A stretch of 64,000 bases of DNA from Nitratireductor arenosus. Lineage in GTDB: Bacteria > Pseudomonadota > Alphaproteobacteria > Rhizobiales > Rhizobiaceae. The stretch is from assembly GCF_009742725.1 (NCBI RefSeq), contig NZ_WPHG01000001.1, forward strand, positions 1,090,001 through 1,154,000, written 5' to 3'. Below the pieces are notes generated by a model that saw only the letters and a list, made by a program, of their open reading frames with translations, ran no database searches and had not been told where the DNA came from. Positions 1 through 64,000 of this stretch are shown here, piece by piece (the first letter of the stretch is position 1; each line of letters begins with the position of its first letter). The translations under genes were made by a program, and so were the position numbers.

Positions 1-1
1 A

Positions 2-388
2 TCGCCCAATATCGGCGTGTGGGCGGTCGAGCCGGAGGGCGACCCGCTCGGGCTCTACCTGCGCTCGCTCGCCGCGCTGCGCGCCACCATTCCGGCCGAC
101 GCGCTGGTGCTGCCCGGCCACCAGCTTCCCTTTGTCGGGCTGCACCAGCGCTGCCGCGAGCTGGCCGCCCATCACGACGAGCGCTGCGCGGCGATCGCCG
201 AGGCCTGCAGCGCAAAGCCGCGTTCGGTGGCCGATCTGCTGCCTTTCGTCTTCCCCCGCGCGCTCGATCCGCACCAGATGGGTTTCGCCTTCAGCGAGGT
301 CCACGCCCACGTCAACCGCATGAAGCGGCAGGGCAGGCTGGTGCGCGACGCAAAAGACGAAGACGTGCACCGCTACCGGCTGGCCTGA
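2..388 (+). CDS. Metallo-beta-lactamase-fold hydrolase, C-terminal fragment
   Basis: The reading frame is open from the window edge to a TGA at 386-388, so only the last 128 codons are present. The fragment contains SPNIGVWAVEP, then DPLGLYLRSL, then VLPGHQLPF, which is the late part of MBL-fold hydrolases where a conserved PGH supplies a metal-ligand histidine. It is followed by a helical, winged-helix-like tail (VHAHVNRMKRQGRL) typical of the LACTB2/RNase-Z-like thioesterase group. A GTG at 17 could be mistaken for a start, but the homology begins upstream of it. The substrate cannot be read from this fragment. Base composition is the host's, unlike the cassette that follows. Confidence 0.75.
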   Translation, partial: SPNIGVWAVEPEGDPLGLYLRSLAALRATIPADALVLPGHQLPFVGLHQRCRELAAHHDERCAAIAEACSAKPRSVADLLPFVFPRALDPHQMGFAFSEVHAHVNRMKRQGRLVRDAKDEDVHRYRLA

Positions 389-791
389 GGCCACAGCCAG
401 CGCCGGACGCGGGCGTTGGCGTCGCGATATGGCGGGTCGAATTTCGCCTCTAGATACCGCTCCCCCCCGCAGGACGCCGCCGCGATGGATCGAAAGCCTG
501 GCCGGCAACAAAAGCCCCAGCGCGACCGGACTGCCGGCTTCCCCAATCCGGGACAGTCCCTGCCACGCTCATCCGGTTCATGACATGTGTCCCTGGCAGG
601 AGATGAGCGAAGGGTAAAAGGAGGTCGAGGGGGCTTGGATTGAAAAGTGGGTCGTGGGTAGTCAGTAGGGACAATAGGTTAGACGGCGCGATAGCGGCAT
701 TTTAGTTTCACGTGGACCGTTTACTTGATCGAAAGTTGCCCTATGCACCATGGCGAGATGATTACTCATATGCAGCCGACGAAAAAGAGGC
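389..791. other. Intergenic stretch, left border of the restriction cassette
   Basis: About 400 bases without a convincing gene. The first part (to about 610) keeps the host's GC-rich composition. From about 620 the sequence becomes clearly AT-richer and stays so to about 3420, so the left border of the acquired restriction cassette probably lies here. I see no inverted repeats, tRNA or integrase at the border. Short open frames in this stretch have no recognisable protein features or ribosome binding sites. Confidence 0.5.
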
Positions 792-1643
792 GTGAACCGC
801 ACGATGCCATCTCAGAAAACCGCTGTCGTCGAACATCTGTTCAACAAATACTGGGATAAGAAGTCAGCGTCTCTAACCAAGTCCCTGATGAGCCTAGAAG
901 AGGTGGCCGCGGCTATTCGTGAATGCAACGACGCCTACGGCTTGACGTTAAGTGCTCGCAACCCAGCCAATTTTATGAAGGATTTGCTTCGCGGTGCGAA
1001 TGCGTCGAAAAATTGGCCCGTCTCAGTTGCAGCCAAACGTTACACCGGTGTACAAAGAACGGGTGCAGGTGAGTGTTTTGAGTTTGTGCCATTTCATGTC
1101 GGTCAGAGCGAACCGTTCCCCGATTATTTCAAGGTACGTTTAGATTCAGAAACATACCCAGTTCAATCTATAAGTATACCGCTAGTCACAAAGACGCTAG
1201 GTCGGTCGGACGAAAATTGGCTTATCCAAACCGCAGTCAATCTGAGAGTGGTTGAAACCCACTTTGCGATTGCACCCGCATTCCCGTTGCTCGAACTTAC
1301 TCATCTACAGATGGGAATTAAATTGCGCTCGACCGAAATCGATGCGTTGTTTCTAGGTAAGACCGGTAGCGAGCAAGATCCCGAGTCCGTCTTGATAACT
1401 TGCGAGGCCAAACAGGCCAAGGATCCGCTGATTTCGAGCCAAATTATCAATCAGGTTCAGGCCGCTTTCGCAGAGGCCGATGTCGAAACCGTAGTTCCTA
1501 TTGGGCTCCGGACGGTGAAGGGTGTCGGTTTCTATCTGACCGAATTCGAGGCAATAAAGCGAGCCGACGCGTCGAAGCTTGAAGAGCTTACCTTAGCCAG
1601 CGATGCCATCTACAAACTGCATCCGCCTGTAAAGGGTATTTAG
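792..1643 (+). CDS. Putative type II restriction endonuclease
   Basis: A 283-residue protein encoded convergently with a cytosine-C5 methyltransferase, the usual arrangement for a type II restriction endonuclease. No family is recognised from the sequence as a whole. It contains a plausible PD-(D/E)xK active site: E182-I-D184 in a hydrophobic strand, followed about 20 residues later by E205-A-K207 (LITCEAKQ). The start is uncertain: GTG 792 has GAGG only one base away, and ATG 804 has it 13 bases away. The gene is AT-richer than the host. Its last 51 bases overlap the end of the methyltransferase on the other strand. Assignment as the cognate nuclease rests on position plus this motif. Confidence 0.7.
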   Translation: MNRTMPSQKTAVVEHLFNKYWDKKSASLTKSLMSLEEVAAAIRECNDAYGLTLSARNPANFMKDLLRGANASKNWPVSVAAKRYTGVQRTGAGECFEFVPFHVGQSEPFPDYFKVRLDSETYPVQSISIPLVTKTLGRSDENWLIQTAVNLRVVETHFAIAPAFPLLELTHLQMGIKLRSTEIDALFLGKTGSEQDPESVLITCEAKQAKDPLISSQIINQVQAAFAEADVETVVPIGLRTVKGVGFYLTEFEAIKRADASKLEELTLASDAIYKLHPPVKGI

Positions 1644-2903
1644 CGCCTCGATCTCCTCTTGCTTGCGTTTCTTGGCACCGCTCTTCTTGTCGCGTCGCCC
1701 GATTGGATTTTCGACACCAAAGTACGCTGCAGCCTCGGTACTATTCATTGTTAAAAGAGTATCATCGCCGAGATCGAGCGCCTCTGTCGGACGTGTAGCC
1801 TTGACACCAAGAGCTTCGATCACCGAGGCTGCAACAGCACGGGCCAGCGGAGGCGGAACAGCATTTCCGATTTGCCGCGCACCATGCCATTTCGTTGCGT
1901 TGAAACGAAACCAATCGGGGAAACCGTGCAGTCGAGCCATTTCGCGGACAGTAATACATCGCGCATAGGCGTAATGAATCGGTCGTGGGCTCGTAAATGC
2001 GCCGCGGGCGGAATCTGTTCCGGCGCGCAATGTATTGCACAATCCATCGGCAGGTAATTTGAAAAACCTGGAGATTGGTTCAACGCGTCCTGGCTCTGTC
2101 TCGCGGAAACGGCGTCGGGAAATCTCTGTGTGCTCCGTCCTTGCGCTGGACGTAAGGAGATTTGGATTCCACTTGCGGGGGTGTCCGTAACCCCAAGCAT
2201 CGTTGCCAATACCCCGCAACGGCTCCGCATATTTGCTCAATTCACCATAATCGCTTGTATTAACAACGTCCGAAAAACGTAATTCCTCGAAAGCCTCAGC
2301 GTCCGGCAGGTCACCGAGCGCATCTACGCACGTCGGTCGTTTCGAGTAAGGGTCTGGATAAGTTGGTAAATCATAGCCCTTCTTGCAGCCCATCAGGATC
2401 AGACGTTGGCGATCCTGCGGCACTCCGTAATCGGCGGCGTTGAGAACGCGCCACTCCTTCCGAACCTCGTAGCCCAAAGCCTCAAACTTTTCGATCAACT
2501 CGAACAGAAACCGTCGGTGCTTACCTACTGTAAGCCCCTTTACGTTCTCGAAAACAAAGTAGGTGGTATCAAGCTCCTCAACGATGCGCACAAAATCCTG
2601 GGCAAGTGCGTTGCGGGGATCGTCGAGAACTCGTTGGCCTATAAGCGAGAAACCTTGACAGGGTGCGCCACCAAACACCACATCTACAGTTCGATTGCCA
2701 ATCCCTGCAGCTTCTCTAATGTCACAGCCAGTCAAGTTGGTTATGGAACTTGGTATGACGACACAGTTGGGAAAGTTGTATTTATGGACGGCCGCATGGA
2801 CGGGATCGATCTCAACAGAAGCGACTACGTCAAACCCAGCCTGCTCAAACCCGAGGCTCAAACCGCCTACACCTGAAAAAAGATCTACCCCAATAGGTCT
2901 CAT
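1593..2903 (-). CDS. DNA (cytosine-5-)-methyltransferase
   Basis: A 436-residue C5-cytosine DNA methyltransferase that transfers a methyl group from S-adenosylmethionine. Motifs appear in canonical order: I DLFSGVGG (7-14), IV GGAPCQGFS with catalytic C82, VI ENV (119-121), VIII QDRQR (163-167), and X GNAVPP (about 346-351). The target-recognition region lies between VIII and X. ATG 2903 is chosen because motif I follows at once and AAGAGGG sits upstream; a longer in-frame start at 3059 would run back through the vsr end. The C-terminal tail is lysine-rich and overlaps the endonuclease gene. It presumably protects host DNA from the convergent enzyme. The recognition sequence cannot be deduced. 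Confidence 0.95.
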   Translation of the reverse strand: MRPIGVDLFSGVGGLSLGFEQAGFDVVASVEIDPVHAAVHKYNFPNCVVIPSSITNLTGCDIREAAGIGNRTVDVVFGGAPCQGFSLIGQRVLDDPRNALAQDFVRIVEELDTTYFVFENVKGLTVGKHRRFLFELIEKFEALGYEVRKEWRVLNAADYGVPQDRQRLILMGCKKGYDLPTYPDPYSKRPTCVDALGDLPDAEAFEELRFSDVVNTSDYGELSKYAEPLRGIGNDAWGYGHPRKWNPNLLTSSARTEHTEISRRRFRETEPGRVEPISRFFKLPADGLCNTLRAGTDSARGAFTSPRPIHYAYARCITVREMARLHGFPDWFRFNATKWHGARQIGNAVPPPLARAVAASVIEALGVKATRPTEALDLGDDTLLTMNSTEAAAYFGVENPIGRRDKKSGAKKRKQEEIEALNTLYRRMQFVDGIAG

Positions 2904-2971
2904 GCCGAATCCCTCTTTCGTACGATCTTTAACGCAGGAGTGGCGATTCCGCCCCAAGCTTTTATCTTCAC

Positions 2972-3379
2972 TCAATTTCCATCCACAAAATCCTGAAGCC
3001 GTGTGGCCAGCTCCTCCAATTCCTTCAGTTCGCACTGCCACACGACCAAGACATCCCAACCTGCCGCCGCCAATTGTTCTGTTTTTGTTCTATCTCTTCT
3101 AGCATTCTGCTCAAGCTTCGGCAACCAGTAATCGAGCCTACTTTTCGGAGGGCGCCCCTTGGAACAACCATGTCCATGCCAAAAACAACCATGTACAAAG
3201 ATGACCTTAGTTCGGCTCGGAAAAACGATGTCGGGCTTGCCGGGCAAATCTTTTCTGTGGAGTCGAAACCGATAGCCCATCGCATGCAGCAGACGGCGCA
3301 CGGTAATCTCGGGACCTGTGTTCTTACTCTTGACCGCGCGCATTATGCGCTTCCGCTGCTCGGGACTTCGGGTATCCAT
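2972..3379 (-). CDS. vsr: Very short patch repair endonuclease Vsr
   Basis: A 135-residue Vsr endonuclease, which nicks beside T:G mismatches created when 5-methylcytosine deaminates. It aligns well with the E. coli enzyme over its key positions: D50 in GKPDIVF, H63 and H68 in FVHGCFWHGH, plus the N-terminal MRAVKSKNTGPE segment. The gene lies 68 bases upstream of the methyltransferase on the same strand and is probably co-transcribed. This is the expected partner: it limits C-to-T mutation at the methylated site. Its composition is AT-rich like the rest of the cassette, and it begins 45 bases after the stop codon of the duplicated gyrB tail. Confidence 0.95.
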   Translation of the reverse strand: MDTRSPEQRKRIMRAVKSKNTGPEITVRRLLHAMGYRFRLHRKDLPGKPDIVFPSRTKVIFVHGCFWHGHGCSKGRPPKSRLDYWLPKLEQNARRDRTKTEQLAAAGWDVLVVWQCELKELEELATRLQDFVDGN

Positions 3380-3424
3380 ACAAACGTGGCTACCAGCTGA
3401 AAGAAGTTATGTCACTTCGAGAGC

Positions 3425-3523
3425 TCAAATATCGAGATTGGCCACCGAGAGCGCGTTGTCCTGGATGAATTCGCGCCGCGGCTCGACCTCGTCGCCCATC
3501 AGCCGGGCGAACAGCGCGTCGGC
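3425..3523 (-). pseudogene. Duplicated 3' end of gyrB (99 bp remnant)
   Basis: Read on the minus strand, these 33 codons encode the last 32 residues of GyrB plus the stop, identical in protein to the intact gene (ending [14 protein letters not shown]). Compared with 6232-6330, the DNA differs at six of 99 positions and every difference is silent. Similarity ends sharply on both sides. The copy is in the same orientation as the real gyrB, 2.8 kb away, with the caspase-like gene between them. Only-silent differences mean the copy spent its divergence time inside a functional gyrB, so it looks like the tail of a relative's gyrB brought in or displaced by insertion, not a decayed local duplicate. 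Confidence 0.9.
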
Positions 3524-3666
3524 CGAGCGGAACTTTCCAACGGGCAGCGCTCCTCGCACAGGAGAAAAAGACCGGAAACGCGCACCCCACCCCTGAAGAA
3601 CATCCTTGCCTGCGCCATATTGCTGTTTGAGTATGTTTTCCGACCCTGGGGTTTGGGAGATTGCCG

Positions 3667-6159
3667 GTGCGGATCGTCTTTGCGGCGATACTTGTTGTCG
3701 TCACGGCAAGCGCGGCCTTCGCGGAACGGCGCGTGGCGCTTGTCTTTGGCGCCGATCGCTATGAGGCGATCCGTCCGCTCGCCAATGCCGTCAACGATGC
3801 GCGCGCGGTCGAGGAGGCGCTCGACGCACTCGGTTTCGAGGTGTTTTCAGAGGCCAACCGCGATTTGCGCCGCATGCGCCGGGCGCTGGAGGATTTTGCC
3901 GAGGATGCGGCGGGCGCCGACGTCGCCCTGATCTTCTTCGCCGGCCACGGCGTCGAAATCGCCGGCGAGAACCGCCTGCTGCCGACCGATGCCGACGCCT
4001 CGTCGCTGGAGGCACTGGAGGCCAGTTCACTGCCGCTGGAGGAACTGCGCCGGACGGCGGCCGAGGTGGCAGACATCGCGCTGATCGTGCTCGACGCCTG
4101 CCGCAACGATCCCTTCGGGGTATCCTCGGACCCACAAGGGCGCGGCGCGAAGGCGTTGAGGCTGCCGGCGACGGTCAAGCCCGGTTTGGGGCGCCTCGGC
4201 CGCGCCGAGAACACGCTGTTTGCCTTTTCCGCCGCACCGGGCGAAACGGCGGCCGACGGCAAGGGAAACAATTCGCCGTTCACGACGGCGCTGGCCAAAT
4301 ATCTCGGCACCGACGGGCTGGAAATCCGCTCGGTGCTGACGCTGGTGCAGCAGGAGGTCTACGAGCGCTCGCGCGGCGCGCAACTGCCCTATGTGGAAAG
4401 CGGCCTGCCGGCGCTGTTCTTCGCCTCGCAGGCTTCCGGCGAACTGCCCGAGCGCGAGCGGCTGCTGCTCGCCATGGCCGATGTCAGCCCGCAGATGCGG
4501 GAAGACGTGGAACGCATCGCATCGGACGCCGGCATGCCGTTGGCGCCGCTCTATGGCGCGCTGATCGGCGGCGATATCGCCGGCCTCAACCGCGAGGAGC
4601 GGACCGAGAAGCTGCGCGAGGCGGCGGCTTCGTTCGCCAAGGTGCGCGACGAGCTTCGCACGCTTCGTTCCGGAGACGAGCGGGTGACCGCGCTGCGCCG
4701 CGCGGCGGAAGAGCAACTGGCGCTCGGCGCCTTTGACGGCGCGCGGGCGAAGCTGAGCGAGGCGGCGAATATCGACGCGACCTCGCGCGAAACGCTGAAG
4801 GCGAACTATGTCGAACGGACCCTGTCGGAAGCGGCGACCCACTACCTGAACGGCGGTGCGGCGGCGGCGGAACTGAAGTACCAGCTCGCCATCGCCGACT
4901 ACGAGAAGGCGGCGGCACTTTATGCGGAGCTCGAAGACAAGGATGTGCCAGCTGAAGACATGCACCAGGAGATCTTGGCGCTTGGGGCGCTCGGCAGTGT
5001 CTACATGACCTCCGGAAATGTTGGTGCCTCTTCGGGTGCGTTCCAGGCGCAGTTGATGGTGGCAAAACGACGGGCCAGTTCCGATCCGGCCAATACCGGC
5101 TGGCAGCTTGGCCTGTCGATTGCCTACAACAATGTCGGCGATGCCCGGAAAGCAGAAGGTGATCTCGTCAGTGCGCTTGCCGCATATGAGGCTGGCCTTG
5201 CAATTCGCGAGCGTTTGTCGACGACGGACTCCGCCGACACGGAATTGCAGTACGGCCTGTCGGTATCTCACGAAAGGGTCGGCCACGTTCGTATGGCGCA
5301 ACGCGATCTTGCCGGAGCGCTCGCCGCCTACGAGGCCAGCCTTGCAATCCGCAAGACACTCTTGAAAGCCGATCCGGGCAACCGCACTTGGCAGTATGGC
5401 CTGATGTTCGGCCATAACTGGATCGGTGATGTACAGGTGTTGCAGCGCGATTTCGCCGATGCGCTTGCCGCCTACGAGGCTGGCCTCGCGATCGGCGAAC
5501 GTCTGGCCGCCGCCAATCCCGCCGACAGCTTGCTGCAGCATGGCCTGACGGCTGTTCTGACCAGGATCGGTGATGTCCGTTTGGAACAGGGCGATGTGGC
5601 GGGCGCGATTGCCGCCTATGATGCGTTCTTTGCAATAGCGGACCGCTTGGCGAGAGCCGACCCGGGCAACGTAATTTTTCAGCGCAACCTGCTGGTTCTG
5701 CACCAAAGAACCGGTAATTTGCGCATGGAACAAGGCGATGTCTCTGGCGCGCTTGCCGCCTACGTGTCTGGACTTGCCATCGCCGAACGTCTGGCGAAAA
5801 ACGATCCGAACAACTCCCTTTCACTGCACGACCTGTCGCTCGCCCACGGAAAAATCGGCAATACCCGTGCGAAGCAGGGCGATATCGCTGGCGCGGTTGC
5901 CGCCTATCAGGCCGGACTTGTCATCGCCGAACGCCTGGCAAAGGCTGATCCGGACAATGGCCAGTGGCAAGGCTTTCTGTCGGCGTTTTATTTCAAGCTA
6001 GCCGAAGTTGGCGGTGATCCACGAGCGAACTACCGAAAAGCTCTGAGCGTTCTGGAGTCGATGGCACGGCGCGGCATGCGCACGCCATCGGACGATCTCT
6101 CTCCCGATCTGTTGCGCAGCAAGCTGGAAGCTCTGGACACGCTCGAAGCGGCCGAATGA
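3667..6159 (+). CDS. Secreted caspase-like (peptidase C14) protein with TPR repeats
   Basis: An 830-residue protein with a signal peptide (cleavage likely after AFA, residue 19), a caspase-like p20 domain at about 20-250, a helical linker, and a TPR-type repeat array. The catalytic dyad is intact: H94 in FFAGHGVE and C145 in [11 protein letters not shown] 3667 is the start because GGGAG lies seven bases before it; the upstream TTG 3661 is too close. Bacterial caspase homologues cleave at basic or acidic residues and act in signalling or cell death; TPRs normally bind partner proteins. Export argues for a periplasmic role, so a cytoplasmic abortive-infection function is not supported. The gene stands alone between two copies of the gyrB 3' end. 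Confidence 0.9.
4996..6003 (+). repeat. Seven tandem 144-bp (48-residue) repeats
   Basis: Inside the caspase-like gene, seven units begin at 4996, 5140, 5284, 5428, 5572, 5716 and 5860, each exactly 48 codons with no insertions or deletions. The consensus runs roughly [20 protein letters not shown], then A-x-ADPxN, then a less conserved helix ending in IG. This is a TPR-like helix-pair unit, longer than the classical 34 residues. The units are diverged in DNA, so the array is not newly expanded. The first unit (4996-5139) is the least similar. Confidence 0.85.
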
Positions 6160-6231
6160 GCTCCCGCTCGCCATGAATGACCAAAGCGGTTGACCACGCA
6201 GCCAGCCTAGGTCCAGCGCCCCTCGCCTCGC

Positions 6232-9045
<2,814 letters not shown>

Positions 9046-10131
9046 TTACTGCGGCACGACCAAGCGCATGTCGTCGCGGCGCTCGGCGTAGCTTGCCTCC
9101 TCGTAGGCGGGCTGCGCCTCGAGCTCTTCCTGCGTGAAGGCGGTGTAGAGGTAGCGGTTGCCGTTGCCGTCGGTCATGAATTCGAGATTGTCCATGCCGA
9201 TGGCGACTTCTTTTTCGCCGATCCCGAGGAAGCCGCCAACGTCGACGATGATCGCGTCGACGTCGCCATCCTGCGACAGCACGACGTCACCGATCTCGCC
9301 GATGTTCTCGTCATCGACGCCGTAGACGGTGGTGCCGATCAATTCCTCGGCGCTGATCTGGTCGCTGGCGAGCGGTTCCAGACTAGACCGGTCGATCGCT
9401 GCGGTCTCGGTCTTGTCGGTCGCCTTCGCCGGATCCTCGAGCGGCGATGCTGCCGTGTTTTCGTTGTCGGCAACCCGCTCCTCGGTCTTGGCCGTGTCCT
9501 GGGTTTCCGTCGCGGCCTTTTCGTCAGCCGGCGCCTCGGCGGTCATCTCGTCTTTCGGTGCCGCTTCCATGTCCTGATTGGCCGGCGCCTCCGCCGCCTT
9601 GTCCTCGACAGGTAACTCCTCCGTGGTCTCGGCGGTGTCGGCCTTGGCCAGATCGTCGGCGGTGGCCGGCTTGGTTTCCGTCACCTCGGTATCGGCCGGA
9701 ACCGGCTGATAGGCCATCCGGTCGAATTCGGGCTGTGCCTTCAGCGCATCGGCGGTCGTTTCAACGACCAACCAGCGATCGCCGTTGCGTTCGGCCCATT
9801 TCACCAGATCGTATTCGATCGCGACATGCTTCTCGCCGAGGCCGAGAAAGCCGCCGACGCCGATCACCACGGCCTGGATGTTGCCGTCGGCGTCGATGAC
9901 AATGTCGTTCACGTCACCGATATTCTCGGCATCGTCGCCGGCGCCATTATAGACCGACTGGCCGATAATGTTGCTGGCGAGCTGGCCGTCGGCCTTGACG
10001 ACCATGGGAACCTCGGCGGTCGGCTGGGTCTGTTGCGCGGGATCGGCCGGGACGGTGGTGCTGGTCTGGGCGATTGCGCCGCTGGATACCAGCAAAGCAA
10101 GGGCGGATGTCGCCATAAGCTTGCGGATCAT
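9046..10131 (-). CDS. Exported protein with two PRC-barrel domains
   Basis: A 361-residue protein with a signal peptide (MIRKLMATSALALLVSSGAIAQ). Two PRC-barrel domains follow, at about 45-125 and 275-345, with matching features: DDAENIGDVNDIVI...GGFLGLGEKHVAI in the first and DDENIGEIGDVVL...GGFLGIGEKEVAI in the second. A long Ala/Glu/Lys/Thr-rich, probably disordered linker lies between them. ATG 10131 is chosen because AAGGAGG sits exactly seven bases upstream and the signal peptide starts there; a longer in-frame start at 10386 has no such support. PRC-barrels mediate protein contacts; exported examples are common and abundant in rhizobia but their function is not settled. Confidence 0.88.
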   Translation of the reverse strand: MIRKLMATSALALLVSSGAIAQTSTTVPADPAQQTQPTAEVPMVVKADGQLASNIIGQSVYNGAGDDAENIGDVNDIVIDADGNIQAVVIGVGGFLGLGEKHVAIEYDLVKWAERNGDRWLVVETTADALKAQPEFDRMAYQPVPADTEVTETKPATADDLAKADTAETTEELPVEDKAAEAPANQDMEAAPKDEMTAEAPADEKAATETQDTAKTEERVADNENTAASPLEDPAKATDKTETAAIDRSSLEPLASDQISAEELIGTTVYGVDDENIGEIGDVVLSQDGDVDAIIVDVGGFLGIGEKEVAIGMDNLEFMTDGNGNRYLYTAFTQEELEAQPAYEEASYAERRDDMRLVVPQ

Positions 10132-10438
10132 GATAAAACCTCCTTGTGCATCATTCGTATGCACGGCCGCGCCTTTTCCGATCGTGGCAGAGAGGCTGAG
10201 GCGCGGCCGCTCGACAGGCACTAAACGCGACATGTCGAGACTTGTTCCCGCAAGCGGACAATCAAACGCATTCTTTCCGCGATGATCGACAACGTGGCGT
10301 GTCGCCTCCGGAGTCCGCAACGGCCCGACGCCTGGCGTGACCCGGACGCGAGCCGGAGACGCGTTTTGCGCCGGCCGCCGGGACACGATCCGGCGCGGCG
10401 ATCTGTGCGGGGACGGTTCCGGGAGCCGGACGGCCGCG
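10132..10438. other. Leader of the PRC-barrel gene
   Basis: About 300 bases holding the ribosome binding site AAGGAGG (10139-10145, minus strand) and an inverted repeat GTGCAT-N7-ATGCAC at 10146-10164 just upstream of it, which could be an operator or an mRNA hairpin. Nothing else is recognisable. The response regulator gene actR ends at 10439. Confidence 0.4.
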
Positions 10439-10993
10439 CTAGCGCGGCGCGCGTTTGGCGAGGATGCGCTGCAGGGTCCGGCGGTGCATGTTCAGCCGGC
10501 GCGCGGTTTCAGAGACATTGCGGTCACACATCTCGTAGACACGTTGGATATGTTCCCAGCGGACCCGGTCGGCCGACATCGGATTTTCCGGCGGCACGAC
10601 TTTTTCACCCGTCGTGCTCGTCAATGCGGCATAGACGTCGTCGGCATCGGCCGGCTTGGCGAGATAGTCGATCGCTCCGAGTTTGACCGCCGTCACCGCG
10701 GTCGCGATGTTGCCGTAGCCGGTGAGAATGACGGCGCGTGCTTCCGCCCGCTTTTCGCGGATTGCCGACACGACGTCGAGGCCGTTGCCGTCGCCGAGCC
10801 GCATATCGACCACGGCATAGGCGGGCGGTGCCGCCCTCGCCTTGGCGAGGGCTTCCTCCACGCTCTCCGCGGTTTCGACCGAAAACCCCCGTAGCTCCAT
10901 CGCCCGCGCCAGGCGGGTCAGGAAGGGGCGGTCGTCGTCGACGATGAGCAGCGAGCGGTCCTCGCCGAGCGGGTCTTGATTTTCGGTGGTCAT
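10439..10993 (-). CDS. actR: Redox response regulator ActR/RegA
   Basis: A 184-residue response regulator of the RegA/PrrA/ActR family. The receiver domain has the acidic pair in LLIVDDD, the phosphoacceptor D63 in VVDMRLGDG (the same number as in RegA/PrrA), the switch threonine in ILTGYG, and K in LAKPAD. A proline-rich linker leads to a Fis-type helix-turn-helix (VSETARRLNMHRRTLQRIL) that is nearly invariant in this family. With its kinase ActS, encoded 68 bases upstream on the same strand, it controls respiration, carbon and nitrogen fixation genes and, in rhizobia, acid tolerance, according to redox state. The gene symbol follows rhizobial usage. Confidence 0.95.
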   Translation of the reverse strand: MTTENQDPLGEDRSLLIVDDDRPFLTRLARAMELRGFSVETAESVEEALAKARAAPPAYAVVDMRLGDGNGLDVVSAIREKRAEARAVILTGYGNIATAVTAVKLGAIDYLAKPADADDVYAALTSTTGEKVVPPENPMSADRVRWEHIQRVYEMCDRNVSETARRLNMHRRTLQRILAKRAPR

Positions 10994-11061
10994 GAATTCG
11001 GTTCCGAACGCTGTCTGGCCCCTATTTATTCAAAAAACTCGCCAAGTCCAATTTCGCCGGT

Positions 11062-12384
11062 TCAGCCGATCGCATGCTCGCTGACCGGATCGCGCAGGAA
11101 GAGGTCGCGTGGCCAGCTCACCCGGGCGATGGCGCCCTGTCCGGGACCGCTTGCATTGCCGAAGGCAACCGCCGCGCCGGAGCGCTCAAGCAGGGTTTTG
11201 GCGATGAACAGCCCGAGCCCGAGCCCGCCGCCGCCCTCGTCCTGCCGGCCCGAGCGCGTGGTCATGTAGGGTTCGCCGATACGGTCGATCACCTCCGGCG
11301 GAAAGCCAGACCCGTCGTCGGTGACCTCGATCGAGACATGGGCCGTGTCCCAGCTCCAGCGCACGGTCACGCTTTCGCGCGCAAAATCGACGGCATTTTC
11401 GACCAGATTGCCGAGCCCGTAAATGACGCCGGGATTACGCCGCCCCGCCGGCTCGCGGCCTTCGACCGCGCCCGGTTCGAGGCGGATGTCGATGCCGAAA
11501 TCCCGGTGCGGCGCGATCACGTCCTCAATCATCGCCGTCAGCGTCATCCGCGCCATATGTTCCTCGCCCTGCGAGGACAGGCTGGTCAGCCGCTGCAGGA
11601 TCTCCTTGCAGCGCTCGCTCTGCGACCTGAGCAGGGTGACGTCCTCGCGAAAGCGCGGATCGCTCTCCAGGGCCCGTTCCATCTCGCGCGCCACCAGGGC
11701 GATGGTGGCAAGCGGTGTGCCGAGTTCGTGGGCCGCCGCCGCCGCCAGTCCGTCGAGGGCCGACAGATGTTGCTCGCGTTGCAAAACCAGCTCGGTGGCG
11801 GCCAACGCGGTGGCGAGCTGGCGTGCCTCCTCGGCCACCCGCCAGGCATAGATCGCGGTAAAGGCGGTGGTCGACAGGATCGCCATCCACATGCCGATGA
11901 CATAGAGGAACGGCATCGCCAGATTGCTGCCGCCATACCAGGGCAACGGCAGATGGAAACTCACCAGCAGCGAGGCGGTGACCGCGACCACCAGGCCGAG
12001 CACGGCGGTCAGCACCAACGGCAGCGAGGTCGCCGAGACGATCACCGGAACAGACATCAGGATCGCAAACGGGTTGGTCAGTCCACCGGTCAGGTAGAGC
12101 AGTCCGGCGAGTTGCAGGACATCGAGGAACAGGACGCAGAAGGCGGCCCCCGGCTTCAGCCTGTGGGTAGCGGGGTAACGGAAGGCCAGAAACAGATTCA
12201 CCCAGGCCGAACAGGCGATCAGCGCGAAGCAAAGTCCGACCGGCAGCGGAAACGTGAACCAGTAGGCCACGACCAGCACGGCCGCGCTCTGGCCGATGAT
12301 GGCGAGCCAGCGCAGGCGGATGAGCGTGTTGAGCCGCAATTGCCGGCTTTGCTGATGGTCGGGCGTGCGAAGATCCTGCAGCAT
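11062..12384 (-). CDS. actS: Redox sensor histidine kinase ActS/RegB
   Basis: A 440-residue membrane histidine kinase of the RegB/PrrB/ActS family. Six hydrophobic segments occupy about 27-180. GGLTNPF (100-106) matches the conserved quinone-sensing loop. The phosphoacceptor is H219 in AAAHELGTPLA. C259 in SERCKEILQRL corresponds to the redox-active cysteine of RegB. ATP-binding motifs are NLVENAVDFA, DDGSGFP and GGLGLGLFIA. The start ATG has AGGAGG close upstream. The kinase signals to ActR immediately downstream on the same strand. All key residues are present, so redox sensing by both quinone and thiol is expected by family analogy. Confidence 0.95.
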   Translation of the reverse strand: MLQDLRTPDHQQSRQLRLNTLIRLRWLAIIGQSAAVLVVAYWFTFPLPVGLCFALIACSAWVNLFLAFRYPATHRLKPGAAFCVLFLDVLQLAGLLYLTGGLTNPFAILMSVPVIVSATSLPLVLTAVLGLVVAVTASLLVSFHLPLPWYGGSNLAMPFLYVIGMWMAILSTTAFTAIYAWRVAEEARQLATALAATELVLQREQHLSALDGLAAAAAHELGTPLATIALVAREMERALESDPRFREDVTLLRSQSERCKEILQRLTSLSSQGEEHMARMTLTAMIEDVIAPHRDFGIDIRLEPGAVEGREPAGRRNPGVIYGLGNLVENAVDFARESVTVRWSWDTAHVSIEVTDDGSGFPPEVIDRIGEPYMTTRSGRQDEGGGGLGLGLFIAKTLLERSGAAVAFGNASGPGQGAIARVSWPRDLFLRDPVSEHAIG

Positions 12385-12484
12385 CGCCCTCCTATAGGCC
12401 GCGCGGCCGCTCGCGCCAAAGGGAATCTGGGGTCGGGCCGCTCCGTCTTTGCCTGGCCGATGCGATGCGCGGCCGGGCGCCTGG

Positions 12485-14950
12485 TTAGCGCCCGCGCGAC
12501 TTGGCGCGCGCGGTCGGCTCGGCCCGCAGCGGCTCCTCCGGCCAGGGATGTTTGGGATAGCGCCCGCGCATGGCCGCGCGTACCTCGGCCCACGACCCGC
12601 GCCAGAAGCCGGGCAGGTCGCGCGTGGTCTGGATCGGGCGGTGCGCCGGCGACAGCAATTCGAGCGTCAGCGGTACGGTTCCAGCCGCGATGGCGGGGTG
12701 GCGGTCGAGGCCGAACAATTCCTGCACGCGCACGGCAAGCACCGGCGCGTCGTCGCGATAGTCGATCGGGATATGATTGCCCGACGGCACTTCGAAATGG
12801 GTCGGCGCCAGCGCTTCGACCCGCCTCTGGTCGTTGTGATCGACCCGCGCCAAAAGGGCCTCCGCCAGCGTGTGGTCCGCTATGTCGGCGATGGCCGCGC
12901 TGCCGGTCAGAAACGGCGCCAGCCAGTCGCCAGCCGTCTCGCGCAGCGCCGTATCGCTCATTTCCGGCCATGGATCGCCGAGTCCGCGTCGCAACCAGGC
13001 GAGCCTGCGCCTGAGGCCGGTCGACTTCTTGCCCCAGCGCAGGATGGCGATGCCGCGTGCGCTGACGGCGGCGAGGATGGCACGGTCGGCGTCGGCCCCG
13101 GTCGGCGGCGGCAGCGGGCGCTCGGCAAGCGTGATCGCGCCGAGGCGGCTTTTTTCGCGCGCCCGCACGGTGCCGCTGTCGCTGTCGAATCCGGTTTCCG
13201 TCCCGGTCTCGATGCGGCCGGCAAGCACGGCGCGCAGATCGTCCTCCTCGACCGCCGCGGCGGCGACGATGCGGGCGTTGCGCGCCTTGCCCTGCAGGTC
13301 GGCGACGACCAGAAAATCGTGTCCGGCCAGCGGATCGGCCGGGTCGATCTCGCCACCTCGGCCATTGGCGAGGACGTAGCGGCCCGGTCCGCCGCGCGCC
13401 ATCGCCACCCGGTCGGGCCAGGCATGCAACAGCAGCCTGCCCGCGCCGGTTGCTCCTGCGTTCGCGCCCGTGCGGATACCGGCGCCTGCCGCTGTGGCGA
13501 GCCGCTTGGCCAGCGCCCGCGCATTGCCGGCCCGAGGACCGCGATCGCGGCGAAACCGCGCGAGCCGGGCGTCGAGGTCGATCTGCTGGCCGCCAAGGCC
13601 GCGTTCGGTCAAAAGCACGGCCAGTTCCGCGGCCTGGACGGCCGCTCCGTCCCGCGCGGCCCTGGCGACCATATGGGCGAGGCGCGCCGGCAGAGCGAGA
13701 CGGCGCATCGCCACGCCGTCGGCGGTCAGGCGTCCGGTTTCGTCGATGGCGTCGAGGTCGCGCAGTAGCGCGCGCGCCGCGGCGAGCGCGGCGGCGGGCG
13801 GCGGATCGAGAAAGGCGAGGCTTGTCGGGTCGACGACCCCGAAGGCGGCGCAGTCGAGCACCAGGCCTGCGAGGTCCGCCGCCGCGATTTCCGGCGGCGT
13901 GAAGGCGGGTAGCGACGCGGTCTGTTCGGCGCGCCACAACCGGACCGCGACGCCCGGCGCCGTGCGTCCTGCGCGTCCTGCGCGCTGTTCGGCCGACGCA
14001 CGAGACACCCGTACGGTTTCGAGCCGGGTCAGCCCGGTGGCCGGCTCGAATTTCGGCAGACGCTGATAGCCTGAATCGATCACCACCCGAACGCCGTCGA
14101 TGGTGATCGAGGTCTCGGCGATCGCGGTGGCCAGCACGATCTTGCGGCGGCCTTCGGGCGCCGGGCGGATCGCCGCATCCTGGGCCTTGCCGTCCATGGC
14201 GCCGAAAAGCGCGATCAGATCCGCATTTGCCGGCAGCCGGCCGGCGAGCCGTTCGGCGGTGCGCTCGATTTCGCGCTGGCCCGGCAGGAAGACGAGGATG
14301 CTGCCGTCCTCCTCGGAAAGCGCCGCGCGCACGGCGGCCGCCACGGCGTCCTCGAGCGTTTCGCCGCCGGGGCGCTCGCGGTAACGGATGTCGACCGGAA
14401 AGCTTCGGCCATGGCTTTCGATCGCCGGCGCGTCGCCAAGCAGCCGGGCGACGCGCGCGCCGTCGAGGGTTGCCGACATCACCACCAGCCGCAGATCCGG
14501 CCGCAACCCCTGCCTGACGTCGAGCGCCAGCGCCAGGCCGAAATCGCCGTCGAGCGAGCGCTCGTGGAACTCGTCGAAAACGACACACGCAATACCGGCA
14601 AGCTCCGGATCATCGAGGATCATGCGCGCCAGCACGCCTTCGGTGACGACGAGAATGCGCGTTGCCGCCGAGATTTTTCTGTCCATGCGCATGGCGTAGC
14701 CGACCGTGGCGCCGACCTCTTCGCCGAGGAGGGCGGCCATGCGCCGCGCGGCGGCGCGCGCGGCCAGCCGGCGCGGTTCCAGGATCAGGATCGTGCCGTC
14801 GCTGCGCCAGTCCTCGCCCAAAAGCGCGAGCGGCACCAGCGTGGTCTTGCCGGCGCCCGGCGGCGCGACCAGGACGGCGTTTCCCGGTCCCGCGAGCGCG
14901 GCGCGCAGGTCGGGCAGGATTCGGCTGACGGGAAGGTCGGGCAGGGTCAT
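12485..14950 (-). CDS. hrpB: ATP-dependent helicase HrpB
   Basis: An 821-residue DEAH-box helicase of the HrpB type. Motifs in order: Walker A APPGAGKTT near residue 30, Ia EPRRLAARA, II DEFHER (a DEFH variant of DEAH, usual for HrpB), III MSATL, V TAIAETSITI and VI QRAGRAGRT. After the helicase core come the HrpB-specific middle and C-terminal domains ending with PTHFEVPSG...LSPAHRPIQTTRDLPGFW. ATG 14950 begins at the family's N-terminus (LPDLPVSRILPDL); 14 further codons to 14992 have no support. HrpB's cellular role is poorly known; it is a non-essential RNA or DNA helicase. It stands upstream of actS but 100 bases apart. Confidence 0.95.
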   Translation of the reverse strand: MTLPDLPVSRILPDLRAALAGPGNAVLVAPPGAGKTTLVPLALLGEDWRSDGTILILEPRRLAARAAARRMAALLGEEVGATVGYAMRMDRKISAATRILVVTEGVLARMILDDPELAGIACVVFDEFHERSLDGDFGLALALDVRQGLRPDLRLVVMSATLDGARVARLLGDAPAIESHGRSFPVDIRYRERPGGETLEDAVAAAVRAALSEEDGSILVFLPGQREIERTAERLAGRLPANADLIALFGAMDGKAQDAAIRPAPEGRRKIVLATAIAETSITIDGVRVVIDSGYQRLPKFEPATGLTRLETVRVSRASAEQRAGRAGRTAPGVAVRLWRAEQTASLPAFTPPEIAAADLAGLVLDCAAFGVVDPTSLAFLDPPPAAALAAARALLRDLDAIDETGRLTADGVAMRRLALPARLAHMVARAARDGAAVQAAELAVLLTERGLGGQQIDLDARLARFRRDRGPRAGNARALAKRLATAAGAGIRTGANAGATGAGRLLLHAWPDRVAMARGGPGRYVLANGRGGEIDPADPLAGHDFLVVADLQGKARNARIVAAAAVEEDDLRAVLAGRIETGTETGFDSDSGTVRAREKSRLGAITLAERPLPPPTGADADRAILAAVSARGIAILRWGKKSTGLRRRLAWLRRGLGDPWPEMSDTALRETAGDWLAPFLTGSAAIADIADHTLAEALLARVDHNDQRRVEALAPTHFEVPSGNHIPIDYRDDAPVLAVRVQELFGLDRHPAIAAGTVPLTLELLSPAHRPIQTTRDLPGFWRGSWAEVRAAMRGRYPKHPWPEEPLRAEPTARAKSRGR

Positions 14951-15130
14951 GGCGGGTTCAACCGATACGTTTGGACCGGGCCGGGTCGGCATATCAGCGC
15001 CGGCATTGCGCTGGCAATGCGCAAAGGAGCCGGCGCCGGCAAGGGCGTCGGTGAATTGCCTCGGATGCGGTCTTGATCCCCACCTCGCGGGAGCCTAGCT
15101 TTCACCTGGCGGCGTGAAAACGTCGCCGAC

Positions 15131-15275
15131 GTTCTCAGGGCGGGGTGGAAGTCCCCACCGGCGGTAAGGGGGTCTCCCCCAAGCCCGCGAGCGCCGGAGC
15201 GGTCACAGGCCGGTCCGGGTCAGCAGATTCGGTGCGAATCCGAAGCCGACGGTCACAGTCCGGATGGAAGAGAAC
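15131..15275 (+). ncRNA. FMN riboswitch (RFN element)
   Basis: The stretch shows the conserved FMN aptamer elements in order. It opens with GTTCTCAGGGCGGGGTG, then AGTCCCCACCGGCGGTAA, then AGCCCGCGAGCG. The 3' half has GGTCAGCAGATTCGGTG, then AATCCGAAGCCGACGG, and closes with ACAGTCCGGATGG and GAGAAC, which pairs with the opening GTTCTC. It lies 106 bases before ribN on the same strand. FMN binding is expected to switch off expression, so riboflavin import rises when FMN is scarce. The expression platform between 15276 and 15381 shows no classical terminator; control of translation initiation is possible. Confidence 0.97.
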
Positions 15276-15381
15276 GGGTCAGATAACCGAACGCGTCCTT
15301 TGGCTCGTCGCCCAAGGCCGCGCGCGGTGTCCGATCCCGCATCCCTGAGGTTTCTGGGTCAATGCGAAAGGATCGGACCGA

Positions 15382-16272
15382 ATGAGCCAGACTGCCTCGA
15401 TCGAAACCACCCCGGCCGCGCTGCGCGGTGCCGCGATCATGGTGGCGACCGGCCTCGCCTTTGCCGGCCTCAATGTCGCCGTGCAATGGGCGAGCGTCAC
15501 CGCCGGCGCCACCGCGCCGGCGATCGCGTTCTGGCAATATGCCATCGCGCTGGCGCTCGCCGCGCCGCTGGTCTGGCGCGGCGGCGTGCATATCCTGCAT
15601 ACACGCCATATTTTTCTGCATCTGGCGCGGGTGCTTTTGGCCGCGGCCGGCGTGCAGCTATGGATCCATAGTCTGTCCGTCGTGCCGATCTGGCAGGCGA
15701 TCGCGCTTGCCATGACCTCGCCGTTCTTCGTCGTGGCGGGGGCGGGCCTGATCCTGCGCGAGCGGGTCGATTTCGCCCGCATCGCCGCCACGGCGGCCGG
15801 CTTCGCCGGCGCCATGATCATCATCGCGCCCTGGTCGGAAAGTTTTACCCATCACGCTTTCCTGCCGGTGCTGGCGGCGGCGTGCTGGGCCGGCACGTCG
15901 CTGATCACCAAATATCTGACCCGGCTGGAGCCCACGGCCGGCATCACCGTCTATCTGCTTTTGCTGCTGACCCCGATCAACGCCGCGATCTGGCTCGGCT
16001 CGGGTTTCGAGATCCCGCCGCAGGCCGCCTGGGGCGCACTGCTCGTCGCCGGCGCCCTGACCGGGCTCGCGCAATATCTTCTGACCTGGGCCTATGCCAG
16101 CGCCGACGCCGCCTATCTGCAGCCTTTCGACGATCTGAAGCTGCCCTTCAACATCGTCGCCGGCTGGCTGGTGTTCGGCGCCGCGCCGACATCGGGATTC
16201 TGGCCGGGCGCGGCGCTGATCGTTGCGGCCTCGCTCTATCTGATGCGGTGCGAACGGACCGTCGCGGCCTGA
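15382..16272 (+). CDS. ribN: Riboflavin transporter RibN (EamA/DMT family)
   Basis: A 296-residue inner-membrane protein of the drug/metabolite transporter superfamily with two EamA repeats and about ten hydrophobic segments, for example GAAIMVATGLAFAGLNVAVQ and GALLVAGALTGLAQYLLTWA. EamA sequence alone does not fix the substrate. The FMN riboswitch directly upstream does: RibN proteins of Rhizobium, Ochrobactrum and Vibrio are EamA transporters that import riboflavin under FMN-riboswitch control. The start at ATG 15382 gives the family's N-terminus. No riboflavin biosynthesis gene is next to it, so this locus is for salvage. Confidence 0.88.
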   Translation: MSQTASIETTPAALRGAAIMVATGLAFAGLNVAVQWASVTAGATAPAIAFWQYAIALALAAPLVWRGGVHILHTRHIFLHLARVLLAAAGVQLWIHSLSVVPIWQAIALAMTSPFFVVAGAGLILRERVDFARIAATAAGFAGAMIIIAPWSESFTHHAFLPVLAAACWAGTSLITKYLTRLEPTAGITVYLLLLLTPINAAIWLGSGFEIPPQAAWGALLVAGALTGLAQYLLTWAYASADAAYLQPFDDLKLPFNIVAGWLVFGAAPTSGFWPGAALIVAASLYLMRCERTVAA

Positions 16273-16356
16273 GCCCGCTATTTCTCAATGCCGCGTGAGA
16301 CGCGCTTGATCCCCGGCCGGGATGGTGCATCTTCGTCGCGAAACGGGAGACAGGCG

Positions 16357-16407
16357 ATGGCTCGAATATCACGGAACGTTTTCATCGAGCCGGGGCGGGC
16401 GGCATGA
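16357..16407 (+). CDS. 16-codon leader ORF overlapping the small membrane gene
   Basis: A very short frame, MARISRNVFIEPGRAA, preceded by GGGAG seven bases before the ATG. Its TGA (16405-16407) overlaps the ATG (16404) of the next gene in an ATGA arrangement. The downstream gene lacks a good ribosome binding site of its own, so the mini-ORF may couple its translation. It could also be a real micro-protein. The evidence is limited to the ribosome binding site and the overlap. Confidence 0.4.
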   Translation: MARISRNVFIEPGRAA

Positions 16408-16628
16408 GCGGCCAGTCCGCCTCGGTGTTCGATCCCTTGTGGCGGCGGCTGGCGATCATCGCCGTTTGTGCCGGCTGGACGGTGCTGGAATGGCTGAACG
16501 GCCAGACCGCCTGGGCGCTGCTTGCCACCGCCGCCACCGTCTACGGGACCTGGAGCCTGCTGATTGCCTGGACTCCGCCATCGGAGGGACCTGTCGCTCC
16601 GGGCGAGCGGGACGGGAAAGGTGAGTAG
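16404..16628 (+). CDS. Small membrane protein, DUF3329-like
   Basis: A 74-residue protein with two closely spaced hydrophobic segments (LAIIAVCAGWTVLEWL and TAWALLATAATVYGTWSLLI) and a charged C-terminus. The pattern FDPLWRRLAII...GWTVLEW...YGTW resembles the small DUF3329 proteins of rhizobia, whose function is unknown. It starts in an ATGA overlap with a 16-codon leader frame and is convergent with phnF. The family assignment is from memory of the pattern and is moderate. Confidence 0.65.
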   Translation: MSGQSASVFDPLWRRLAIIAVCAGWTVLEWLNGQTAWALLATAATVYGTWSLLIAWTPPSEGPVAPGERDGKGE

Positions 16629-16680
16629 TCGCCCAATGCGCGGCTTGGCGGTCGCTGTTGGAAAGGACCGACTGCCCGCC

Positions 16681-17421
16681 TCAGGCCGTCACCGACAATT
16701 CTACCCTGTCGGCGGCGAAACGCGTTTCGGCGAACTGGATCGGCCGGCCCTCCGGGTCGACATTGACGGCGATCGCGACCAGAACGATCGCACCCGGTGA
16801 AAGCCTGAGGTCGTCGAGATCGCCGTCGTCGGCGTGGCGGGCCGACACCAGCGTCGAGGAGCGGAAATAGTCGGCGACGCCGTAGCGCCGGAACGCCAGC
16901 GTGACCGAGCCGAGTTCGCGATAGGTTTCCGCGAAGCCGGCGAAGCGGTCGGCGTCGAACCAGCTTGTCGCGCGCGACACCGGGCGGCCGTCGGCTTCCG
17001 AAACCGTGTCCATGCGAATCACCCGCGCGTCGGACGCCAGAGCGAGCGCCTCGGCCGTGCGCCGGTCGGCGGCCTCCTCGCGATGGTCGAGCAGGTGGCC
17101 GCGCCTGTCGCGGGCCTGGTCGCGCAATCCTTCGGAAAACCGGGTGCGGGCGCCGATCGGATAGGTCAGGCGCCGGCGCTGCTCGACGAAGGTGCCGCGC
17201 CCCTGCTCGGCCCGTAAAACGCCTTCCTCGACCAGCGCGGCGATCGCGCCGCGCACAGTGTGGCGGTTGACACCGAAATGCGCGGCGAGCGTGGTTTCCG
17301 GCGGCAGTCGCCCGTTCGCGCCCAGCCTGCCCTGGACGATGTCGCGCCGGATCTGATCGGCGATCTGGCGCCATAGCGAAATCCCGCTGCGCCGTTCCAT
17401 CGTCCTGTCGGGGTTTTTCAT
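16681..17421 (-). CDS. phnF: Phosphonate operon regulator PhnF (GntR/HutC family)
   Basis: A 246-residue GntR-family regulator. The N-terminal winged helix contains LWRQIADQIRRDI and FGVNRHTVRGAIAALVEEGVLRAEQGRGTFV, the classical GntR DNA-binding signature. The C-terminal half is a UTRA ligand-binding domain (about 80-240), placing it in the HutC subfamily with PhnF. It is divergently transcribed from phnG with 109 bases between starts, the standard position for PhnF. It probably represses the phn operon and is released by a phosphonate-related ligand or by phosphate status. A candidate operator lies at 17488-17503. Confidence 0.9.
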   Translation of the reverse strand: MKNPDRTMERRSGISLWRQIADQIRRDIVQGRLGANGRLPPETTLAAHFGVNRHTVRGAIAALVEEGVLRAEQGRGTFVEQRRRLTYPIGARTRFSEGLRDQARDRRGHLLDHREEAADRRTAEALALASDARVIRMDTVSEADGRPVSRATSWFDADRFAGFAETYRELGSVTLAFRRYGVADYFRSSTLVSARHADDGDLDDLRLSPGAIVLVAIAVNVDPEGRPIQFAETRFAADRVELSVTA

Positions 17422-17433
17422 TGTCGTTTCGCC

Positions 17434-17451
17434 CTGTCACGGCAACGTCAT
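17434..17451 (+). promoter_or_regulatory. Putative Pho box upstream of phnG
   Basis: CTGTCAC, a four-base spacer GGCA, then ACGTCAT: two direct repeats of the CTGTCAT type (6/7 and 5/7 matches) at 11-base spacing. It ends 20 bases before a TATAAT box, so it replaces the -35 region as expected for a PhoB-activated promoter. Confidence 0.65.
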
Positions 17452-17471
17452 GGACACACGCTAGAACACGG

Positions 17472-17477
17472 TATAAT
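17472..17477 (+). promoter_or_regulatory. -10 box of the phnG promoter
   Basis: A perfect TATAAT, rare in this GC-rich DNA, in the phnF-phnG gap. TGGACA at 17451-17456 is a poor -35 at 15-base spacing, which fits an activator-dependent promoter served by the overlapping Pho box. Confidence 0.6.
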
Positions 17478-17487
17478 TTGTATGGTT

Positions 17488-17503
17488 GTCTATATCAATA
17501 GAC
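17488..17503. promoter_or_regulatory. Candidate PhnF operator
   Basis: A perfect inverted repeat GTCTAT-ATCA-ATAGAC (16 bases) about 10-15 bases after the TATAAT box, so it covers the expected transcription start of the phnG operon. HutC-type regulators bind such short palindromes. Assignment to PhnF rests on position in the divergent promoter region. Confidence 0.6.
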
Positions 17504-17530
17504 GAATATTCACAGCAACGGTCGGATCGG

Positions 17531-18001
17531 ATGAAAACGCAAGACAGGCAGGACGAGGCAAGCCCACCGGCGCGTCGGGACGCCATGGCCGTGATCGCGC
17601 GCGCCGACGGCGATGCGCTGCGGCGGCTCTGGGCCGAAGCCGGCTTCGAGGAGCTGGCCGAATTGGTGCGTGGCCCCGAAACCGGGCTGGTGATGCTGCG
17701 CGGGCGCATGGGCGGCGGCGGTGCGGCCTTCAATCTCGGCGAGGCGACGGTGACGCGCGCCACCGTGCGGCTGGCGACCGGCGAGGTCGGCCATGCCTAC
17801 GCGCTCGGCCGCGATCGCGACAAGGTGCGGATCGCGGCCACGGTCGACGCGCTGTGGCAGCGTCCGCAAAGCCGCGACCGGGTCGAAGACAGGATTGTTG
17901 CGCCGCTGCGTGCGGCCGGCGCGGCCGCCGACGACGAGCGCCGGCGCGAGACGGCGGCCACCAAGGTCGACTTTTTCACCATGGTGCGCGGAGAGGATTG
18001 A
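17531..18001 (+). CDS. phnG: C-P lyase subunit PhnG
   Basis: A 156-residue PhnG, part of the PhnGHIJ core complex of carbon-phosphorus lyase. With PhnI, PhnH and PhnL it takes part in making alpha-D-ribose 1-methylphosphonate 5-triphosphate from ATP and phosphonate. The family core is visible in GLVMLRGRMGG, FNLGEATVTRATVRL, GEVGHAYALGRDRDK and the end VDFFTMVRGED. ATG 17531 is chosen as a typical N-terminus (MKTQDRQDEA); the alternative at 17486 would overlap the putative operator. The TGA shares its A with the phnH ATG, showing tight coupling. It is the first gene of the operon. Confidence 0.93.
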   Translation: MKTQDRQDEASPPARRDAMAVIARADGDALRRLWAEAGFEELAELVRGPETGLVMLRGRMGGGGAAFNLGEATVTRATVRLATGEVGHAYALGRDRDKVRIAATVDALWQRPQSRDRVEDRIVAPLRAAGAAADDERRRETAATKVDFFTMVRGED

Positions 18002-18612
18002 TGGAATTTTCCACTCGTTCGATCGATGGCGGTTTCGCCGAGCCGGTGATCGCCGCGCAAGGCGTGTTCCGCGCCCTGATGGAGGCCATGGCCCGGCCGG
18101 GCACCGTCCACGCCCTGCCGCCGCTGGCCGCCCCGCCCGCGCCGCTGACGGCCGAGGCCGGCGCCGTCGCGTTGACCTTGTGCGATCACGACACGCCGGT
18201 CTGGCTCGACCCCGAACTGCAGGGCTCGGCCGAAATCCGTGACTGGATCGGCTTCCACACCGGCGCGCCGTTCGCGTTCACGCCGGCGGAGGCCCATTTC
18301 GCCCTCGTCTCACGCCCCGGCGAGCTGATCGCGCTGGAAAATTTCGCCCAGGGTTCGCAGGACTATCCGGACCGCTCGGCGACGATAATCCTGCAGCTCG
18401 ACACGCTTGCGGCGGGCGCGCCGCTGGTGCTGGAAGGGCCGGGCATCGAGACCCGCGCGCGGCTGGCGCCAGCGCCGCTGCCGCGCCATCTGGCGACGCA
18501 ATGGCGTCAAAACAACGCCCGCTTCCCGCGCGGCGTCGACCTCGTCCTGACCGCGCCCGGCGCGATCGCCTGCCTGCCGCGCACCACCCGCATCGTCGAA
18601 ACGGAGGGCTAG
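18001..18612 (+). CDS. phnH: C-P lyase subunit PhnH
   Basis: A 203-residue PhnH, the PLP-transferase-fold (but cofactor-free) subunit of the C-P lyase core. Recognisable segments are FAEPVIAAQGVFRALMEAMARPGTVH at the start, LTLCDHDTPVWLD in the middle and FPRGVDLVLTAPGAIACLPRTTR at the end. The ATG overlaps the phnG stop by one base. Length and motifs match the family. It acts in the cytoplasm in the PhnG2H2I2J2 complex. Confidence 0.94.
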   Translation: MEFSTRSIDGGFAEPVIAAQGVFRALMEAMARPGTVHALPPLAAPPAPLTAEAGAVALTLCDHDTPVWLDPELQGSAEIRDWIGFHTGAPFAFTPAEAHFALVSRPGELIALENFAQGSQDYPDRSATIILQLDTLAAGAPLVLEGPGIETRARLAPAPLPRHLATQWRQNNARFPRGVDLVLTAPGAIACLPRTTRIVETEG

Positions 18613-18617
18613 AAGCC

Positions 18618-19727
18618 ATGTATGTTGCCGTGAAGGGCGGCGAGGCCGCCATCGACAACGCGCACCGCCTGCTCGCCGACCGGCGCCGCGGCGACCGCGA
18701 CGTGCCGGCCCTCGGCCTCGACCAGATCGTCGAACAGCTTGCGCTCGCCGTCGATCGGGTGATGGCCGAAGGCTCGCTTTACGACCGGGAACTCGCTGCG
18801 CTCGCCATCCGTCAGGCGCGGGGCGACATGATCGAGGCGATCTTTTTGGTGCGCGCCTACCGCACCACCCTGCCGCGGTTCGGCTATGCGAGGCCGGCCG
18901 ATACCGGTGCGATGCTGATCGAGCGTCGGGTGTCGGCCACCTACAAGGACCTGCCCGGCGGCCAGCTACTGGGCCCGACCTTCGACTACACCCACCGCTT
19001 GCTCGATCCCCAACTGGCCGGAGACGCGCCGGTCGCCGCGCCGGCAACGCGCGAGGCCGACACGCGGGCCATGCCGCGCGTCTCGGAGATCCTGACCCGC
19101 GAGGGCCTGATCGAGGGCGACGGGGCGCTGCCTGACGATCGCGAGCCCGGCGACATCACCCGCGAAGCGCCGGAATTTCCGATGGAGCGCGACCTGCGCC
19201 TGCAGTCGCTGGCGCGCGGCGACGAAGGATTCCTGCTGGCGCTCGCCTATTCGACCCAGCGCGGCTATGCCCGCTCGCACCCCTTCGTCGGCGAGATCAG
19301 GATCGGCGAACTCGATATCGAACTCGACGTGCCCGAGCTTCCCTTCCCGGTGCCGCTCGGGCGTATCCGCGTCACCGAATGCCAGATGGTCAACCAGTTT
19401 CAGGGTTCGGCCAAGGCGCCGCCGCAATTCACCCGCGGCTACGGCCTGGTCTTCGGTCAGTCTGAGCGCAAGGCGATGGCGATGGCGCTGTGCGACCGGG
19501 CGTTGCGCGCCGGCGAATTCGGCGAAGACGTCACCGCGCCGGCCCAGGACGAGGAATTCGTGATCGCGCATGCCGACAACGTCCAGGCGACCGGCTTCGT
19601 CGAGCACCTGAAGCTGCCGCATTACGTCGACTTTCAGGCCGAACTCGACCTGGTCCGACGCATGCGCGCGGAAGCCGAGGCGCATACGGCCACCCCCGTC
19701 AAGGTGGCGGGAAAGGCAGCCGAATGA
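18618..19727 (+). CDS. phnI: C-P lyase subunit PhnI
   Basis: A 369-residue PhnI, the nucleosidase subunit that, with PhnG, PhnH and PhnL, displaces adenine from a purine nucleotide to attach the phosphonate to ribose. MYVAVKGGEAAIDNAHRLL is the typical N-terminus, followed by RQARGDMIEAIFLVRAYRTTLPR and, later, RVTECQMVNQFQGSAKAPPQFTRGYG. ATG 18618 follows the phnH stop after five bases with AGAAG as a weak ribosome binding site; in-frame codons upstream of it are inside phnH and carry no homology. Confidence 0.95.
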   Translation: MYVAVKGGEAAIDNAHRLLADRRRGDRDVPALGLDQIVEQLALAVDRVMAEGSLYDRELAALAIRQARGDMIEAIFLVRAYRTTLPRFGYARPADTGAMLIERRVSATYKDLPGGQLLGPTFDYTHRLLDPQLAGDAPVAAPATREADTRAMPRVSEILTREGLIEGDGALPDDREPGDITREAPEFPMERDLRLQSLARGDEGFLLALAYSTQRGYARSHPFVGEIRIGELDIELDVPELPFPVPLGRIRVTECQMVNQFQGSAKAPPQFTRGYGLVFGQSERKAMAMALCDRALRAGEFGEDVTAPAQDEEFVIAHADNVQATGFVEHLKLPHYVDFQAELDLVRRMRAEAEAHTATPVKVAGKAAE

Positions 19728-19732
19728 ACCGG

Positions 19733-19846
19733 CTAGTTGTCCTGGTCGGGCGTCCTGCGGCCCAGCGCGCGCGCCCGGTAGCCGCGATAAATCAGATAGG
19801 CGGTCAGCACCAGCGCCAGAATGATCGGCAGGATGAGAAAGTCCAT
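19733..19846 (-). CDS. 37-residue single-span membrane protein, antisense within the phn operon
   Basis: On the minus strand between phnI and phnJ, an ATG at 19846 has AAAGGAG six bases before it and opens a 37-codon frame to TAG 19733. The product starts MDFLILPIILALVLTAYLIY (one membrane span), followed by an Arg-rich segment (RGYRARALGRR) and an acidic end, so it should sit in the inner membrane with a cytoplasmic tail. It fills the unusually long 147-base phnI-phnJ gap almost exactly. No family is recognised. The strong ribosome binding site, sensible topology and exact fit to the gap argue that it is real; its reverse orientation inside a coupled operon is odd. Confidence 0.55.
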   Translation of the reverse strand: MDFLILPIILALVLTAYLIYRGYRARALGRRTPDQDN

Positions 19847-19874
19847 GTCGGTCTCCTTTCGAAGGAAACGCGTC

Positions 19875-20768
19875 ATGTCCGATAGTGTTGCAGCGTCGCT
19901 TGCCGAAGCGCCGTCCTACAATTTCGCCTATCTGGACGAGCAGACCAAACGCATGATCCGGCGCGCGATCCTCAAGGGCATCGCCATTCCGGGCTATCAG
20001 GTGCCGTTCGCCAGCCGCGAGATGCCGATGCCGTACGGCTGGGGCACGGGCGGCGTGCAGGTGACGGCGTCGGTGATCGGCCCCGACGACGTCCTGAAGG
20101 TCATCGACCAGGGCGCCGACGACACCACCAATGCGGTGTCGATCCGCGCCTTCTTCCAGAAGGTTGCGCGCGTCGCGGTGACGACCGAAACGGCGCGCGC
20201 GACCATCATCCAGACCCGACACCGCATTCCCGAGCATCCGCTGACGGAGGGCCAGGTGCTGGTCTATCAGGTGCCGATCCCCGAGCCGTTGCGCTTTCTC
20301 GAGCCGCGCGAGACCGAGACCCGCAAGATGCACGCGCTCGAGGAATATGGCCTCATGCATGTCAAGCTCTACGAGGACATCGCCCGGCACGGCCATATCG
20401 CCACCACCTACGCCTATCCGGTCAAGGTCGAGGGGCGCTACGTGATGGACCCCTCGCCGACGCCGAAATTCGACAATCCGAAGATGCACCGCTCGCCGGC
20501 CCTGCAATTGTTCGGCGCCGGGCGCGAGAAGCGCATCTACGCCATTCCGCCCTATTGCGACGTGGTCAGCCTCGATTTCGAGGACCATCCCTTCAAGGTG
20601 CAGGCGTTCGACAAGCCCTGCGCGCTGTGCGGGGCCGAAAACGTCTATCTCGACGAGGTGATCCTGGACGATCGCGGCGGCCACATGTTCGTCTGCTCCG
20701 ACACCGATTTTTGCGAAAAGCGGCGCGATGCCGGCCATGTCGGCGAGATGACCGAGGCCGCCGAATGA
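19875..20768 (+). CDS. phnJ: C-P lyase catalytic subunit PhnJ
   Basis: A 297-residue PhnJ, the radical-SAM enzyme that cleaves the carbon-phosphorus bond of the ribosyl phosphonate, releasing the hydrocarbon and 5-phosphoribosyl 1,2-cyclic phosphate. The Fe-S cysteines are at about C249, C252 and C274 (CALC, then 22 residues to C), with C280 in VCSDTDFC matching the residue that forms the thiyl radical. GWGTGGVQVTASVIGPDDVLKVIDQG is a further signature region. ATG 19875 has GAAGGAA upstream. The gene ends in overlap with the ATG of a possible longer phnK start. Confidence 0.96.
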   Translation: MSDSVAASLAEAPSYNFAYLDEQTKRMIRRAILKGIAIPGYQVPFASREMPMPYGWGTGGVQVTASVIGPDDVLKVIDQGADDTTNAVSIRAFFQKVARVAVTTETARATIIQTRHRIPEHPLTEGQVLVYQVPIPEPLRFLEPRETETRKMHALEEYGLMHVKLYEDIARHGHIATTYAYPVKVEGRYVMDPSPTPKFDNPKMHRSPALQLFGAGREKRIYAIPPYCDVVSLDFEDHPFKVQAFDKPCALCGAENVYLDEVILDDRGGHMFVCSDTDFCEKRRDAGHVGEMTEAAE

Positions 20769-20800
20769 CCAGCCCGTATTCCGCTGCGAAAGGTGACGCC

Positions 20801-21592
20801 ATGACCGGCCAGACCATGTCCGACGAGCCGCTACTGCGTGTCGCCGGCCTGTCAAAATCCTACGGCGCGCGCGTCGGCTGCGACGACGTCTCGTTCGATT
20901 TGTGGCCGGGCGAGGTGCTGGCCGTCGTCGGCGAATCGGGCTCGGGCAAGACCACGCTGCTCAATTGCGTGTCGACCCGACTGTTGCCGACCTCCGGCGC
21001 GGTCAGCTACCGCATGCGCGACGACAGCTGGCGCGAGCTCTACCGCATGGGCGAGGCCGAGCGCCGTTTCCTGATGCGCACCGATTGGGGGTTCGTCCAC
21101 CAGAACCCGGCCGACGGGCTCAGGATGACGGTCTCGGCCGGCGCCAATGTCGGGGAGCGCCTGATGGCGGTCGGCGATCGCCACTACGGCAATATTCGCG
21201 CCACCGCCGTCGACTGGCTGGGCCGCGTCGAGATCGCCGAGGACCGCGTCGACGACCAGCCGCGCGCCTTTTCCGGCGGCATGCGCCAGCGCCTGCAGAT
21301 TGCCCGCAACCTCGTCACCCATCCGCGGCTGATCTTCATGGACGAACCGACCGGCGGGCTCGACGTGTCGGTGCAGGCGCGCCTGCTCGACCTTGTGCGC
21401 GGCCTGGTCAGCGAGCTCGGCCTGGCCGCGATCGTGGTCACGCACGACCTCGCCGTCGCCCGGCTGCTGTCGCATCGCATGATGGTGATGAAGGACGGCC
21501 ACGTCGTCGAGCACGGCCTGACCGACCGGGTGCTCGACGACCCGCAGGCGCCCTACACCCAGCTTCTCGTCTCCTCGATCCTGCAGGTGTGA
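20801..21592 (+). CDS. phnK: C-P lyase ABC-type subunit PhnK
   Basis: A 263-residue ABC-type ATPase that docks on PhnJ in the C-P lyase complex; it is not a membrane transporter. Walker A is GESGSGKTT, the signature AFSGGMRQRLQIARNL, Walker B LIFMDEPTGGLD, and the switch histidine lies in VVTHD. ATG 20801 has AAAGGTG five bases upstream. An earlier ATG at 20765 overlaps the phnJ stop (ATGA) and would add 12 residues; the choice between them is open. It resembles oligopeptide-transporter ATPases in sequence, but the context fixes the role. Confidence 0.93.
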   Translation: MTGQTMSDEPLLRVAGLSKSYGARVGCDDVSFDLWPGEVLAVVGESGSGKTTLLNCVSTRLLPTSGAVSYRMRDDSWRELYRMGEAERRFLMRTDWGFVHQNPADGLRMTVSAGANVGERLMAVGDRHYGNIRATAVDWLGRVEIAEDRVDDQPRAFSGGMRQRLQIARNLVTHPRLIFMDEPTGGLDVSVQARLLDLVRGLVSELGLAAIVVTHDLAVARLLSHRMMVMKDGHVVEHGLTDRVLDDPQAPYTQLLVSSILQV

Positions 21593-21656
21593 GGACATGA
21601 ACGCGAACCGAGCGGGCCAAGATCCGGGCACGACCGTGCGAAAGGGAGAAAACCGA

Positions 21657-22361
21657 ATGGCAACGCCGCTTGTCGTTTCCGAGCTCTGCAAAAGTTTCAC
21701 CATGCATCTGCGCGACGGTATCCGTCTGCCGGTGGTCGACAAGGCGCGCTTTGCGCTCCAGGCCGGCGAATGCGCCGTGCTCGGCGGGCCGTCCGGTGCC
21801 GGCAAGAGCTCGATCCTGAAAATGCTCTACGGCAACTACGCCGTCGATTCCGGCCAGATCATCATCGATCATCACGGCACGCTGACCGACATGGCCGCCG
21901 CCAGCCCCCGCGACGTGCTGGCGATCCGCCGCGACACGCTCGGTTATGTCAGCCAGTTCCTGCGTGTGGTGCCGCGCGTGTCGGCGCTCGACATCGTCGC
22001 CGAGCCGCTTCTGGCGCGCGGCCGCGACAGGGCGGAGGCTCTGGCGCGCAGCCGCGATCTGTTGAGCCGGCTCAATTTGCCGGAGAGATTATGGGACCTG
22101 CCGCCGGCGACCTTCTCCGGCGGCGAGCAGCAGCGCGTCAACATCGCGCGCGGTTTCATCACCCGCCATCCGATCCTCTTGCTCGACGAGCCGACCGCCT
22201 CGCTCGACGCCACCAACCGCGCCGTGGTGATCGACATGATCGCCGAGAAAAAGGCGGCCGGCGTCGCCCTGCTCGGCATTTTTCACGATCAGGACGTGCG
22301 CGAGGCCGTCGCCGACCAGATCATCGACGTGACCGATTTCGCCCCCGCAAAGGCCGCCTGA
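21657..22361 (+). CDS. phnL: C-P lyase ABC-type subunit PhnL
   Basis: A 234-residue ABC-type ATPase needed with PhnGHI for the first step of the pathway. Walker A is GPSGAGKSS, the Q-loop region GYVSQFLRVVPRVSALDIV (a PhnL signature), the ABC signature FSGGEQQRVNIARGF and Walker B ILLLDEPTASLD. ATG 21657 follows AAAGGGAG; 20 in-frame codons upstream (from 21597) carry no homology. The TGA overlaps the ATG of the acetyltransferase gene. No membrane partner is encoded nearby, as expected for PhnL. Confidence 0.94.
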   Translation: MATPLVVSELCKSFTMHLRDGIRLPVVDKARFALQAGECAVLGGPSGAGKSSILKMLYGNYAVDSGQIIIDHHGTLTDMAAASPRDVLAIRRDTLGYVSQFLRVVPRVSALDIVAEPLLARGRDRAEALARSRDLLSRLNLPERLWDLPPATFSGGEQQRVNIARGFITRHPILLLDEPTASLDATNRAVVIDMIAEKKAAGVALLGIFHDQDVREAVADQIIDVTDFAPAKAA

Positions 22362-22975
22362 TGCCGAAACTTTCAGAAAACCCGTCCGTTCATCCGACCG
22401 CCGAGGTCAGTGGCTCGACGCTCGCCCGTTATACCGAAATCGCCGAGCGCACCCGCTTCCACGATTCGGTCCTGGGCGATTATTCCTACGTGATGCAGGA
22501 TTGCGGCGTGTGGTGCGCCGATATCGGCAAGTTCGCCAATATAGCGGCCGCCGTGCGCATCAACGCCACCAACCATCCGACCTGGCGGCCGACGCTGCAC
22601 CATTTCACCTATCGCGCGTCCGACTACTGGGAGGATGCCGAGCACGAGGAGGCGTTTTTCGACTGGCGCCGCCAGAACAAGGTCACCATCGGTCACGACA
22701 CCTGGTTCGGCCACGGCTCGACCGTCCTGCCCGGCGTCAGCATCGGCGACGGCGCCGTCATCGGGGCCGGCGCCGTGGTGTCCAAGGATGTCGCACCCTA
22801 CACCATCGTCGGCGGTGTTCCGGCCAAACCGATCCGCGAGCGTTTCGACCGCGCGACCGCGGCTCGGTTTCAGGAACTGGCCTGGTGGGACTGGAACCAC
22901 CGGCGCCTGCGCGCCGCGCTCGACGATTTCCGTACGCTCGACGCCGCCGCCTTCCTGGAAAAATACCAAGCCTGA
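22361..22975 (+). CDS. Phosphonate-operon hexapeptide acetyltransferase
   Basis: A 204-residue left-handed beta-helix acyltransferase of the kind repeatedly found in phn operons (transferase hexapeptide repeat family, phosphonate metabolism). Hexapeptide repeats run through VHPTAEVSGSTLARYTEI and VTIGHDTWFGHGSTVLPGVSIGDGAVIGAGAVVSKDV, ending with the family's IVGGVPAKPIRERF. Members resemble chloramphenicol and virginiamycin acetyltransferases. It probably acetylates an aminophosphonate, a role played in E. coli by the unrelated PhnO. The ATG overlaps the phnL stop, so it is the seventh gene of the operon. Confidence 0.88.
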   Translation: MPKLSENPSVHPTAEVSGSTLARYTEIAERTRFHDSVLGDYSYVMQDCGVWCADIGKFANIAAAVRINATNHPTWRPTLHHFTYRASDYWEDAEHEEAFFDWRRQNKVTIGHDTWFGHGSTVLPGVSIGDGAVIGAGAVVSKDVAPYTIVGGVPAKPIRERFDRATAARFQELAWWDWNHRRLRAALDDFRTLDAAAFLEKYQA

Positions 22976-23017
22976 TCCGAAGCCTGCCCGCGTGCGTATT
23001 GACAGGCTTCATTTCAT

Positions 23018-23035
23018 TATTCTAGTGCTAGAATA
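23018..23035. promoter_or_regulatory. 18-bp palindrome over the padR-gyrI start codon
   Basis: TATTCTAG-TG-CTAGAATA is a perfect inverted repeat whose last base is the A of the start codon. TTGACA lies at 22999-23004. The palindrome also contains TGCTAGAAT, similar to an extended -10 element. PadR regulators bind palindromes overlapping their own promoters, so this is a good candidate for an autoregulatory operator. Confidence 0.65.
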
Positions 23036-24177
23036 TGAAGAATTTGACCAGCGCCGAATTCGCCGTGCTGAGCCTGCTCGGCGAGGCGCCGTGCCACGGC
23101 TACGAGCTCGAGCGGCTGATCGAGGAGCGGGGATTGCGCGAGTGGACAGAAATCGGTTTCTCGTCGATCTACTTCCTGCTCGACAAGCTGCGAAAGTCCG
23201 GGCTGGTCGAGCCGCTTGCCGGACATGGCGGCGGCAAGTCGAAGCGGCCCTTCCGTCTCACAGGCGGCGGCGAGCGTGTGCTCGTGAACGAGACCCGACG
23301 AACGCTCGCCGAACCGCAGCGGCACTATCCGCGCCTGCTGCTCGGCCTGGCGAACTGGCCGGCGATCGGGATGGCGCAAGGGACCGCCGCGCTGGCCGCT
23401 CGCGGCGAGGCACTGCAGGCGGAGGCGCGGCGGCTTGCCGCGATCCGTGACGGCCAACAACCCCGTCCTGTTTTCGTCGACGCGATGTTCGACTACGCGA
23501 TCGGCCAAATCGAGGCGGAAATGGCGTGGCTGCGTGGAACGGTATCACGCATGGAGACGGCGATGGACAAGATCGATTTCAAGAGAACGCTGAAGGCGCT
23601 GTACCGGCCGCCGGCCGGCGAATGGGTGGAGGTCGACGTGCCGCGCCTGTGCTACGTCATGATCGACGGCGTCGGCGACCCGAACAGCTCGGGCGATTAT
23701 CGACGCGCCGTGGAATGGCTTTACGCGGTCAGCTATGCCGCGAAATTCGCCGCCAAGACCAGCCTCGGCAAGGATTATGTCGTGCCGCCGCTCGAAGGGC
23801 TGTGGTGGGCGGACGATCCGCGAAGCTTCATCGACCGCCGCAAGGAGGAATGGCGCTGGACGATGATGATCATGGCGCCGGACTTCGTCGACAAGGGACT
23901 GTTCGAGGGCGCGGTCGCCAAGGCGTCGCGAAAGTTCGGCGCGCGCCCGGAAAGCCTGAGGCTGGCGCCTTTGGAAGAGGGGCTTTGCTTGCAGACGTTG
24001 CATATCGGCTCTTACGATGACGAAGGGCCGGCGCTGGCCCGGCTTCATGGCGAGCTGATGCCGTCGCGCGGCTACGAATTTTCCGGTCCGCACCACGAGA
24101 TCTATCTCGGCGATCCGCGAAAGGTCGAACCGTCGAAGTTGAAGACGATCCTGCGCCAGCCGGTACGGCAGGCCTGA
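23035..24177 (+). CDS. PadR regulator fused to a GyrI-like ligand-binding domain
   Basis: A 380-residue fusion. Residues 1-85 are a PadR winged helix (LTSAEFAVLSLLGEAPCHGYELERLIEERG, then SSIYFLLDKLRKSGLVEP). Residues 85-175 are the helical PadR C-terminal dimerisation arm. Residues from about 180 form a GyrI-like small-molecule-binding domain, starting MDKIDFKRTLKALYRPPAG with VMIDGVGDPN, and ending GRDP-like in EIYLGDPRKVEPSKLKTILRQP. The second part usually occurs as a free-standing protein beginning at this methionine. A regulator that senses a bulky cationic or aromatic compound is likely. No efflux gene is adjacent. No ribosome binding site is visible before the ATG. Confidence 0.85.
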   Translation: MKNLTSAEFAVLSLLGEAPCHGYELERLIEERGLREWTEIGFSSIYFLLDKLRKSGLVEPLAGHGGGKSKRPFRLTGGGERVLVNETRRTLAEPQRHYPRLLLGLANWPAIGMAQGTAALAARGEALQAEARRLAAIRDGQQPRPVFVDAMFDYAIGQIEAEMAWLRGTVSRMETAMDKIDFKRTLKALYRPPAGEWVEVDVPRLCYVMIDGVGDPNSSGDYRRAVEWLYAVSYAAKFAAKTSLGKDYVVPPLEGLWWADDPRSFIDRRKEEWRWTMMIMAPDFVDKGLFEGAVAKASRKFGARPESLRLAPLEEGLCLQTLHIGSYDDEGPALARLHGELMPSRGYEFSGPHHEIYLGDPRKVEPSKLKTILRQPVRQA

Positions 24178-24228
24178 CGCGTTCCCGCCGCCTGCTTGCG
24201 AAGAGTTTCCGCAACCGCTGCGGACCGA

Positions 24229-25383
24229 CTATTGCGCCGCGCCGAAATATTGTTCGCGCAACGCCTCGACCCGACCGTTTTCATGCATGCCGAGAAGCTG
24301 GATGGTTACCGGGCGCGTCAACGCGCTGCCATGGGCGAGCCCGAAACCGTATTTGTCCGGTTCGAAGATTGGCCCCACCACATCGAAAGCCTCCTTCGGG
24401 TGGCTATGCGTGAAATATTCAAGCACCGGCGCGTCACCGACGATAGCGGCGACCCGATCGTCTCGCAAAGCTTCCGCCGCGGCGTCCAAATCGTCGAACG
24501 AACTGTGAGCGATCGCGGTTTCGCGCACGAATTCCTCGGCCACGCTGCCGGTGAAAACTCCGACGCGCTTGCCGGGAAGATCCTCAAGGCTGTTGATCTG
24601 GCTGGTGAGCGAAAGCGTGGTCATCACGCTCGTCACCGAGGAGGTGACATAGGCAAGCACTGCAATGCCACACACCAGCCACAGCGCCTGCCACATGCGG
24701 CCGATCCAACCGAACAGGTTCTTGCGTGACGGCATTTTCCCCGACGTCGCCACTGACATGACCGAATGGAAACTTTCGGCCAGACCGTCGCGCCACCGGC
24801 GTGGAAAGTTCGCGTCGAAGCGCCGGTCGAAAAACGTCAGAAGGATGGTGGCCGCGACGATGACCAGCGCCAACCATCCATAGGCGCGCAGATGGCCCGA
24901 ATCGCGCAGCCCGGCGACCACGTCGCCGAATCCGGCGCTTCGGTTTTCGGCGACCATGATCCGCAGCCCGGCGTCGAACCAGGGATGGGTGAAGTCTATG
25001 CGCTCCGCGCGCTTGCGCGTTATGGTGAGGTTGGTGACCGCCACATCGACGGACCCGTCCGCGATCGCGTCGACGAGAGTGCGAATGGACGGGAAGGGTT
25101 TGTAGCTGAAGTCCAGCTCCAGCTGTTCGGCGATCTCTTCCCACAGATCTATCGCCATGCCTTCGTAACCGTTCTCTGCGGCGATGACGAATGGCGGACT
25201 GGCATAGACCCCGACGCTGAGCCGGTCTGCCGGCGCGGTCCCCTCCTGCACGGAAGCTGTCGTGACCGCGCCAAGCAGAAGCAGCATGGCCAGCATCCCA
25301 CGCCCGAGAAGTACGCGAAGGATCGTGGTTTTACGTCTCTCCGCGTATCCGCGGCAGGGTTGTGATGTCGACAGGAGAGCCAT
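24229..25383 (-). CDS. Glutamate-receptor-like ligand-gated ion channel (GluR0 type)
   Basis: A 384-residue protein combining a periplasmic amino-acid-binding fold with an inserted pore. A signal peptide or anchor occupies 20-45. Lobe S1 is at about 54-163 with the receptor signature LTITRKRAERIDFTHPWFDAG. A membrane helix spans 167-186, a re-entrant pore loop about 200-218, a second helix 230-257 (ending AYVTSSVTSVMTTL, like the M3 gate of ionotropic glutamate receptors), and lobe S2 258-384. This order is that of GluR0-type prokaryotic receptors. The potassium-filter TVGYGD is absent; SVATSGKMP occupies its place. It is divergent from phnC and convergent with the PadR fusion. Confidence 0.85.
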   Translation of the reverse strand: MALLSTSQPCRGYAERRKTTILRVLLGRGMLAMLLLLGAVTTASVQEGTAPADRLSVGVYASPPFVIAAENGYEGMAIDLWEEIAEQLELDFSYKPFPSIRTLVDAIADGSVDVAVTNLTITRKRAERIDFTHPWFDAGLRIMVAENRSAGFGDVVAGLRDSGHLRAYGWLALVIVAATILLTFFDRRFDANFPRRWRDGLAESFHSVMSVATSGKMPSRKNLFGWIGRMWQALWLVCGIAVLAYVTSSVTSVMTTLSLTSQINSLEDLPGKRVGVFTGSVAEEFVRETAIAHSSFDDLDAAAEALRDDRVAAIVGDAPVLEYFTHSHPKEAFDVVGPIFEPDKYGFGLAHGSALTRPVTIQLLGMHENGRVEALREQYFGAAQ

Positions 25384-25521
25384 GACGCGGTGCTATAAAC
25401 GAACCGAATCGGCATCTCAACTCTTTCATCATCGGACAGCTAGTCGGCTAAAATTTTCTCGGACCGGCTATGGCAACAAGCGATGACGGGGAGCCGCCCA
25501 TCCCTGTGCGGCGTTACAGAA

Positions 25522-25539
25522 CTGTCATCATCCTGACAT
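25522..25539 (+). promoter_or_regulatory. Pho box upstream of phnC
   Basis: CTGTCAT, spacer CATC, then CTGACAT: a near-perfect pair of CTGTCAT direct repeats (7/7 and 6/7) at the correct 11-base spacing, 69 bases before phnC. It predicts PhoB activation of the phosphonate transporter operon under phosphate starvation. Confidence 0.8.
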
Positions 25540-25608
25540 TCCATATTCACGCGGCTTCGCTAGCGGAATTCCCACAAAAGGCGAAAACCGCCACGCGGGA
25601 AAGCAAGC

Positions 25609-26430
25609 ATGCTGAAGATCCTAAAGGTCACGCGGCGCTTCGGCAAAAAGATCGCCGTTGACGGTGTCGATATCGAGATTGGTGACGGCCAGATGGTCGG
25701 CATCATCGGCCGTTCCGGGGCGGGAAAATCGACCCTGCTGCGCATGATCAACCGGCTGATCGACCCGACAGAGGGGGCGATCTCGTACGCCGATCGCGAG
25801 GTTTCCGCCTTGCGCGGGGCCGCCTTGCGGGCCTGGCAGCGCGACTGCGCGATGATCTTCCAGCAGTTCAATCTCGTGCCCAGGCTCGACGTGGTTTCCA
25901 ACGTCCTGCACGGCGTGCTCAATCGCCGCTCGACGCTGTCGACGGTTTTCAGTCTCTACCCGACCGAGGATATTCACACCGCGATCGATATTCTCGACCG
26001 GCTCGGCATCGCCGATCACGCGGCAAAGCGCGTCGAGGCGCTCTCCGGCGGTCAGCAGCAGCGCGTGGCGATCGCGCGGGCCCTGATGCAGGATCCGAAG
26101 GTCATCCTCGCCGACGAGCCGATCGCCTCGCTCGATCCGATGAACGCCCAGATCGTCATGGACACGCTGCGCCGGATCCACGACGAGGACGGCCGCATGA
26201 TCGTGTGCAATCTGCACACGCTCGATACCGCCCGTCGCTATTGCGACCGCGTTGTCGGGATGCGTGACGGCGCGATTGTGTTCGACGGCGTTCCGGACGA
26301 GCTGACCACTTCCGTCGCACGACAGATTTACGGTGCCGGTGAAAGCTTCTCGGAGGCGTCCACCTCGACGTCGATCGAGGTGCTTGAACCGATTCGCGAG
26401 CCGGTTCGCGAGCCAGCCTACGCAGTCTGA
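25609..26430 (+). CDS. phnC: Phosphonate ABC transporter ATPase PhnC
   Basis: A 273-residue ATPase of the phosphonate importer. Walker A is GRSGAGKST, the Q-loop lies in [19 protein letters not shown] (a PhnC hallmark), the signature is [15 protein letters not shown], Walker [13 protein letters not shown], and the switch residue is in CNLHTLD. A C-terminal tail of about 25 residues ([14 protein letters not shown], then [12 protein letters not shown]) extends beyond most homologues. It energises PhnE1E2 with PhnD as binding protein. It is the first gene after the Pho box. Confidence 0.95.
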
Positions 26431-26488
26431 TCTGAACCCCTGCGCGAAAGATCGTGCAGATTTCCAGCGAACATCAGGAGTAACGAGC

Positions 26489-27394
26489 ATGAAAAAACTT
26501 ATCGCAGCCCTGCTTACCTCGGCCGCCCTTGCGGCGCCGGCGCTTGCCCAGGACCAGGTCTCCGAGTTCCGCATCGGGGTTCTCGGCGGTGAAAACGCGC
26601 AGGACCGTATGACGTCGAACGAATGCGTCCGTGCCTATGTCGAGGAACTGCTCGGCGTCGAGACCAAGGTTTTCACCCCGGCCGACTATGACGGCGTCAT
26701 CCAGGGCCTGCTTGGCGGCACGATCGACATGGCCTGGCTTGGCGCCTCGGCCTACGCCAAAACCTATCTGACCGACCCAGAGGCGGTTGAGCCGGTGCTG
26801 GTGAAGACCAATCTCGACGGTTCGTTCTCCTACCACTCGGTAGGCTTTGCGCGGAAGGATTCCGGCATCGCTTCGCTCGCCGACATGAAAGGCAAAAAAT
26901 TCGGCTTCGGCGATCCGAACTCGACCTCCGGCTATCTGATCCCGTCGATCGAAATTCCTGATGCAATCGGCGCAACGATGGACGATGGCGTCTATTTCGA
27001 CGAGGTGGTGTTCACCGGCGGTCATGAGCAGACGATCGTCGCGGTCGTCAACGGCGACGTCGATGCGGGCGTGACCTGGGCCGACGGCCAGGGCGCCTGG
27101 GAAGACGGCTACAATTCGGGCGCTTTGCGCAAGGCCGCCGATTCGGGCATCGTCGACATGAACGACATCGTGGAAATCTGGAAGTCGAAGCCGATCCCGG
27201 AAGGACCGATCGTGCTGCGCAGGGCCCTGCCGGCCGACGTCAAGGAGAAGGTCACGGCGTTCCTGAACGGCCTCCACGCCAAGGACGAACAGTGCGCCTA
27301 CAACATGGCTGCGGGCGAAACCGCGGGTTTCGAACCCATCGGGCATGACGCCTACGAATCGATCATCGCCGTTCGCCGCGCCAAGACAAACTGA
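26489..27394 (+). CDS. phnD: Phosphonate-binding periplasmic protein PhnD
   Basis: A 301-residue periplasmic binding protein that delivers phosphonates to the PhnCE importer. A clear signal peptide MKKLIAALLTSAALAAPALA precedes the mature domain. Family signatures are FRIGVLGGENAQDR, FTPADYDGVIQGLLGGTIDMAWLG, DSGIASLADMKGKKFGFGDPNSTSGYL and VVNGDVDAGVTWADG. ATG 26489 has AGGAG eight bases upstream; earlier in-frame starts overlap phnC and are not needed. A terminator hairpin directly follows, which would keep PhnD more abundant than the permeases. Confidence 0.96.
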   Translation: MKKLIAALLTSAALAAPALAQDQVSEFRIGVLGGENAQDRMTSNECVRAYVEELLGVETKVFTPADYDGVIQGLLGGTIDMAWLGASAYAKTYLTDPEAVEPVLVKTNLDGSFSYHSVGFARKDSGIASLADMKGKKFGFGDPNSTSGYLIPSIEIPDAIGATMDDGVYFDEVVFTGGHEQTIVAVVNGDVDAGVTWADGQGAWEDGYNSGALRKAADSGIVDMNDIVEIWKSKPIPEGPIVLRRALPADVKEKVTAFLNGLHAKDEQCAYNMAAGETAGFEPIGHDAYESIIAVRRAKTN

Positions 27395-27411
27395 TTGTCC
27401 AAGGTTTCGGG

Positions 27412-27443
27412 ACGGGCCCTGCCAGGGCCCGCCCGTTTTTTTT
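27412..27443 (+). terminator. Intrinsic terminator/attenuator between phnD and phnE1
   Basis: CGGGCCCT pairs with AGGGCCCG around a GCC loop, followed by CCCG and eight T residues. It lies inside the operon, 18 bases after phnD, so partial termination would lower expression of the permease genes relative to the binding protein. Confidence 0.85.
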
Positions 27444-27457
27444 GAAAGATTTCAGTG

Positions 27458-28315
27458 ATGACCGACATCGCGCTACGCGGCGTTGACGGCCTCAAGGTGG
27501 ATTATTTGGCGCTCGTGCGTCGCCGCCGCATGTATTCCGGTCTTCTGCTCGTCTTATTCGTTGCGCTGCTTGCCGGCGGCTTCGGTCTCGCCGACAGCCG
27601 CAACGCCGGAGGCTTCTGGGGCGGCCTGACGCAGATCTTCGACTTTCCCGTCGAACTGATGCGAGAGGCGATAGACAAGGGCGCCGCGCTGCCGGCCAAT
27701 CTGTGGCGTTACCTGCCGGCGATGATCGAGACGATCAACATCGCCGCGGTTTCGACCCTGCTTGGCGCTGTTCTGGCGGTTTTTCTTTCGCTGCTTTCGA
27801 CACGCGGCCTGGCGCGCTGGCCGCGGCTCATGCCGCTGTTCCGACGTGTGATGGACACGATGCGCGCGATTCCCGAAATCGTGATTGCGTTGGTGCTGAT
27901 CTTCGTTCTGGGCGGCGGCCCGGTGCCGGCCATGATCGCTATCGCCTTCCACACTGCCGGCGCGCTCGGCAAACTGTTTTCGGAAGTCAACGAAAACGCC
28001 GACCTCAAGCCGATCGAAGGCCTGTCGTCGGTCGGCGCGTCGTGGTTTCAGCGCATATGGCTGGGCGTCCTGCCGCAGGTCATGCCCAACTATCTCTCCT
28101 ATGCGCTGTTGCGGTTCGAGATAAATGTGCGTGCCTCCGCCATCCTCGGCTTCGTCGGCGCCGGCGGCATCGGTGCCGAGCTTCGTGTGGCGATATCCTG
28201 GGGCACCGGCCGCTACGATGCGGCCGCGGCGATCTTCCTGCTCCTGTTTCTGACCATCGTCGCCATCGACCAGCTCTCGAGCCATGTCCGCAACCGTCTC
28301 GTCGGGGGGCATTGA
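27458..28315 (+). CDS. phnE1: Phosphonate ABC transporter permease PhnE (first)
   Basis: A 285-residue inner-membrane permease. It begins with a cytoplasmic stretch, then YSGLLLVLFVALLAGGFGLAD, and carries the EAA-like loop AFHTAGALGKLFSEVNENADLKPIEGLSSVGASWFQRIWLGVLPQVMPNYLSY, which docks to PhnC. The TIGR01097-type PhnE pattern FRRVMDTMRAIPEIVIALVLIFVLGGGP is present. ATG 27458 is preferred to the adjacent GTG 27455. Its TGA overlaps the start of the second permease gene, so the pair should form a heterodimer. Confidence 0.94.
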   Translation: MTDIALRGVDGLKVDYLALVRRRRMYSGLLLVLFVALLAGGFGLADSRNAGGFWGGLTQIFDFPVELMREAIDKGAALPANLWRYLPAMIETINIAAVSTLLGAVLAVFLSLLSTRGLARWPRLMPLFRRVMDTMRAIPEIVIALVLIFVLGGGPVPAMIAIAFHTAGALGKLFSEVNENADLKPIEGLSSVGASWFQRIWLGVLPQVMPNYLSYALLRFEINVRASAILGFVGAGGIGAELRVAISWGTGRYDAAAAIFLLLFLTIVAIDQLSSHVRNRLVGGH

Positions 28316-29652
28316 TGACCACGCTGGATGCCGGTTTCGATCTGGCGCTCGCCAAGCGCGACGCGGTGCGACGCGCCTTCCGCAAGCGCATGCTCACCTT
28401 CGGGATTCCCGCGGCGGTGCTCGCCTATCTCGTCTATGTCGCCATTGCCTTCGACATTGCCGGGCTGGCGGGTCGCGCGCGCATGGACAATGCCCGAATT
28501 CTGCTTGCCGACATGGTCAGCCACAAGGTCCACGTGACGCGCGACAACCGTTTCGACAAGACGACGGTGGCCATCGAGGGCGAGAACAAGGGAACCTTTG
28601 CCGACGATCAATGGCCGGCCTGGGTTGTGCGCGAGGGGGCTTCGACCGCCGTCGCGCTTGAGGCCGGCAACGTGGTCCGTTTCGACCCGGACGCGGTCCG
28701 CTTCGACATTCCTGATTACGGGTTGTTGGAAATAGTCCAGGATCGATCGGGTATCGCGATGAAAACGCCTGCGGGCGCGACCCCCGAATGGATCAATGCC
28801 TCCTCCTCGCGCGTTACCGTCACACGACCCGAGGGACGCCTTACCGTCACCAAGACGAGGGCGGAAGTGTTCCGCTATTTCGGCGGCTGGGAGCTGTTCT
28901 TTTTCACCTTGGACAGCCCGTTTCACGGCAGGAGTTGGGGAGAACTCGCCGCTCTCGCCGTGTCCGGTGAGCGGGTGCGCGCGGGCGAATCGAACCTTGC
29001 CGCGATGGCGTCCGACGTCTGGAACAACGCGATGTGGCGCCACAAGGACGTCGCCTGGGCGATTTTCGAGACCGTGCTCATGGCGTTTCTGGGCACGATG
29101 GGCGCGGCGATCGTGGCGGTACCGCTCGCTTTCGCCGCAGCGAAGAATTTCGCGCCCGCTCTTTTGGTCCGCTTCGGCATGCGGCGTGTTTTCGACTTTC
29201 TGCGTGGCGTCGACGGGTTGATCTGGACGATTATCCTGTCACGCGCATTCGGACCTGGGCCGCTGACGGGTTCGCTGGCGATCCTGTTTACCGATACCGG
29301 AACGTTCGGAAAGCTTTTCTCCGAGGCGCTCGAGAACGTGGATCAAAAGCAAATCGACGGCCTGCGCTCGACGGGCGCGAACGTGGTGCAGCGCAATCGG
29401 TTTGGCGTCATCCCGCAGCTTGCCCCGGTGATTGTCAGCCAGGTCCTCTATTATCTCGAATCCAATATGCGCAGCGCCACGGTGATCGGGGCTATCGTCG
29501 GCGGCGGCATCGGACTGTTGTTGACCCAGGCGATCCAGACGCAGAAGGACTGGGAAGAGGTCACCTATTATATCGTGCTTACCCTGCTGATGGTTTCGGC
29601 AACCGATATCCTGTCCGGCTGGCTTCGCTCGAAACTGATTGGCGCACGTTAG
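28315..29652 (+). CDS. phnE2: Phosphonate ABC transporter permease PhnE (second, long)
   Basis: A 445-residue permease, about 150 residues longer than its partner. After one membrane helix (GIPAAVLAYLVYVAIAFDIAGL) comes a hydrophilic domain at about 55-205 rich in beta-strand patterns (TVAIEGENKG, VVRFDPDAVRFDIPDYG, RVTVTRPEGRLTVTKTRAE), probably periplasmic. The usual permease core follows, with the EAA loop FTDTGTFGKLFSEALENVDQKQIDGLRSTGANVVQRNRFGVIPQ. Long second PhnE proteins of this type are known in alphaproteobacteria. The inserted domain's role is not known; contact with PhnD is possible. The start overlaps the phnE1 stop. Confidence 0.93.
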   Translation: MTTLDAGFDLALAKRDAVRRAFRKRMLTFGIPAAVLAYLVYVAIAFDIAGLAGRARMDNARILLADMVSHKVHVTRDNRFDKTTVAIEGENKGTFADDQWPAWVVREGASTAVALEAGNVVRFDPDAVRFDIPDYGLLEIVQDRSGIAMKTPAGATPEWINASSSRVTVTRPEGRLTVTKTRAEVFRYFGGWELFFFTLDSPFHGRSWGELAALAVSGERVRAGESNLAAMASDVWNNAMWRHKDVAWAIFETVLMAFLGTMGAAIVAVPLAFAAAKNFAPALLVRFGMRRVFDFLRGVDGLIWTIILSRAFGPGPLTGSLAILFTDTGTFGKLFSEALENVDQKQIDGLRSTGANVVQRNRFGVIPQLAPVIVSQVLYYLESNMRSATVIGAIVGGGIGLLLTQAIQTQKDWEEVTYYIVLTLLMVSATDILSGWLRSKLIGAR

Positions 29653-29871
29653 GTCGTTCAACCGAAGACGATCGGCCAAACCCCGTCATGGTCGTGGAGT
29701 TTGGCCGGTCGTTGCCGAGCGATATCGCGCGCCGACACTTGATCGCGTCCGGCGCAGCGGGCTAGGTTCCGGCTCGGCGTCGACCGCGTTTTGTATCGTC
29801 GGCAGAACCCGGCCCTTCGTCAAACTGTCATGCAAATCACCTAATGGATCGCGCCTGGCAAGGATTGATGC
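29653..29871. other. Gap between phnE2 and the 2H-phosphoesterase gene
   Basis: A hairpin with arms GGCCAAAC and GTTTGGCC (29674-29706) follows phnE2, without a T-tract. Nearer the next gene, CCTTCGT-CAAA-CTGTCAT (29814-29831) looks like a weak Pho box (4/7 and 7/7). The next three genes may therefore have their own phosphate-responsive promoter as well as read-through. Confidence 0.45.
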
Positions 29872-30579
29872 ATGCGTTACGCTGTTTATTTCACGCCGCC
29901 GCAGGACGCGGCGCTGACCCGCGCGGCGTCGTCCTGGCTGGGACGTGACGCCTTTTCCGGCGCGCCGGTCGCGCCCGCCCGCGCCGGCGATCTGTCGGCG
30001 GTCGAATTGGCCTTTCACACCGCCTCCGCGCGCCGTTACGGTTTCCACGCCACGCTGAAGGCGCCGTTCACGCTCGCGTCGGGCAAGACAGAGGCCGAAC
30101 TCGTCGATGCCGTTGCCGCCTTTGCCGGCCAATGCGCGCTGGTACGGTTGCCGCGCCTGGTCGCGCGCCAGCTCGACGGGTTTTTCGCCCTCGTGCCGGC
30201 CGAACGTCACCCGCCGCTCGACGCGCTGGCCGGCGCCGTCGTGCGTGCCTTCGAGCCGTTCCGCGCGCCGTTGGCGGGCAAGGACATCGCCAGGCGCAAT
30301 CCGGCCGCCATGACGCCGGCGCAGGTCAAGAACCTGCACCAATGGGGTTATCCCTACGTGTTCGAGGAATTCCGCTTTCACATGACGCTGACCGGCCGCG
30401 CCTCGGGTCACGAGGCCGAGCGCCTGGCATCGGCGATCGACGAGCATTTTGCGCCGTTTTTATCCGCACCCCTCGAAATCGCCTCGATTGCGCTGTTTGT
30501 CGAGCCCGAGCCCGGCGCGCCCTTCAGCGTGCGCGCCTTCCACCCGATAGGCCGCTACGACCAGAGAAAGACCGCCTGA
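29872..30579 (+). CDS. 2H-phosphoesterase-like phosphonate metabolism protein (DUF1045)
   Basis: A 235-residue protein of the DUF1045 group found in phn operons. It carries two HxT motifs, HATLKAPF (about 57) and HMTLTG (about 167), the mark of 2H phosphoesterases, which hydrolyse 2',3'- or 1,2-cyclic phosphates. No metallo-beta-lactamase-type PhnP, which opens 5-phosphoribosyl 1,2-cyclic phosphate, is seen in the visible phn cluster, so this protein may do that step here. That is inference; the biochemical role of the family is not settled in what I know. It ends one base before the phnM ATG. Confidence 0.88.
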   Translation: MRYAVYFTPPQDAALTRAASSWLGRDAFSGAPVAPARAGDLSAVELAFHTASARRYGFHATLKAPFTLASGKTEAELVDAVAAFAGQCALVRLPRLVARQLDGFFALVPAERHPPLDALAGAVVRAFEPFRAPLAGKDIARRNPAAMTPAQVKNLHQWGYPYVFEEFRFHMTLTGRASGHEAERLASAIDEHFAPFLSAPLEIASIALFVEPEPGAPFSVRAFHPIGRYDQRKTA

Positions 30580-30580
30580 G

Positions 30581-31720
30581 ATGAGTGCCGAAACCATTTT
30601 CTCCAATGCCCGCATCGTGCTGGCCGACGAGATCGTCCACGGCGCGGTGGCGATACGCGACGGCAAGATCGCCGACATCCAGCCCGGCGGCGCGGCGGTC
30701 GGCGAGGATTTCGGCGACGACTATCTCATTCCCGGCCTGGTCGAGCTTCACACCGACCATCTCGAAGGCCATTACGCGCCGCGGCCGAAAGTGCGCTGGA
30801 ACCCGCTCGCCGCCGTGCTGGCGCATGACGCACAGGTCGCGACTTCGGGCATCACCACGGTCTTTGACGCGTTGCGGATCGGGCTCGACGAGGATTCCGA
30901 CATCGTGGCCAAGGATATGCGCAAACTGGCCGACGCGATCGAGGACGGGGTACGCGGCGACCGGCTGCGCGCCGACCATTTCATCCATCTGCGCTGCGAG
31001 GTCTCGTCCGACGATTGCGTCGACAGTTTCGGCCTTTACGACGACGATGAGCGCGTGCGGCTGGTTTCGTTGATGGACCACGCGCCGGGTCAGCGTCAGT
31101 TCGTCGACCTGGAGACCTATGCCAGCTATTACAAGCGCAAGCTCAACCTGACCGACGAGGCGTTCCGCGAATTCTGCGAAAAACGCATGGAGCAGTCGCG
31201 GCGCAATTCGCGCCGCCAGCGCGAGGCGATCGCTGCCGCCTGCCGCGCGCGCGGCATCGTGCTCGCCAGTCATGACGACGCGACCGACGTCCATGTCGGA
31301 GAGGCGATCGAGCAAGGCATCCGCGTCGCCGAGTTTCCCACCACGATGACGGCCGCCGCCGCGTCGAAAAAAGCGGGAATGGGTGTGCTGATGGGCGCGC
31401 CCAACGTCGTGCGCGGCGGCTCGCATTCGGGCAACGTCTCGGCGCGCGAGTTGGCCGAAAACGACTGTCTCGACATCCTGTCGTCCGATTACATCCCGTT
31501 CAGCCTGATCCAGTCGGCCTTTTTCCTTGGCGAGGTCGTCGACGCCATCTCGCTGCCGCGCGCCGTCGCCATGGTGTCGAAAAATCCGGCCGACGCCACC
31601 GGTCTGACCGACCGCGGCGAGATCGCCGTCGGCAAACGCGCCGACCTGGTGCGCGTGCGCGTCGACGAGCACATTCCCGTCGTCCGCTCGGTGTGGCGCG
31701 AAGGCCGCCGCGTGGCATGA
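30581..31720 (+). CDS. phnM: Alpha-D-ribose 1-methylphosphonate 5-triphosphate diphosphatase PhnM
   Basis: A 379-residue amidohydrolase-fold enzyme that removes pyrophosphate from the ribosyl phosphonate triphosphate before PhnJ acts. Metal-binding and family motifs are PGLVELHTDHLEGHYAPRP near the N-terminus, the HDAQVATSGITTVFDAL stretch, ASHDDATDVHV, and GAPNVVRGGSHSGN near the active site. The C-terminus overlaps the phnN start. It completes the enzymatic set encoded about 8 kb upstream (phnG-L). Confidence 0.95.
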   Translation: MSAETIFSNARIVLADEIVHGAVAIRDGKIADIQPGGAAVGEDFGDDYLIPGLVELHTDHLEGHYAPRPKVRWNPLAAVLAHDAQVATSGITTVFDALRIGLDEDSDIVAKDMRKLADAIEDGVRGDRLRADHFIHLRCEVSSDDCVDSFGLYDDDERVRLVSLMDHAPGQRQFVDLETYASYYKRKLNLTDEAFREFCEKRMEQSRRNSRRQREAIAAACRARGIVLASHDDATDVHVGEAIEQGIRVAEFPTTMTAAAASKKAGMGVLMGAPNVVRGGSHSGNVSARELAENDCLDILSSDYIPFSLIQSAFFLGEVVDAISLPRAVAMVSKNPADATGLTDRGEIAVGKRADLVRVRVDEHIPVVRSVWREGRRVA

Positions 31721-32349
31721 CCGACGCCTCGACCGTACTTCGTGCCCGTCTCGATCCGCGCGCGCGCCAGGGCGCCTTCGTTGCCGTGGTTGGGCCGAGC
31801 GGCGCCGGCAAGGACACGCTGATGTCCTATGCGCGCGGCCGTTTGTCCGGCGCGGACGGGCATGCGGTCCATTTCGCGCGCCGGGTGATCACCCGTGCGC
31901 CGGACGGCGGCACGGAGGACCACGACACGCTGTCTGCGCAGGCCTTTGTGGAGGCCGAGGCCAACGGCGCCTTCGCCCTGTCCTGGGTCGCGCATGGCCT
32001 GCATTACGGCCTGCCGGCCGTCGTCGACGACAAGATCGCCGCCGGCGCCACCGTCGTTGCCAATCTGTCGCGAACCGCAATCCCCGCGCTGAGGGCACGC
32101 TATCGCAACGTCGCCGTCGCCTTCGTCACCGCCGCGCCGGCGATCCGGGCCGCCAGGCTGGCGGCGCGTGGCCGCGAGACACAGGAAGAGATCCTGGCCC
32201 GCCTGGCACGCGCAGCCGCCGGCGAGGACGAAATCCCTGCACCGGTGAACGTCATCCGCAACGACGACACGCTCGAAGCCGGCGGCGAGGCGCTTTTGGC
32301 AGCGATCCGCATGGCCGGCGAGCTGGCCCGGGCGCCGCTGGATCTGTAA
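31717..32349 (+). CDS. phnN: Ribose 1,5-bisphosphate phosphokinase PhnN
   Basis: A 210-residue guanylate-kinase-like enzyme that phosphorylates ribose 1,5-bisphosphate to PRPP, recycling the sugar left by C-P lyase. The P-loop is GPSGAGKDTL, followed by RRVITRAPDGGTEDHDTLSAQAF, the PhnN pattern. ATG 31717 overlaps the phnM TGA (ATGA). The last gene of the phn cluster: 41 bases later the DUF1513 gene ends on the opposite strand. Confidence 0.93.
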   Translation: MTDASTVLRARLDPRARQGAFVAVVGPSGAGKDTLMSYARGRLSGADGHAVHFARRVITRAPDGGTEDHDTLSAQAFVEAEANGAFALSWVAHGLHYGLPAVVDDKIAAGATVVANLSRTAIPALRARYRNVAVAFVTAAPAIRAARLAARGRETQEEILARLARAAAGEDEIPAPVNVIRNDDTLEAGGEALLAAIRMAGELARAPLDL

Positions 32350-32390
32350 GCCGCCGCCACGCGCGCGCGGTCCTGGGCATTGCGAAAATC

Positions 32391-33485
32391 TCAACCGTCG
32401 AGCCGAAGGACGTGATTGTCCCAGACGAGGTTGACATGGCCCGGCGCGCCGCGCGCCGGGCGGATGTCGCCGGTACCGGTCGTGGCGAAAAACCCGCCGG
32501 CCTGCGCGGCGAGACCGCACACCTCGTTGAGACGCTTTCGGCCAACGAGCCGGCCGCTCGCCGCGTCGAATGTCGCCAGCAGATTGCCGCGTGGTGAGGT
32601 GACGGCGACCCTGTCGGTGACGCGATTGCAGGCGACCGAGCCGACATAATTGCCGAATCCCGCCCAGGCCTTGCCCGGCAGATCGAGCAACCTGATCGCA
32701 TCGCCCGGCCTGGCAAGGCCGACCAGCGGCGGGGCGTCGCCGGTGGCGCCTTCATACTGGCAGCCGAACCAGCACCGTCCGGCGCCGTCGATCGCCATGT
32801 GGCGGATCGAAAGCTGATGCAGGTCCGCGGCAAGCCGGTGTTTTTCGACCAGCGTGCCGTGGATGCGGTCCAGGAAAACCAGCGAGGGTCGCATGGTCGC
32901 CAGATTGAGCTTGGCGCGGCCGAAATCGGGATGGGTCTCGATACCGCCATTGGCGACCGCCAGCGTGCGCCCGTCCGGCATCAGGAGCAGTTCGTGAGGA
33001 TCCATGCCGTGCGTGTCGAATTCGCCGACACGACGGAACCCGTCGGTCGCGTCATAGACGCCGATCAGACCACGCGCGGCCTCGAAATCGTTTTCGGTCG
33101 CGTAGAGCAACCGCCCGTCCGGGGAAAAGACGCCATGGCCGAAGAAATGCCGCCCGGGCGCGGCCTGGATCGTCACCGGTTCGGCGCGACGATTAAGATC
33201 GAAGATCACGGCGAAGTAACCCGGCCGCCGCGCAAAGGCGACCGCGCGCCGTGCGGCTCTGTCGCAGGCGATGTCGTGGCCGCGGTCGGGCAAGGCGACG
33301 CGCGCACAGATCGTGCCGTCGTCGGCTAGCAGCGCTACGCCGAAGCGTCCGTCGCTGTCCTTGTAGGCCGCCGCGAAGGCGGCCTGTTGTTCCGGCCTGG
33401 CCAACGCGCGCGGCGTGCCGATCCAGGCCAGGAGCCAGGCTCCGGTCGCCGCAAGCAGGTCGCGGCGGTCGAGCAGGGGCGCCAT
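32391..33485 (-). CDS. DUF1513 protein, Tat-exported, beta-propeller-like
   Basis: A 364-residue protein with a twin-arginine-like leader (MAPLLDRRDLLAATGAWLLAW) and a repetitive beta-strand pattern (PDGRLLYATENDFEAARGLIGVYD, MDPHELLLMPDGRTLAVANGGIETHPD) typical of DUF1513, probably a seven-bladed propeller. The family is linked to imelysin and di-haem genes in iron-responsive clusters; its activity is unknown. It starts on the last base of the second imelysin gene and is the last member of the iron operon. Confidence 0.85.
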   Translation of the reverse strand: MAPLLDRRDLLAATGAWLLAWIGTPRALARPEQQAAFAAAYKDSDGRFGVALLADDGTICARVALPDRGHDIACDRAARRAVAFARRPGYFAVIFDLNRRAEPVTIQAAPGRHFFGHGVFSPDGRLLYATENDFEAARGLIGVYDATDGFRRVGEFDTHGMDPHELLLMPDGRTLAVANGGIETHPDFGRAKLNLATMRPSLVFLDRIHGTLVEKHRLAADLHQLSIRHMAIDGAGRCWFGCQYEGATGDAPPLVGLARPGDAIRLLDLPGKAWAGFGNYVGSVACNRVTDRVAVTSPRGNLLATFDAASGRLVGRKRLNEVCGLAAQAGGFFATTGTGDIRPARGAPGHVNLVWDNHVLRLDG

Positions 33486-34561
33486 CAGTCGCCGTCGAGC
33501 GAGGAAAAGCCGGCCGTCAGCCCGTAGGCGGCGGTCAGATGCTCGCTGACGAGCTGCGACAGGCTGGAGGAAACGACGCGCACGAAGGCGAGCTTCTCAC
33601 GGGCTTGCGCGTCGGCCAGCGTATCGGCGATGCGTTCGGGCACGTCCGACAGCGCGCCGTCGGCCTGCGCGAACTCGAACCGGATCGAAGCAGCTATCCA
33701 CCGATCCTCCGCTGCCAAATGGTCGGCGAAACCGGCCTTGTCGAACAGGTCCCGAAGCCCGTCGAGATTGGCCCTGATGGTCGCGACCGTCAGACCGGCG
33801 CGCCACAGCAACGCCCGCTTTGGCCGGTCCTTGTCCGGCGTCTCGCCCAGAAACCCGTTCAGGCGCACGTCGCGCAACTGTTCCAAGCCATGGATCAGCA
33901 TATCGGTCACTTCGCCGAGCGCCTCGCTCTGGTCGCGAAACAGCGCGTTGTCGGGACCCGGTTCGGCCAGTTGGCCGGCAATACCGTCATTGTCGGCCCA
34001 GCCGGCGGTGATGTCGGCCGCGATTTTCGCCAGGTTCGCGCCGATCGCGGCACCGTACCGGCAGCGAAAACCGTCCGCCCCAGCAAGCTCTTCGGCGCCG
34101 GTTCCATAAAGCACGTAGTCGAGCGCGCCGAGCCCCTGAACGGCCACGCTCTTTTGCGCCAGCGCGGCGGCGTCGGTCGCCGTGTCGTCGCGGGTCGCCA
34201 GGATCGCCTGGACCTGCCTCAGCCCGATGCCGCGCCGGTCGGGCCAGAACAGGATGCGCTCCAGCCGGTTTTGCGCCCGCACCGGGCCGAACCCGACCAT
34301 TTCGATCGATGCCCAGGCGAGCGCGGTGTCCCGAAAGGCCGCGCGAGCCGTTTCCAGTTGCGCCGGACCGGGTGCGTCGCACAATGCCCGCACGTCTTTT
34401 TCCAGCGTCTCGGCCGCAGTCTGCAAACGCGCGTAGCCCGGGCGGATCACCGCGTCGATCGCCGCGCGTGCGATCGCCACGGCCGGCGCGGGTTCGCCGA
34501 AGGCAGTGGCCGGCAGCGCCAGACCGAGGCAGAGCGCGAGGACAAGCGGACGTATCATCAC
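33485..34561 (-). CDS. Imelysin-family protein (second), exported
   Basis: A 358-residue periplasmic helical protein with a signal peptide (LVLALCLGLALPATAFG) and the imelysin fold. Where the first imelysin of this operon has GYHAIEFLLWG, this one has QGLGALDYVLYG, so the GxHxxE metal site is lost at the histidine. Such divergent second imelysins regularly pair with a canonical one. It may act as a structural or substrate-binding partner. It overlaps the di-haem gene by four bases. Confidence 0.85.
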   Translation of the reverse strand: MMIRPLVLALCLGLALPATAFGEPAPAVAIARAAIDAVIRPGYARLQTAAETLEKDVRALCDAPGPAQLETARAAFRDTALAWASIEMVGFGPVRAQNRLERILFWPDRRGIGLRQVQAILATRDDTATDAAALAQKSVAVQGLGALDYVLYGTGAEELAGADGFRCRYGAAIGANLAKIAADITAGWADNDGIAGQLAEPGPDNALFRDQSEALGEVTDMLIHGLEQLRDVRLNGFLGETPDKDRPKRALLWRAGLTVATIRANLDGLRDLFDKAGFADHLAAEDRWIAASIRFEFAQADGALSDVPERIADTLADAQAREKLAFVRVVSSSLSQLVSEHLTAAYGLTAGFSSLDGD

Positions 34562-36114
34562 AGCGTTTCCAAAAACCGGATCAGCGCGGCGCGGTCGTCG
34601 GCATTAAGGGCGGCGAAGCCGTCGCGGGCGGCCTCGCCCTCGCCGCCGTGCCACAGGATCGCCTCGGTCAGGTTGCGGGCGCGCCCGTCATGCAAAAAGA
34701 AGGTGTGGCCGTTGACGGTCTCCGTCAGCCCGATCCCCCATAGCGGCGGGGTGCGCCATTCGCCGCCGCGCGCGTCGCCGACGACCTGCCAGTCCGCCAT
34801 ACGCGGTCCCATGTCGTGCAGCAGGAAATCCGAATAGGGCCAGATCAGCTGGAAGGCGTGCGCCTTATTGGGTGCGTCGCGCCGGGTGACGAATTTCGGC
34901 CGGTGGCAGGAGGCGCAGCCGAGGTCGTAGAAGACCTGCTTGCCGTTCAGTACCTGCGGGTCGTCGACATCGCGGCGCGCCGGCACGGCGAGATTCTGCG
35001 AATAAAACGTCACCAGGTCGAGCACCGGATCGGGCGCCTCGCTGTCGCCGAGGCGCGGCTGAACGCCGGTCGCGGCAGCCAGGCAGTCGGCCTGGCTGGG
35101 GGTGCAGTCGCCCCAATGGTTGGGCAGGTCGGGCGAGGAAATGCCGATATCGCCGGCAAACGCTTCCGCCGACTGGCGGCGGATCGACGGCGTCTGCGCC
35201 TTCCAGCCGAAGCGGCCGAGCACCAGCGCGCCGCTTGCCGGATCGCGCACGATATTGGGTTTCCCCGATATCCCGTCGCCGTCGGCATCGTCGGGATCGG
35301 CAAGACCGAGAATGTCGGCCGGGTGGATTTGCTCGATCAGGCCGAGGCCGATCATCGGCGGCGTCACCCGCGGCGACAAGGTGGTGCTGACGTCCATCGG
35401 CCCATAGGCAAGATCGCTCACCGCGTAGTCGGGCCGGCGCATCGCGACATCAGTGCCGTCGGCAAGCGTGACGGTGAACTCCTCATAGGTGACGACCATG
35501 CGGCCTTCGCCCTTGAGGCCCGGCACGGCCAGGTCCTGGAGCTGGCCGCCATAGACTGGATCGGGCAGGTTGAGCAGGGACTTGTTTTTTAGCAGCGCCT
35601 GTTCGTCGGGCGTGCGCGGCGCGCGCGACAGACGCAGGAACATCGAGGTCGCGTCGCGGTCTCCCTCCGGCGGATGGCCGCGCCCGTCCTTCAGATGGCA
35701 GCTCTGGCAGGCGCGCGCGTTGAACAACGGTCCGAGACCGTCGGAGGCCTGGGTGGAGGAGGGCGACGACACCCACAATTTGCGAAACAGCGCGTTGCCG
35801 AGCTTGAACGTGCCCTCTTCCTCGAAGCTGAGATTGGCCGAGGCGTGGGAAAACGCGTCCTGATTGACACGCTTGCGCGAGGTCGCCGCCCCGCCGGGCA
35901 GCGCCTCGTATTTCTCGGCCGCGGAAAAATCCGTCGTCGGCCGGGTAACGGCCTCGACGCGCTCGATGTCGGCTGCCGTGAGGTCGTCGCGGCTCGTGGC
36001 CAGGCCGGTCTCGCCGGCAGCCAGGCCCGGAAGCGCGGCCGCGCCGAGCGCGGCAACAATGAGCGCCGGGCGGATTGGACGCATGCGACGGGACAGAAGG
36101 GTCAGCGGTCGCAT
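34558..36114 (-). CDS. Di-haem c-type cytochrome of the DUF1111 (thiol oxidoreductase-like) family
   Basis: A 518-residue exported protein with two CxxCH haem sites: ACQSCH at about 135 and GCASCH at about 400. The signal peptide is MRPIRPALIVAALGAAALPGLAAG. Family marks are NARACQSCHLKDGRGHPPEG, FGWKAQTPSIRRQSAEAFAGDIGI and TPPLWGIGLTETVNGHTFFLHDGRARNLTEAILWHGGE. The family resembles cytochrome c peroxidases and is found beside imelysins; it may oxidise or reduce iron during uptake. ATG 36114 or ATG 36084 could be the start. It follows bfr after 12 bases. Confidence 0.9.
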   Translation of the reverse strand: MRPLTLLSRRMRPIRPALIVAALGAAALPGLAAGETGLATSRDDLTAADIERVEAVTRPTTDFSAAEKYEALPGGAATSRKRVNQDAFSHASANLSFEEEGTFKLGNALFRKLWVSSPSSTQASDGLGPLFNARACQSCHLKDGRGHPPEGDRDATSMFLRLSRAPRTPDEQALLKNKSLLNLPDPVYGGQLQDLAVPGLKGEGRMVVTYEEFTVTLADGTDVAMRRPDYAVSDLAYGPMDVSTTLSPRVTPPMIGLGLIEQIHPADILGLADPDDADGDGISGKPNIVRDPASGALVLGRFGWKAQTPSIRRQSAEAFAGDIGISSPDLPNHWGDCTPSQADCLAAATGVQPRLGDSEAPDPVLDLVTFYSQNLAVPARRDVDDPQVLNGKQVFYDLGCASCHRPKFVTRRDAPNKAHAFQLIWPYSDFLLHDMGPRMADWQVVGDARGGEWRTPPLWGIGLTETVNGHTFFLHDGRARNLTEAILWHGGEGEAARDGFAALNADDRAALIRFLETL

Positions 36115-36126
36115 GCGTCCATGATC

Positions 36127-36612
36127 CTATTCCTCCTTGTCGGCGGACGCCGCGTTGAGCAGGCCGTAATTCTTCTCGCCGATCGTGTTCAGCAGTTCGA
36201 GCTGGGTTTCGAGGAAGTCGATATGGCCTTCCTCGTCGGCAAGCAGTTCCTCAAACAGCGCCATCGACACGTAGTCGCCGTGCTCGTGGCAGATGTCGCG
36301 CGATTTCTTGTAGGAACTGCGTGCTTCGTGTTCGCCGGCCAGGTCGGCTTCCAGCACTTCCTTGACGTTCTGGCCGATCTTGAGCGGCGACACCGACTGC
36401 AGGTTGGGATGGCCCTCGAGGAAGATGATGCGTTCCACCAGCTTGTCGGCGTGGTGCATCTCCTCGATCGATTCCTCGCGCTCCTTCTGGGCGAGCTTGG
36501 CGTAACCCCAATCCTGAAGAAGCCGGTAGTGCAGCCAGTACTGGTTGACCGCTCCGAGCTCCAGAAACAGCGCCTCGTTAAGCCGCTCGATGACTTGTTT
36601 TTCGCCCTTCAT
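36127..36612 (-). CDS. bfr: Bacterioferritin
   Basis: A 161-residue bacterioferritin, the haem-containing 24-mer that stores ferric iron. Ferroxidase residues are visible in [28 protein letters not shown] and [19 protein letters not shown]. The haem-ligand methionine of the family would lie near [13 protein letters not shown], where the usual Met is not obvious (IFLEG), so haem ligation should be checked. The start lies within the end of bfd (35-base overlap), so the two are translationally linked. Confidence 0.95.
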
Positions 36613-36889
36613 GGCGCCTGCTCCCAAATTGACCACGCAGTCCGCGGACGCGGTCGAGGTGTGAAACGATATCCGGCTCGGCCGCGGCCGAACGGGCGTG
36701 ATACGCTTCCGTGACCCGGATGATCGTTTCCACCACATTTGGAAAGCAGCCGCAACAGCGCCCGCGTTTGGCCATGGCGTGATAGACCTTCGCCGGCACG
36801 ACGAGCTGCCAGGGATCGGCATCCAGCAGGCCGGTAATCGTATCCTCGATTTCCCTCTGCGTGATCAAATTGCAGTGACAAACCAGCAT
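36578..36889 (-). CDS. bfd: Bacterioferritin-associated ferredoxin
   Basis: A 103-residue [2Fe-2S] protein. The ligands are in VCHCN (C4, C6) and RCCGCFP, giving the Bfd arrangement C-x-C...C-x2-C. The first 65 residues match the short Bfd of other bacteria; the last 35 are a poorly conserved extension whose end overlaps bfr. Bfd reduces stored iron in bacterioferritin and releases it. It is encoded directly before bfr, the expected partner. Confidence 0.92.
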
Positions 36890-36958
36890 TGTCGTTCTTC
36901 CAGGCTCGCGGCGCTGTGGCCGCTGGCTTATTCTAGCACATTCAGCTTGCCGCGCGGC

Positions 36959-38236
36959 TCACTGAAACACCGCGTCGGGATCGTCGAGACTGTCGGACCC
37001 CTCGAACGCGATCACGTCGAGTTCGAGCCCGGCGACGACCCGTTCGATGGACCGTGTCTGGTCAACCAGCGCATCGATCGCGGCCTGCACCAGGGCGTTG
37101 CCGGCGGTGTTTCCTTCGCCGATCAACTGGTCGTAGGCCTCGCCGGCTGCCGCCTTTTCCGCAATCGCCTGCATGGCGCCGACGGTCGTGTCGAGCTTGG
37201 CTGTCAACTCCGCGTCCAGGGCCGCATCCGTCTCGCGCACCAGTGCCGACAGCGACGGGCCTTCCACCACCGAGCCGTCGATCCGCGCGTAGCGGCCGGC
37301 ATAGACGTTGCGAATGCCGACGGCGTCGTAAAGATGCGAGATGTGGGTATTGTCGGAAAAACAGTCATGCTCCTCCTCGGGGTCGTGCAGCAGCAGTCCG
37401 AGCTTCATGCGCTCGCCGGCCAACTCGCCATAAGACAGCGAGCCGATGCCGGTCAGCATCGCGGCCAGTCCGGTTTTCGCCGGCCCGTTGGCCAATGCCT
37501 GGCGCGCGGCGCCGTCTTCGGCCCAGTTGGCGACCATCTCCTCCAAGTCAGAAACCAGCAGATCGGCGGCGGCAGCCAGATAAAGCGCCCGGCGCTCGCA
37601 ATTGCCGCCGGTACAGTTTTGCGGATCGTAATCCGTGTAGGCGCGCGCGCCGGCGCCCGGCCCGGTGCCGTTCAGATCCTGTCCCCACAGCAGGAACTCG
37701 ATCGCGTGATAGCCGGTGGCGACGTTGGCCTCGATCTCGCCGGCTTCGTGCAGCGTGCCGGACAGGAATTCCGGCGTGATGTCGGACGCGTCGACTTCGC
37801 TGCCGTTGATCATCAAGCTCGTATTGGCGACGACATTCGCGGTGTAGAGCCCGTTATCGTCAGACTCCACGCCGTAGCCCGCATCGACGTAGTCGATCAG
37901 CCCCTCGTCCAGCGGCCAGGCATTCACCCGACCCTCCCATTCGTCGACGATCGGATTGCCGAAACGATAGGCTTCGGTCTGCTGGTAGGGGATGCGCGCC
38001 GCCCGCCAGGCGGCTTTCGCCGCCGCCATGGTTTCGGCCGAGGGCGCGGCAATCAGCGAGTCGACGGCCTCGTCGAGGCGCATGGCGGTCGACAGAGCGT
38101 CCTCGTAGGTGGCGTGCGCGATGTCGGCATAGGTTTTGAGCACCGCACGCGTATCGGTCGAGGCAATCGCCTGGCCTGTCAGCGCCGTTGCGATCAGCGC
38201 CGTCGTGGCGGCTACGGTTAAAAAAATCTTCGGCAA
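36959..38236 (-). CDS. Imelysin-family iron-regulated protein (first)
   Basis: A 425-residue exported imelysin (IrpA-like) protein. A TTG start at 38236 is preferred: AAGGA lies seven bases upstream and a signal peptide follows (PKIFLTVAATTALIATALTGQAIA). The canonical GxHxxE is present (ATGYHAIEFLLWGQDL), with the neighbouring PGAGARAYTDY pattern. Imelysins are linked to iron uptake and are M75-like in fold, but proteolysis is not established. It is the first gene after the Irr box and 69 bases upstream of bfd. Confidence 0.9.
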   Translation of the reverse strand: MPKIFLTVAATTALIATALTGQAIASTDTRAVLKTYADIAHATYEDALSTAMRLDEAVDSLIAAPSAETMAAAKAAWRAARIPYQQTEAYRFGNPIVDEWEGRVNAWPLDEGLIDYVDAGYGVESDDNGLYTANVVANTSLMINGSEVDASDITPEFLSGTLHEAGEIEANVATGYHAIEFLLWGQDLNGTGPGAGARAYTDYDPQNCTGGNCERRALYLAAAADLLVSDLEEMVANWAEDGAARQALANGPAKTGLAAMLTGIGSLSYGELAGERMKLGLLLHDPEEEHDCFSDNTHISHLYDAVGIRNVYAGRYARIDGSVVEGPSLSALVRETDAALDAELTAKLDTTVGAMQAIAEKAAAGEAYDQLIGEGNTAGNALVQAAIDALVDQTRSIERVVAGLELDVIAFEGSDSLDDPDAVFQ

Positions 38237-38557
38237 GGCTCTGTCCTTCGGCTCGAACTGCAGCGCAAAACCGCATGGGGCCGGTCGGAGCCTGGCTGTC
38301 GGAGACGGGCGCGGCCCGGGCGGCAAGGGCGCAATAGCCATTGCGGCCGGTACGATCGTCTCCAAACGGACAGGTTCAAGGCCCGACAGTCGAAAGTCGC
38401 TTCAGCTTTCGGCCGAAGACATGACTCCCAGAAAACCGGATGTCAAACGGATTCGCATTAAAAAGGATGAAAAATCAATAGTTTAGAATGATTCTAAACT
38501 GACTTGACAGTTATAGTCATGTTTTCCTGTCACAGCGCGGCGGTCGATCCGCATACA
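38237..38557. other. Leader of the iron operon
   Basis: About 320 bases. It holds the Irr-type palindrome at 38480-38500 and a 240-base leader from there to the imelysin TTG. No coding sequence is convincing on either strand. Confidence 0.6.
38480..38500. promoter_or_regulatory. Irr box (iron control element)
   Basis: A perfect palindrome with 10-base arms, AGTTTAGAAT and its complement ATTCTAAACT, around a single G. The TTTAGAA...TTCTAAA core is the rhizobial iron control element bound by Irr. It lies 244 bases upstream of the imelysin start. The nearest downstream gene on the plus strand is far away, so it should act on the minus-strand iron operon. Confidence 0.85.
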
Positions 38558-39037
38558 TCACGCGCCGTCCGGCGCGGCCACCAGCAGCGCCAGCGTGTCG
38601 GCGACCAGCGCGGCCTGTTCCTCGCCCTCGATCTCGACCACGTTGTGGCATTTCATCAGATAGCGTCGTTCGCCCTTGCTTTCGAACGAGATCAGCTTGG
38701 AGCGCATGCGTATGTTCGCGCCAGCCCGTACCGGCGCCAGGAAGCGCACCCTGTCGAGCCCGTAATTGACCGCCGCCACCGTGCCGTCCGGCGCCGCGCC
38801 GATCTCGTAGCTCATCGCCGCGACCAGCGAGAGCGTCAGATAACCGTGCGCGACCGGTGCCTTATACGGGCTTTCGCGCCGTGCCCGTTCGACATCGATA
38901 TGGATCCACTGCCGGTCGCGCGTGGTCTCGGCAAACTGGTCGATCATGGATTGGTCGACGCAAATCCACGACGACACGCCGAGCTCGGTGCCGGCCATGC
39001 GCGTCAAGTCGTCGAAGCTCGGCTTTTGTCCCGCCAT
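38558..39037 (-). CDS. MaoC-family (R)-specific enoyl hydratase-like protein
   Basis: A 159-residue hot-dog-fold protein of the MaoC/NodN group. The hydratase signature is seen in MIDQFAETTRDRQWIHIDVERARRESPYKAPVAHGYLTLSL, with the Asp/His pair replaced partly (D-x4-H in RDRQWIH). It probably hydrates enoyl-CoA, which could feed polyhydroxyalkanoate or oxidative pathways. ATG 39037 has GGAG four bases upstream. It lies 13 bases after the alpha-hydroxy-acid oxidase gene, as a likely operon. Confidence 0.85.
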   Translation of the reverse strand: MAGQKPSFDDLTRMAGTELGVSSWICVDQSMIDQFAETTRDRQWIHIDVERARRESPYKAPVAHGYLTLSLVAAMSYEIGAAPDGTVAAVNYGLDRVRFLAPVRAGANIRMRSKLISFESKGERRYLMKCHNVVEIEGEEQAALVADTLALLVAAPDGA

Positions 39038-39050
39038 CACGCTCCTGTCC

Positions 39051-40364
39051 TCATACCTGATCTTTTCCTCCGTCTATCGGTTCGGTGCGGCCCGGCGGCC
39101 CGTCCGCGGCAAGACAGCCGGGCCCGAGGGCTGCGATACTGTCGAGGCCGCACAGCGCCAGCGTCAGGTCGAGCTCGGCGAGGATGTTGCCGATCACCTC
39201 GCGAACCCCGGTTTCGCCCGCAAGCGCCAGGCCGTAGACATAGGGCCGGCCCAAAAGCACCGCCCGCGCGCCGAGCGCGAGCGCCTTTGCGATGTCGGCG
39301 CCGGTACGGATGCCCGAATCGAGCAGCACCGGCAGGTCTCCCGCCGCCGCCGCCACGCCGGGCAGGGCGTCGAGCGTGGCCGTCTCGCCATCGACCTGGC
39401 GGCCGCCATGGTTGGACACCACGATGCCGTCGACGCCGTGTTCGCGCGCCAGCCTGGCATCGACGGCGTGGCGAATGCCTTTCAGGATGATCGGCAGGCT
39501 GGTCATGGCGCGCAGCCGCCCAATGTCGGTCCAGTTGAGATCGGGCCGGGAATAGGTCGCGGTGAAATAGGCCGCGGCGGCGCGCATCGCCGTCATGGAA
39601 AGCCCGAACTCGCGCCCCTTGCGGTGCAGGCCGTATGCGGTGGCGAGCAGCTTCGCGCCGCGTGGCCGGATACCGGTCTCGGGCGGTCTGGCCGGGATTT
39701 TTGAGCGGAAGACGGGATCGGAGAGATATTGCGCTAGCCCCATGCCGCGCAAAAACGGCAGATAGCCGAGATCGAGATCCCGCGGCCGCCAGCCCAGAAG
39801 CGTGGTGTCGAGCGTGACCACGATCGCTTCGCAGCCGGCTTTCTCGGCGCGTGCCAGCAGAGAGCGCACGACATCGTCATCGCTCGACCAGTAGAGCTGG
39901 AACCATCGCGGCGCGGTTCCAAGCGCAGCGGCACAGTCCTCCATCGCGACCGAGGCCTGGTTGGAAAACACCATGCCGATCTGCGTGGCCGCGGCGGCGC
40001 GCGCCACGGCGAGATCGGCCTGGCGGTGAACCAGTTCCAGAACGCCGATCGGCGCCAGAAGCAACGGCGCGCGGTGACGGCGCCCGAAAAGATCGACGCC
40101 GAGATCGCGCGCGGAGACGTCGCGCAGCACGCGGGGTACGAAACGATGGCGCCCGAATGCGGCGCGGTTGGCCGCCATCGAGGCCTCGAGACCGGCGCTG
40201 CCGATCACATAGGCGGCCGCCTCCTGCGTCATGGCGCGTGCGGCCTCCGCCTCCAGCCGTGTCGCCGAAACGGGAACGGTCGGACGCGCGCCGCCCGCGC
40301 CAGTGACGTAAATCTCCATCTGGCGCTGGCGCCCCGGAGCCACCGCGCCGGTGTCTCGCGTCAT
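39051..40364 (-). CDS. FMN-dependent alpha-hydroxy-acid oxidizing protein (lactate 2-monooxygenase-like)
   Basis: A 437-residue TIM-barrel flavoenzyme of the glycolate oxidase/lactate 2-monooxygenase family. FMN and substrate residues appear in APLLLAPIGVLELVH, RWFQLYWSSDDD, ILKGI, and GIVVSNHGGRQVDG with the catalytic histidine. LLDSGIRTGADIAKALALGA binds the phosphate. The extra loop SDPVFRSK before the mid-domain resembles lactate 2-monooxygenases more than membrane lactate dehydrogenases. The exact substrate is uncertain. The N-terminal start is not fixed; ATG 40319 is an alternative. Confidence 0.9.
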   Translation of the reverse strand: MTRDTGAVAPGRQRQMEIYVTGAGGARPTVPVSATRLEAEAARAMTQEAAAYVIGSAGLEASMAANRAAFGRHRFVPRVLRDVSARDLGVDLFGRRHRAPLLLAPIGVLELVHRQADLAVARAAAATQIGMVFSNQASVAMEDCAAALGTAPRWFQLYWSSDDDVVRSLLARAEKAGCEAIVVTLDTTLLGWRPRDLDLGYLPFLRGMGLAQYLSDPVFRSKIPARPPETGIRPRGAKLLATAYGLHRKGREFGLSMTAMRAAAAYFTATYSRPDLNWTDIGRLRAMTSLPIILKGIRHAVDARLAREHGVDGIVVSNHGGRQVDGETATLDALPGVAAAAGDLPVLLDSGIRTGADIAKALALGARAVLLGRPYVYGLALAGETGVREVIGNILAELDLTLALCGLDSIAALGPGCLAADGPPGRTEPIDGGKDQV

Positions 40365-40392
40365 GCGTTTTTGCGTGCCATGATCGGCGCGG

Positions 40393-40824
40393 TCATTTCC
40401 GCGCCCCGCTATCGTCGCGCATGTCCGCCATCACCTCGCGAATTCGTTCGCGCAGGATTTCGACCGATTCGCCGGAGGATTTGCGCATCACCTCGCCGAT
40501 CTCGCTGGCGTTGCGGACCGCGGCCTCGAAGGAACGCCGGGCGAAATCGGCCTGTTTGGCAAGCAGGTCCTGCGGGTTTCCCGGCGCCTGGAAGCTGCGC
40601 GCCATCTCGCTGGCCTCGCGCAGTGTCTCCTCCAGCGCGGCGCGCTGCCTGCCGAAGACGTCGCCGGCGCCGGCGGCCGCGGTTCTGGTCGCCTTTTCGA
40701 AAGCTTCGAGGTTTTTCCGGTGGTGCTCGATGACCCGTTCGATATCCATGTTCGGCATCTTCAGATCTTCGCCGAATTTCGCGAAAAGGTCGATGATCGA
40801 ATCCGATTGCGGTTTCTTCGCCAT
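40393..40824 (-). CDS. Phasin family protein (TIGR01841-like)
   Basis: A 143-residue, largely helical protein without signal peptide, with the pattern NMDIERVIEHHRKNLEAFEKATR and VFGRQRAALEETLREASEMARSF typical of TIGR01841 phasins that coat polyhydroxyalkanoate granules. GGGAGG precedes ATG 40824. It lies near a second, different phasin (42408) with the DUF445 gene between them, which suggests a locus involved in storage granules. Confidence 0.85.
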   Translation of the reverse strand: MAKKPQSDSIIDLFAKFGEDLKMPNMDIERVIEHHRKNLEAFEKATRTAAAGAGDVFGRQRAALEETLREASEMARSFQAPGNPQDLLAKQADFARRSFEAAVRNASEIGEVMRKSSGESVEILRERIREVMADMRDDSGARK

Positions 40825-40896
40825 GAATTCCTCCCGTCTCGGGCGTTGGCGACGGCGATCCCGTCACGTTTCAGATTAGGCGATGTGCCAGCGCCG

Positions 40897-42195
40897 TCAA
40901 TTGCCGAACACGAACAGCTCGCCGAGGTGAAGCAGCAGACCGGCCAGGCCGCCGACGATCATGCCGTTGAAACGGATATATTGCAGGTCGCGGCCGATAT
41001 TGAGCTCGACCAGCCGGGTGAGCTGGGCCAGGTCCCAGCGCTTGACCTGGTCGGCGATGAAGGCCGAAACGCCGCTTTTCTGCGTCTCGATGAATCCGGC
41101 CAGCATGGTGACGAAACCCTGGTTCATGTCGGCCCGGATCGCCTCGTCGCGCGCGAGCTGGCGCCCGATATCGGTCAAAAGCCGGGTCAAATGCCGGCGG
41201 GTGGCGGAGTCCGTCGCCCCGGCATCAGTAAGCATGAAGCGGCGCAGGCCCGCCCACAGATCGGCGGCGAGGTTGCGCAATTCCGGCCGCGCCAGCAATT
41301 CCCGCTTCAGCCGCTCCGCCTGGGCGGCATAGGCCGGCGACGTGGCGAGTTGGGTGACGAAGTCGGCGGCGAAACGGTCGAATTCGTGCCGGAGCTTGTG
41401 GTCAGGGTCGTCGCGCACCTCGTCGAGCAGCGTACCGGCGGCGGCGACGATCTTGTGCAGCAGATAGGCGTCGGCGCGGAAATAACGGGCCAGCGTCGGC
41501 AGTTCGGCGCGGATCTTGTCGCGCAACGCCGCCAGCGCGGCCTCGTCGTTCAGGAACCGGCCGAGCGCGGTGATCAGCTCGTCGAACAGTTTTTGGTGGC
41601 GCCGGTCGGCGACGAAAGCCGACAGCAATCCCGCCGCCAGCGGCGCGACCTCGACCGTTTCGATCCGCTCGCGCGCCCGCTTGGCGAGAAAACGCGGCAG
41701 GCCGGAATCCTCGAGCGCGTCCAGCGTCTGCGGCACCATGCGCGTCATGAACCGCGCCAGCCCGTCCGCCCGCTTGCGGTCGGAGAGCCAGTCGGCCACA
41801 TGCGCGGCGAAATCGACTGAGCCGAGCCTGGCGCGCACCGGCGCCGGCGCCAAAAAATTCGCCTCGATGAAACGGCCCAGATTGTCGGCGATGCGGGTCT
41901 GGTTGGCCGGTATGATTGCGGTGTGCGGGATCGGCAGCCCGAGCGGGCGGCGGAACAGGGCGACCACCGCATACCAGTCGGCAATGCCGCCGATCGCGGC
42001 GGCTTCCGCGAAGGCGGCAAGCCAGACCAGACCCGGCGCTTGCGGCTCCAGCAGGCGCGCGCCGAGAAAAAGTGCGATGCACATTAACAGCGTCAGCGTC
42101 GCCGCGCGCTTGACCCGTTTCAGCGCGCGTTCCTTTTCGGCGTCGTGGTCCGGCGCTGCGGGAGGGGCGGTTGGGGATGAGCTGGTATCGGCCAT
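40897..42195 (-). CDS. DUF445 inner-membrane protein
   Basis: A 432-residue protein with membrane helices near the N-terminus (ATLTLLMCIALFLGARLL, VWLAAFAEAAAIGGIADWYAVVALF) and one at the C-terminus (MIVGGLAGLLLHLGELFVFG), with a long helical domain between. AAIGGIADWYAVVALFRRPLGLPIPHTAIIP is the DUF445/YjiN signature. Function is unknown in the family. ATG 42195 has AAGGA six bases upstream; seven further codons lack support. Confidence 0.9.
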   Translation of the reverse strand: MADTSSSPTAPPAAPDHDAEKERALKRVKRAATLTLLMCIALFLGARLLEPQAPGLVWLAAFAEAAAIGGIADWYAVVALFRRPLGLPIPHTAIIPANQTRIADNLGRFIEANFLAPAPVRARLGSVDFAAHVADWLSDRKRADGLARFMTRMVPQTLDALEDSGLPRFLAKRARERIETVEVAPLAAGLLSAFVADRRHQKLFDELITALGRFLNDEAALAALRDKIRAELPTLARYFRADAYLLHKIVAAAGTLLDEVRDDPDHKLRHEFDRFAADFVTQLATSPAYAAQAERLKRELLARPELRNLAADLWAGLRRFMLTDAGATDSATRRHLTRLLTDIGRQLARDEAIRADMNQGFVTMLAGFIETQKSGVSAFIADQVKRWDLAQLTRLVELNIGRDLQYIRFNGMIVGGLAGLLLHLGELFVFGN

Positions 42196-42294
42196 CGAAG
42201 GTCCTTCGGCGGGCATGGGCGGCTTTATCCATATCGGTTTCCGCCGGGCGCATTGCCACCGCCGCCGGGACGGGCCTGGGTCGTGAACGGATTA

Positions 42295-42328
42295 TTGTGC
42301 AATGCACAAAATATGTTGCAATGCACAA
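42295..42328. promoter_or_regulatory. Paired GCAATGCACAA elements before the phasin gene
   Basis: A perfect palindrome TTGTGCA-A-TGCACAA (42295-42309) is followed by a partial second copy, TTGCAATGCACAA (42316-42328), 21 bases on, so the elements repeat on the same helix face. PhaR regulators of alphaproteobacteria bind TGC/GCA-rich sites upstream of phasin genes, so these are probable PhaR operators. Confidence 0.6.
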
Positions 42329-42407
42329 TAAGCAGGCCTATATGAGGCCCATGCCCCGGGCCTGAGGGACGGGGCGCCCATGGCTTTTGCAAAGAATGGA
42401 GACAGAA

Positions 42408-42878
42408 ATGACCCGCAAGACCAACGCCGCCCAGACCCAGACCGCCGCCTATTTCGACCAGTTCCGCCAGGCCTTCGAAGGCCTTTACGGCAAGATGGAC
42501 GTTCCGGCCGCCGCGCGCGACTTCGCGCAGCGTGGCGCGGTTTCGGTCAAGGAGCACGCCGAGCAGGCGCATCTTGGCGCCCGCGATGCCGTCGCCTCGG
42601 CTGAAAAGCTGGCCGAGACCTTTGTCGGCCACTCCGTCAACGCCGCCCGCGACGTTGTCGAGGCCGGTTTCGCCAATCTCCAGCATGCGTTGGCCACGGC
42701 CGAGAAGCTGACCGGCGCCAAGAGCGTCGGCGAGACCTTGGAAATCCAGGCCGAGTTCCTGCGCGAGAACACCAAGGCGAATGTAGAGCGGTTCCGCGCC
42801 GCCGGCGAAGCGGCCGGCAAGGCGGCGTCCGACAGTGCGGCCCAGTTCCGCGCCGGCATTGCCAAGGTTGCCGCTTGA
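42408..42878 (+). CDS. Phasin (polyhydroxyalkanoate granule protein)
   Basis: A 156-residue helical, alanine-rich phasin that coats polyhydroxyalkanoate granules. The Phasin_2-type pattern is VKEHAEQAHLGARDAVASAEKLAETFVGHSVNAARDVVEAGFANLQHALATAEKLTGAKSVGETLEIQAEFLRENTKANVER. ATG 42408 has GGAGA five bases upstream; MQRMETE codons before it overlap that site and are unlikely to be translated. It has its own regulated promoter (42295-42328) and terminator (42931-42957), consistent with single-gene, highly expressed phasins. Confidence 0.93.
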   Translation: MTRKTNAAQTQTAAYFDQFRQAFEGLYGKMDVPAAARDFAQRGAVSVKEHAEQAHLGARDAVASAEKLAETFVGHSVNAARDVVEAGFANLQHALATAEKLTGAKSVGETLEIQAEFLRENTKANVERFRAAGEAAGKAASDSAAQFRAGIAKVAA

Positions 42879-42930
42879 CACTGATCGAATTTGGCCGTGC
42901 CCGGCCTTGATCCGGGTCGCGCCAACGACG

Positions 42931-42957
42931 AACCCCGCTGTCACGGCGGGGTTTTTT
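42931..42957 (+). terminator. Intrinsic terminator of the phasin gene
   Basis: AACCCCGC pairs with GCGGGGTT across a loop of six to seven bases, then six T residues. It lies 53 bases after the phasin stop. Confidence 0.9.
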
Positions 42958-43086
42958 GTCGGCATGAACGCGCGGCACGCCATGCGCCGATCGCGACGTC
43001 GGCCTAGTGCGGTAAAAACCGCGCCATGACGCGCCGATATCCGATTGACACGGCAAGGCCGCCCGCATAAACGGGGCGGCGCACCT

Positions 43087-43171
43087 GCCCAGGTGGCGGA
43101 ATTGGTAGACGCGCACGGTTCAGGTCCGTGTGCCGCAAGGCGTGGAGGTTCGAGTCCTCTCCTGGGCACCA
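43087..43171 (+). tRNA. tRNA-Leu (anticodon CAG)
   Basis: An 85-base tRNA with encoded CCA end. The acceptor stem GCCCAGG pairs with CCTGGGC; the anticodon stem CACGG/CCGTG closes the loop TTCAGGT with CAG as anticodon; the long variable arm (TGCCGCAAGGCGT) marks a leucine tRNA; the T-arm is GAGG-TTCGAGT-CCTC. Its 3' end is the insertion site of the genomic island that follows. Confidence 0.98.
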
Positions 43172-43172
43172 A
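43156..43172. repeat. attL-like site (tRNA-Leu 3' end)
   Basis: CCTCTCCTGGGCACCAA, the last part of tRNA-Leu plus one base, is repeated at 51948-51963 with a single G missing. This direct repeat marks the left border of the island. Confidence 0.75.
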
Positions 43173-43291
43173 ACTGCTGTTTCAGGCCGTCCGACAAAAT
43201 CCAGAAGCATCAAATAGAGCCCGGATTTCCGGGCTTTTTTGTTGCCTTGTAGCCCGACCGTGTCCGACGCCGTTTGTTGGCATCCGACAAT

Positions 43292-43313
43292 TTTGTTGGT
43301 ATCTTTGTTGGTA
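43292..43313 (+). repeat. Left pair of integrase arm-type repeats
   Basis: TTTGTTGGTA, two bases (TC), TTTGTTGGTA. A related TTTGTTGGCA lies at 43273. The pair is repeated near the other end of the island with a single mismatch. Confidence 0.75.
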
Positions 43314-43357
43314 CTTGGGCGAAACGACCAACGTTCGCTCGGTCGAGATACCAACAA

Positions 43358-44551
43358 ATGCCTCTGACAGATACCCAAATTAAAGGGCTGCGACCGGCGT
43401 CAAGCCCAGTGAAGCGCAGCGACGGCGGCGGGCTTCATCTGTTCGTGTCCCCGGCCGGCGGTAAATTGTGGCGGCTTTCGTACCGGTATGACGGGAAACA
43501 GAAGACGCTGGCGCTTGGCGCCTATCCTGCCGTGTCGCTGGCCGACGCGCGCCTGAAGAGAGCCGACGCGAAAAAGCTGCTGGAAAGCGGCATAGACCCG
43601 GCACAACAGGCGAAAGTCGAAAAGACCAACAAGCTTATTGCGAGTACCAACACCTTCGCGGCCATCGCCGACGAATTTCTCGCCAAGACAGAACGCGAAG
43701 GGAAAGCCGCTGCAACGTTGACCAAGAAGCGGTGGCTTCTGGGAATGGCTAAGGCCGAATTGGGCCGACGCCCAATCAGCGAAATCAACGCGGCAGAAAT
43801 TTTGGTGCCGCTGCGCAAGGTCGAGGCGCAAGGAAACTATGAAACCGCGCGGCGGTTACGCGCAGTCATCGGACAGGTGTTTCGTTACGCCATTGCCACC
43901 GCAAGGGCTGAGAATGATCCGACATTCGGACTGAAAGGCGCGCTGACTGCGCCCACCGTTACACATCGTGCTGCGCTGACCGAAAAGAAGGCGTTCGGCG
44001 GTTTGCTGCGTGCCATCTGGGGCTATGAAGGCAAGCCGGAAACGCGCGCAGCTCTGCAACTGATGGCGTTGCTTTACCCGCGCCCCGGTGAACTCCGGCA
44101 GGCCGAGTGGAACGAGTTCGATCTCGACGGCGGCGTATGGACGATACCGGTCACACGCACGAAAATGCGGCGCGAGCACAGAAAACCTCTGCCGGCGCCA
44201 GCGGTCGACATTCTTGGCGACCTGCACAAACTTACCGGTTATGGCAGACTTATCCTTCCATCCATTCAATCGCCTCTACGACCGATGAGCGAAAACACGC
44301 TGAACGCGGCGTTGCGGCGAATGGGCTTCACCAGTGCCGAAGCCACCGCGCACGGCTTCCGAGCTACCGCCTCAACGCTATTGAACGAAAGCGGCAAATG
44401 GCTTCCTGACGCCATCGAGGCCGAACTGGCACATGTCGGCGCGGACGAAGTTCGTCGCGCCTATCATCGGGCGGCGTATTGGGATGAGCGCATGAAAATG
44501 GCCGCATGGTGGGCAGACAACATCGAAGCCATGCGCCATCCCATCGATTAG
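43358..44551 (+). CDS. Tyrosine-type site-specific integrase (P4 family)
   Basis: A 397-residue integrase with the DUF4102-type N-terminal arm-binding domain (LTDTQIKGLRPASSPVKRSDGGGLHLFVSPAGGKLWRLSYRYDGKQKTLALGAYPAVSLADAR) and a C-terminal catalytic domain. Catalytic residues are R in PRPGELRQAEW, HGFRATAST (H-x-x-R), a further His in LAHVG, and the nucleophile in RRAYHRA. P4-type integrases insert islands at tRNA 3' ends; this one starts 187 bases after tRNA-Leu and is read away from it. ATG 43358 is the family's N-terminus; upstream codons overlap the arm repeats. Confidence 0.95.
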   Translation: MPLTDTQIKGLRPASSPVKRSDGGGLHLFVSPAGGKLWRLSYRYDGKQKTLALGAYPAVSLADARLKRADAKKLLESGIDPAQQAKVEKTNKLIASTNTFAAIADEFLAKTEREGKAAATLTKKRWLLGMAKAELGRRPISEINAAEILVPLRKVEAQGNYETARRLRAVIGQVFRYAIATARAENDPTFGLKGALTAPTVTHRAALTEKKAFGGLLRAIWGYEGKPETRAALQLMALLYPRPGELRQAEWNEFDLDGGVWTIPVTRTKMRREHRKPLPAPAVDILGDLHKLTGYGRLILPSIQSPLRPMSENTLNAALRRMGFTSAEATAHGFRATASTLLNESGKWLPDAIEAELAHVGADEVRRAYHRAAYWDERMKMAAWWADNIEAMRHPID

Positions 44552-44644
44552 AATGCTATGCTGTTGTGACAATTCGTTTCACCAAGCTGTTGGTCGACGT
44601 TAACGGTTTTTTGCGTTTCGCTTGAATCTCGCTAACGTCCACTC

Positions 44645-45553
44645 ATGGACGCCTTTGATCGTGAAAATATTATTTGGCGGTTGTTGGGAGAAAAGTACCC
44701 AGCGCAAACCGTTGGTACACGTACTTGGGTTGAGACAAAGCAGCCCCTGCTATTAACCCACAATCCAGAGACGGCAATTCAAGAAGAGGCCGCAGTTCGA
44801 TATTTTGAGGAATTAAAAGCCCTGTCCGATGATGAATTATCGGAAAGGCAAGCGAAAGCGGATCGGGAAAAGGTGGAAGAAAACGAGCGCCAATTTTCGT
44901 TCAATAAACCGCACGCAATGGCCGATGAAAAGATATATAGCTATTGGTGCAAGGCCGCCGCTTGGTATGGTGATGAATTTACAGCTCTATTGCTTGCCCG
45001 AAATCCAAAAGTAGTAACTATGGAATCGATTAAAAGGGCAAAAAATTTATCGACATTCGCAAATGAGTTCTTGGATTTGCGGGAGCTTGTATCAAGAGCT
45101 GTTCTGAAAAAGCAGCTATCACGCGCGACGCGACCGGGGTTTGCAATCGCGTGGGCAAAACGAAATCGCATTCCCGTACCGAAAGCGCTGGAGGCCGCAG
45201 TTCGCGAGCACGGGCATCAAGTAGCAGATTGGAAAACAGCCTATGACCAGCAAGCGGCAATAGTCGCTGATCTCAAGGCAAAAATTGCAAAGCTGGAAGT
45301 TGCGGAAACCAAACCGGAACCGACAACAGCTGATCTTGGCATCCGCGAACGGGACAGCCTCCTCAAGATTGTCCTTGGGATGGCAATCAAGGGCTATAGT
45401 TACGACCCAAAGGCAAGCCGCAACCCTACCGCGAAGGAAGTCGCTAGCGATCTCTCCCTGATCGGCCTGCGGCTCGACGAGGACACCGTGCGCAAGTACC
45501 TCGCCGAGGCAAAGGAATTATTGTCCGGAGACGAAACCGAACAAGATCGCTGA
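44645..45553 (+). CDS. Uncharacterised island protein with conserved C-terminal domain
   Basis: A 302-residue protein, AT-rich in codon use and clearly unlike host genes. No enzyme motifs. Residues 1-205 are mostly helical (e.g. YFEELKALSDDELSERQAKADREKVEENERQF), a coiled-coil-like segment lies at about 205-230 (DQQAAIVADLKAKIAKLEVAE), and a C-terminal domain (RERDSLLKIVLGMAIKGYSYDPKASRNPTAKEVASDLSLIGLRLDEDTVRKYLAEAKELL) looks like a DNA-binding or adaptor module found next to integrases in alphaproteobacteria. I do not know its function. No clear ribosome binding site is seen before ATG 44645. Confidence 0.7.
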   Translation: MDAFDRENIIWRLLGEKYPAQTVGTRTWVETKQPLLLTHNPETAIQEEAAVRYFEELKALSDDELSERQAKADREKVEENERQFSFNKPHAMADEKIYSYWCKAAAWYGDEFTALLLARNPKVVTMESIKRAKNLSTFANEFLDLRELVSRAVLKKQLSRATRPGFAIAWAKRNRIPVPKALEAAVREHGHQVADWKTAYDQQAAIVADLKAKIAKLEVAETKPEPTTADLGIRERDSLLKIVLGMAIKGYSYDPKASRNPTAKEVASDLSLIGLRLDEDTVRKYLAEAKELLSGDETEQDR

Positions 45554-45594
45554 AACCGAATTCGGTCAAGCCGAAACCGAACTCGGCCAAAAGC
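45544..45594 (+). repeat. Short direct repeats after the island protein gene
   Basis: GAAACCGAATTCGGTCAAG is followed directly by a near copy, GAAACCGAACTCGGCCAAA (units of 21 bases, three differences), with a third GAAACCGAA just upstream (45532). Possible iterons or regulator sites, or remnants of a longer coding end; nothing further can be read. Confidence 0.5.
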
Positions 45595-45645
45595 TCTATC
45601 GGCTTAGCTAGAACCGCCTCACACCCAACACGACGAGGCGGCATC

Positions 45646-45852
45646 ATGTCGAACTTCACCGAACTTCCCGCAACTGGCTTCATCCGGCTTGCTTCCATCC
45701 TTGCGCCCCACGGCCCGATCCCGGTTAGCAAGTCGACTTGGTGGGCAGGCATCAAGGACGGACGTTTCCCCAAACCGGTCAAGCTTGGCCCGCGTATCAC
45801 GGCATGGCGCGTCGAGGACATTCGCGCGCTGATCGAAACGGGGACGACCTGA
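45646..45852 (+). CDS. AlpA-family helix-turn-helix regulator
   Basis: A 68-residue protein of the AlpA/excisionase group: GFIRLASILAPHGPIPVSKSTWWAGIKDGRFPKPVKLGPRITAWRVEDIRALIE matches the compact winged-helix seen in phage and island regulators. AlpA proteins activate integrase expression or act as directionality factors. GAGGCGGC precedes the ATG. It is followed two bases after its stop by the HTH/zinc-ribbon gene and then the second integrase, suggesting a common module. Confidence 0.88.
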   Translation: MSNFTELPATGFIRLASILAPHGPIPVSKSTWWAGIKDGRFPKPVKLGPRITAWRVEDIRALIETGTT

Positions 45853-45854
45853 AT

Positions 45855-46295
45855 ATGGCCGTCCGCCGGTTCGACCCGCGCAGGATCAAGCGACACCACA
45901 GCTACACCGTGGACGAGGCCGCGCGGACCATCGGCGCGACCAGGGGCACGGTGCGGCGCTGGCTTGACAACGACTTGCCGGCAATCCGCGACCGCAGGCC
46001 GTTTCTGATCCTGGGTGAAGATCTTGCCAACTACATGGCCCGCAGGGCGCGGCCGAAAATCGCCTGCCCGCCTGGCACTTGCTACTGCGTCAAATGCCAC
46101 CAGGCACGGCAGCCTGCCGGCAACATAGCGGAATTTGTGCCCATCAACGCGCATTCAGGCAATCTCCGCGCGCTTTGCCCGGACTGCGGCTATCTCATGC
46201 ACCGGCGTACGTCGTTCAGCCAGCTTGAGGCGATCCGGGGCATTCTCGACGTTGCAGTCATGGAGCGCCAGCCACGCCTAAACGATGGCGGATAA
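45855..46295 (+). CDS. HTH/zinc-ribbon protein of a mobile-element module
   Basis: A 146-residue protein. The N-terminal part has an HTH (YTVDEAARTIGATRGTVRRWLDNDLPAIRDRRPFLILGEDLANYMARR), similar to excisionase-type DNA-binding domains. The second part has CYCVKCH and CPDCGYL, two C-x2-C pairs that should bind zinc. Proteins of this layout occur beside integrases. Function probably lies in recombination control. The gene lies between alpA and the second integrase on the same strand, with short gaps. Confidence 0.78.
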   Translation: MAVRRFDPRRIKRHHSYTVDEAARTIGATRGTVRRWLDNDLPAIRDRRPFLILGEDLANYMARRARPKIACPPGTCYCVKCHQARQPAGNIAEFVPINAHSGNLRALCPDCGYLMHRRTSFSQLEAIRGILDVAVMERQPRLNDGG

Positions 46296-46335
46296 CCCTC
46301 CACCAATGAGCACTTGAGAAAGGACCTGGTTACCC

Positions 46336-47445
46336 ATGCGAAAGCACCATCCCGAGAACGAGCGCACCAAGCGCCGCTATGTCGAATTTCTGAAGCATGC
46401 GAAGCAGCTCTCCGACACCAGCATCGACCAGGCGCTTGCGGCTATTGCGGAGTTCGAGGCGGCGAACGGCTGGCGCGATTTCAGGAAATTCCGCATAGAG
46501 CAGGCGCAGAAATACAAGCGTAGCCTTGCCGAGCGCGCGAACCCGAAAACCGGCAAACCGCTGGCCAAGGCGACCGTCTCGTCGCGGCTGATGGCGCTTA
46601 AAGGTTTCTTCGAGTGGCTGGCTGGGCAACCGGGCTTTCGCTCGAAACTCACCTATTCGGACGCCGAGTATTTCCGGCCGTCTGCCAATGACGAGCGCAT
46701 CGCCAGGGCGGTGCGGGAAAAGCCGGTGGCCAGCGTCGAGGATATCCGTCAGGTGCTTGCCGCCATGCCGGACGCAACCGACATCGAAAGGCGCGACCGG
46801 GCCTTGATCGGTTTCGCGTTGCTTTCCGGCGCGCGCGACAACGCCATTGCCTCAATGTCGTTGAAGCACGTCGATCTCGGCCGGCGCACCGTATTTCAGG
46901 ACGCGCGCGAGGTCCGCACCAAGAACCGCAAGACGTTCACGACCTGGTTCTTCCCGGTGGGCGCCGACATAGAGAAAATCGTCGCCGACTGGATTGCTTT
47001 CCTGACAAAAGAGCGCGGCTTCGGTCCAGACGATCCGCTTTTCCCGGCGACCAAGATCGCGTTGGGCGAAAATGGCTTCGAGGCCGGCGGGCTGGACCAG
47101 AAACATTGGAAGGGCGCTGCCACGATCCGGCGGATTTTCAAGGCGGCTTTCGCGCACGCCGGCCTGCCCTATGCCAATCCCCACAGCTTCCGCAACACGC
47201 TGGCCATGCTGGGCGAAAAGCTGTGCTCCACGCCGGAAGCCTTCAAGGCTTGGAGCCAGAACCTTGGTCATGAGCATGTGCTGACAACCTTCACCAGCTA
47301 CGGCGCGGTGGCCAGCCACCGCCAGGCGGAAATCTTCGACCAGCTCCGCACCCGGCAGGTTGGCGGAGATTCCAGCGTCAAAGTTGCAATTGATCCCGAA
47401 AGCGTGGCAAAGGCTGTAGCGCTGCTTACGGGAAATCCTGTCTGA
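46336..47445 (+). CDS. Second tyrosine recombinase/integrase
   Basis: A 369-residue recombinase unrelated in detail to the first. A SAM-like N-terminal domain (about 1-100, TKRRYVEFLKHAKQLSDTSIDQALAAIAEFEAANGWRDF) is followed by the catalytic domain. Catalytic residues are R in SGARDNAIASM, H-x-x-R in PHSFRNTL, H in LGHEHVLTTF, and Y in TSYGAVASHRQAE. It is encoded 40 bases after the zinc-ribbon gene. Its own attachment site is not apparent, so it may be the relic of a nested element or serve DNA rearrangement inside the island. Confidence 0.93.
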   Translation: MRKHHPENERTKRRYVEFLKHAKQLSDTSIDQALAAIAEFEAANGWRDFRKFRIEQAQKYKRSLAERANPKTGKPLAKATVSSRLMALKGFFEWLAGQPGFRSKLTYSDAEYFRPSANDERIARAVREKPVASVEDIRQVLAAMPDATDIERRDRALIGFALLSGARDNAIASMSLKHVDLGRRTVFQDAREVRTKNRKTFTTWFFPVGADIEKIVADWIAFLTKERGFGPDDPLFPATKIALGENGFEAGGLDQKHWKGAATIRRIFKAAFAHAGLPYANPHSFRNTLAMLGEKLCSTPEAFKAWSQNLGHEHVLTTFTSYGAVASHRQAEIFDQLRTRQVGGDSSVKVAIDPESVAKAVALLTGNPV

Positions 47446-47499
47446 TCTGGCCCGGAAGCAGACCATTCATTGTCAGCGGTAGCCACGACGTGTTCCTTG

Positions 47500-47633
47500 T
47501 TGGCGGTAGCCAAAGAACTCATGAACGCCGTCGAGGTTAAAGAACCCATATCGCGATTGCGCATCCTATGACGCAGCATCGCCTTGATCAGGCCGATTTC
47601 TTCATCCGTTATTGAGCGACGCGGCATCGCCAC
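47500..47633 (-). pseudogene. Truncated HTH-like N-terminus (gene remnant)
   Basis: Reading from ATG 47627 on the minus strand gives MPRRSITDEEIGLIKAMLRH and RMRNRDMGSLTS, which resembles the N-terminal HTH of a longer alphaproteobacterial family (ITDEEIGLIKAML, then RGMRNRDIQF). The similarity stops after about 30 residues and the frame then runs into sequence antisense to the second integrase. It lies just downstream of the type IIG gene on the same strand. Probably the stump of a gene lost from the island. Confidence 0.4.
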
Positions 47634-47637
47634 CTCC

Positions 47638-50600
47638 CTACCGCACCGCCGGATCGATCATGGCGATCTCTTCGGGGGTTAGATGATGCAGGCGGTAGAT
47701 CGTCTGGTTGATCCGGGCTTCAAGCGTTGCGACCTCGGTCTCGGCGGCGGCGATCTCTTCTTGCAGGCGGATCACATCGGCCATGATGTGATCGTCCGCG
47801 CTCAGGGCCACCTTCTTCAACTCGCTCGCGAGCTTCTTGCCCGCCATGTTGGCTGTTACCTCGGTTCGGCTGGCCATAACCTTCCATTGGGCGAGGATGA
47901 ACGGGGCCTGCTCGGGCGGCGGGAAGATCCCTGTGACGACGGGGATACCGTCGATCAGGAAGCGCAGCTCGCCGCGTTCCAGTTCTGCGGATAGCGGCAC
48001 GCCGGGTTTGAGGTGCTCTTCCAGCGCGGCTTGGCGGGCTTCGACCTCGCGGGCGAGACGGTCCTTGGCCCATTTGCGGCGGTCGGTGCCGATCAGGCGC
48101 TTGGGGGCTGCGTCTTTCAACTCGTCCAGGTCGGACAGATCCGGGAACAGCCAGTCGTCCGGGCGAGGCCGGATGCGGACGGACCCCATGCGGCGGTCGA
48201 TGTCGTCCACAGCCTGCCGTCTTTGACCATACAAATTCTGAAGCCGCTCGGCATCCTGCGCGAGTGAGGCGCGATCATCGGCTGGGGAATCAGGGATGGG
48301 AAGCGGCGCGATAAATTGCTTGTTGGCAGACCGAAATTCGCCACGGAACGGTTTGGATATCCGGCGAAATACGAAGTCCGCGGGCAAAGCGTTGATTGCT
48401 GCCGCCAAGAACCAAGGCGATACGTCGCGGGCCGCACCCACCCCGCCTACATCGACATTGTCGAGGTAATATTCTCCGGTCGGATCGACGGTTGCGCTGA
48501 TGTGCGTTACCAATCTCGGCACGATCAGTTTCTCTACATTCTGTTTGCCGATATTCTGGCTGCGACCGAACTGATACCACTCCTCGCTATCGAATTTTCC
48601 ACTCTCACGGGCACGAAGCTCTTCTTCATGTCCCGAGAGATAGGCCCAGGCATTCGGATATTGGGTCCGCATGGTGCTGGCCGGGATAAGACTCGGGCGA
48701 TTTCCGCTCAGACTGTAGGGGAACAGCAGGTAGGTATCGGTCTGCGGCGTCAGATAGCGGCTCGCCTCTGTTCCAGAAACCAGCGGCTTCATGATCTCGT
48801 CTTCGATTTCGACCACGCGCCCACGTTTTGAACCCTTCGGCGGCTTCTCTTCGTAGCGGTTGGGTCCCAGCCGCTTCAGGTGGTAGATGTGATCCGCGCT
48901 CGTGATCAATCCTTGATGAATGCCAGCCGTTACACTCGGATCATCCAGCCGCACTCCGTTGCCCGTCAGCTTGTCGATCAGGTCGCGCTCGCCCCCTGTC
49001 ACCAGCAGCCAGCGGTCGCCGAAGGTGAGCTGGCCATAGGGCAAACGGATGTCGTCGGCCTCCCACGGGCTTTCGGCCACAACCCCGTTCGGAGCCTGCA
49101 CCACGGCCACTTCGTCATTGGGGCGCTTCGAGAAGAACATGAGCGCGGTGTAGACCGTCGCCTCATCGAAAATCTGGTGAGAGCCGAAGTCGATCCAACC
49201 CCAAAGGTAACGGCCAGCCTCAACCACCCCGCGCAGCCCCGCGCCGTATTCGTTCATCTGCCAGACCGACGGGGCGATGTAGCCCAAACGGCCATCGTCA
49301 TTCAGAAGCTGGATGCCCTTTTCGATGAAGGGCAGGTAGAGGTCGAAATTGCCGGTCCGGGTGCTGTGATAGATTCCGCCCTCTTCCGGGTCGCGTTTCA
49401 GGAACGCGGCCATGTCGGCGTGGACCTTGCGGAAATTCTGGAGTTTCACATAGGGCGGGTTACCGACCACCGCGTCGAACCCGCCGCGCTCGAACACACC
49501 GGGAAATGCGGCCTGCCAGTCAAAGGCGTTGATCCGCTCTTTCTCGTCCTCGCTGTAGGGCGCGAGGCCGTTGAAGAACTCCGGCCCGATCAGGCTGTTG
49601 CCGTCGCGGATGTGGTCGTCGAGCGACGACAGCGGTTTGTCGGATCGCGCTGTGTGAAGCCAGAGCGCTAGCTTGGTGATCTCGACCGAGGCCGGGTTGA
49701 TGTCCACGCCGTAGAGATTGCGGCGCAGGATTTCGCGCACGGCGGCATCCGTCCAGTCTTCCTCGGCCATTTTCTGGCCAAGCTGACGGCGCAGATCGCG
49801 GAGCGCCTTCCACTCGTCCAGCAGGTAGACGAGCGTCGTGATCAGGAACGCACCGGAACCGCAGGCGGGATCGACGATGCGGATGTCGCGCAGCTCTGCC
49901 TCGTAGGCGTCAATGGCCTCAAGCGTGGGCAGCTTGTTCCGCTTCTCGGAAGGCCAGCCACAGGCGGCCTTGAGATCGGCAAGGCGGCGGCCCACAGTTT
50001 CATCCACGATGCGTTCCACCACCCATTCGGGCGTGTAGTAGACGCCATCGCGCTTGCGCTTGCTTTCCTTGTTGACCGATTTACGGCCTTCTTCCTCGGC
50101 TTCGAGGATTTCCAGCTCGGTGATCGACTGCTCGAAGATGCGTCCGAGCGTGTATAGGCCGATGCTGCGGTCCGGATCGCGCTTGGCAGAGGGGGCATGT
50201 TCGTCATTGACCACGCCCTCGCCCCAGCTGGAGGCATAGTTGTAGTTCGCGGACAGGTAGAGCAGCGTCAGCTTGTTGGCGGCAAGGCTCGCCTCGTTCT
50301 GGCCCTGCCCGCGCTCGCAGAAGATGCTGTTGGGGATGTGCAGCTTTTCGAGGTTGGGATCGGGCGCGAACAGGCCACCGTTGAACTGGTTAATCTGGTG
50401 GTCGCCAAAGGCGCGTCCATCGTTCATCGCCGTAAAGAGGCGGCGCAGCCATTGCCAGATTTCCCCGCCTTTGGGATCGAAATACTGATCGTCAGCCTGC
50501 CGGATCAGGTAGTCGCGCAGCAGTTGGGGCGGGAAGCCCAGGGCGCGGCCCATGTCTTCGCAGAAGAAAACAAAAATCGCCCGGTCGAGGATTTTCTGAG

Positions 50601-51474
50601 CCATCCGAACCAGCCGCCCATTGGTGCCGGGGAAGCGGTCCGTGTCCGGACTGTTGTGCTCCAGCAGGGTGCGGTAGAGGTGTTCCCGGAAACTGCGATA
50701 CTCAGCGTAGAAGCGGTTCTCCAGCTCGCTTTGGCGAAACCGCTGTTGCTGGATGAGAGAGAGCAGCTGAGCGCGTCCACTGGTGCCGCTGACGATCAAA
50801 GTGTCGCGGTGGAACAGGCGCGAGAACAGGAACCGGTCGAAGCGGCCCTCGTCGGTGTCATCCAACAAGGTAGCGTGTTGGAGCAGGTCTTTCTTTTCGA
50901 TTGCGAAGCTGATGAATTGTCGCTCGCCCCGATCCGCCCAATAGAGGCGGAATTCATTCATGTCGGTGACAATCGCCCAGGTCGGAATGATAGGCTCATA
51001 GCCGAACATTCCTCTTCTGCTGGCATATAAGTAGTCGAGGCCCTGCTTTACCGGCGATCTGGAATTGCCTTTTCGTTTCTGCGGGGCATCGAGGGCGCTC
51101 TTGATGTCTTTGAATTCGACAAGCACCTGCGGGACTGGCGAGGCTTCTTCCGAGGTAAAGAAGCCGAGGGCAGCATCGGCCTCACCCATACCGCCCCGCT
51201 GTCCGGCACCTGCGACCGGGAATGCAGGATAAAGGTTGTAGTTCGCTTCACCACCTGCTTGACCAGCCTGGACGTAACCCCATGTCGCGCGGAAAAATTC
51301 TTCTAGCAGCGCGGCCTGTGCCGTGGTTTCTTTTTGAGTTCCCCGCGCGGCCCAACGCCGGAGCCGTTCAATAAGGTCAGTTTCTTCTGGACTGTCCTTG
51401 AAGGTCTCGTATTCGTGCGCCCATATGGAACGCAAAAAGGATTTCGAAATAAAGGAATTATGAATATCGCTCAT
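47638..51474 (-). CDS. Type IIG restriction enzyme (fused nuclease and N6-adenine methyltransferase)
   Basis: A 1278-residue protein. The N-terminal domain has a PD-(D/E)xK nuclease site: D100 in GEADAALGFF and E120-F-K122 in VLVEFKD. A helical region leads to the adenine methyltransferase domain with YYTPEWVVERIV, motif I DPACGSGAF (535-543), LYGVDINPASVEITKLALWLHT, and motif IV GNPPY (671-675). The target-recognition domain fills about 800-1100, followed by a coiled-coil end (LQEEIAAAETEVATLEARINQ). Such single-chain enzymes both cut and modify, and BREX PglX lacks the nuclease seen here. ATG 51474 (MSDIHNS) is preferred. It is the cargo gene of the island. Confidence 0.9.
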   Translation of the reverse strand: MSDIHNSFISKSFLRSIWAHEYETFKDSPEETDLIERLRRWAARGTQKETTAQAALLEEFFRATWGYVQAGQAGGEANYNLYPAFPVAGAGQRGGMGEADAALGFFTSEEASPVPQVLVEFKDIKSALDAPQKRKGNSRSPVKQGLDYLYASRRGMFGYEPIIPTWAIVTDMNEFRLYWADRGERQFISFAIEKKDLLQHATLLDDTDEGRFDRFLFSRLFHRDTLIVSGTSGRAQLLSLIQQQRFRQSELENRFYAEYRSFREHLYRTLLEHNSPDTDRFPGTNGRLVRMAQKILDRAIFVFFCEDMGRALGFPPQLLRDYLIRQADDQYFDPKGGEIWQWLRRLFTAMNDGRAFGDHQINQFNGGLFAPDPNLEKLHIPNSIFCERGQGQNEASLAANKLTLLYLSANYNYASSWGEGVVNDEHAPSAKRDPDRSIGLYTLGRIFEQSITELEILEAEEEGRKSVNKESKRKRDGVYYTPEWVVERIVDETVGRRLADLKAACGWPSEKRNKLPTLEAIDAYEAELRDIRIVDPACGSGAFLITTLVYLLDEWKALRDLRRQLGQKMAEEDWTDAAVREILRRNLYGVDINPASVEITKLALWLHTARSDKPLSSLDDHIRDGNSLIGPEFFNGLAPYSEDEKERINAFDWQAAFPGVFERGGFDAVVGNPPYVKLQNFRKVHADMAAFLKRDPEEGGIYHSTRTGNFDLYLPFIEKGIQLLNDDGRLGYIAPSVWQMNEYGAGLRGVVEAGRYLWGWIDFGSHQIFDEATVYTALMFFSKRPNDEVAVVQAPNGVVAESPWEADDIRLPYGQLTFGDRWLLVTGGERDLIDKLTGNGVRLDDPSVTAGIHQGLITSADHIYHLKRLGPNRYEEKPPKGSKRGRVVEIEDEIMKPLVSGTEASRYLTPQTDTYLLFPYSLSGNRPSLIPASTMRTQYPNAWAYLSGHEEELRARESGKFDSEEWYQFGRSQNIGKQNVEKLIVPRLVTHISATVDPTGEYYLDNVDVGGVGAARDVSPWFLAAAINALPADFVFRRISKPFRGEFRSANKQFIAPLPIPDSPADDRASLAQDAERLQNLYGQRRQAVDDIDRRMGSVRIRPRPDDWLFPDLSDLDELKDAAPKRLIGTDRRKWAKDRLAREVEARQAALEEHLKPGVPLSAELERGELRFLIDGIPVVTGIFPPPEQAPFILAQWKVMASRTEVTANMAGKKLASELKKVALSADDHIMADVIRLQEEIAAAETEVATLEARINQTIYRLHHLTPEEIAMIDPAVR

Positions 51475-51864
51475 TGGCGATGAACTCCGAAAAAACAATC
51501 ATCGACTTGGAGCTGCACAGAAAGCCTCCTTACTCTCACGCCGCACTATTTCTGTCATGCCTTCCTAACGCAAGGCAGTCAGCAGTTGACCAACTACAAC
51601 AACGTCCCCGCCGCGTTTCGGGCGAACAACTCACCTTCCCGCACATCGCGGTTCAGCATCTCGTCGCTTGCGTGGCCGGTTTTGGGGTCGTATCAGTATT
51701 CGGCAATGGTTCCATCCTTGATGCCCTCAACCGTTTCGTCAATCACGAACAGCCTCCGCGCCGGTTTCGCCACTGCCGCCGCGCAGACCGGTGTTTCGAA
51801 CTTGAAAATCCGCGCCCAAGCCGCAGCTCTTTTGCGCAGGTAGTCCCTGCCGCGTGGATCTCAG

Positions 51865-51886
51865 TTTGTTGGTATTTTTGTTGGTA
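51865..51886 (+). repeat. Right pair of integrase arm-type repeats
   Basis: TTTGTTGGTA, two bases (TT), TTTGTTGGTA: the same direct repeat as at the left end, same orientation, one mismatch over 22 bases. It lies 61 bases inside the attR-like site. Confidence 0.75.
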
Positions 51887-51947
51887 TTCTGAAAATCACA
51901 CGATCAAATTGCCTTAAATATCATAATATTAGTCTGCTAGTTTGACG

Positions 51948-51963
51948 CCTCTCCTGGCACCAA
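51948..51963. repeat. attR-like copy of the tRNA-Leu 3' end
   Basis: CCTCTCCTGGCACCAA matches the tRNA-Leu end CCTCTCCTGGGCACCAA except for one missing G. It marks the right border of the island. The lesion may hinder clean excision. Confidence 0.75.
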
Positions 51964-52354
51964 GGCTCTCTAGAGCCGGGGTTCGACCGTCGCATCGGCG
52001 AAGTCGCAAGCCTGTTCGAAATTGTTTAAACGGGTGCAGGCAGGAGCCCGCAGCTCGTCGATCAGGTCAATAATCCATCGCGATCCCTTCCGGACGGTTT
52101 TTCGCCCAATGTTTCTGGCCACAGCGCGCTGAATCGGGCCGCAGCCTTGCGGTTCCCGTCCGATAGTCCCGTCGCGCCGCCGCTTCTTCCCTGCCGGACC
52201 GCACAATCCGTTTGTTCGAGCGGCGTCGATCGCAGGACGAGTGGCTTCCACCTGCCAGGAAAATCGTACCCGCACCCTGTAGGAACCCATCAGGGGGATC
52301 GCGCCGACTTTACACGAGTGGCCGCGTGGCGATGGTTGATGCGCGCAGGGTGAT

Positions 52355-52379
52355 CCAGGCCCGCGTGGCGCGGGCCTGG
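52355..52379. terminator. Strong hairpin after the small basic protein gene
   Basis: CCAGGCCCGCG and CGCGGGCCTGG form an 11-base perfect stem around TGG. It is 13 bases past the stop of the minus-strand small gene. There is no T-tract on that strand, so it may stabilise the mRNA 3' end rather than terminate by itself. Confidence 0.5.
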
Positions 52380-52392
52380 AGCTGGCGCGGCG

Positions 52393-52527
52393 CTATTTGC
52401 CGGCCTGCCTCCTGCCGGGCTGGTGCCCCCTGCCCAGTTCGGCCACCGAGGACGCGGCCTCAGTTGCCTGTTTCGGCTGCTTGGGCTTTCTGGCTTCCCG
52501 GTTGCCCCTGCGGTTCTTCTTGGACAT
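52393..52527 (-). CDS. Small basic protein (44 residues)
   Basis: A 44-codon frame with AAAGGA seven bases before its ATG. The product begins MSKKNRRGNREARKPKQPKQ and is Lys/Arg-rich in its first half, Ala/Ser in the middle and basic again at the end. Short proteins with the same KKNRRGNRE-type opening are annotated as hypothetical in other alphaproteobacteria; I recall the pattern but cannot name a family. Binding to nucleic acid or ribosomes would fit the charge. A strong hairpin lies just after the stop. Confidence 0.7.
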   Translation of the reverse strand: MSKKNRRGNREARKPKQPKQATEAASSVAELGRGHQPGRRQAGK

Positions 52528-53069
52528 GTGCGGTTCCTTTGCACTGCATGCCGCGTCCGCATCGCGCCACGCTGCGCGAAGGACACGCCGCGGCCCGACG
52601 GACGGACGGATATGATAGGGAGATCGAGTGCCCGAGGCATAACCGGATCGGCCGGGCCGTTCGGGCGCCGAGACAAACCCTGGCCCGATCGCGGAGGCTC
52701 GTGGCGAGCCTCAGGCGCGTGGCGAACCAGGGCTACCGGCGTGAGAGCCGGTAGGCGGTGCGAAAGACCCCGGCGGGGAGAAGAATTCCAGTCATGACGG
52801 AGCCAGCATCGGCCGCCCCGTCGGGAAAGTCAAACCGCCCGTGCCGGATACCCGCTTCCTTGTATTTGCCCCAATTGATAGCCATCTAGGGAGCATGTCC
52901 AAGCGAACCCGCCACCTCCAACCCAGGCCATTCCGGAAGACGCATGTCTTAGCCCGGAATGGGTTCGCGTCGGCCTGATCAAGATCGCGATCGCGTCCCT
53001 TCCGGGTCTTCCACGCTAACCATCGTTGCCGTGTTGGCGCGCTGACCTGCGCGCATAGGGAGTTGGACC
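52528..53069. other. Intergenic DNA between the small basic protein and MscS region
   Basis: About 540 bases with no convincing coding sequence or RNA gene. Several open frames exist because of high GC content, but their translations are Arg/Pro/Ala-rich without known features. A promoter for the downstream genes presumably lies near 52990-53050. Confidence 0.5.
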
Positions 53070-53270
53070 GTGACCATGCGTTTCGGGACGTTATTCTGCG
53101 ATCATTGCAATCGCGCCGCACCACGTGCAGCCATTCGCTGCACCTGGTGTTTCAGGCCTCTTCGTTCATCGTCGGGCGCCAATCGGGCAGGCGGGCAAGC
53201 CGGCTGGCATCGCATCGGCGGCGCGAGCGCCCATTCGCGCACGACAACGCGCCGGACGGAACCGTTGTGA
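53070..53270 (+). CDS. Possible small zinc-ribbon protein
   Basis: A GTG-started frame of 66 codons with GGGAG seven bases upstream. Its N-terminal half, MTMRFGTLFCDHCNRAAPRA then AIRCTWCFRPL, holds two C-x2-C pairs as in small zinc ribbons. The second half is low-complexity and not convincing. It ends 14 bases before the MscS start. The good ribosome binding site and cysteine pairs argue for it; the tail argues against. Confidence 0.35.
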   Translation: MTMRFGTLFCDHCNRAAPRAAIRCTWCFRPLRSSSGANRAGGQAGWHRIGGASAHSRTTTRRTEPL

Positions 53271-53284
53271 TCGCGAGCGGCGGC

Positions 53285-54184
53285 ATGCGCCGCGCCGCCT
53301 GGCCAGCCCTTGCCCTGATCGCCAGCGTTGTCGTTTATCTCGTGCATTGGCGGGTGATCGAGGTCGCGCAACTTGAGATCGACGCCGCGGCGCTCGGCCT
53401 GATTGCCGGCGCCGCGAGCTATTTCGCTGCCGCTTGGCTCGGCGGCCGCCTGATCGGCTTGGCGCTCGAACATGTCGGCTCGCGCCGGCGCCGTGTGCCC
53501 AAGTTGCTGGTCGAACTGGTTTCGGTCGCGCTTTTTATCGCCGCGACGATCGCGACGATCATCCTTGTTTTCGGCCAGTCGCTGAGTGGGGCGTTGGCGG
53601 GCTCGGGCCTGGTTCTGGCGGTTCTCGGCTTCGCGATCCGCAACGTGCTGGCGGACGTCTTGTCGGGCATAGCGCTCGGCCTCGAAGCGCCGTACCGGAT
53701 TGGCGACTGGGTTGAGGTCGACGACGCTATCCGCGGGCGTATCGTCGAGATCGGCTGGCGTACGACGCGGCTTTTGACCCGCGACGATACCTACACCATC
53801 CTGCCCAACAGCCGGATCGCCCGCCAGCGTCTGACCAACTACAGCGCGCCGCGCCGGCACTACCGGACGAACGTTCAAATCCTGCTTGACCACGAGGTTC
53901 CGGTCGCGCTCGCCAAAACCATGCTCGCCCGGGCGGCGGCGAAACCCTCAATCATCCAGACGACCCCCGCGCCCGATGTCCGTGTCGTCTCCTACGAAGC
54001 CGAGGGCATTCGCTACGCCGTGCGGTTCTGGGTGCCCAGTTTCGCCGAGGACATCGATTGTCGAGACGCCGTGCTTTCTTCGATCGATATCGCCATCCGC
54101 GAAAACGGCCTGCGTCCGCCGCAGACCCGGCTGCGCGTGAGCGCCGACAGCCGGGGCCGGACCGCCGCGCCCGCGCCGCACTGA
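53285..54184 (+). CDS. Small-conductance mechanosensitive channel (MscS family)
   Basis: A 299-residue inner-membrane protein. Four or more hydrophobic helices precede the pore helix, e.g. LVELVSVALFIAATIATIILVFG and LSGALAGSGLVLAVLGFAIRNVLADVLSGIALGLEAPYRIGDWVEVDDAIRGRIVEIGWRTTRL, the MscS core with its beta-domain start. The C-terminal part is the cytoplasmic MscS domain. It releases solutes during hypo-osmotic shock. ATG 53285 starts the hydrophobic N-terminus; in-frame codons back to 53063 have no homology and overlap the possible zinc-ribbon frame. Confidence 0.9.
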   Translation: MRRAAWPALALIASVVVYLVHWRVIEVAQLEIDAAALGLIAGAASYFAAAWLGGRLIGLALEHVGSRRRRVPKLLVELVSVALFIAATIATIILVFGQSLSGALAGSGLVLAVLGFAIRNVLADVLSGIALGLEAPYRIGDWVEVDDAIRGRIVEIGWRTTRLLTRDDTYTILPNSRIARQRLTNYSAPRRHYRTNVQILLDHEVPVALAKTMLARAAAKPSIIQTTPAPDVRVVSYEAEGIRYAVRFWVPSFAEDIDCRDAVLSSIDIAIRENGLRPPQTRLRVSADSRGRTAAPAPH

Positions 54185-54278
54185 CGGAGCGGCCATCGCC
54201 CGGCCTTGCCCCGGCGCCGGCTTCCATGGTCAAGTCGGCGTTTTCGGCGTCGGTGCCGGAATCGTTTGCGGAGGGCTC

Positions 54279-55310
54279 ATGAAAACCGTCTTTTCGCCGC
54301 GCCATGCCGGCCATGCGGGCCAAACCGAGCTCGTCGGCGGCGCGATCGTGCCCGGCTTCGAAAACCCGATGCGCGCCAGGCATATCCGCGAGCGCATCGA
54401 GGCGGTGGCGCTCGGGCCGGTGCTCGAACCCGTCGCGCACGACATCGCTACCGCCAAGCGCGTGCACGATGCCGACTATATCGATTTTCTGCCGCGGGCC
54501 TGGCCGATGTGGCGCGATGCCGGGCACGAGACGCCGGCGATGCCGTTCGTGTGGCCGGTGCGCGGCTTGCGCGCCGACGTGCCGCCGAAGACGGTCGAGG
54601 CGCTGCTCGGGTATTATTCCTTCGACGGCGGCGCGACCTTCGTCGAGGGAAGCTGGGAGGCGATCAAGTCCTCGTTCGACACCGCGCTGACGGCGGCCGG
54701 TCTCGTCGAGGCGGGCGAGCGGGCCGCCTTCGCGCTTTGCCGCCCGCCCGGCCATCACGCCGGAACCGCCACGATGGGCGGTTACTGCTACATCAACAAC
54801 GCCGCCGTCGCCGCGCAATGGTTCCGCGATCGCGGCGCGGGGCGCGTCACGATCCTTGACATCGACTATCATCACGGCAACGGCACGCAGGAGATCTTCT
54901 ATGTCCGCGCCGACGTGCAAATGGTCAATCTGCACGGCGATCCGCTGACCGAATATCCCCATTTCCTCGGCCATCGCGACGAGCGCGGCGCGGGACCGGG
55001 CGAGGGCTTCAACCTCAACTATCCGCTACCGGCCGGCACCGGCTGGGAGGGCTGGAGTGCCGCGCTCGACGACGCGCTCGTTCAGGTCGCCGCCTACGCG
55101 CCCGACATTCTGGTCGTGTCGCTCGGCGTCGACACGTTCGAAAACGACCCGATCAGCGCTTTCAGGCTGACCTCCGGCGATTATCCCCAAATTGGCGCGC
55201 GCATCGCCGGGCTCGGCCTGCCGACCTTGTTCGTGATGGAGGGCGGCTACGCGGTTGCCGAGATCGGCGTCAACGCCGTCGGCGTTCTGACCGGCTTCGA
55301 GGGCGCATAG
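54279..55310 (+). CDS. Histone deacetylase family / acetylpolyamine amidohydrolase
   Basis: A 343-residue zinc hydrolase of the histone-deacetylase superfamily. Catalytic and zinc motifs are RPPGHHAG (about 158-165), ILDIDYHHGNGTQEIF (with Asp and His ligands) and LGVDTFENDP. The N-terminal extension with AWPMWRDAGHETPAMPFVWPVRGLR resembles acetylpolyamine amidohydrolases, which remove acetyl groups from acetylputrescine and acetylspermidine. Substrate needs testing. It lies 94 bases after MscS and is convergent with htpG. Confidence 0.9.
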   Translation: MKTVFSPRHAGHAGQTELVGGAIVPGFENPMRARHIRERIEAVALGPVLEPVAHDIATAKRVHDADYIDFLPRAWPMWRDAGHETPAMPFVWPVRGLRADVPPKTVEALLGYYSFDGGATFVEGSWEAIKSSFDTALTAAGLVEAGERAAFALCRPPGHHAGTATMGGYCYINNAAVAAQWFRDRGAGRVTILDIDYHHGNGTQEIFYVRADVQMVNLHGDPLTEYPHFLGHRDERGAGPGEGFNLNYPLPAGTGWEGWSAALDDALVQVAAYAPDILVVSLGVDTFENDPISAFRLTSGDYPQIGARIAGLGLPTLFVMEGGYAVAEIGVNAVGVLTGFEGA

Positions 55311-55341
55311 GCGGGCAGGCGCTCTCCGGCGAGCGCATCTT

Positions 55342-57252
55342 CTACGCGCCGCCGAGCGCCTGTTGCAGCACACGCGCCAATCGTTCGGAAAAGCCGCGCG
55401 CGTCGCCGACCCGCTCGCCGTCGAGAATCAGCGCCTCGTCGTAAAGCAGCCTGACGGCGTCCTCGCGCAGCGCCGTGTCGGCTGACGCAGCCGCGAGAGC
55501 CTTCACCAGCGCGTGGCGCGGATTGATTTCCAGCACCGGCTTGGCCGCCTGGCCGGCCTGGCCGGCGCCCTTGAGGATACGCTCGAGCTGGCGATCGGGC
55601 CCACCCTCGGGCGCGACCAGGCAGACCGCGCTTTCGGTCAGGCGCTCGGAGGCGCGTACGTCGGAGACGGCCTCTTCCAGCACCGTCTTGGCAAAGGCGA
55701 TCAGCGTGGCGGTGGCGGCATCGGCTTCCGGCGCCGCGTCGTTTTCGTCGGCGGCGTCGAGGCGCGGGATATCGGCCAGATCCGCCGCGCCCTGGGTGAC
55801 GGAGCGGAACGGCTTGCCCTGAAAACCCTGCGCGGTGGCGGCCCAGAAACTGTCGACCGGATCGCACAGCAACAGCACCTCCAGACCGCGGGCGCGGAAC
55901 CCCTCGAGCTGCGGCGAGGTCCTGAGCCGGTCCAGATCGTCGCCGGCCAGGAAATAGATCGCCTGCTGGGTGTCCTTCATGGACGCGACATAGTCCTTCA
56001 GCGTGCGCCAGTCGTCGGTGCCGGCTTCAGTCGTGCGGAACCGCGCCAGGCCGAGCAATTGCTCCTGGCGTTCGAAATCCTCGTAGATGCCTTCCTTCAA
56101 GACGCCGCCGAAATCGCGCCACACGGCGGCGAATTTGTCCGGCTCGCTTTCGGCCAGCTTTTCCAGCCCGGTCAGGACCCTGTTGGTCAGGCCCTTGCGG
56201 ATCGCGGCCAGGATCGGGCTTTCCTGGATCATTTCGCGCGAAACGTTGAGCGGCAGGTCGGCCGTGTCGACCAGTCCGCGCACGAAACGCAGATAGCGCG
56301 GTAAAAGCTCGGCATCGTCGGTGATGAAGACACGCTTGACGTAGAGCTTGACGCGGCCCTTGCGGTCGGGATCGAACAGGTCGAACGGCCGCGCGCCCGG
56401 CACGAAGGCGAGCGCCGAATATTCGTGCCGGCCCTCGGCGCGGAAATGCACCGTCAGCGCCGGCTCGTCATACTGGCCCGACAGGCCGCGATAGAAATCG
56501 GCATAGTCCTCCGGCGTGATCTCGGCTTTCGGCTTCGCCCACAGCGCCGAGCCGTCGGTCATGGCTTCCGGCTCCGCGCCGGGCTTTTCCGCGATCAGGA
56601 TCGGCACCGGCACGTGGCCGGACTGGGCCTTGACGATCCGCTCCAGCTTGGCGCGTTCGGCAAAGCTCTTGGCATCGTCCTTGAGGGTCAGCACGACCCG
56701 CGTGCCGCGGGCGGGTGCGTCCTCGAGCGCGGCCGGCGCGATCTCGTAACTGCCGCTGCCGTCCGACGACCAGCGCCAGGCCTCGTCGGAGCCGGCGCGG
56801 CGCGAGAACACCTCGACCCTGTCGGCGACCATGAAGGCCGAGTAGAAGCCGATGCCGAACTGGCCGATCAGACGGTCGCCGTCGAGGCCTTTGTCGCCGC
56901 CTTGCGCCGTGACGCGTTCCAGGAACGCCTTGGTGCCGGAGCGGGCGATGGTGCCCAGCGATTCGGCCAGATCGTCCCGGCTCATGCCGATGCCGTTGTC
57001 GCTGACGCTGAGCGTGCCGCCTTCGTGGTCGGCCGCCAGCGTGATGCGGGCCTGCGGGTCGTCGCCGAGCAGGGCCGGTTCCGCAATCGCCTCGTAGCGC
57101 AGCTTCTCGCAGGCATCGGCGGCGTTGGAGATCAGCTCGCGCAGGAACACATCGCGCTCGGAATAGACCGAATGCACCATCAGCGTGAGCAGACGCGCGA
57201 CATCGGCCTCAAAGACGTGGTGTTCGACGGGTGCGGAAGAAGTATCGGTCAT
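55342..57252 (-). CDS. htpG: Chaperone protein HtpG (Hsp90)
   Basis: A 636-residue Hsp90 family chaperone. The GHKL ATPase domain shows YSERDVFLRELISNAADACEKLRYE, LSVSDNGIGMSRDDL, and the lid GQFGIGFYSAFMVADRV. The middle domain includes GRVKLYVKRVFITDDAELLPRYLRFVRGLVDTADLPLNVSREMIQE. The C-terminal dimerisation domain follows. ATG 57252 (MTDTSSA) is used; ATG 57264 is an alternative. It is divergent from groES, with the CIRCE-like element and heat-shock promoter in between, so both units may respond to heat. Confidence 0.97.
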   Translation of the reverse strand: MTDTSSAPVEHHVFEADVARLLTLMVHSVYSERDVFLRELISNAADACEKLRYEAIAEPALLGDDPQARITLAADHEGGTLSVSDNGIGMSRDDLAESLGTIARSGTKAFLERVTAQGGDKGLDGDRLIGQFGIGFYSAFMVADRVEVFSRRAGSDEAWRWSSDGSGSYEIAPAALEDAPARGTRVVLTLKDDAKSFAERAKLERIVKAQSGHVPVPILIAEKPGAEPEAMTDGSALWAKPKAEITPEDYADFYRGLSGQYDEPALTVHFRAEGRHEYSALAFVPGARPFDLFDPDRKGRVKLYVKRVFITDDAELLPRYLRFVRGLVDTADLPLNVSREMIQESPILAAIRKGLTNRVLTGLEKLAESEPDKFAAVWRDFGGVLKEGIYEDFERQEQLLGLARFRTTEAGTDDWRTLKDYVASMKDTQQAIYFLAGDDLDRLRTSPQLEGFRARGLEVLLLCDPVDSFWAATAQGFQGKPFRSVTQGAADLADIPRLDAADENDAAPEADAATATLIAFAKTVLEEAVSDVRASERLTESAVCLVAPEGGPDRQLERILKGAGQAGQAAKPVLEINPRHALVKALAAASADTALREDAVRLLYDEALILDGERVGDARGFSERLARVLQQALGGA

Positions 57253-57371
57253 GGTCCTGTCCATCGGATGGTTTCTCGTGGCGGTCACCGGCAAGCCGCG
57301 ACGCCGCATGACTATCGCGCCCGGTCTGCCCGAGCCTGGATATTGGTGAATTGCCGCTTTCCTGCAAGCCT

Positions 57372-57398
57372 TTAGCACTCTGAGGGAAAGAGCGCCAA
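57372..57398. promoter_or_regulatory. CIRCE-like HrcA operator (degenerate right arm)
   Basis: TTAGCACTC, nine bases, then GAGCGCCAA: left arm perfect, right arm 7/9 to the CIRCE consensus GAGTGCTAA. It lies in the htpG-groES gap, 148 bases before groES. It sits upstream of the candidate heat-shock promoter, not after it, so repression may concern a further promoter upstream. Confidence 0.75.
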
Positions 57399-57415
57399 AT
57401 TTTTTCCCGCGGGCT

Positions 57416-57444
57416 CTTGAAAGCGGAAAATCAGACAACCAAAT
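57416..57444 (+). promoter_or_regulatory. Candidate RpoH (heat-shock) promoter of groESL
   Basis: CTTGAA (57416-57421) and CCAAAT (57439-57444) with 17 bases between, similar to alphaproteobacterial sigma-32 promoters. About 100 bases before groES. Confidence 0.5.
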
Positions 57445-57545
57445 CGTCGCCGGCGATGCCGAAATCCGAGTCGCTCCCACGGCGATACGAGAGAATCGCC
57501 GCTGAGGAACCTCTCGAAATCTGTTTGTCCCATGGAGGAAAACAC

Positions 57546-57860
57546 ATGACGTTCCGTCCCCTGCATGATCGTATCCTGGTCCGCCGCGTGGAGGCCGATG
57601 AAAAGACCAAAGGCGGCATCATCATCCCCGACAACGCCAGGGAAAAACCGCAGGAAGGCGAGGTGATCGCCGTCGGTCCCGGCGCGCGCGACGACAGCGG
57701 AAAACTGGTTCCGCTCGACGTTGGGGCCGGCGACCGCATCCTGTTCGGAAAGTGGTCCGGCACGGAGATCAAGCTCGATGGCGAGGATCTCCTGATCATG
57801 AAGGAAAGCGACGTGATGGGCGTGCTGGAGGCCGGTCAGGCCGCCCGCAAGGCCGCCTGA
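57546..57860 (+). CDS. groES: Co-chaperonin GroES
   Basis: A 104-residue GroES, the heptameric lid of Gro[44 protein letters not shown] is the full family signature with the mobile loop ([10 protein letters not shown]), and [27 protein letters not shown] ends the beta-barrel. A short Ala/Arg tail follows. ATG 57546 has GGAGG seven bases upstream; longer in-frame starts run into promoter DNA. It is followed 41 bases later by groEL. Confidence 0.98.
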
Positions 57861-57889
57861 ACCGGTTGCGTCGAAGATCAGACTATTGA

Positions 57890-59527
<1,638 letters not shown>

Positions 59528-59550
59528 TCCGGCTTTCTCGCTATGACAGG

Positions 59551-59583
59551 GCCCGCCTCCGCGTGTGAGGCGGGCTCTTTTGT
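59551..59583 (+). terminator. Intrinsic terminator after groEL
   Basis: GCCCGCCTC pairs with GAGGCGGGC around a seven-base loop, followed by TCTTTTGT. It lies 23 bases after the groEL stop. Confidence 0.9.
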
Positions 59584-59682
59584 AGCCACGCCGCGGTTCG
59601 GCGGCTGCAAAAGGCTGTCCGGCACGGTGCCGAAAGGTGACGGCGGTGGCGCCATCTCGGCCGGCTGACGGCCCGCGGCCTA

Positions 59683-61011
<1,329 letters not shown>

Positions 61012-61199
61012 CCGATCCCCCTTGATCCGTCCCGTCCCGCGACCTCGTGGCAAGTATGCGGCGGCGCCCCAATCAAGAGCCGGCTGCGGCCCGGCCTGTC
61101 AACCGCCGGCAAGAACGTGTCCGCGCGGCTGCGGTTCGCCGGCGTCCTGCAGCGCGGCTTCGATCCGTGCGAAGCGGTTCCTGACAAAAAGCAATCAAA

Positions 61200-61213
61200 T
61201 TGACAATTGTCAA
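61200..61213. promoter_or_regulatory. 14-bp palindrome upstream of the cupin gene
   Basis: TTGACAATTGTCAA is a perfect inverted repeat. It includes TTGACA as a -35-like hexamer, with TAGACA 16 bases downstream as a weak -10. Location 49 bases upstream of the cupin ATG, in a divergent gap, suggests an operator of a GntR or similar regulator. Confidence 0.6.
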
Positions 61214-61261
61214 AGAAATGCTAGACAGCGAGCGGGAGCGGCAACGGTGCGAGGATACGGC

Positions 61262-61642
61262 ATGCGGCCGGAATGGTTCATCGCGGGCGAGACGGGATCG
61301 GAAGTCTTCACCGGCGAGCGCTGCTTCATCACCGAATTGCTGAATTCGGAAAAGTCGCCCGACGTCTCGCTGGCGCTCGCCCGCGTGGCGCCGGGCGTGA
61401 CGACGCAGCTTCACCGGCTCGACGGGGTGGCGGAGCGCTACATTGTGCGCAAGGGCCGCGGCACGGTCGAGATCGATGGTCGCCGCCAGCGGCTCGGTCC
61501 GGGCGACCAGGTGCTGATCGCCGCCGGCGCGGCGCAGCGCATCGCCAATGACGGGCCCGACGACCTGGAGTTTTATTGTTTGTGCACGCCGCGCTTCACG
61601 CCGGCCTGCTATGTCGATCTGGAAGACGGCGGTGAAGGCTGA
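61262..61642 (+). CDS. Cupin-domain protein
   Basis: A 126-residue single-cupin protein. The two cupin motifs are seen as VAPGVTTQLHRLDGVAERYIVRKGRGTVEIDG and GPGDQVLIAAGAAQRIANDGPDDLEFYCLCTPRF, giving a beta-barrel; the metal-site set is H (QLH), E/R (AERY) with no clear second histidine, so metal binding could be altered. GAGGA lies six bases before the ATG. It is the first gene in front of the aldolase/dehydrogenase gene (94 bases apart). Confidence 0.85.
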   Translation: MRPEWFIAGETGSEVFTGERCFITELLNSEKSPDVSLALARVAPGVTTQLHRLDGVAERYIVRKGRGTVEIDGRRQRLGPGDQVLIAAGAAQRIANDGPDDLEFYCLCTPRFTPACYVDLEDGGEG

Positions 61643-61735
61643 CACGATGGCCGCACCGACCGCGTCGTACTCGAACCCCCTCCTTTCCGAATGGTGCCCG
61701 CCGTGCCGCGCGCGCCGAGCAGACCGAGGTTAGTC

Positions 61736-63790
61736 ATGCAAAGCCGCTGGAACGACGCCGACGCCGAAAAGATCGTCGCCGACTATACCGCCAAAGGGGT
61801 GGAGGAGGAGATGGCGCTGCGCGTCTACACCACCCGGCTGCTGGGCGGCGATCCCAGCCTTGTGCTGCATGGCGGCGGCAACACGTCCTACAAGACCCGC
61901 CGCACCGACCTGATCGGCGACACGCACGAGGTGCTGTGCGTGAAGGGTTCGGGCTGGGACATGGCGGTGATCGAGCCAGCCGGCCTGCCGGCGGTGAAAC
62001 TCGCGCCGCTTCTGCGCGCCCGCGCCCTCGACGCGCTCGCCGACGAGGACATGGTGGCGCTGCAGCGCCTCAACCTGCTCGACCCGAAATCGCCCAATCC
62101 TTCCGTCGAGACGCTATTGCATGCATTTCTGCCGCATCGTTTCGTCGACCATACCCATTCAACCGCTATCCTGGCGCTGGTCGACCAGGTCCAAAGCCGC
62201 GCGATCTGCGACGCTGTATTTGGCAACAAGCTCGGCTTCGTGCCCTATATCATGCCGGGCTTCGAACTCGCCAAGGTCGCGGCGGAGGTCTACGAGGCCG
62301 ACCCGTCGGTGGAGGGCCTGATCCTCGACAAGCATGGCATCTTCACCTTCGGCGACACGGCCAGGCAGGCCTATGAGCGTATGATCCACTTTGTCAGCCT
62401 GGCCGAGGCACATGTCGAGGCAAACGGGAAAGTGGTTTTTGCGCCGGCTAAACTTCCTGGTAACGTGGCCGACGCCGCGGAGATTGCGCCGGTGCTGCGT
62501 GGCGCGGTGGCGCAGGCTCTCGGCGAGGGCCGCTTCACCCGCTTCGTTGCCGATTTCCGTGGTTCGCAAGCCGTGCGCGCCTTCGTCGACGGAGCCGATC
62601 TGGAGGATTACGGCACGCGCGGCGTGTCCACGCCCGATATCACCATCCGCATCAAGAACCGGCCGGTGATCCTGCCGGCTCCGGACCGCGCCGACCTCGA
62701 TGGCTGGGCCGACCGGGCCCGCGCCCGCGTTGCCGAGTTCGTCGGTTATTATTCGGCCTATTTCGCCCGTTGCGATGCCCTCGACGACGTCGCGCGCACC
62801 ATGCTAGACCCGATGCCGCGCCTGGCGCTGGTGCCGGGTCTCGGCCTGTTCGGCTTCGGCCGCACCGCCAGGGACGCAAGCATTTCGGCCGATGTCGGCG
62901 AGATCTGGATCGAGGCCGTCACCGGGGCCGAACGGCTCGGCCGTTTCACGCCGCTGCCTGAGGACGAGCTGTTCCGGCTCGAATATTGGTCGCTGGAACA
63001 GGCCAAGCTCGCCGGCGCGAAATATCTGCCGTTGACCGGCCAGGTCGCGGTGGTGACCGGCGGCGGTGGCGCGATCGGGGCGGCAACCGCCAAGCTCTTC
63101 GCCGAAAACGGCGCCCATGTCGTGGTCGCCGATCTCGACGCGGCCCGCGCCGAGTCCGCCGCCCAGGCGGCCGGCAATGCCGCGATCGGCCTTGCCTGCG
63201 ACGTGACGGACGCCGACAGCGTGGCGGCGTTGTTTAAAACGGCGGTGGCGCGTTTCGGCGGCGTCGACATTCTCGTCTCCAATGCGGGAGCGGCGATGGA
63301 GGGCGAGATCGGCACCCTGGCCGAAAAGGCCCTGCGCGACAGTTTCGAACTCAATTTCTTCGCCCATCAAAGCGTTGCGCAGCAAGCGGTGCGGGTGATG
63401 AAACAGCAACAGACCGGCGGCGTGCTTTTGTTCAACGCCTCCAAGCAGGCGGTGAATCCCGGCGCCAGATTCGGCGCTTACGGCCTGCCGAAGGCGGCGA
63501 CGCTGTTTTTGTCGCGCCAATACGCGCTCGAATATGGCGCGATCGGTATTCGCTCCAACGCGGTCAACGCCGACCGCATCCGCTCAGGCCTGCTGACCGA
63601 CCAGATGATCGCCAGTCGCGCCGAGGCGCGCCAGCTTTCGGAAAAGGATTATCTGTCGGGCAATCTGCTCGGCCAGGAGGTCACCGCCCGCGACGTCGCC
63701 CGGGCCTTTCTCGACCAGGCGCTCGCCGACCGCACCACCGCCGGCGTGACCACGGTCGACGGCGGCAACATCGCCGCCGCGCTGCGCTAG
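61736..63790 (+). CDS. Bifunctional class II aldolase / short-chain dehydrogenase (RhaD-like)
   Basis: A 684-residue fusion. Residues about 1-410 are a class II aldolase: GGGNTSYKTRR, then CVKGSGWDM, the zinc ligands HTHSTAI, and LDKHGIFTFGD. Residues about 440-684 are a short-chain dehydrogenase: TGGGGAIGAATA for NAD(P), SNAGAA, and Y-x3-K as YGLPKAA with VNADRIRSGLL. The same fusion in rhizobial rhamnose use (rhamnulose-phosphate aldolase/lactaldehyde dehydrogenase) suggests sugar aldehyde metabolism, but no rhamnose transporter is in view. ATG 61736 has GAGG six bases upstream. Confidence 0.9.
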   Translation: MQSRWNDADAEKIVADYTAKGVEEEMALRVYTTRLLGGDPSLVLHGGGNTSYKTRRTDLIGDTHEVLCVKGSGWDMAVIEPAGLPAVKLAPLLRARALDALADEDMVALQRLNLLDPKSPNPSVETLLHAFLPHRFVDHTHSTAILALVDQVQSRAICDAVFGNKLGFVPYIMPGFELAKVAAEVYEADPSVEGLILDKHGIFTFGDTARQAYERMIHFVSLAEAHVEANGKVVFAPAKLPGNVADAAEIAPVLRGAVAQALGEGRFTRFVADFRGSQAVRAFVDGADLEDYGTRGVSTPDITIRIKNRPVILPAPDRADLDGWADRARARVAEFVGYYSAYFARCDALDDVARTMLDPMPRLALVPGLGLFGFGRTARDASISADVGEIWIEAVTGAERLGRFTPLPEDELFRLEYWSLEQAKLAGAKYLPLTGQVAVVTGGGGAIGAATAKLFAENGAHVVVADLDAARAESAAQAAGNAAIGLACDVTDADSVAALFKTAVARFGGVDILVSNAGAAMEGEIGTLAEKALRDSFELNFFAHQSVAQQAVRVMKQQQTGGVLLFNASKQAVNPGARFGAYGLPKAATLFLSRQYALEYGAIGIRSNAVNADRIRSGLLTDQMIASRAEARQLSEKDYLSGNLLGQEVTARDVARAFLDQALADRTTAGVTTVDGGNIAAALR

Positions 63791-63871
63791 CGATCCCGGA
63801 CCGCCGCAGGGCGCCGGCCCGGCCATCGCGTCACGACCGCGCGATCACAAATCTCTTGACGGCGCATTCGT

Positions 63872-63889
63872 TATATTCAATGAAATATA
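63872..63889. promoter_or_regulatory. AT-rich inverted repeat before the last gene
   Basis: TATATT-CAATGA-AATATA, perfect six-base arms, in an AT-rich island between two GC-rich regions, 58 bases before the last start codon. It may be an operator or promoter element. Confidence 0.4.
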
Positions 63890-63947
63890 TCGAAACGTGA
63901 GCGATCAGCGGTCGTTCTGATCATACTGGCGGTCGGTGGAGGGATTT

Positions 63948-64000
63948 ATGTCGGGCTTGTTGCGTTTTCCCGTTGCCGTTCGGACCTTTCTCATCCTGGC
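63948..64000 (+). CDS. Start of a further gene (partial)
   Basis: ATG 63948 has GGTGGAGG five bases upstream. The first codons read MSGLLRFPVAVRTFLIL, a basic then hydrophobic N-terminus that suits a signal anchor or membrane protein. The rest is outside the window and the family cannot be told. Confidence 0.6.
   Translation, partial: MSGLLRFPVAVRTFLIL

Follow-up and report, generated by a model that had tools for sequence, protein, structure and literature searches.

A putative amino-acid-gated channel of the prokaryotic glutamate receptor kind, without the potassium filter, in Nitratireductor arenosus

What kind of protein is made from a gene whose product carries the two-lobed ligand domain of an ionotropic glutamate receptor (iGluR), together with a pore that does not read as a potassium filter? 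The gene in question lies in a window of 64,000 nucleotides from Nitratireductor arenosus, the window being the whole stretch of DNA analysed here. Its product is probably a pore-loop channel of the prokaryotic iGluR kind that sits in the inner membrane, is gated by amino acids and does not select for potassium. Computation shows an S1/S2 clamshell, a conserved M1-pore loop-M2 module inserted in it, and the loss of the potassium filter. About 80 non-redundant relatives, mostly from Alphaproteobacteria, share what is here called the SGK pore.

Functional work found on bacterial glutamate receptors concerns the potassium-type GluR0. From a compact, conserved and widespread clade whose filter is inverted in charge, one would learn what ions such a receptor pore passes, and also how ligand specificity shifted. 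The protein has an estimated 340 or so mature residues and neither an M4 helix nor an ATD, and the channel reading would correct its common annotation as a transporter binding protein.

Domain layout and predicted fold

The gene and its parts, with coordinates in the window, are as follows.

24229..25383, minus strand: receptor-channel gene (P0001), 384 amino acids, ATG start (open reading frame list and translation)
25249..25383, minus strand: N-terminal segment, residues 1-45, with a hydrophobic helix at 19-39 (sequence and low-confidence model)
24943..25221, minus strand: S1 lobe, residues 55-147, including Thr120 and Arg125 (Pfam)
24817..24894, minus strand: membrane helix M1, residues 164-189 (AlphaFold)
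24742..24795, minus strand: pore helix, residues 197-214 (AlphaFold; Trp197 in 80/80 relatives)
24709..24741, minus strand: filter and loop to M2, residues 215-225, GKMPSRKNLFG (conservation counts)
24604..24708, minus strand: inner helix M2, the counterpart of animal M3, residues 226-260, containing TSSVTSVMT (AlphaFold)
24241..24603, minus strand: S2 lobe, residues 261-381, including Ser280-Val281 and Asp317 (Pfam)

An earlier note, made from the letters of this DNA, read the protein as a receptor channel like GluR0 but lacking the potassium filter, and gave its order as S1, helix, pore loop, helix and S2, as in iGluRs. It had read the letters LTITRKRAERIDFT and SVATSGKMP correctly. Pfam, phmmer and AlphaFold agree on the order, and topology, fold match and filter loss all support, by computation, the receptor-channel assignment. 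In Pfam, SBP_bac_3 is split over residues 55-381 (E 7e-22), Lig_chan-Glu_bd lies at residues 55-146 (E 2e-12) and Lig_chan at residues 172-270 (1.6e-5), the last with 25.2 bits for the whole protein, below its cut-off of 30.8. The pore segment searched alone gains 27.1 bits against the same cut-off, and of five SGK pores one exceeds it (L036, 34.7). The top phmmer match among sequences of solved structures is the Nostoc receptor ligand core 2pyy. Single continuous stretches also match plant GLR3.4 (residues 95-379, covering part of S1, the pore and S2; E 5e-15) and NMDA 3A (residues 53-380; E 2e-13). Both Pfam and AlphaFold place the pore module between the lobes, as an interruption of the two-lobe domain. 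The protein stops three residues past S2 and so has no M4; 79/80 relatives have at most four residues beyond position 381. The helix at 19-39 is read as a putative Sec signal peptide. A copy of the channel with 96% identity is present in Nitratireductor alexandrii.

The full-length AlphaFold model, a monomer from an alignment of 57 rows that included three potassium-type sequences and one of another type, has a mean pLDDT of 84.7 and displays S1, M1, the pore helix, the loop 215-225, M2 and S2; the pore loop, whose absence would have told against a channel, is predicted. In VIA-align comparisons the ligand domain matches 2pyy with Z 31.8 (rmsd 1.3 over 212 residues) and the GluR0 structure 1ii5 with Z 30.0. 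Modelled alone, the membrane part has the same helices at modest confidence (pLDDT 71.5, pTM 0.53), from an alignment that held 28 rows of other receptor types and could pull the model toward a channel fold. The 50 fold matches listed for the membrane module are pore-loop channels throughout (Z 9.2-10.5), with CNG, SthK, HCN, GsuK, TRPML and NavMs among them. The make-up of this list carries more weight than the height of Z, since such values can be common for mostly helical models; no glutamate receptor is among the 50, which excludes nothing.

How might such a protein work? Four subunits would assemble around a central pore, with the clamshell on the periplasmic side and the pore loop presumably entering from the cytoplasm. 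When Arg125 and Asp317 hold an alpha-amino acid, the clamshell would close, and its closure would pull M2 open.

The pore and its conservation

The potassium filter TVGYGD is not present in the window protein, and GYG was not found in the SGK rows read. The earlier note had set SVATSGKMP at the place of TVGYGD. The absence of the filter stands, but the pairing depends on the alignment: the profile-profile alignment puts T213-S214-G215-K216 opposite T-V-G-Y and R220 opposite the filter Asp, so that the earlier pairing is one of several choices. As profiles, 46 SGK pores match 26 other bacterial receptor pores with a probability of 99.7 and E 3e-26. The distance from the start of the pore helix to the GR of M2 is 26-27 residues in 60 SGK rows, 26 in 21 potassium rows and 24 in three Nostoc-type rows, counts from which 20/80, 13/34 and 6/9 rows, respectively, were left out where the wrong stretch or nothing was caught. 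No large insertion or deletion is therefore required between SGK and GluR0-like proteins. Could the pore be a potassium channel with an unusual filter? The characterized bacterial relative GluR0 does conduct potassium, according to the available part of a published account (PMC13099474), but with GYG absent from the SGK rows read and a basic residue within the filter this is very improbable.

The counts of 80 given here and below come from two slightly different sets, each cut at 95% identity and including the window protein. The set for pore conservation was picked by the M2-end pattern and is without the Microbulbifer and Synechococcus members; that for charge and ligand-site counts was picked by a wider pattern. 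Trp197, Gly215, Gly225 and Gly228 are invariant, Arg220 is kept in 77/80, Asn222 and Trp226 in 79/80 each, and position 216 holds Lys or Arg in 78/80. The stretch 208-229 is free of acids in 78/80 SGK members and has a net charge of +4 in 69/80. In contrast, exactly one acid is found there in all 34 potassium-type relatives, and one or two in all nine Nostoc-type relatives.

Is this, then, an anion-permeable receptor channel, in which the filter acid has been swapped for a ring of Lys or Arg (216 and 220) and the ligand lets anions through? The charge counts are what such a channel would lead one to expect. An arginine at the animal Q/R site raises the chloride permeability of kainate receptors. 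However, five of 18 rows with yet other filter types are also acid-free, so the absence of acids is not in itself unique to the SGK clade. The positive-inside rule alone predicts the share of positive charge that is in the cytoplasmic loop, Lys or Arg follows the filter in potassium types too, and the side chain at 216 need not face the pore. Anion permeation is thus unlikely. For the preferred amino-acid-gated channel, a first guess is that the pore is poorly selective among ions.

The end of M2 is kept too, with Thr247, Met254 and Thr255 in 80/80. The earlier note had likened this segment to the animal M3 gate. The SGK profile reads YVTSSVTSV at the place aligned with animal SYTANLAA, with Thr kept, and T247 and T255 are invariant in the 57 alignment rows. 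Three potassium types and one other type are among these rows; the likeness is a family feature only.

The channel pore is under purifying selection. By the Nei-Gojobori method, in 12 chosen pairs, dN/dS for residues 197-229 ranges from 0 to 0.195, being below 0.10 in 11 pairs and 0.195 in one. It is lower than in both lobes in 9/12 pairs for this stretch and in 8/12 for the membrane part. Exceptions are L045/L049, where filter and membrane part both exceed the lobes, and L001/L005, where the filter exceeds S1; the S2 ratio of L051/L061 could not be computed, and for L015/L073 changes are few and the S1 ratio is close to 1. The low ratios point to a pore maintained as a distinct kind, and from its sequences the SGK pore looks like a kept type of its own rather than a decayed potassium filter. 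The conserved pore could also serve in assembly, or in the gating of a non-conducting pore.

A related possibility is a non-conducting sensor, in which the old pore merely anchors the ligand-binding domain and couples it to other proteins. The filter is unlike both potassium and animal filters, and the window pore falls under the Pfam Lig_chan cut-off, as such a sensor might show. Yet the filter stretch is more constrained than both lobes in most pairs rather than relaxed, the few residues after position 381 leave no space for a C-terminal signalling domain, and no general partner gene was seen among the neighbours scanned (below). Such a sensor is accordingly somewhat less likely even than anion permeation.

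Non-potassium filters in bacterial receptor-like proteins are diverse. VVNGGFEERMP, AVLNEAGDVS and MTQAGAAQNAP are examples, and loci with other, non-SGK filters are L126, L127, L098 and L131; L097, L105, L106 and L107; and L124, L136 and L173. In one genome (G234), four receptor-like copies share one strand within a stretch of about 5 kb.

Ligand site, spread and gene neighbourhood

Arg125 is present in 79/80 and Asp317 in 78/80 SGK relatives. They occupy the places of the Arg and Asp that hold glutamate, as set out in the available part of Ger et al. (PMC2950845). Other positions differ from those of the potassium and Nostoc types. Position 281 is Val or Ile in 73/80 SGK members versus Thr in 22/34 potassium and 9/9 Nostoc types, and position 316 is Gly or Ala in 75/80 versus Tyr, Phe or His in 31/34 potassium types and Phe in 9/9 Nostoc types. 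Glycine in GluN1 is contacted by T518, R523, S688 and D732, with neighbours V689 and W731 (PMC7596085, in the part available). Mapped by motif (spacing T-x4-R) and not by alignment, these contacts would correspond to T120, R125, S280 and D317, and the S-V and W-D pairs to S280-V281 and G316-D317. Since Val or Ile replaces the usual Thr, as in glycine-binding GluN1, the ligand is probably not glutamate held in the GluR0 way, and Gly or Ala at 316 gives room for a ligand side chain. A first guess from these residues is a neutral amino acid with a side chain that the site could accommodate. Counter to this, the nearly invariant Lys344 (78/80) could bind an acidic ligand. The fuller combination, an amino-acid-gated channel with a basic filter and a GluN1-like site for a neutral amino acid, passing anions or favouring no cation, is a tentative reading to be held at the same low level as anion permeation.

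How widespread is this pore? Named genomes, when scanned, yielded 73 loci, mainly in Rhizobiales and Rhodobacterales by record title, with further carriers in Microbulbifer, Luteimonas, Sandaracinobacter and Synechococcus SynAce01. The SGK pore is carried by 72 of them and is thus not a matter of chance. Locus L076 matches in the S1 part only and is without a pore. At E 1e-10, 24 of 101 near genomes (the window's own among them) match, 15 of them with the SGK type; of 398 genomes drawn evenly from the phylum, 28 have a receptor-like match at E 1e-25, seven of them SGK, the window's included. In cyanobacteria, 36 of 194 genomes have a match at E 1e-20, and one of 31 loci read is SGK, in a genome picked as centre because it carries that type.

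Plasmids carry such genes as well. Twenty plasmid records have a match, four of them from Salmonella, and of five loci read four are SGK-like (L170, L171, L172 and L174) and L173 is of another type. The Salmonella plasmid genes (L169 and L174; four records) are about 41-44% identical, the two records examined are typed conjugative, and the L174 copy, with a TTGK-type pore, is annotated as two pieces. On Agrobacterium plasmids, the channel gene lies near DUF3011, MFS, CPA2 antiporter and LprI-like genes (L172) and near DUF3011, MFS, trimeric cation channel and DedA genes (L171), which may represent a run of stress genes. A gene that moves alone, plasmids included, fits a self-contained channel.

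Is the protein instead a binding protein tethered to the membrane and serving an amino acid ABC transporter, as its public annotation would have it? In 18/20 plasmid records the gene is annotated 'transporter substrate-binding domain-containing protein', the other two being unannotated there. An amino acid ABC binding-protein-like gene (named from sequence) is near the channel in 21/74 loci and an ABC permease-like gene in 14/74, all from Brucellaceae, Pseudaminobacter and one Rhizobiales isolate; in Brucellaceae and Pseudaminobacter the channel also lies near a cystathionine-lyase-like gene (19/74 loci). Ordinary family 3 binding proteins, however, have no pore-loop insert between the lobes. 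Among 148 neighbours of 37 loci scanned with Pfam, from which L045, L046 and L062 (Brucellaceae) and L036, L041 and L043 were left out, BPD_transp_1 occurs in two, one being the phosphonate permease of L005. In this sample, with Brucellaceae and Pseudaminobacter mostly left out, there is little sign of a linked transporter. The ABC reading is highly improbable. No general partner gene was seen among these neighbours in the 25 families listed of 162 matched, where LprI occurs five times and MFS_1 four times.

The window gene has neighbours of another sort. It has a PadR/GyrI-like gene on one side and, on the other, a divergent ABC ATPase gene read as phnC, and a phosphonate-binding-protein gene and two permease genes lie beside these; phnJ is about 4 kb away. 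The PadR regulator carries a fused GyrI-like ligand-binding domain (23035-24177, plus strand); its gene is within the phosphonate region and convergent with the channel gene. One further feature lies in this region.

25522..25539, plus strand: Pho-box-like site CTGTCATCATCCTGACAT, with one mismatch, in the gap between the channel gene and the divergent phnC-like gene

This site is the single match in the window at two mismatches or fewer, where 0.32 are expected by chance and 28 of 100 shuffled sequences had one. It is a candidate only, and control of the channel gene by it is not supported. A promoter scan of 24000-25700 found none.

Does the channel belong functionally with phosphonate genes? 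The earlier note placed it divergent to a phosphonate transporter, which is so in the window, but the arrangement is seen only in the window's genus. It also proposed a search for co-occurrence with phn genes. With the channel and phnJ scans taken as the same 101 genomes (G000-G100), phnJ is present in 14/15 near genomes with the SGK gene versus 44/86 without (Fisher p 0.002); within the family, the association weakens to 12/13 versus 31/48 (p 0.085). Close linkage, within about 5 kb, occurs in 3/15 near genomes with the channel, each belonging to the window's genus; a fourth member of that genus has the channel at a contig end, where linkage is not readable. Of the 73 named-genome loci, L005 alone has phn-region genes in common with the window within 6 kb. 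A general phosphonate partnership was rejected on these grounds: the phosphonate genes are a local neighbourhood of the window's genus, with no general functional link.

Relation to known receptors

In a tree of 118 rows, the SGK relatives form one clade with support 98, and in a tree of 86 rows without the filter columns support is 100, both being quick trees without bootstrap. The first tree was built without five fragments or odd rows and the second without 13 rows, L102 among them. Three rows labelled 'other' by pattern (L034, L036 and L091) fall inside the SGK clade of the larger tree, L102 stands beside it on a very long branch, and the Nostoc type sits among the potassium types. When SGK and the Nostoc type are held together, the tree has p-AU 0.758 and is likelier than that of the free search. 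As this grouping is not rejected, one origin of the non-potassium pores and two are both possible.

Is the pore close to the eukaryotic type, as the earlier note had ventured? Comparisons went against this idea. On the Pfam Lig_chan model, five SGK pore segments reach 24-35 bits, those of five other bacterial members 54-72 bits. An SGK-only pore profile finds GluA-type chains at E about 0.01 and GLR3.4 at E 1.4e-5; the profile built from 26 other bacterial pores, helped by being more diverse, finds both at about 1e-15. Plant GLR3.4 and animal iGluRs do share with the window protein a continuous match through pore and lobes. They differ from it in that it lacks the ATD and M4 and its SGK pore is less similar to theirs than the pores of other bacterial members are.

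GluR0 of Synechocystis has the same S1-M1-pore loop-M2-S2 layout without M4 or ATD, the same ligand Arg and Asp, and a ligand domain of the same fold (1ii5, above). The window protein departs from it in having no potassium filter, an acid-free filter stretch and Val for the ligand Thr (Val or Ile in the clade). The part of the GluR0 literature available places both termini of GluR0 outside the cell and reports a role in cell volume maintenance (PMC13099474). The ligand core 2pyy of Nostoc punctiforme matches the ligand domain best in both sequence and fold; that structure covers the ligand domain only and has GST where the window protein has GSV. The Nostoc-type pore, from cyanobacterial genomes, reads TLATQADEMP and has acids, unlike SGK.

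How do these proteins fit the existing grouping of prokaryotic receptors? Ger et al. (2010) listed 22 prokaryotic sequences of S1-M1-pore loop-M2-S2 topology; in the part of that paper available, ten form a Group 2 with unrecognized, non-potassium pore regions, and Group 2 shares with the window protein the receptor topology and a pore unlike the potassium filter (PMC2950845). The SGK clade is apart from the potassium-type rows that correspond to Group 1, which holds GluR0, a protein not identified by name in the trees. From its accessions, Group 2 is taken here to include the Nostoc/Anabaena type, and a ZP record in its list is presumably Paracoccus denitrificans. On the 1.73 Mb replicon of P. 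denitrificans, the one full-length receptor-like match is of SGK type, a count for that replicon only, which makes an SGK protein within Group 2 plausible. No report of the SGK pore type was found among open-licence PMC papers. Since non-potassium bacterial receptors were already described as Group 2, the kind of channel is itself not new; the SGK pore is a further form of the non-potassium bacterial receptors outlined by Ger et al. (2010).
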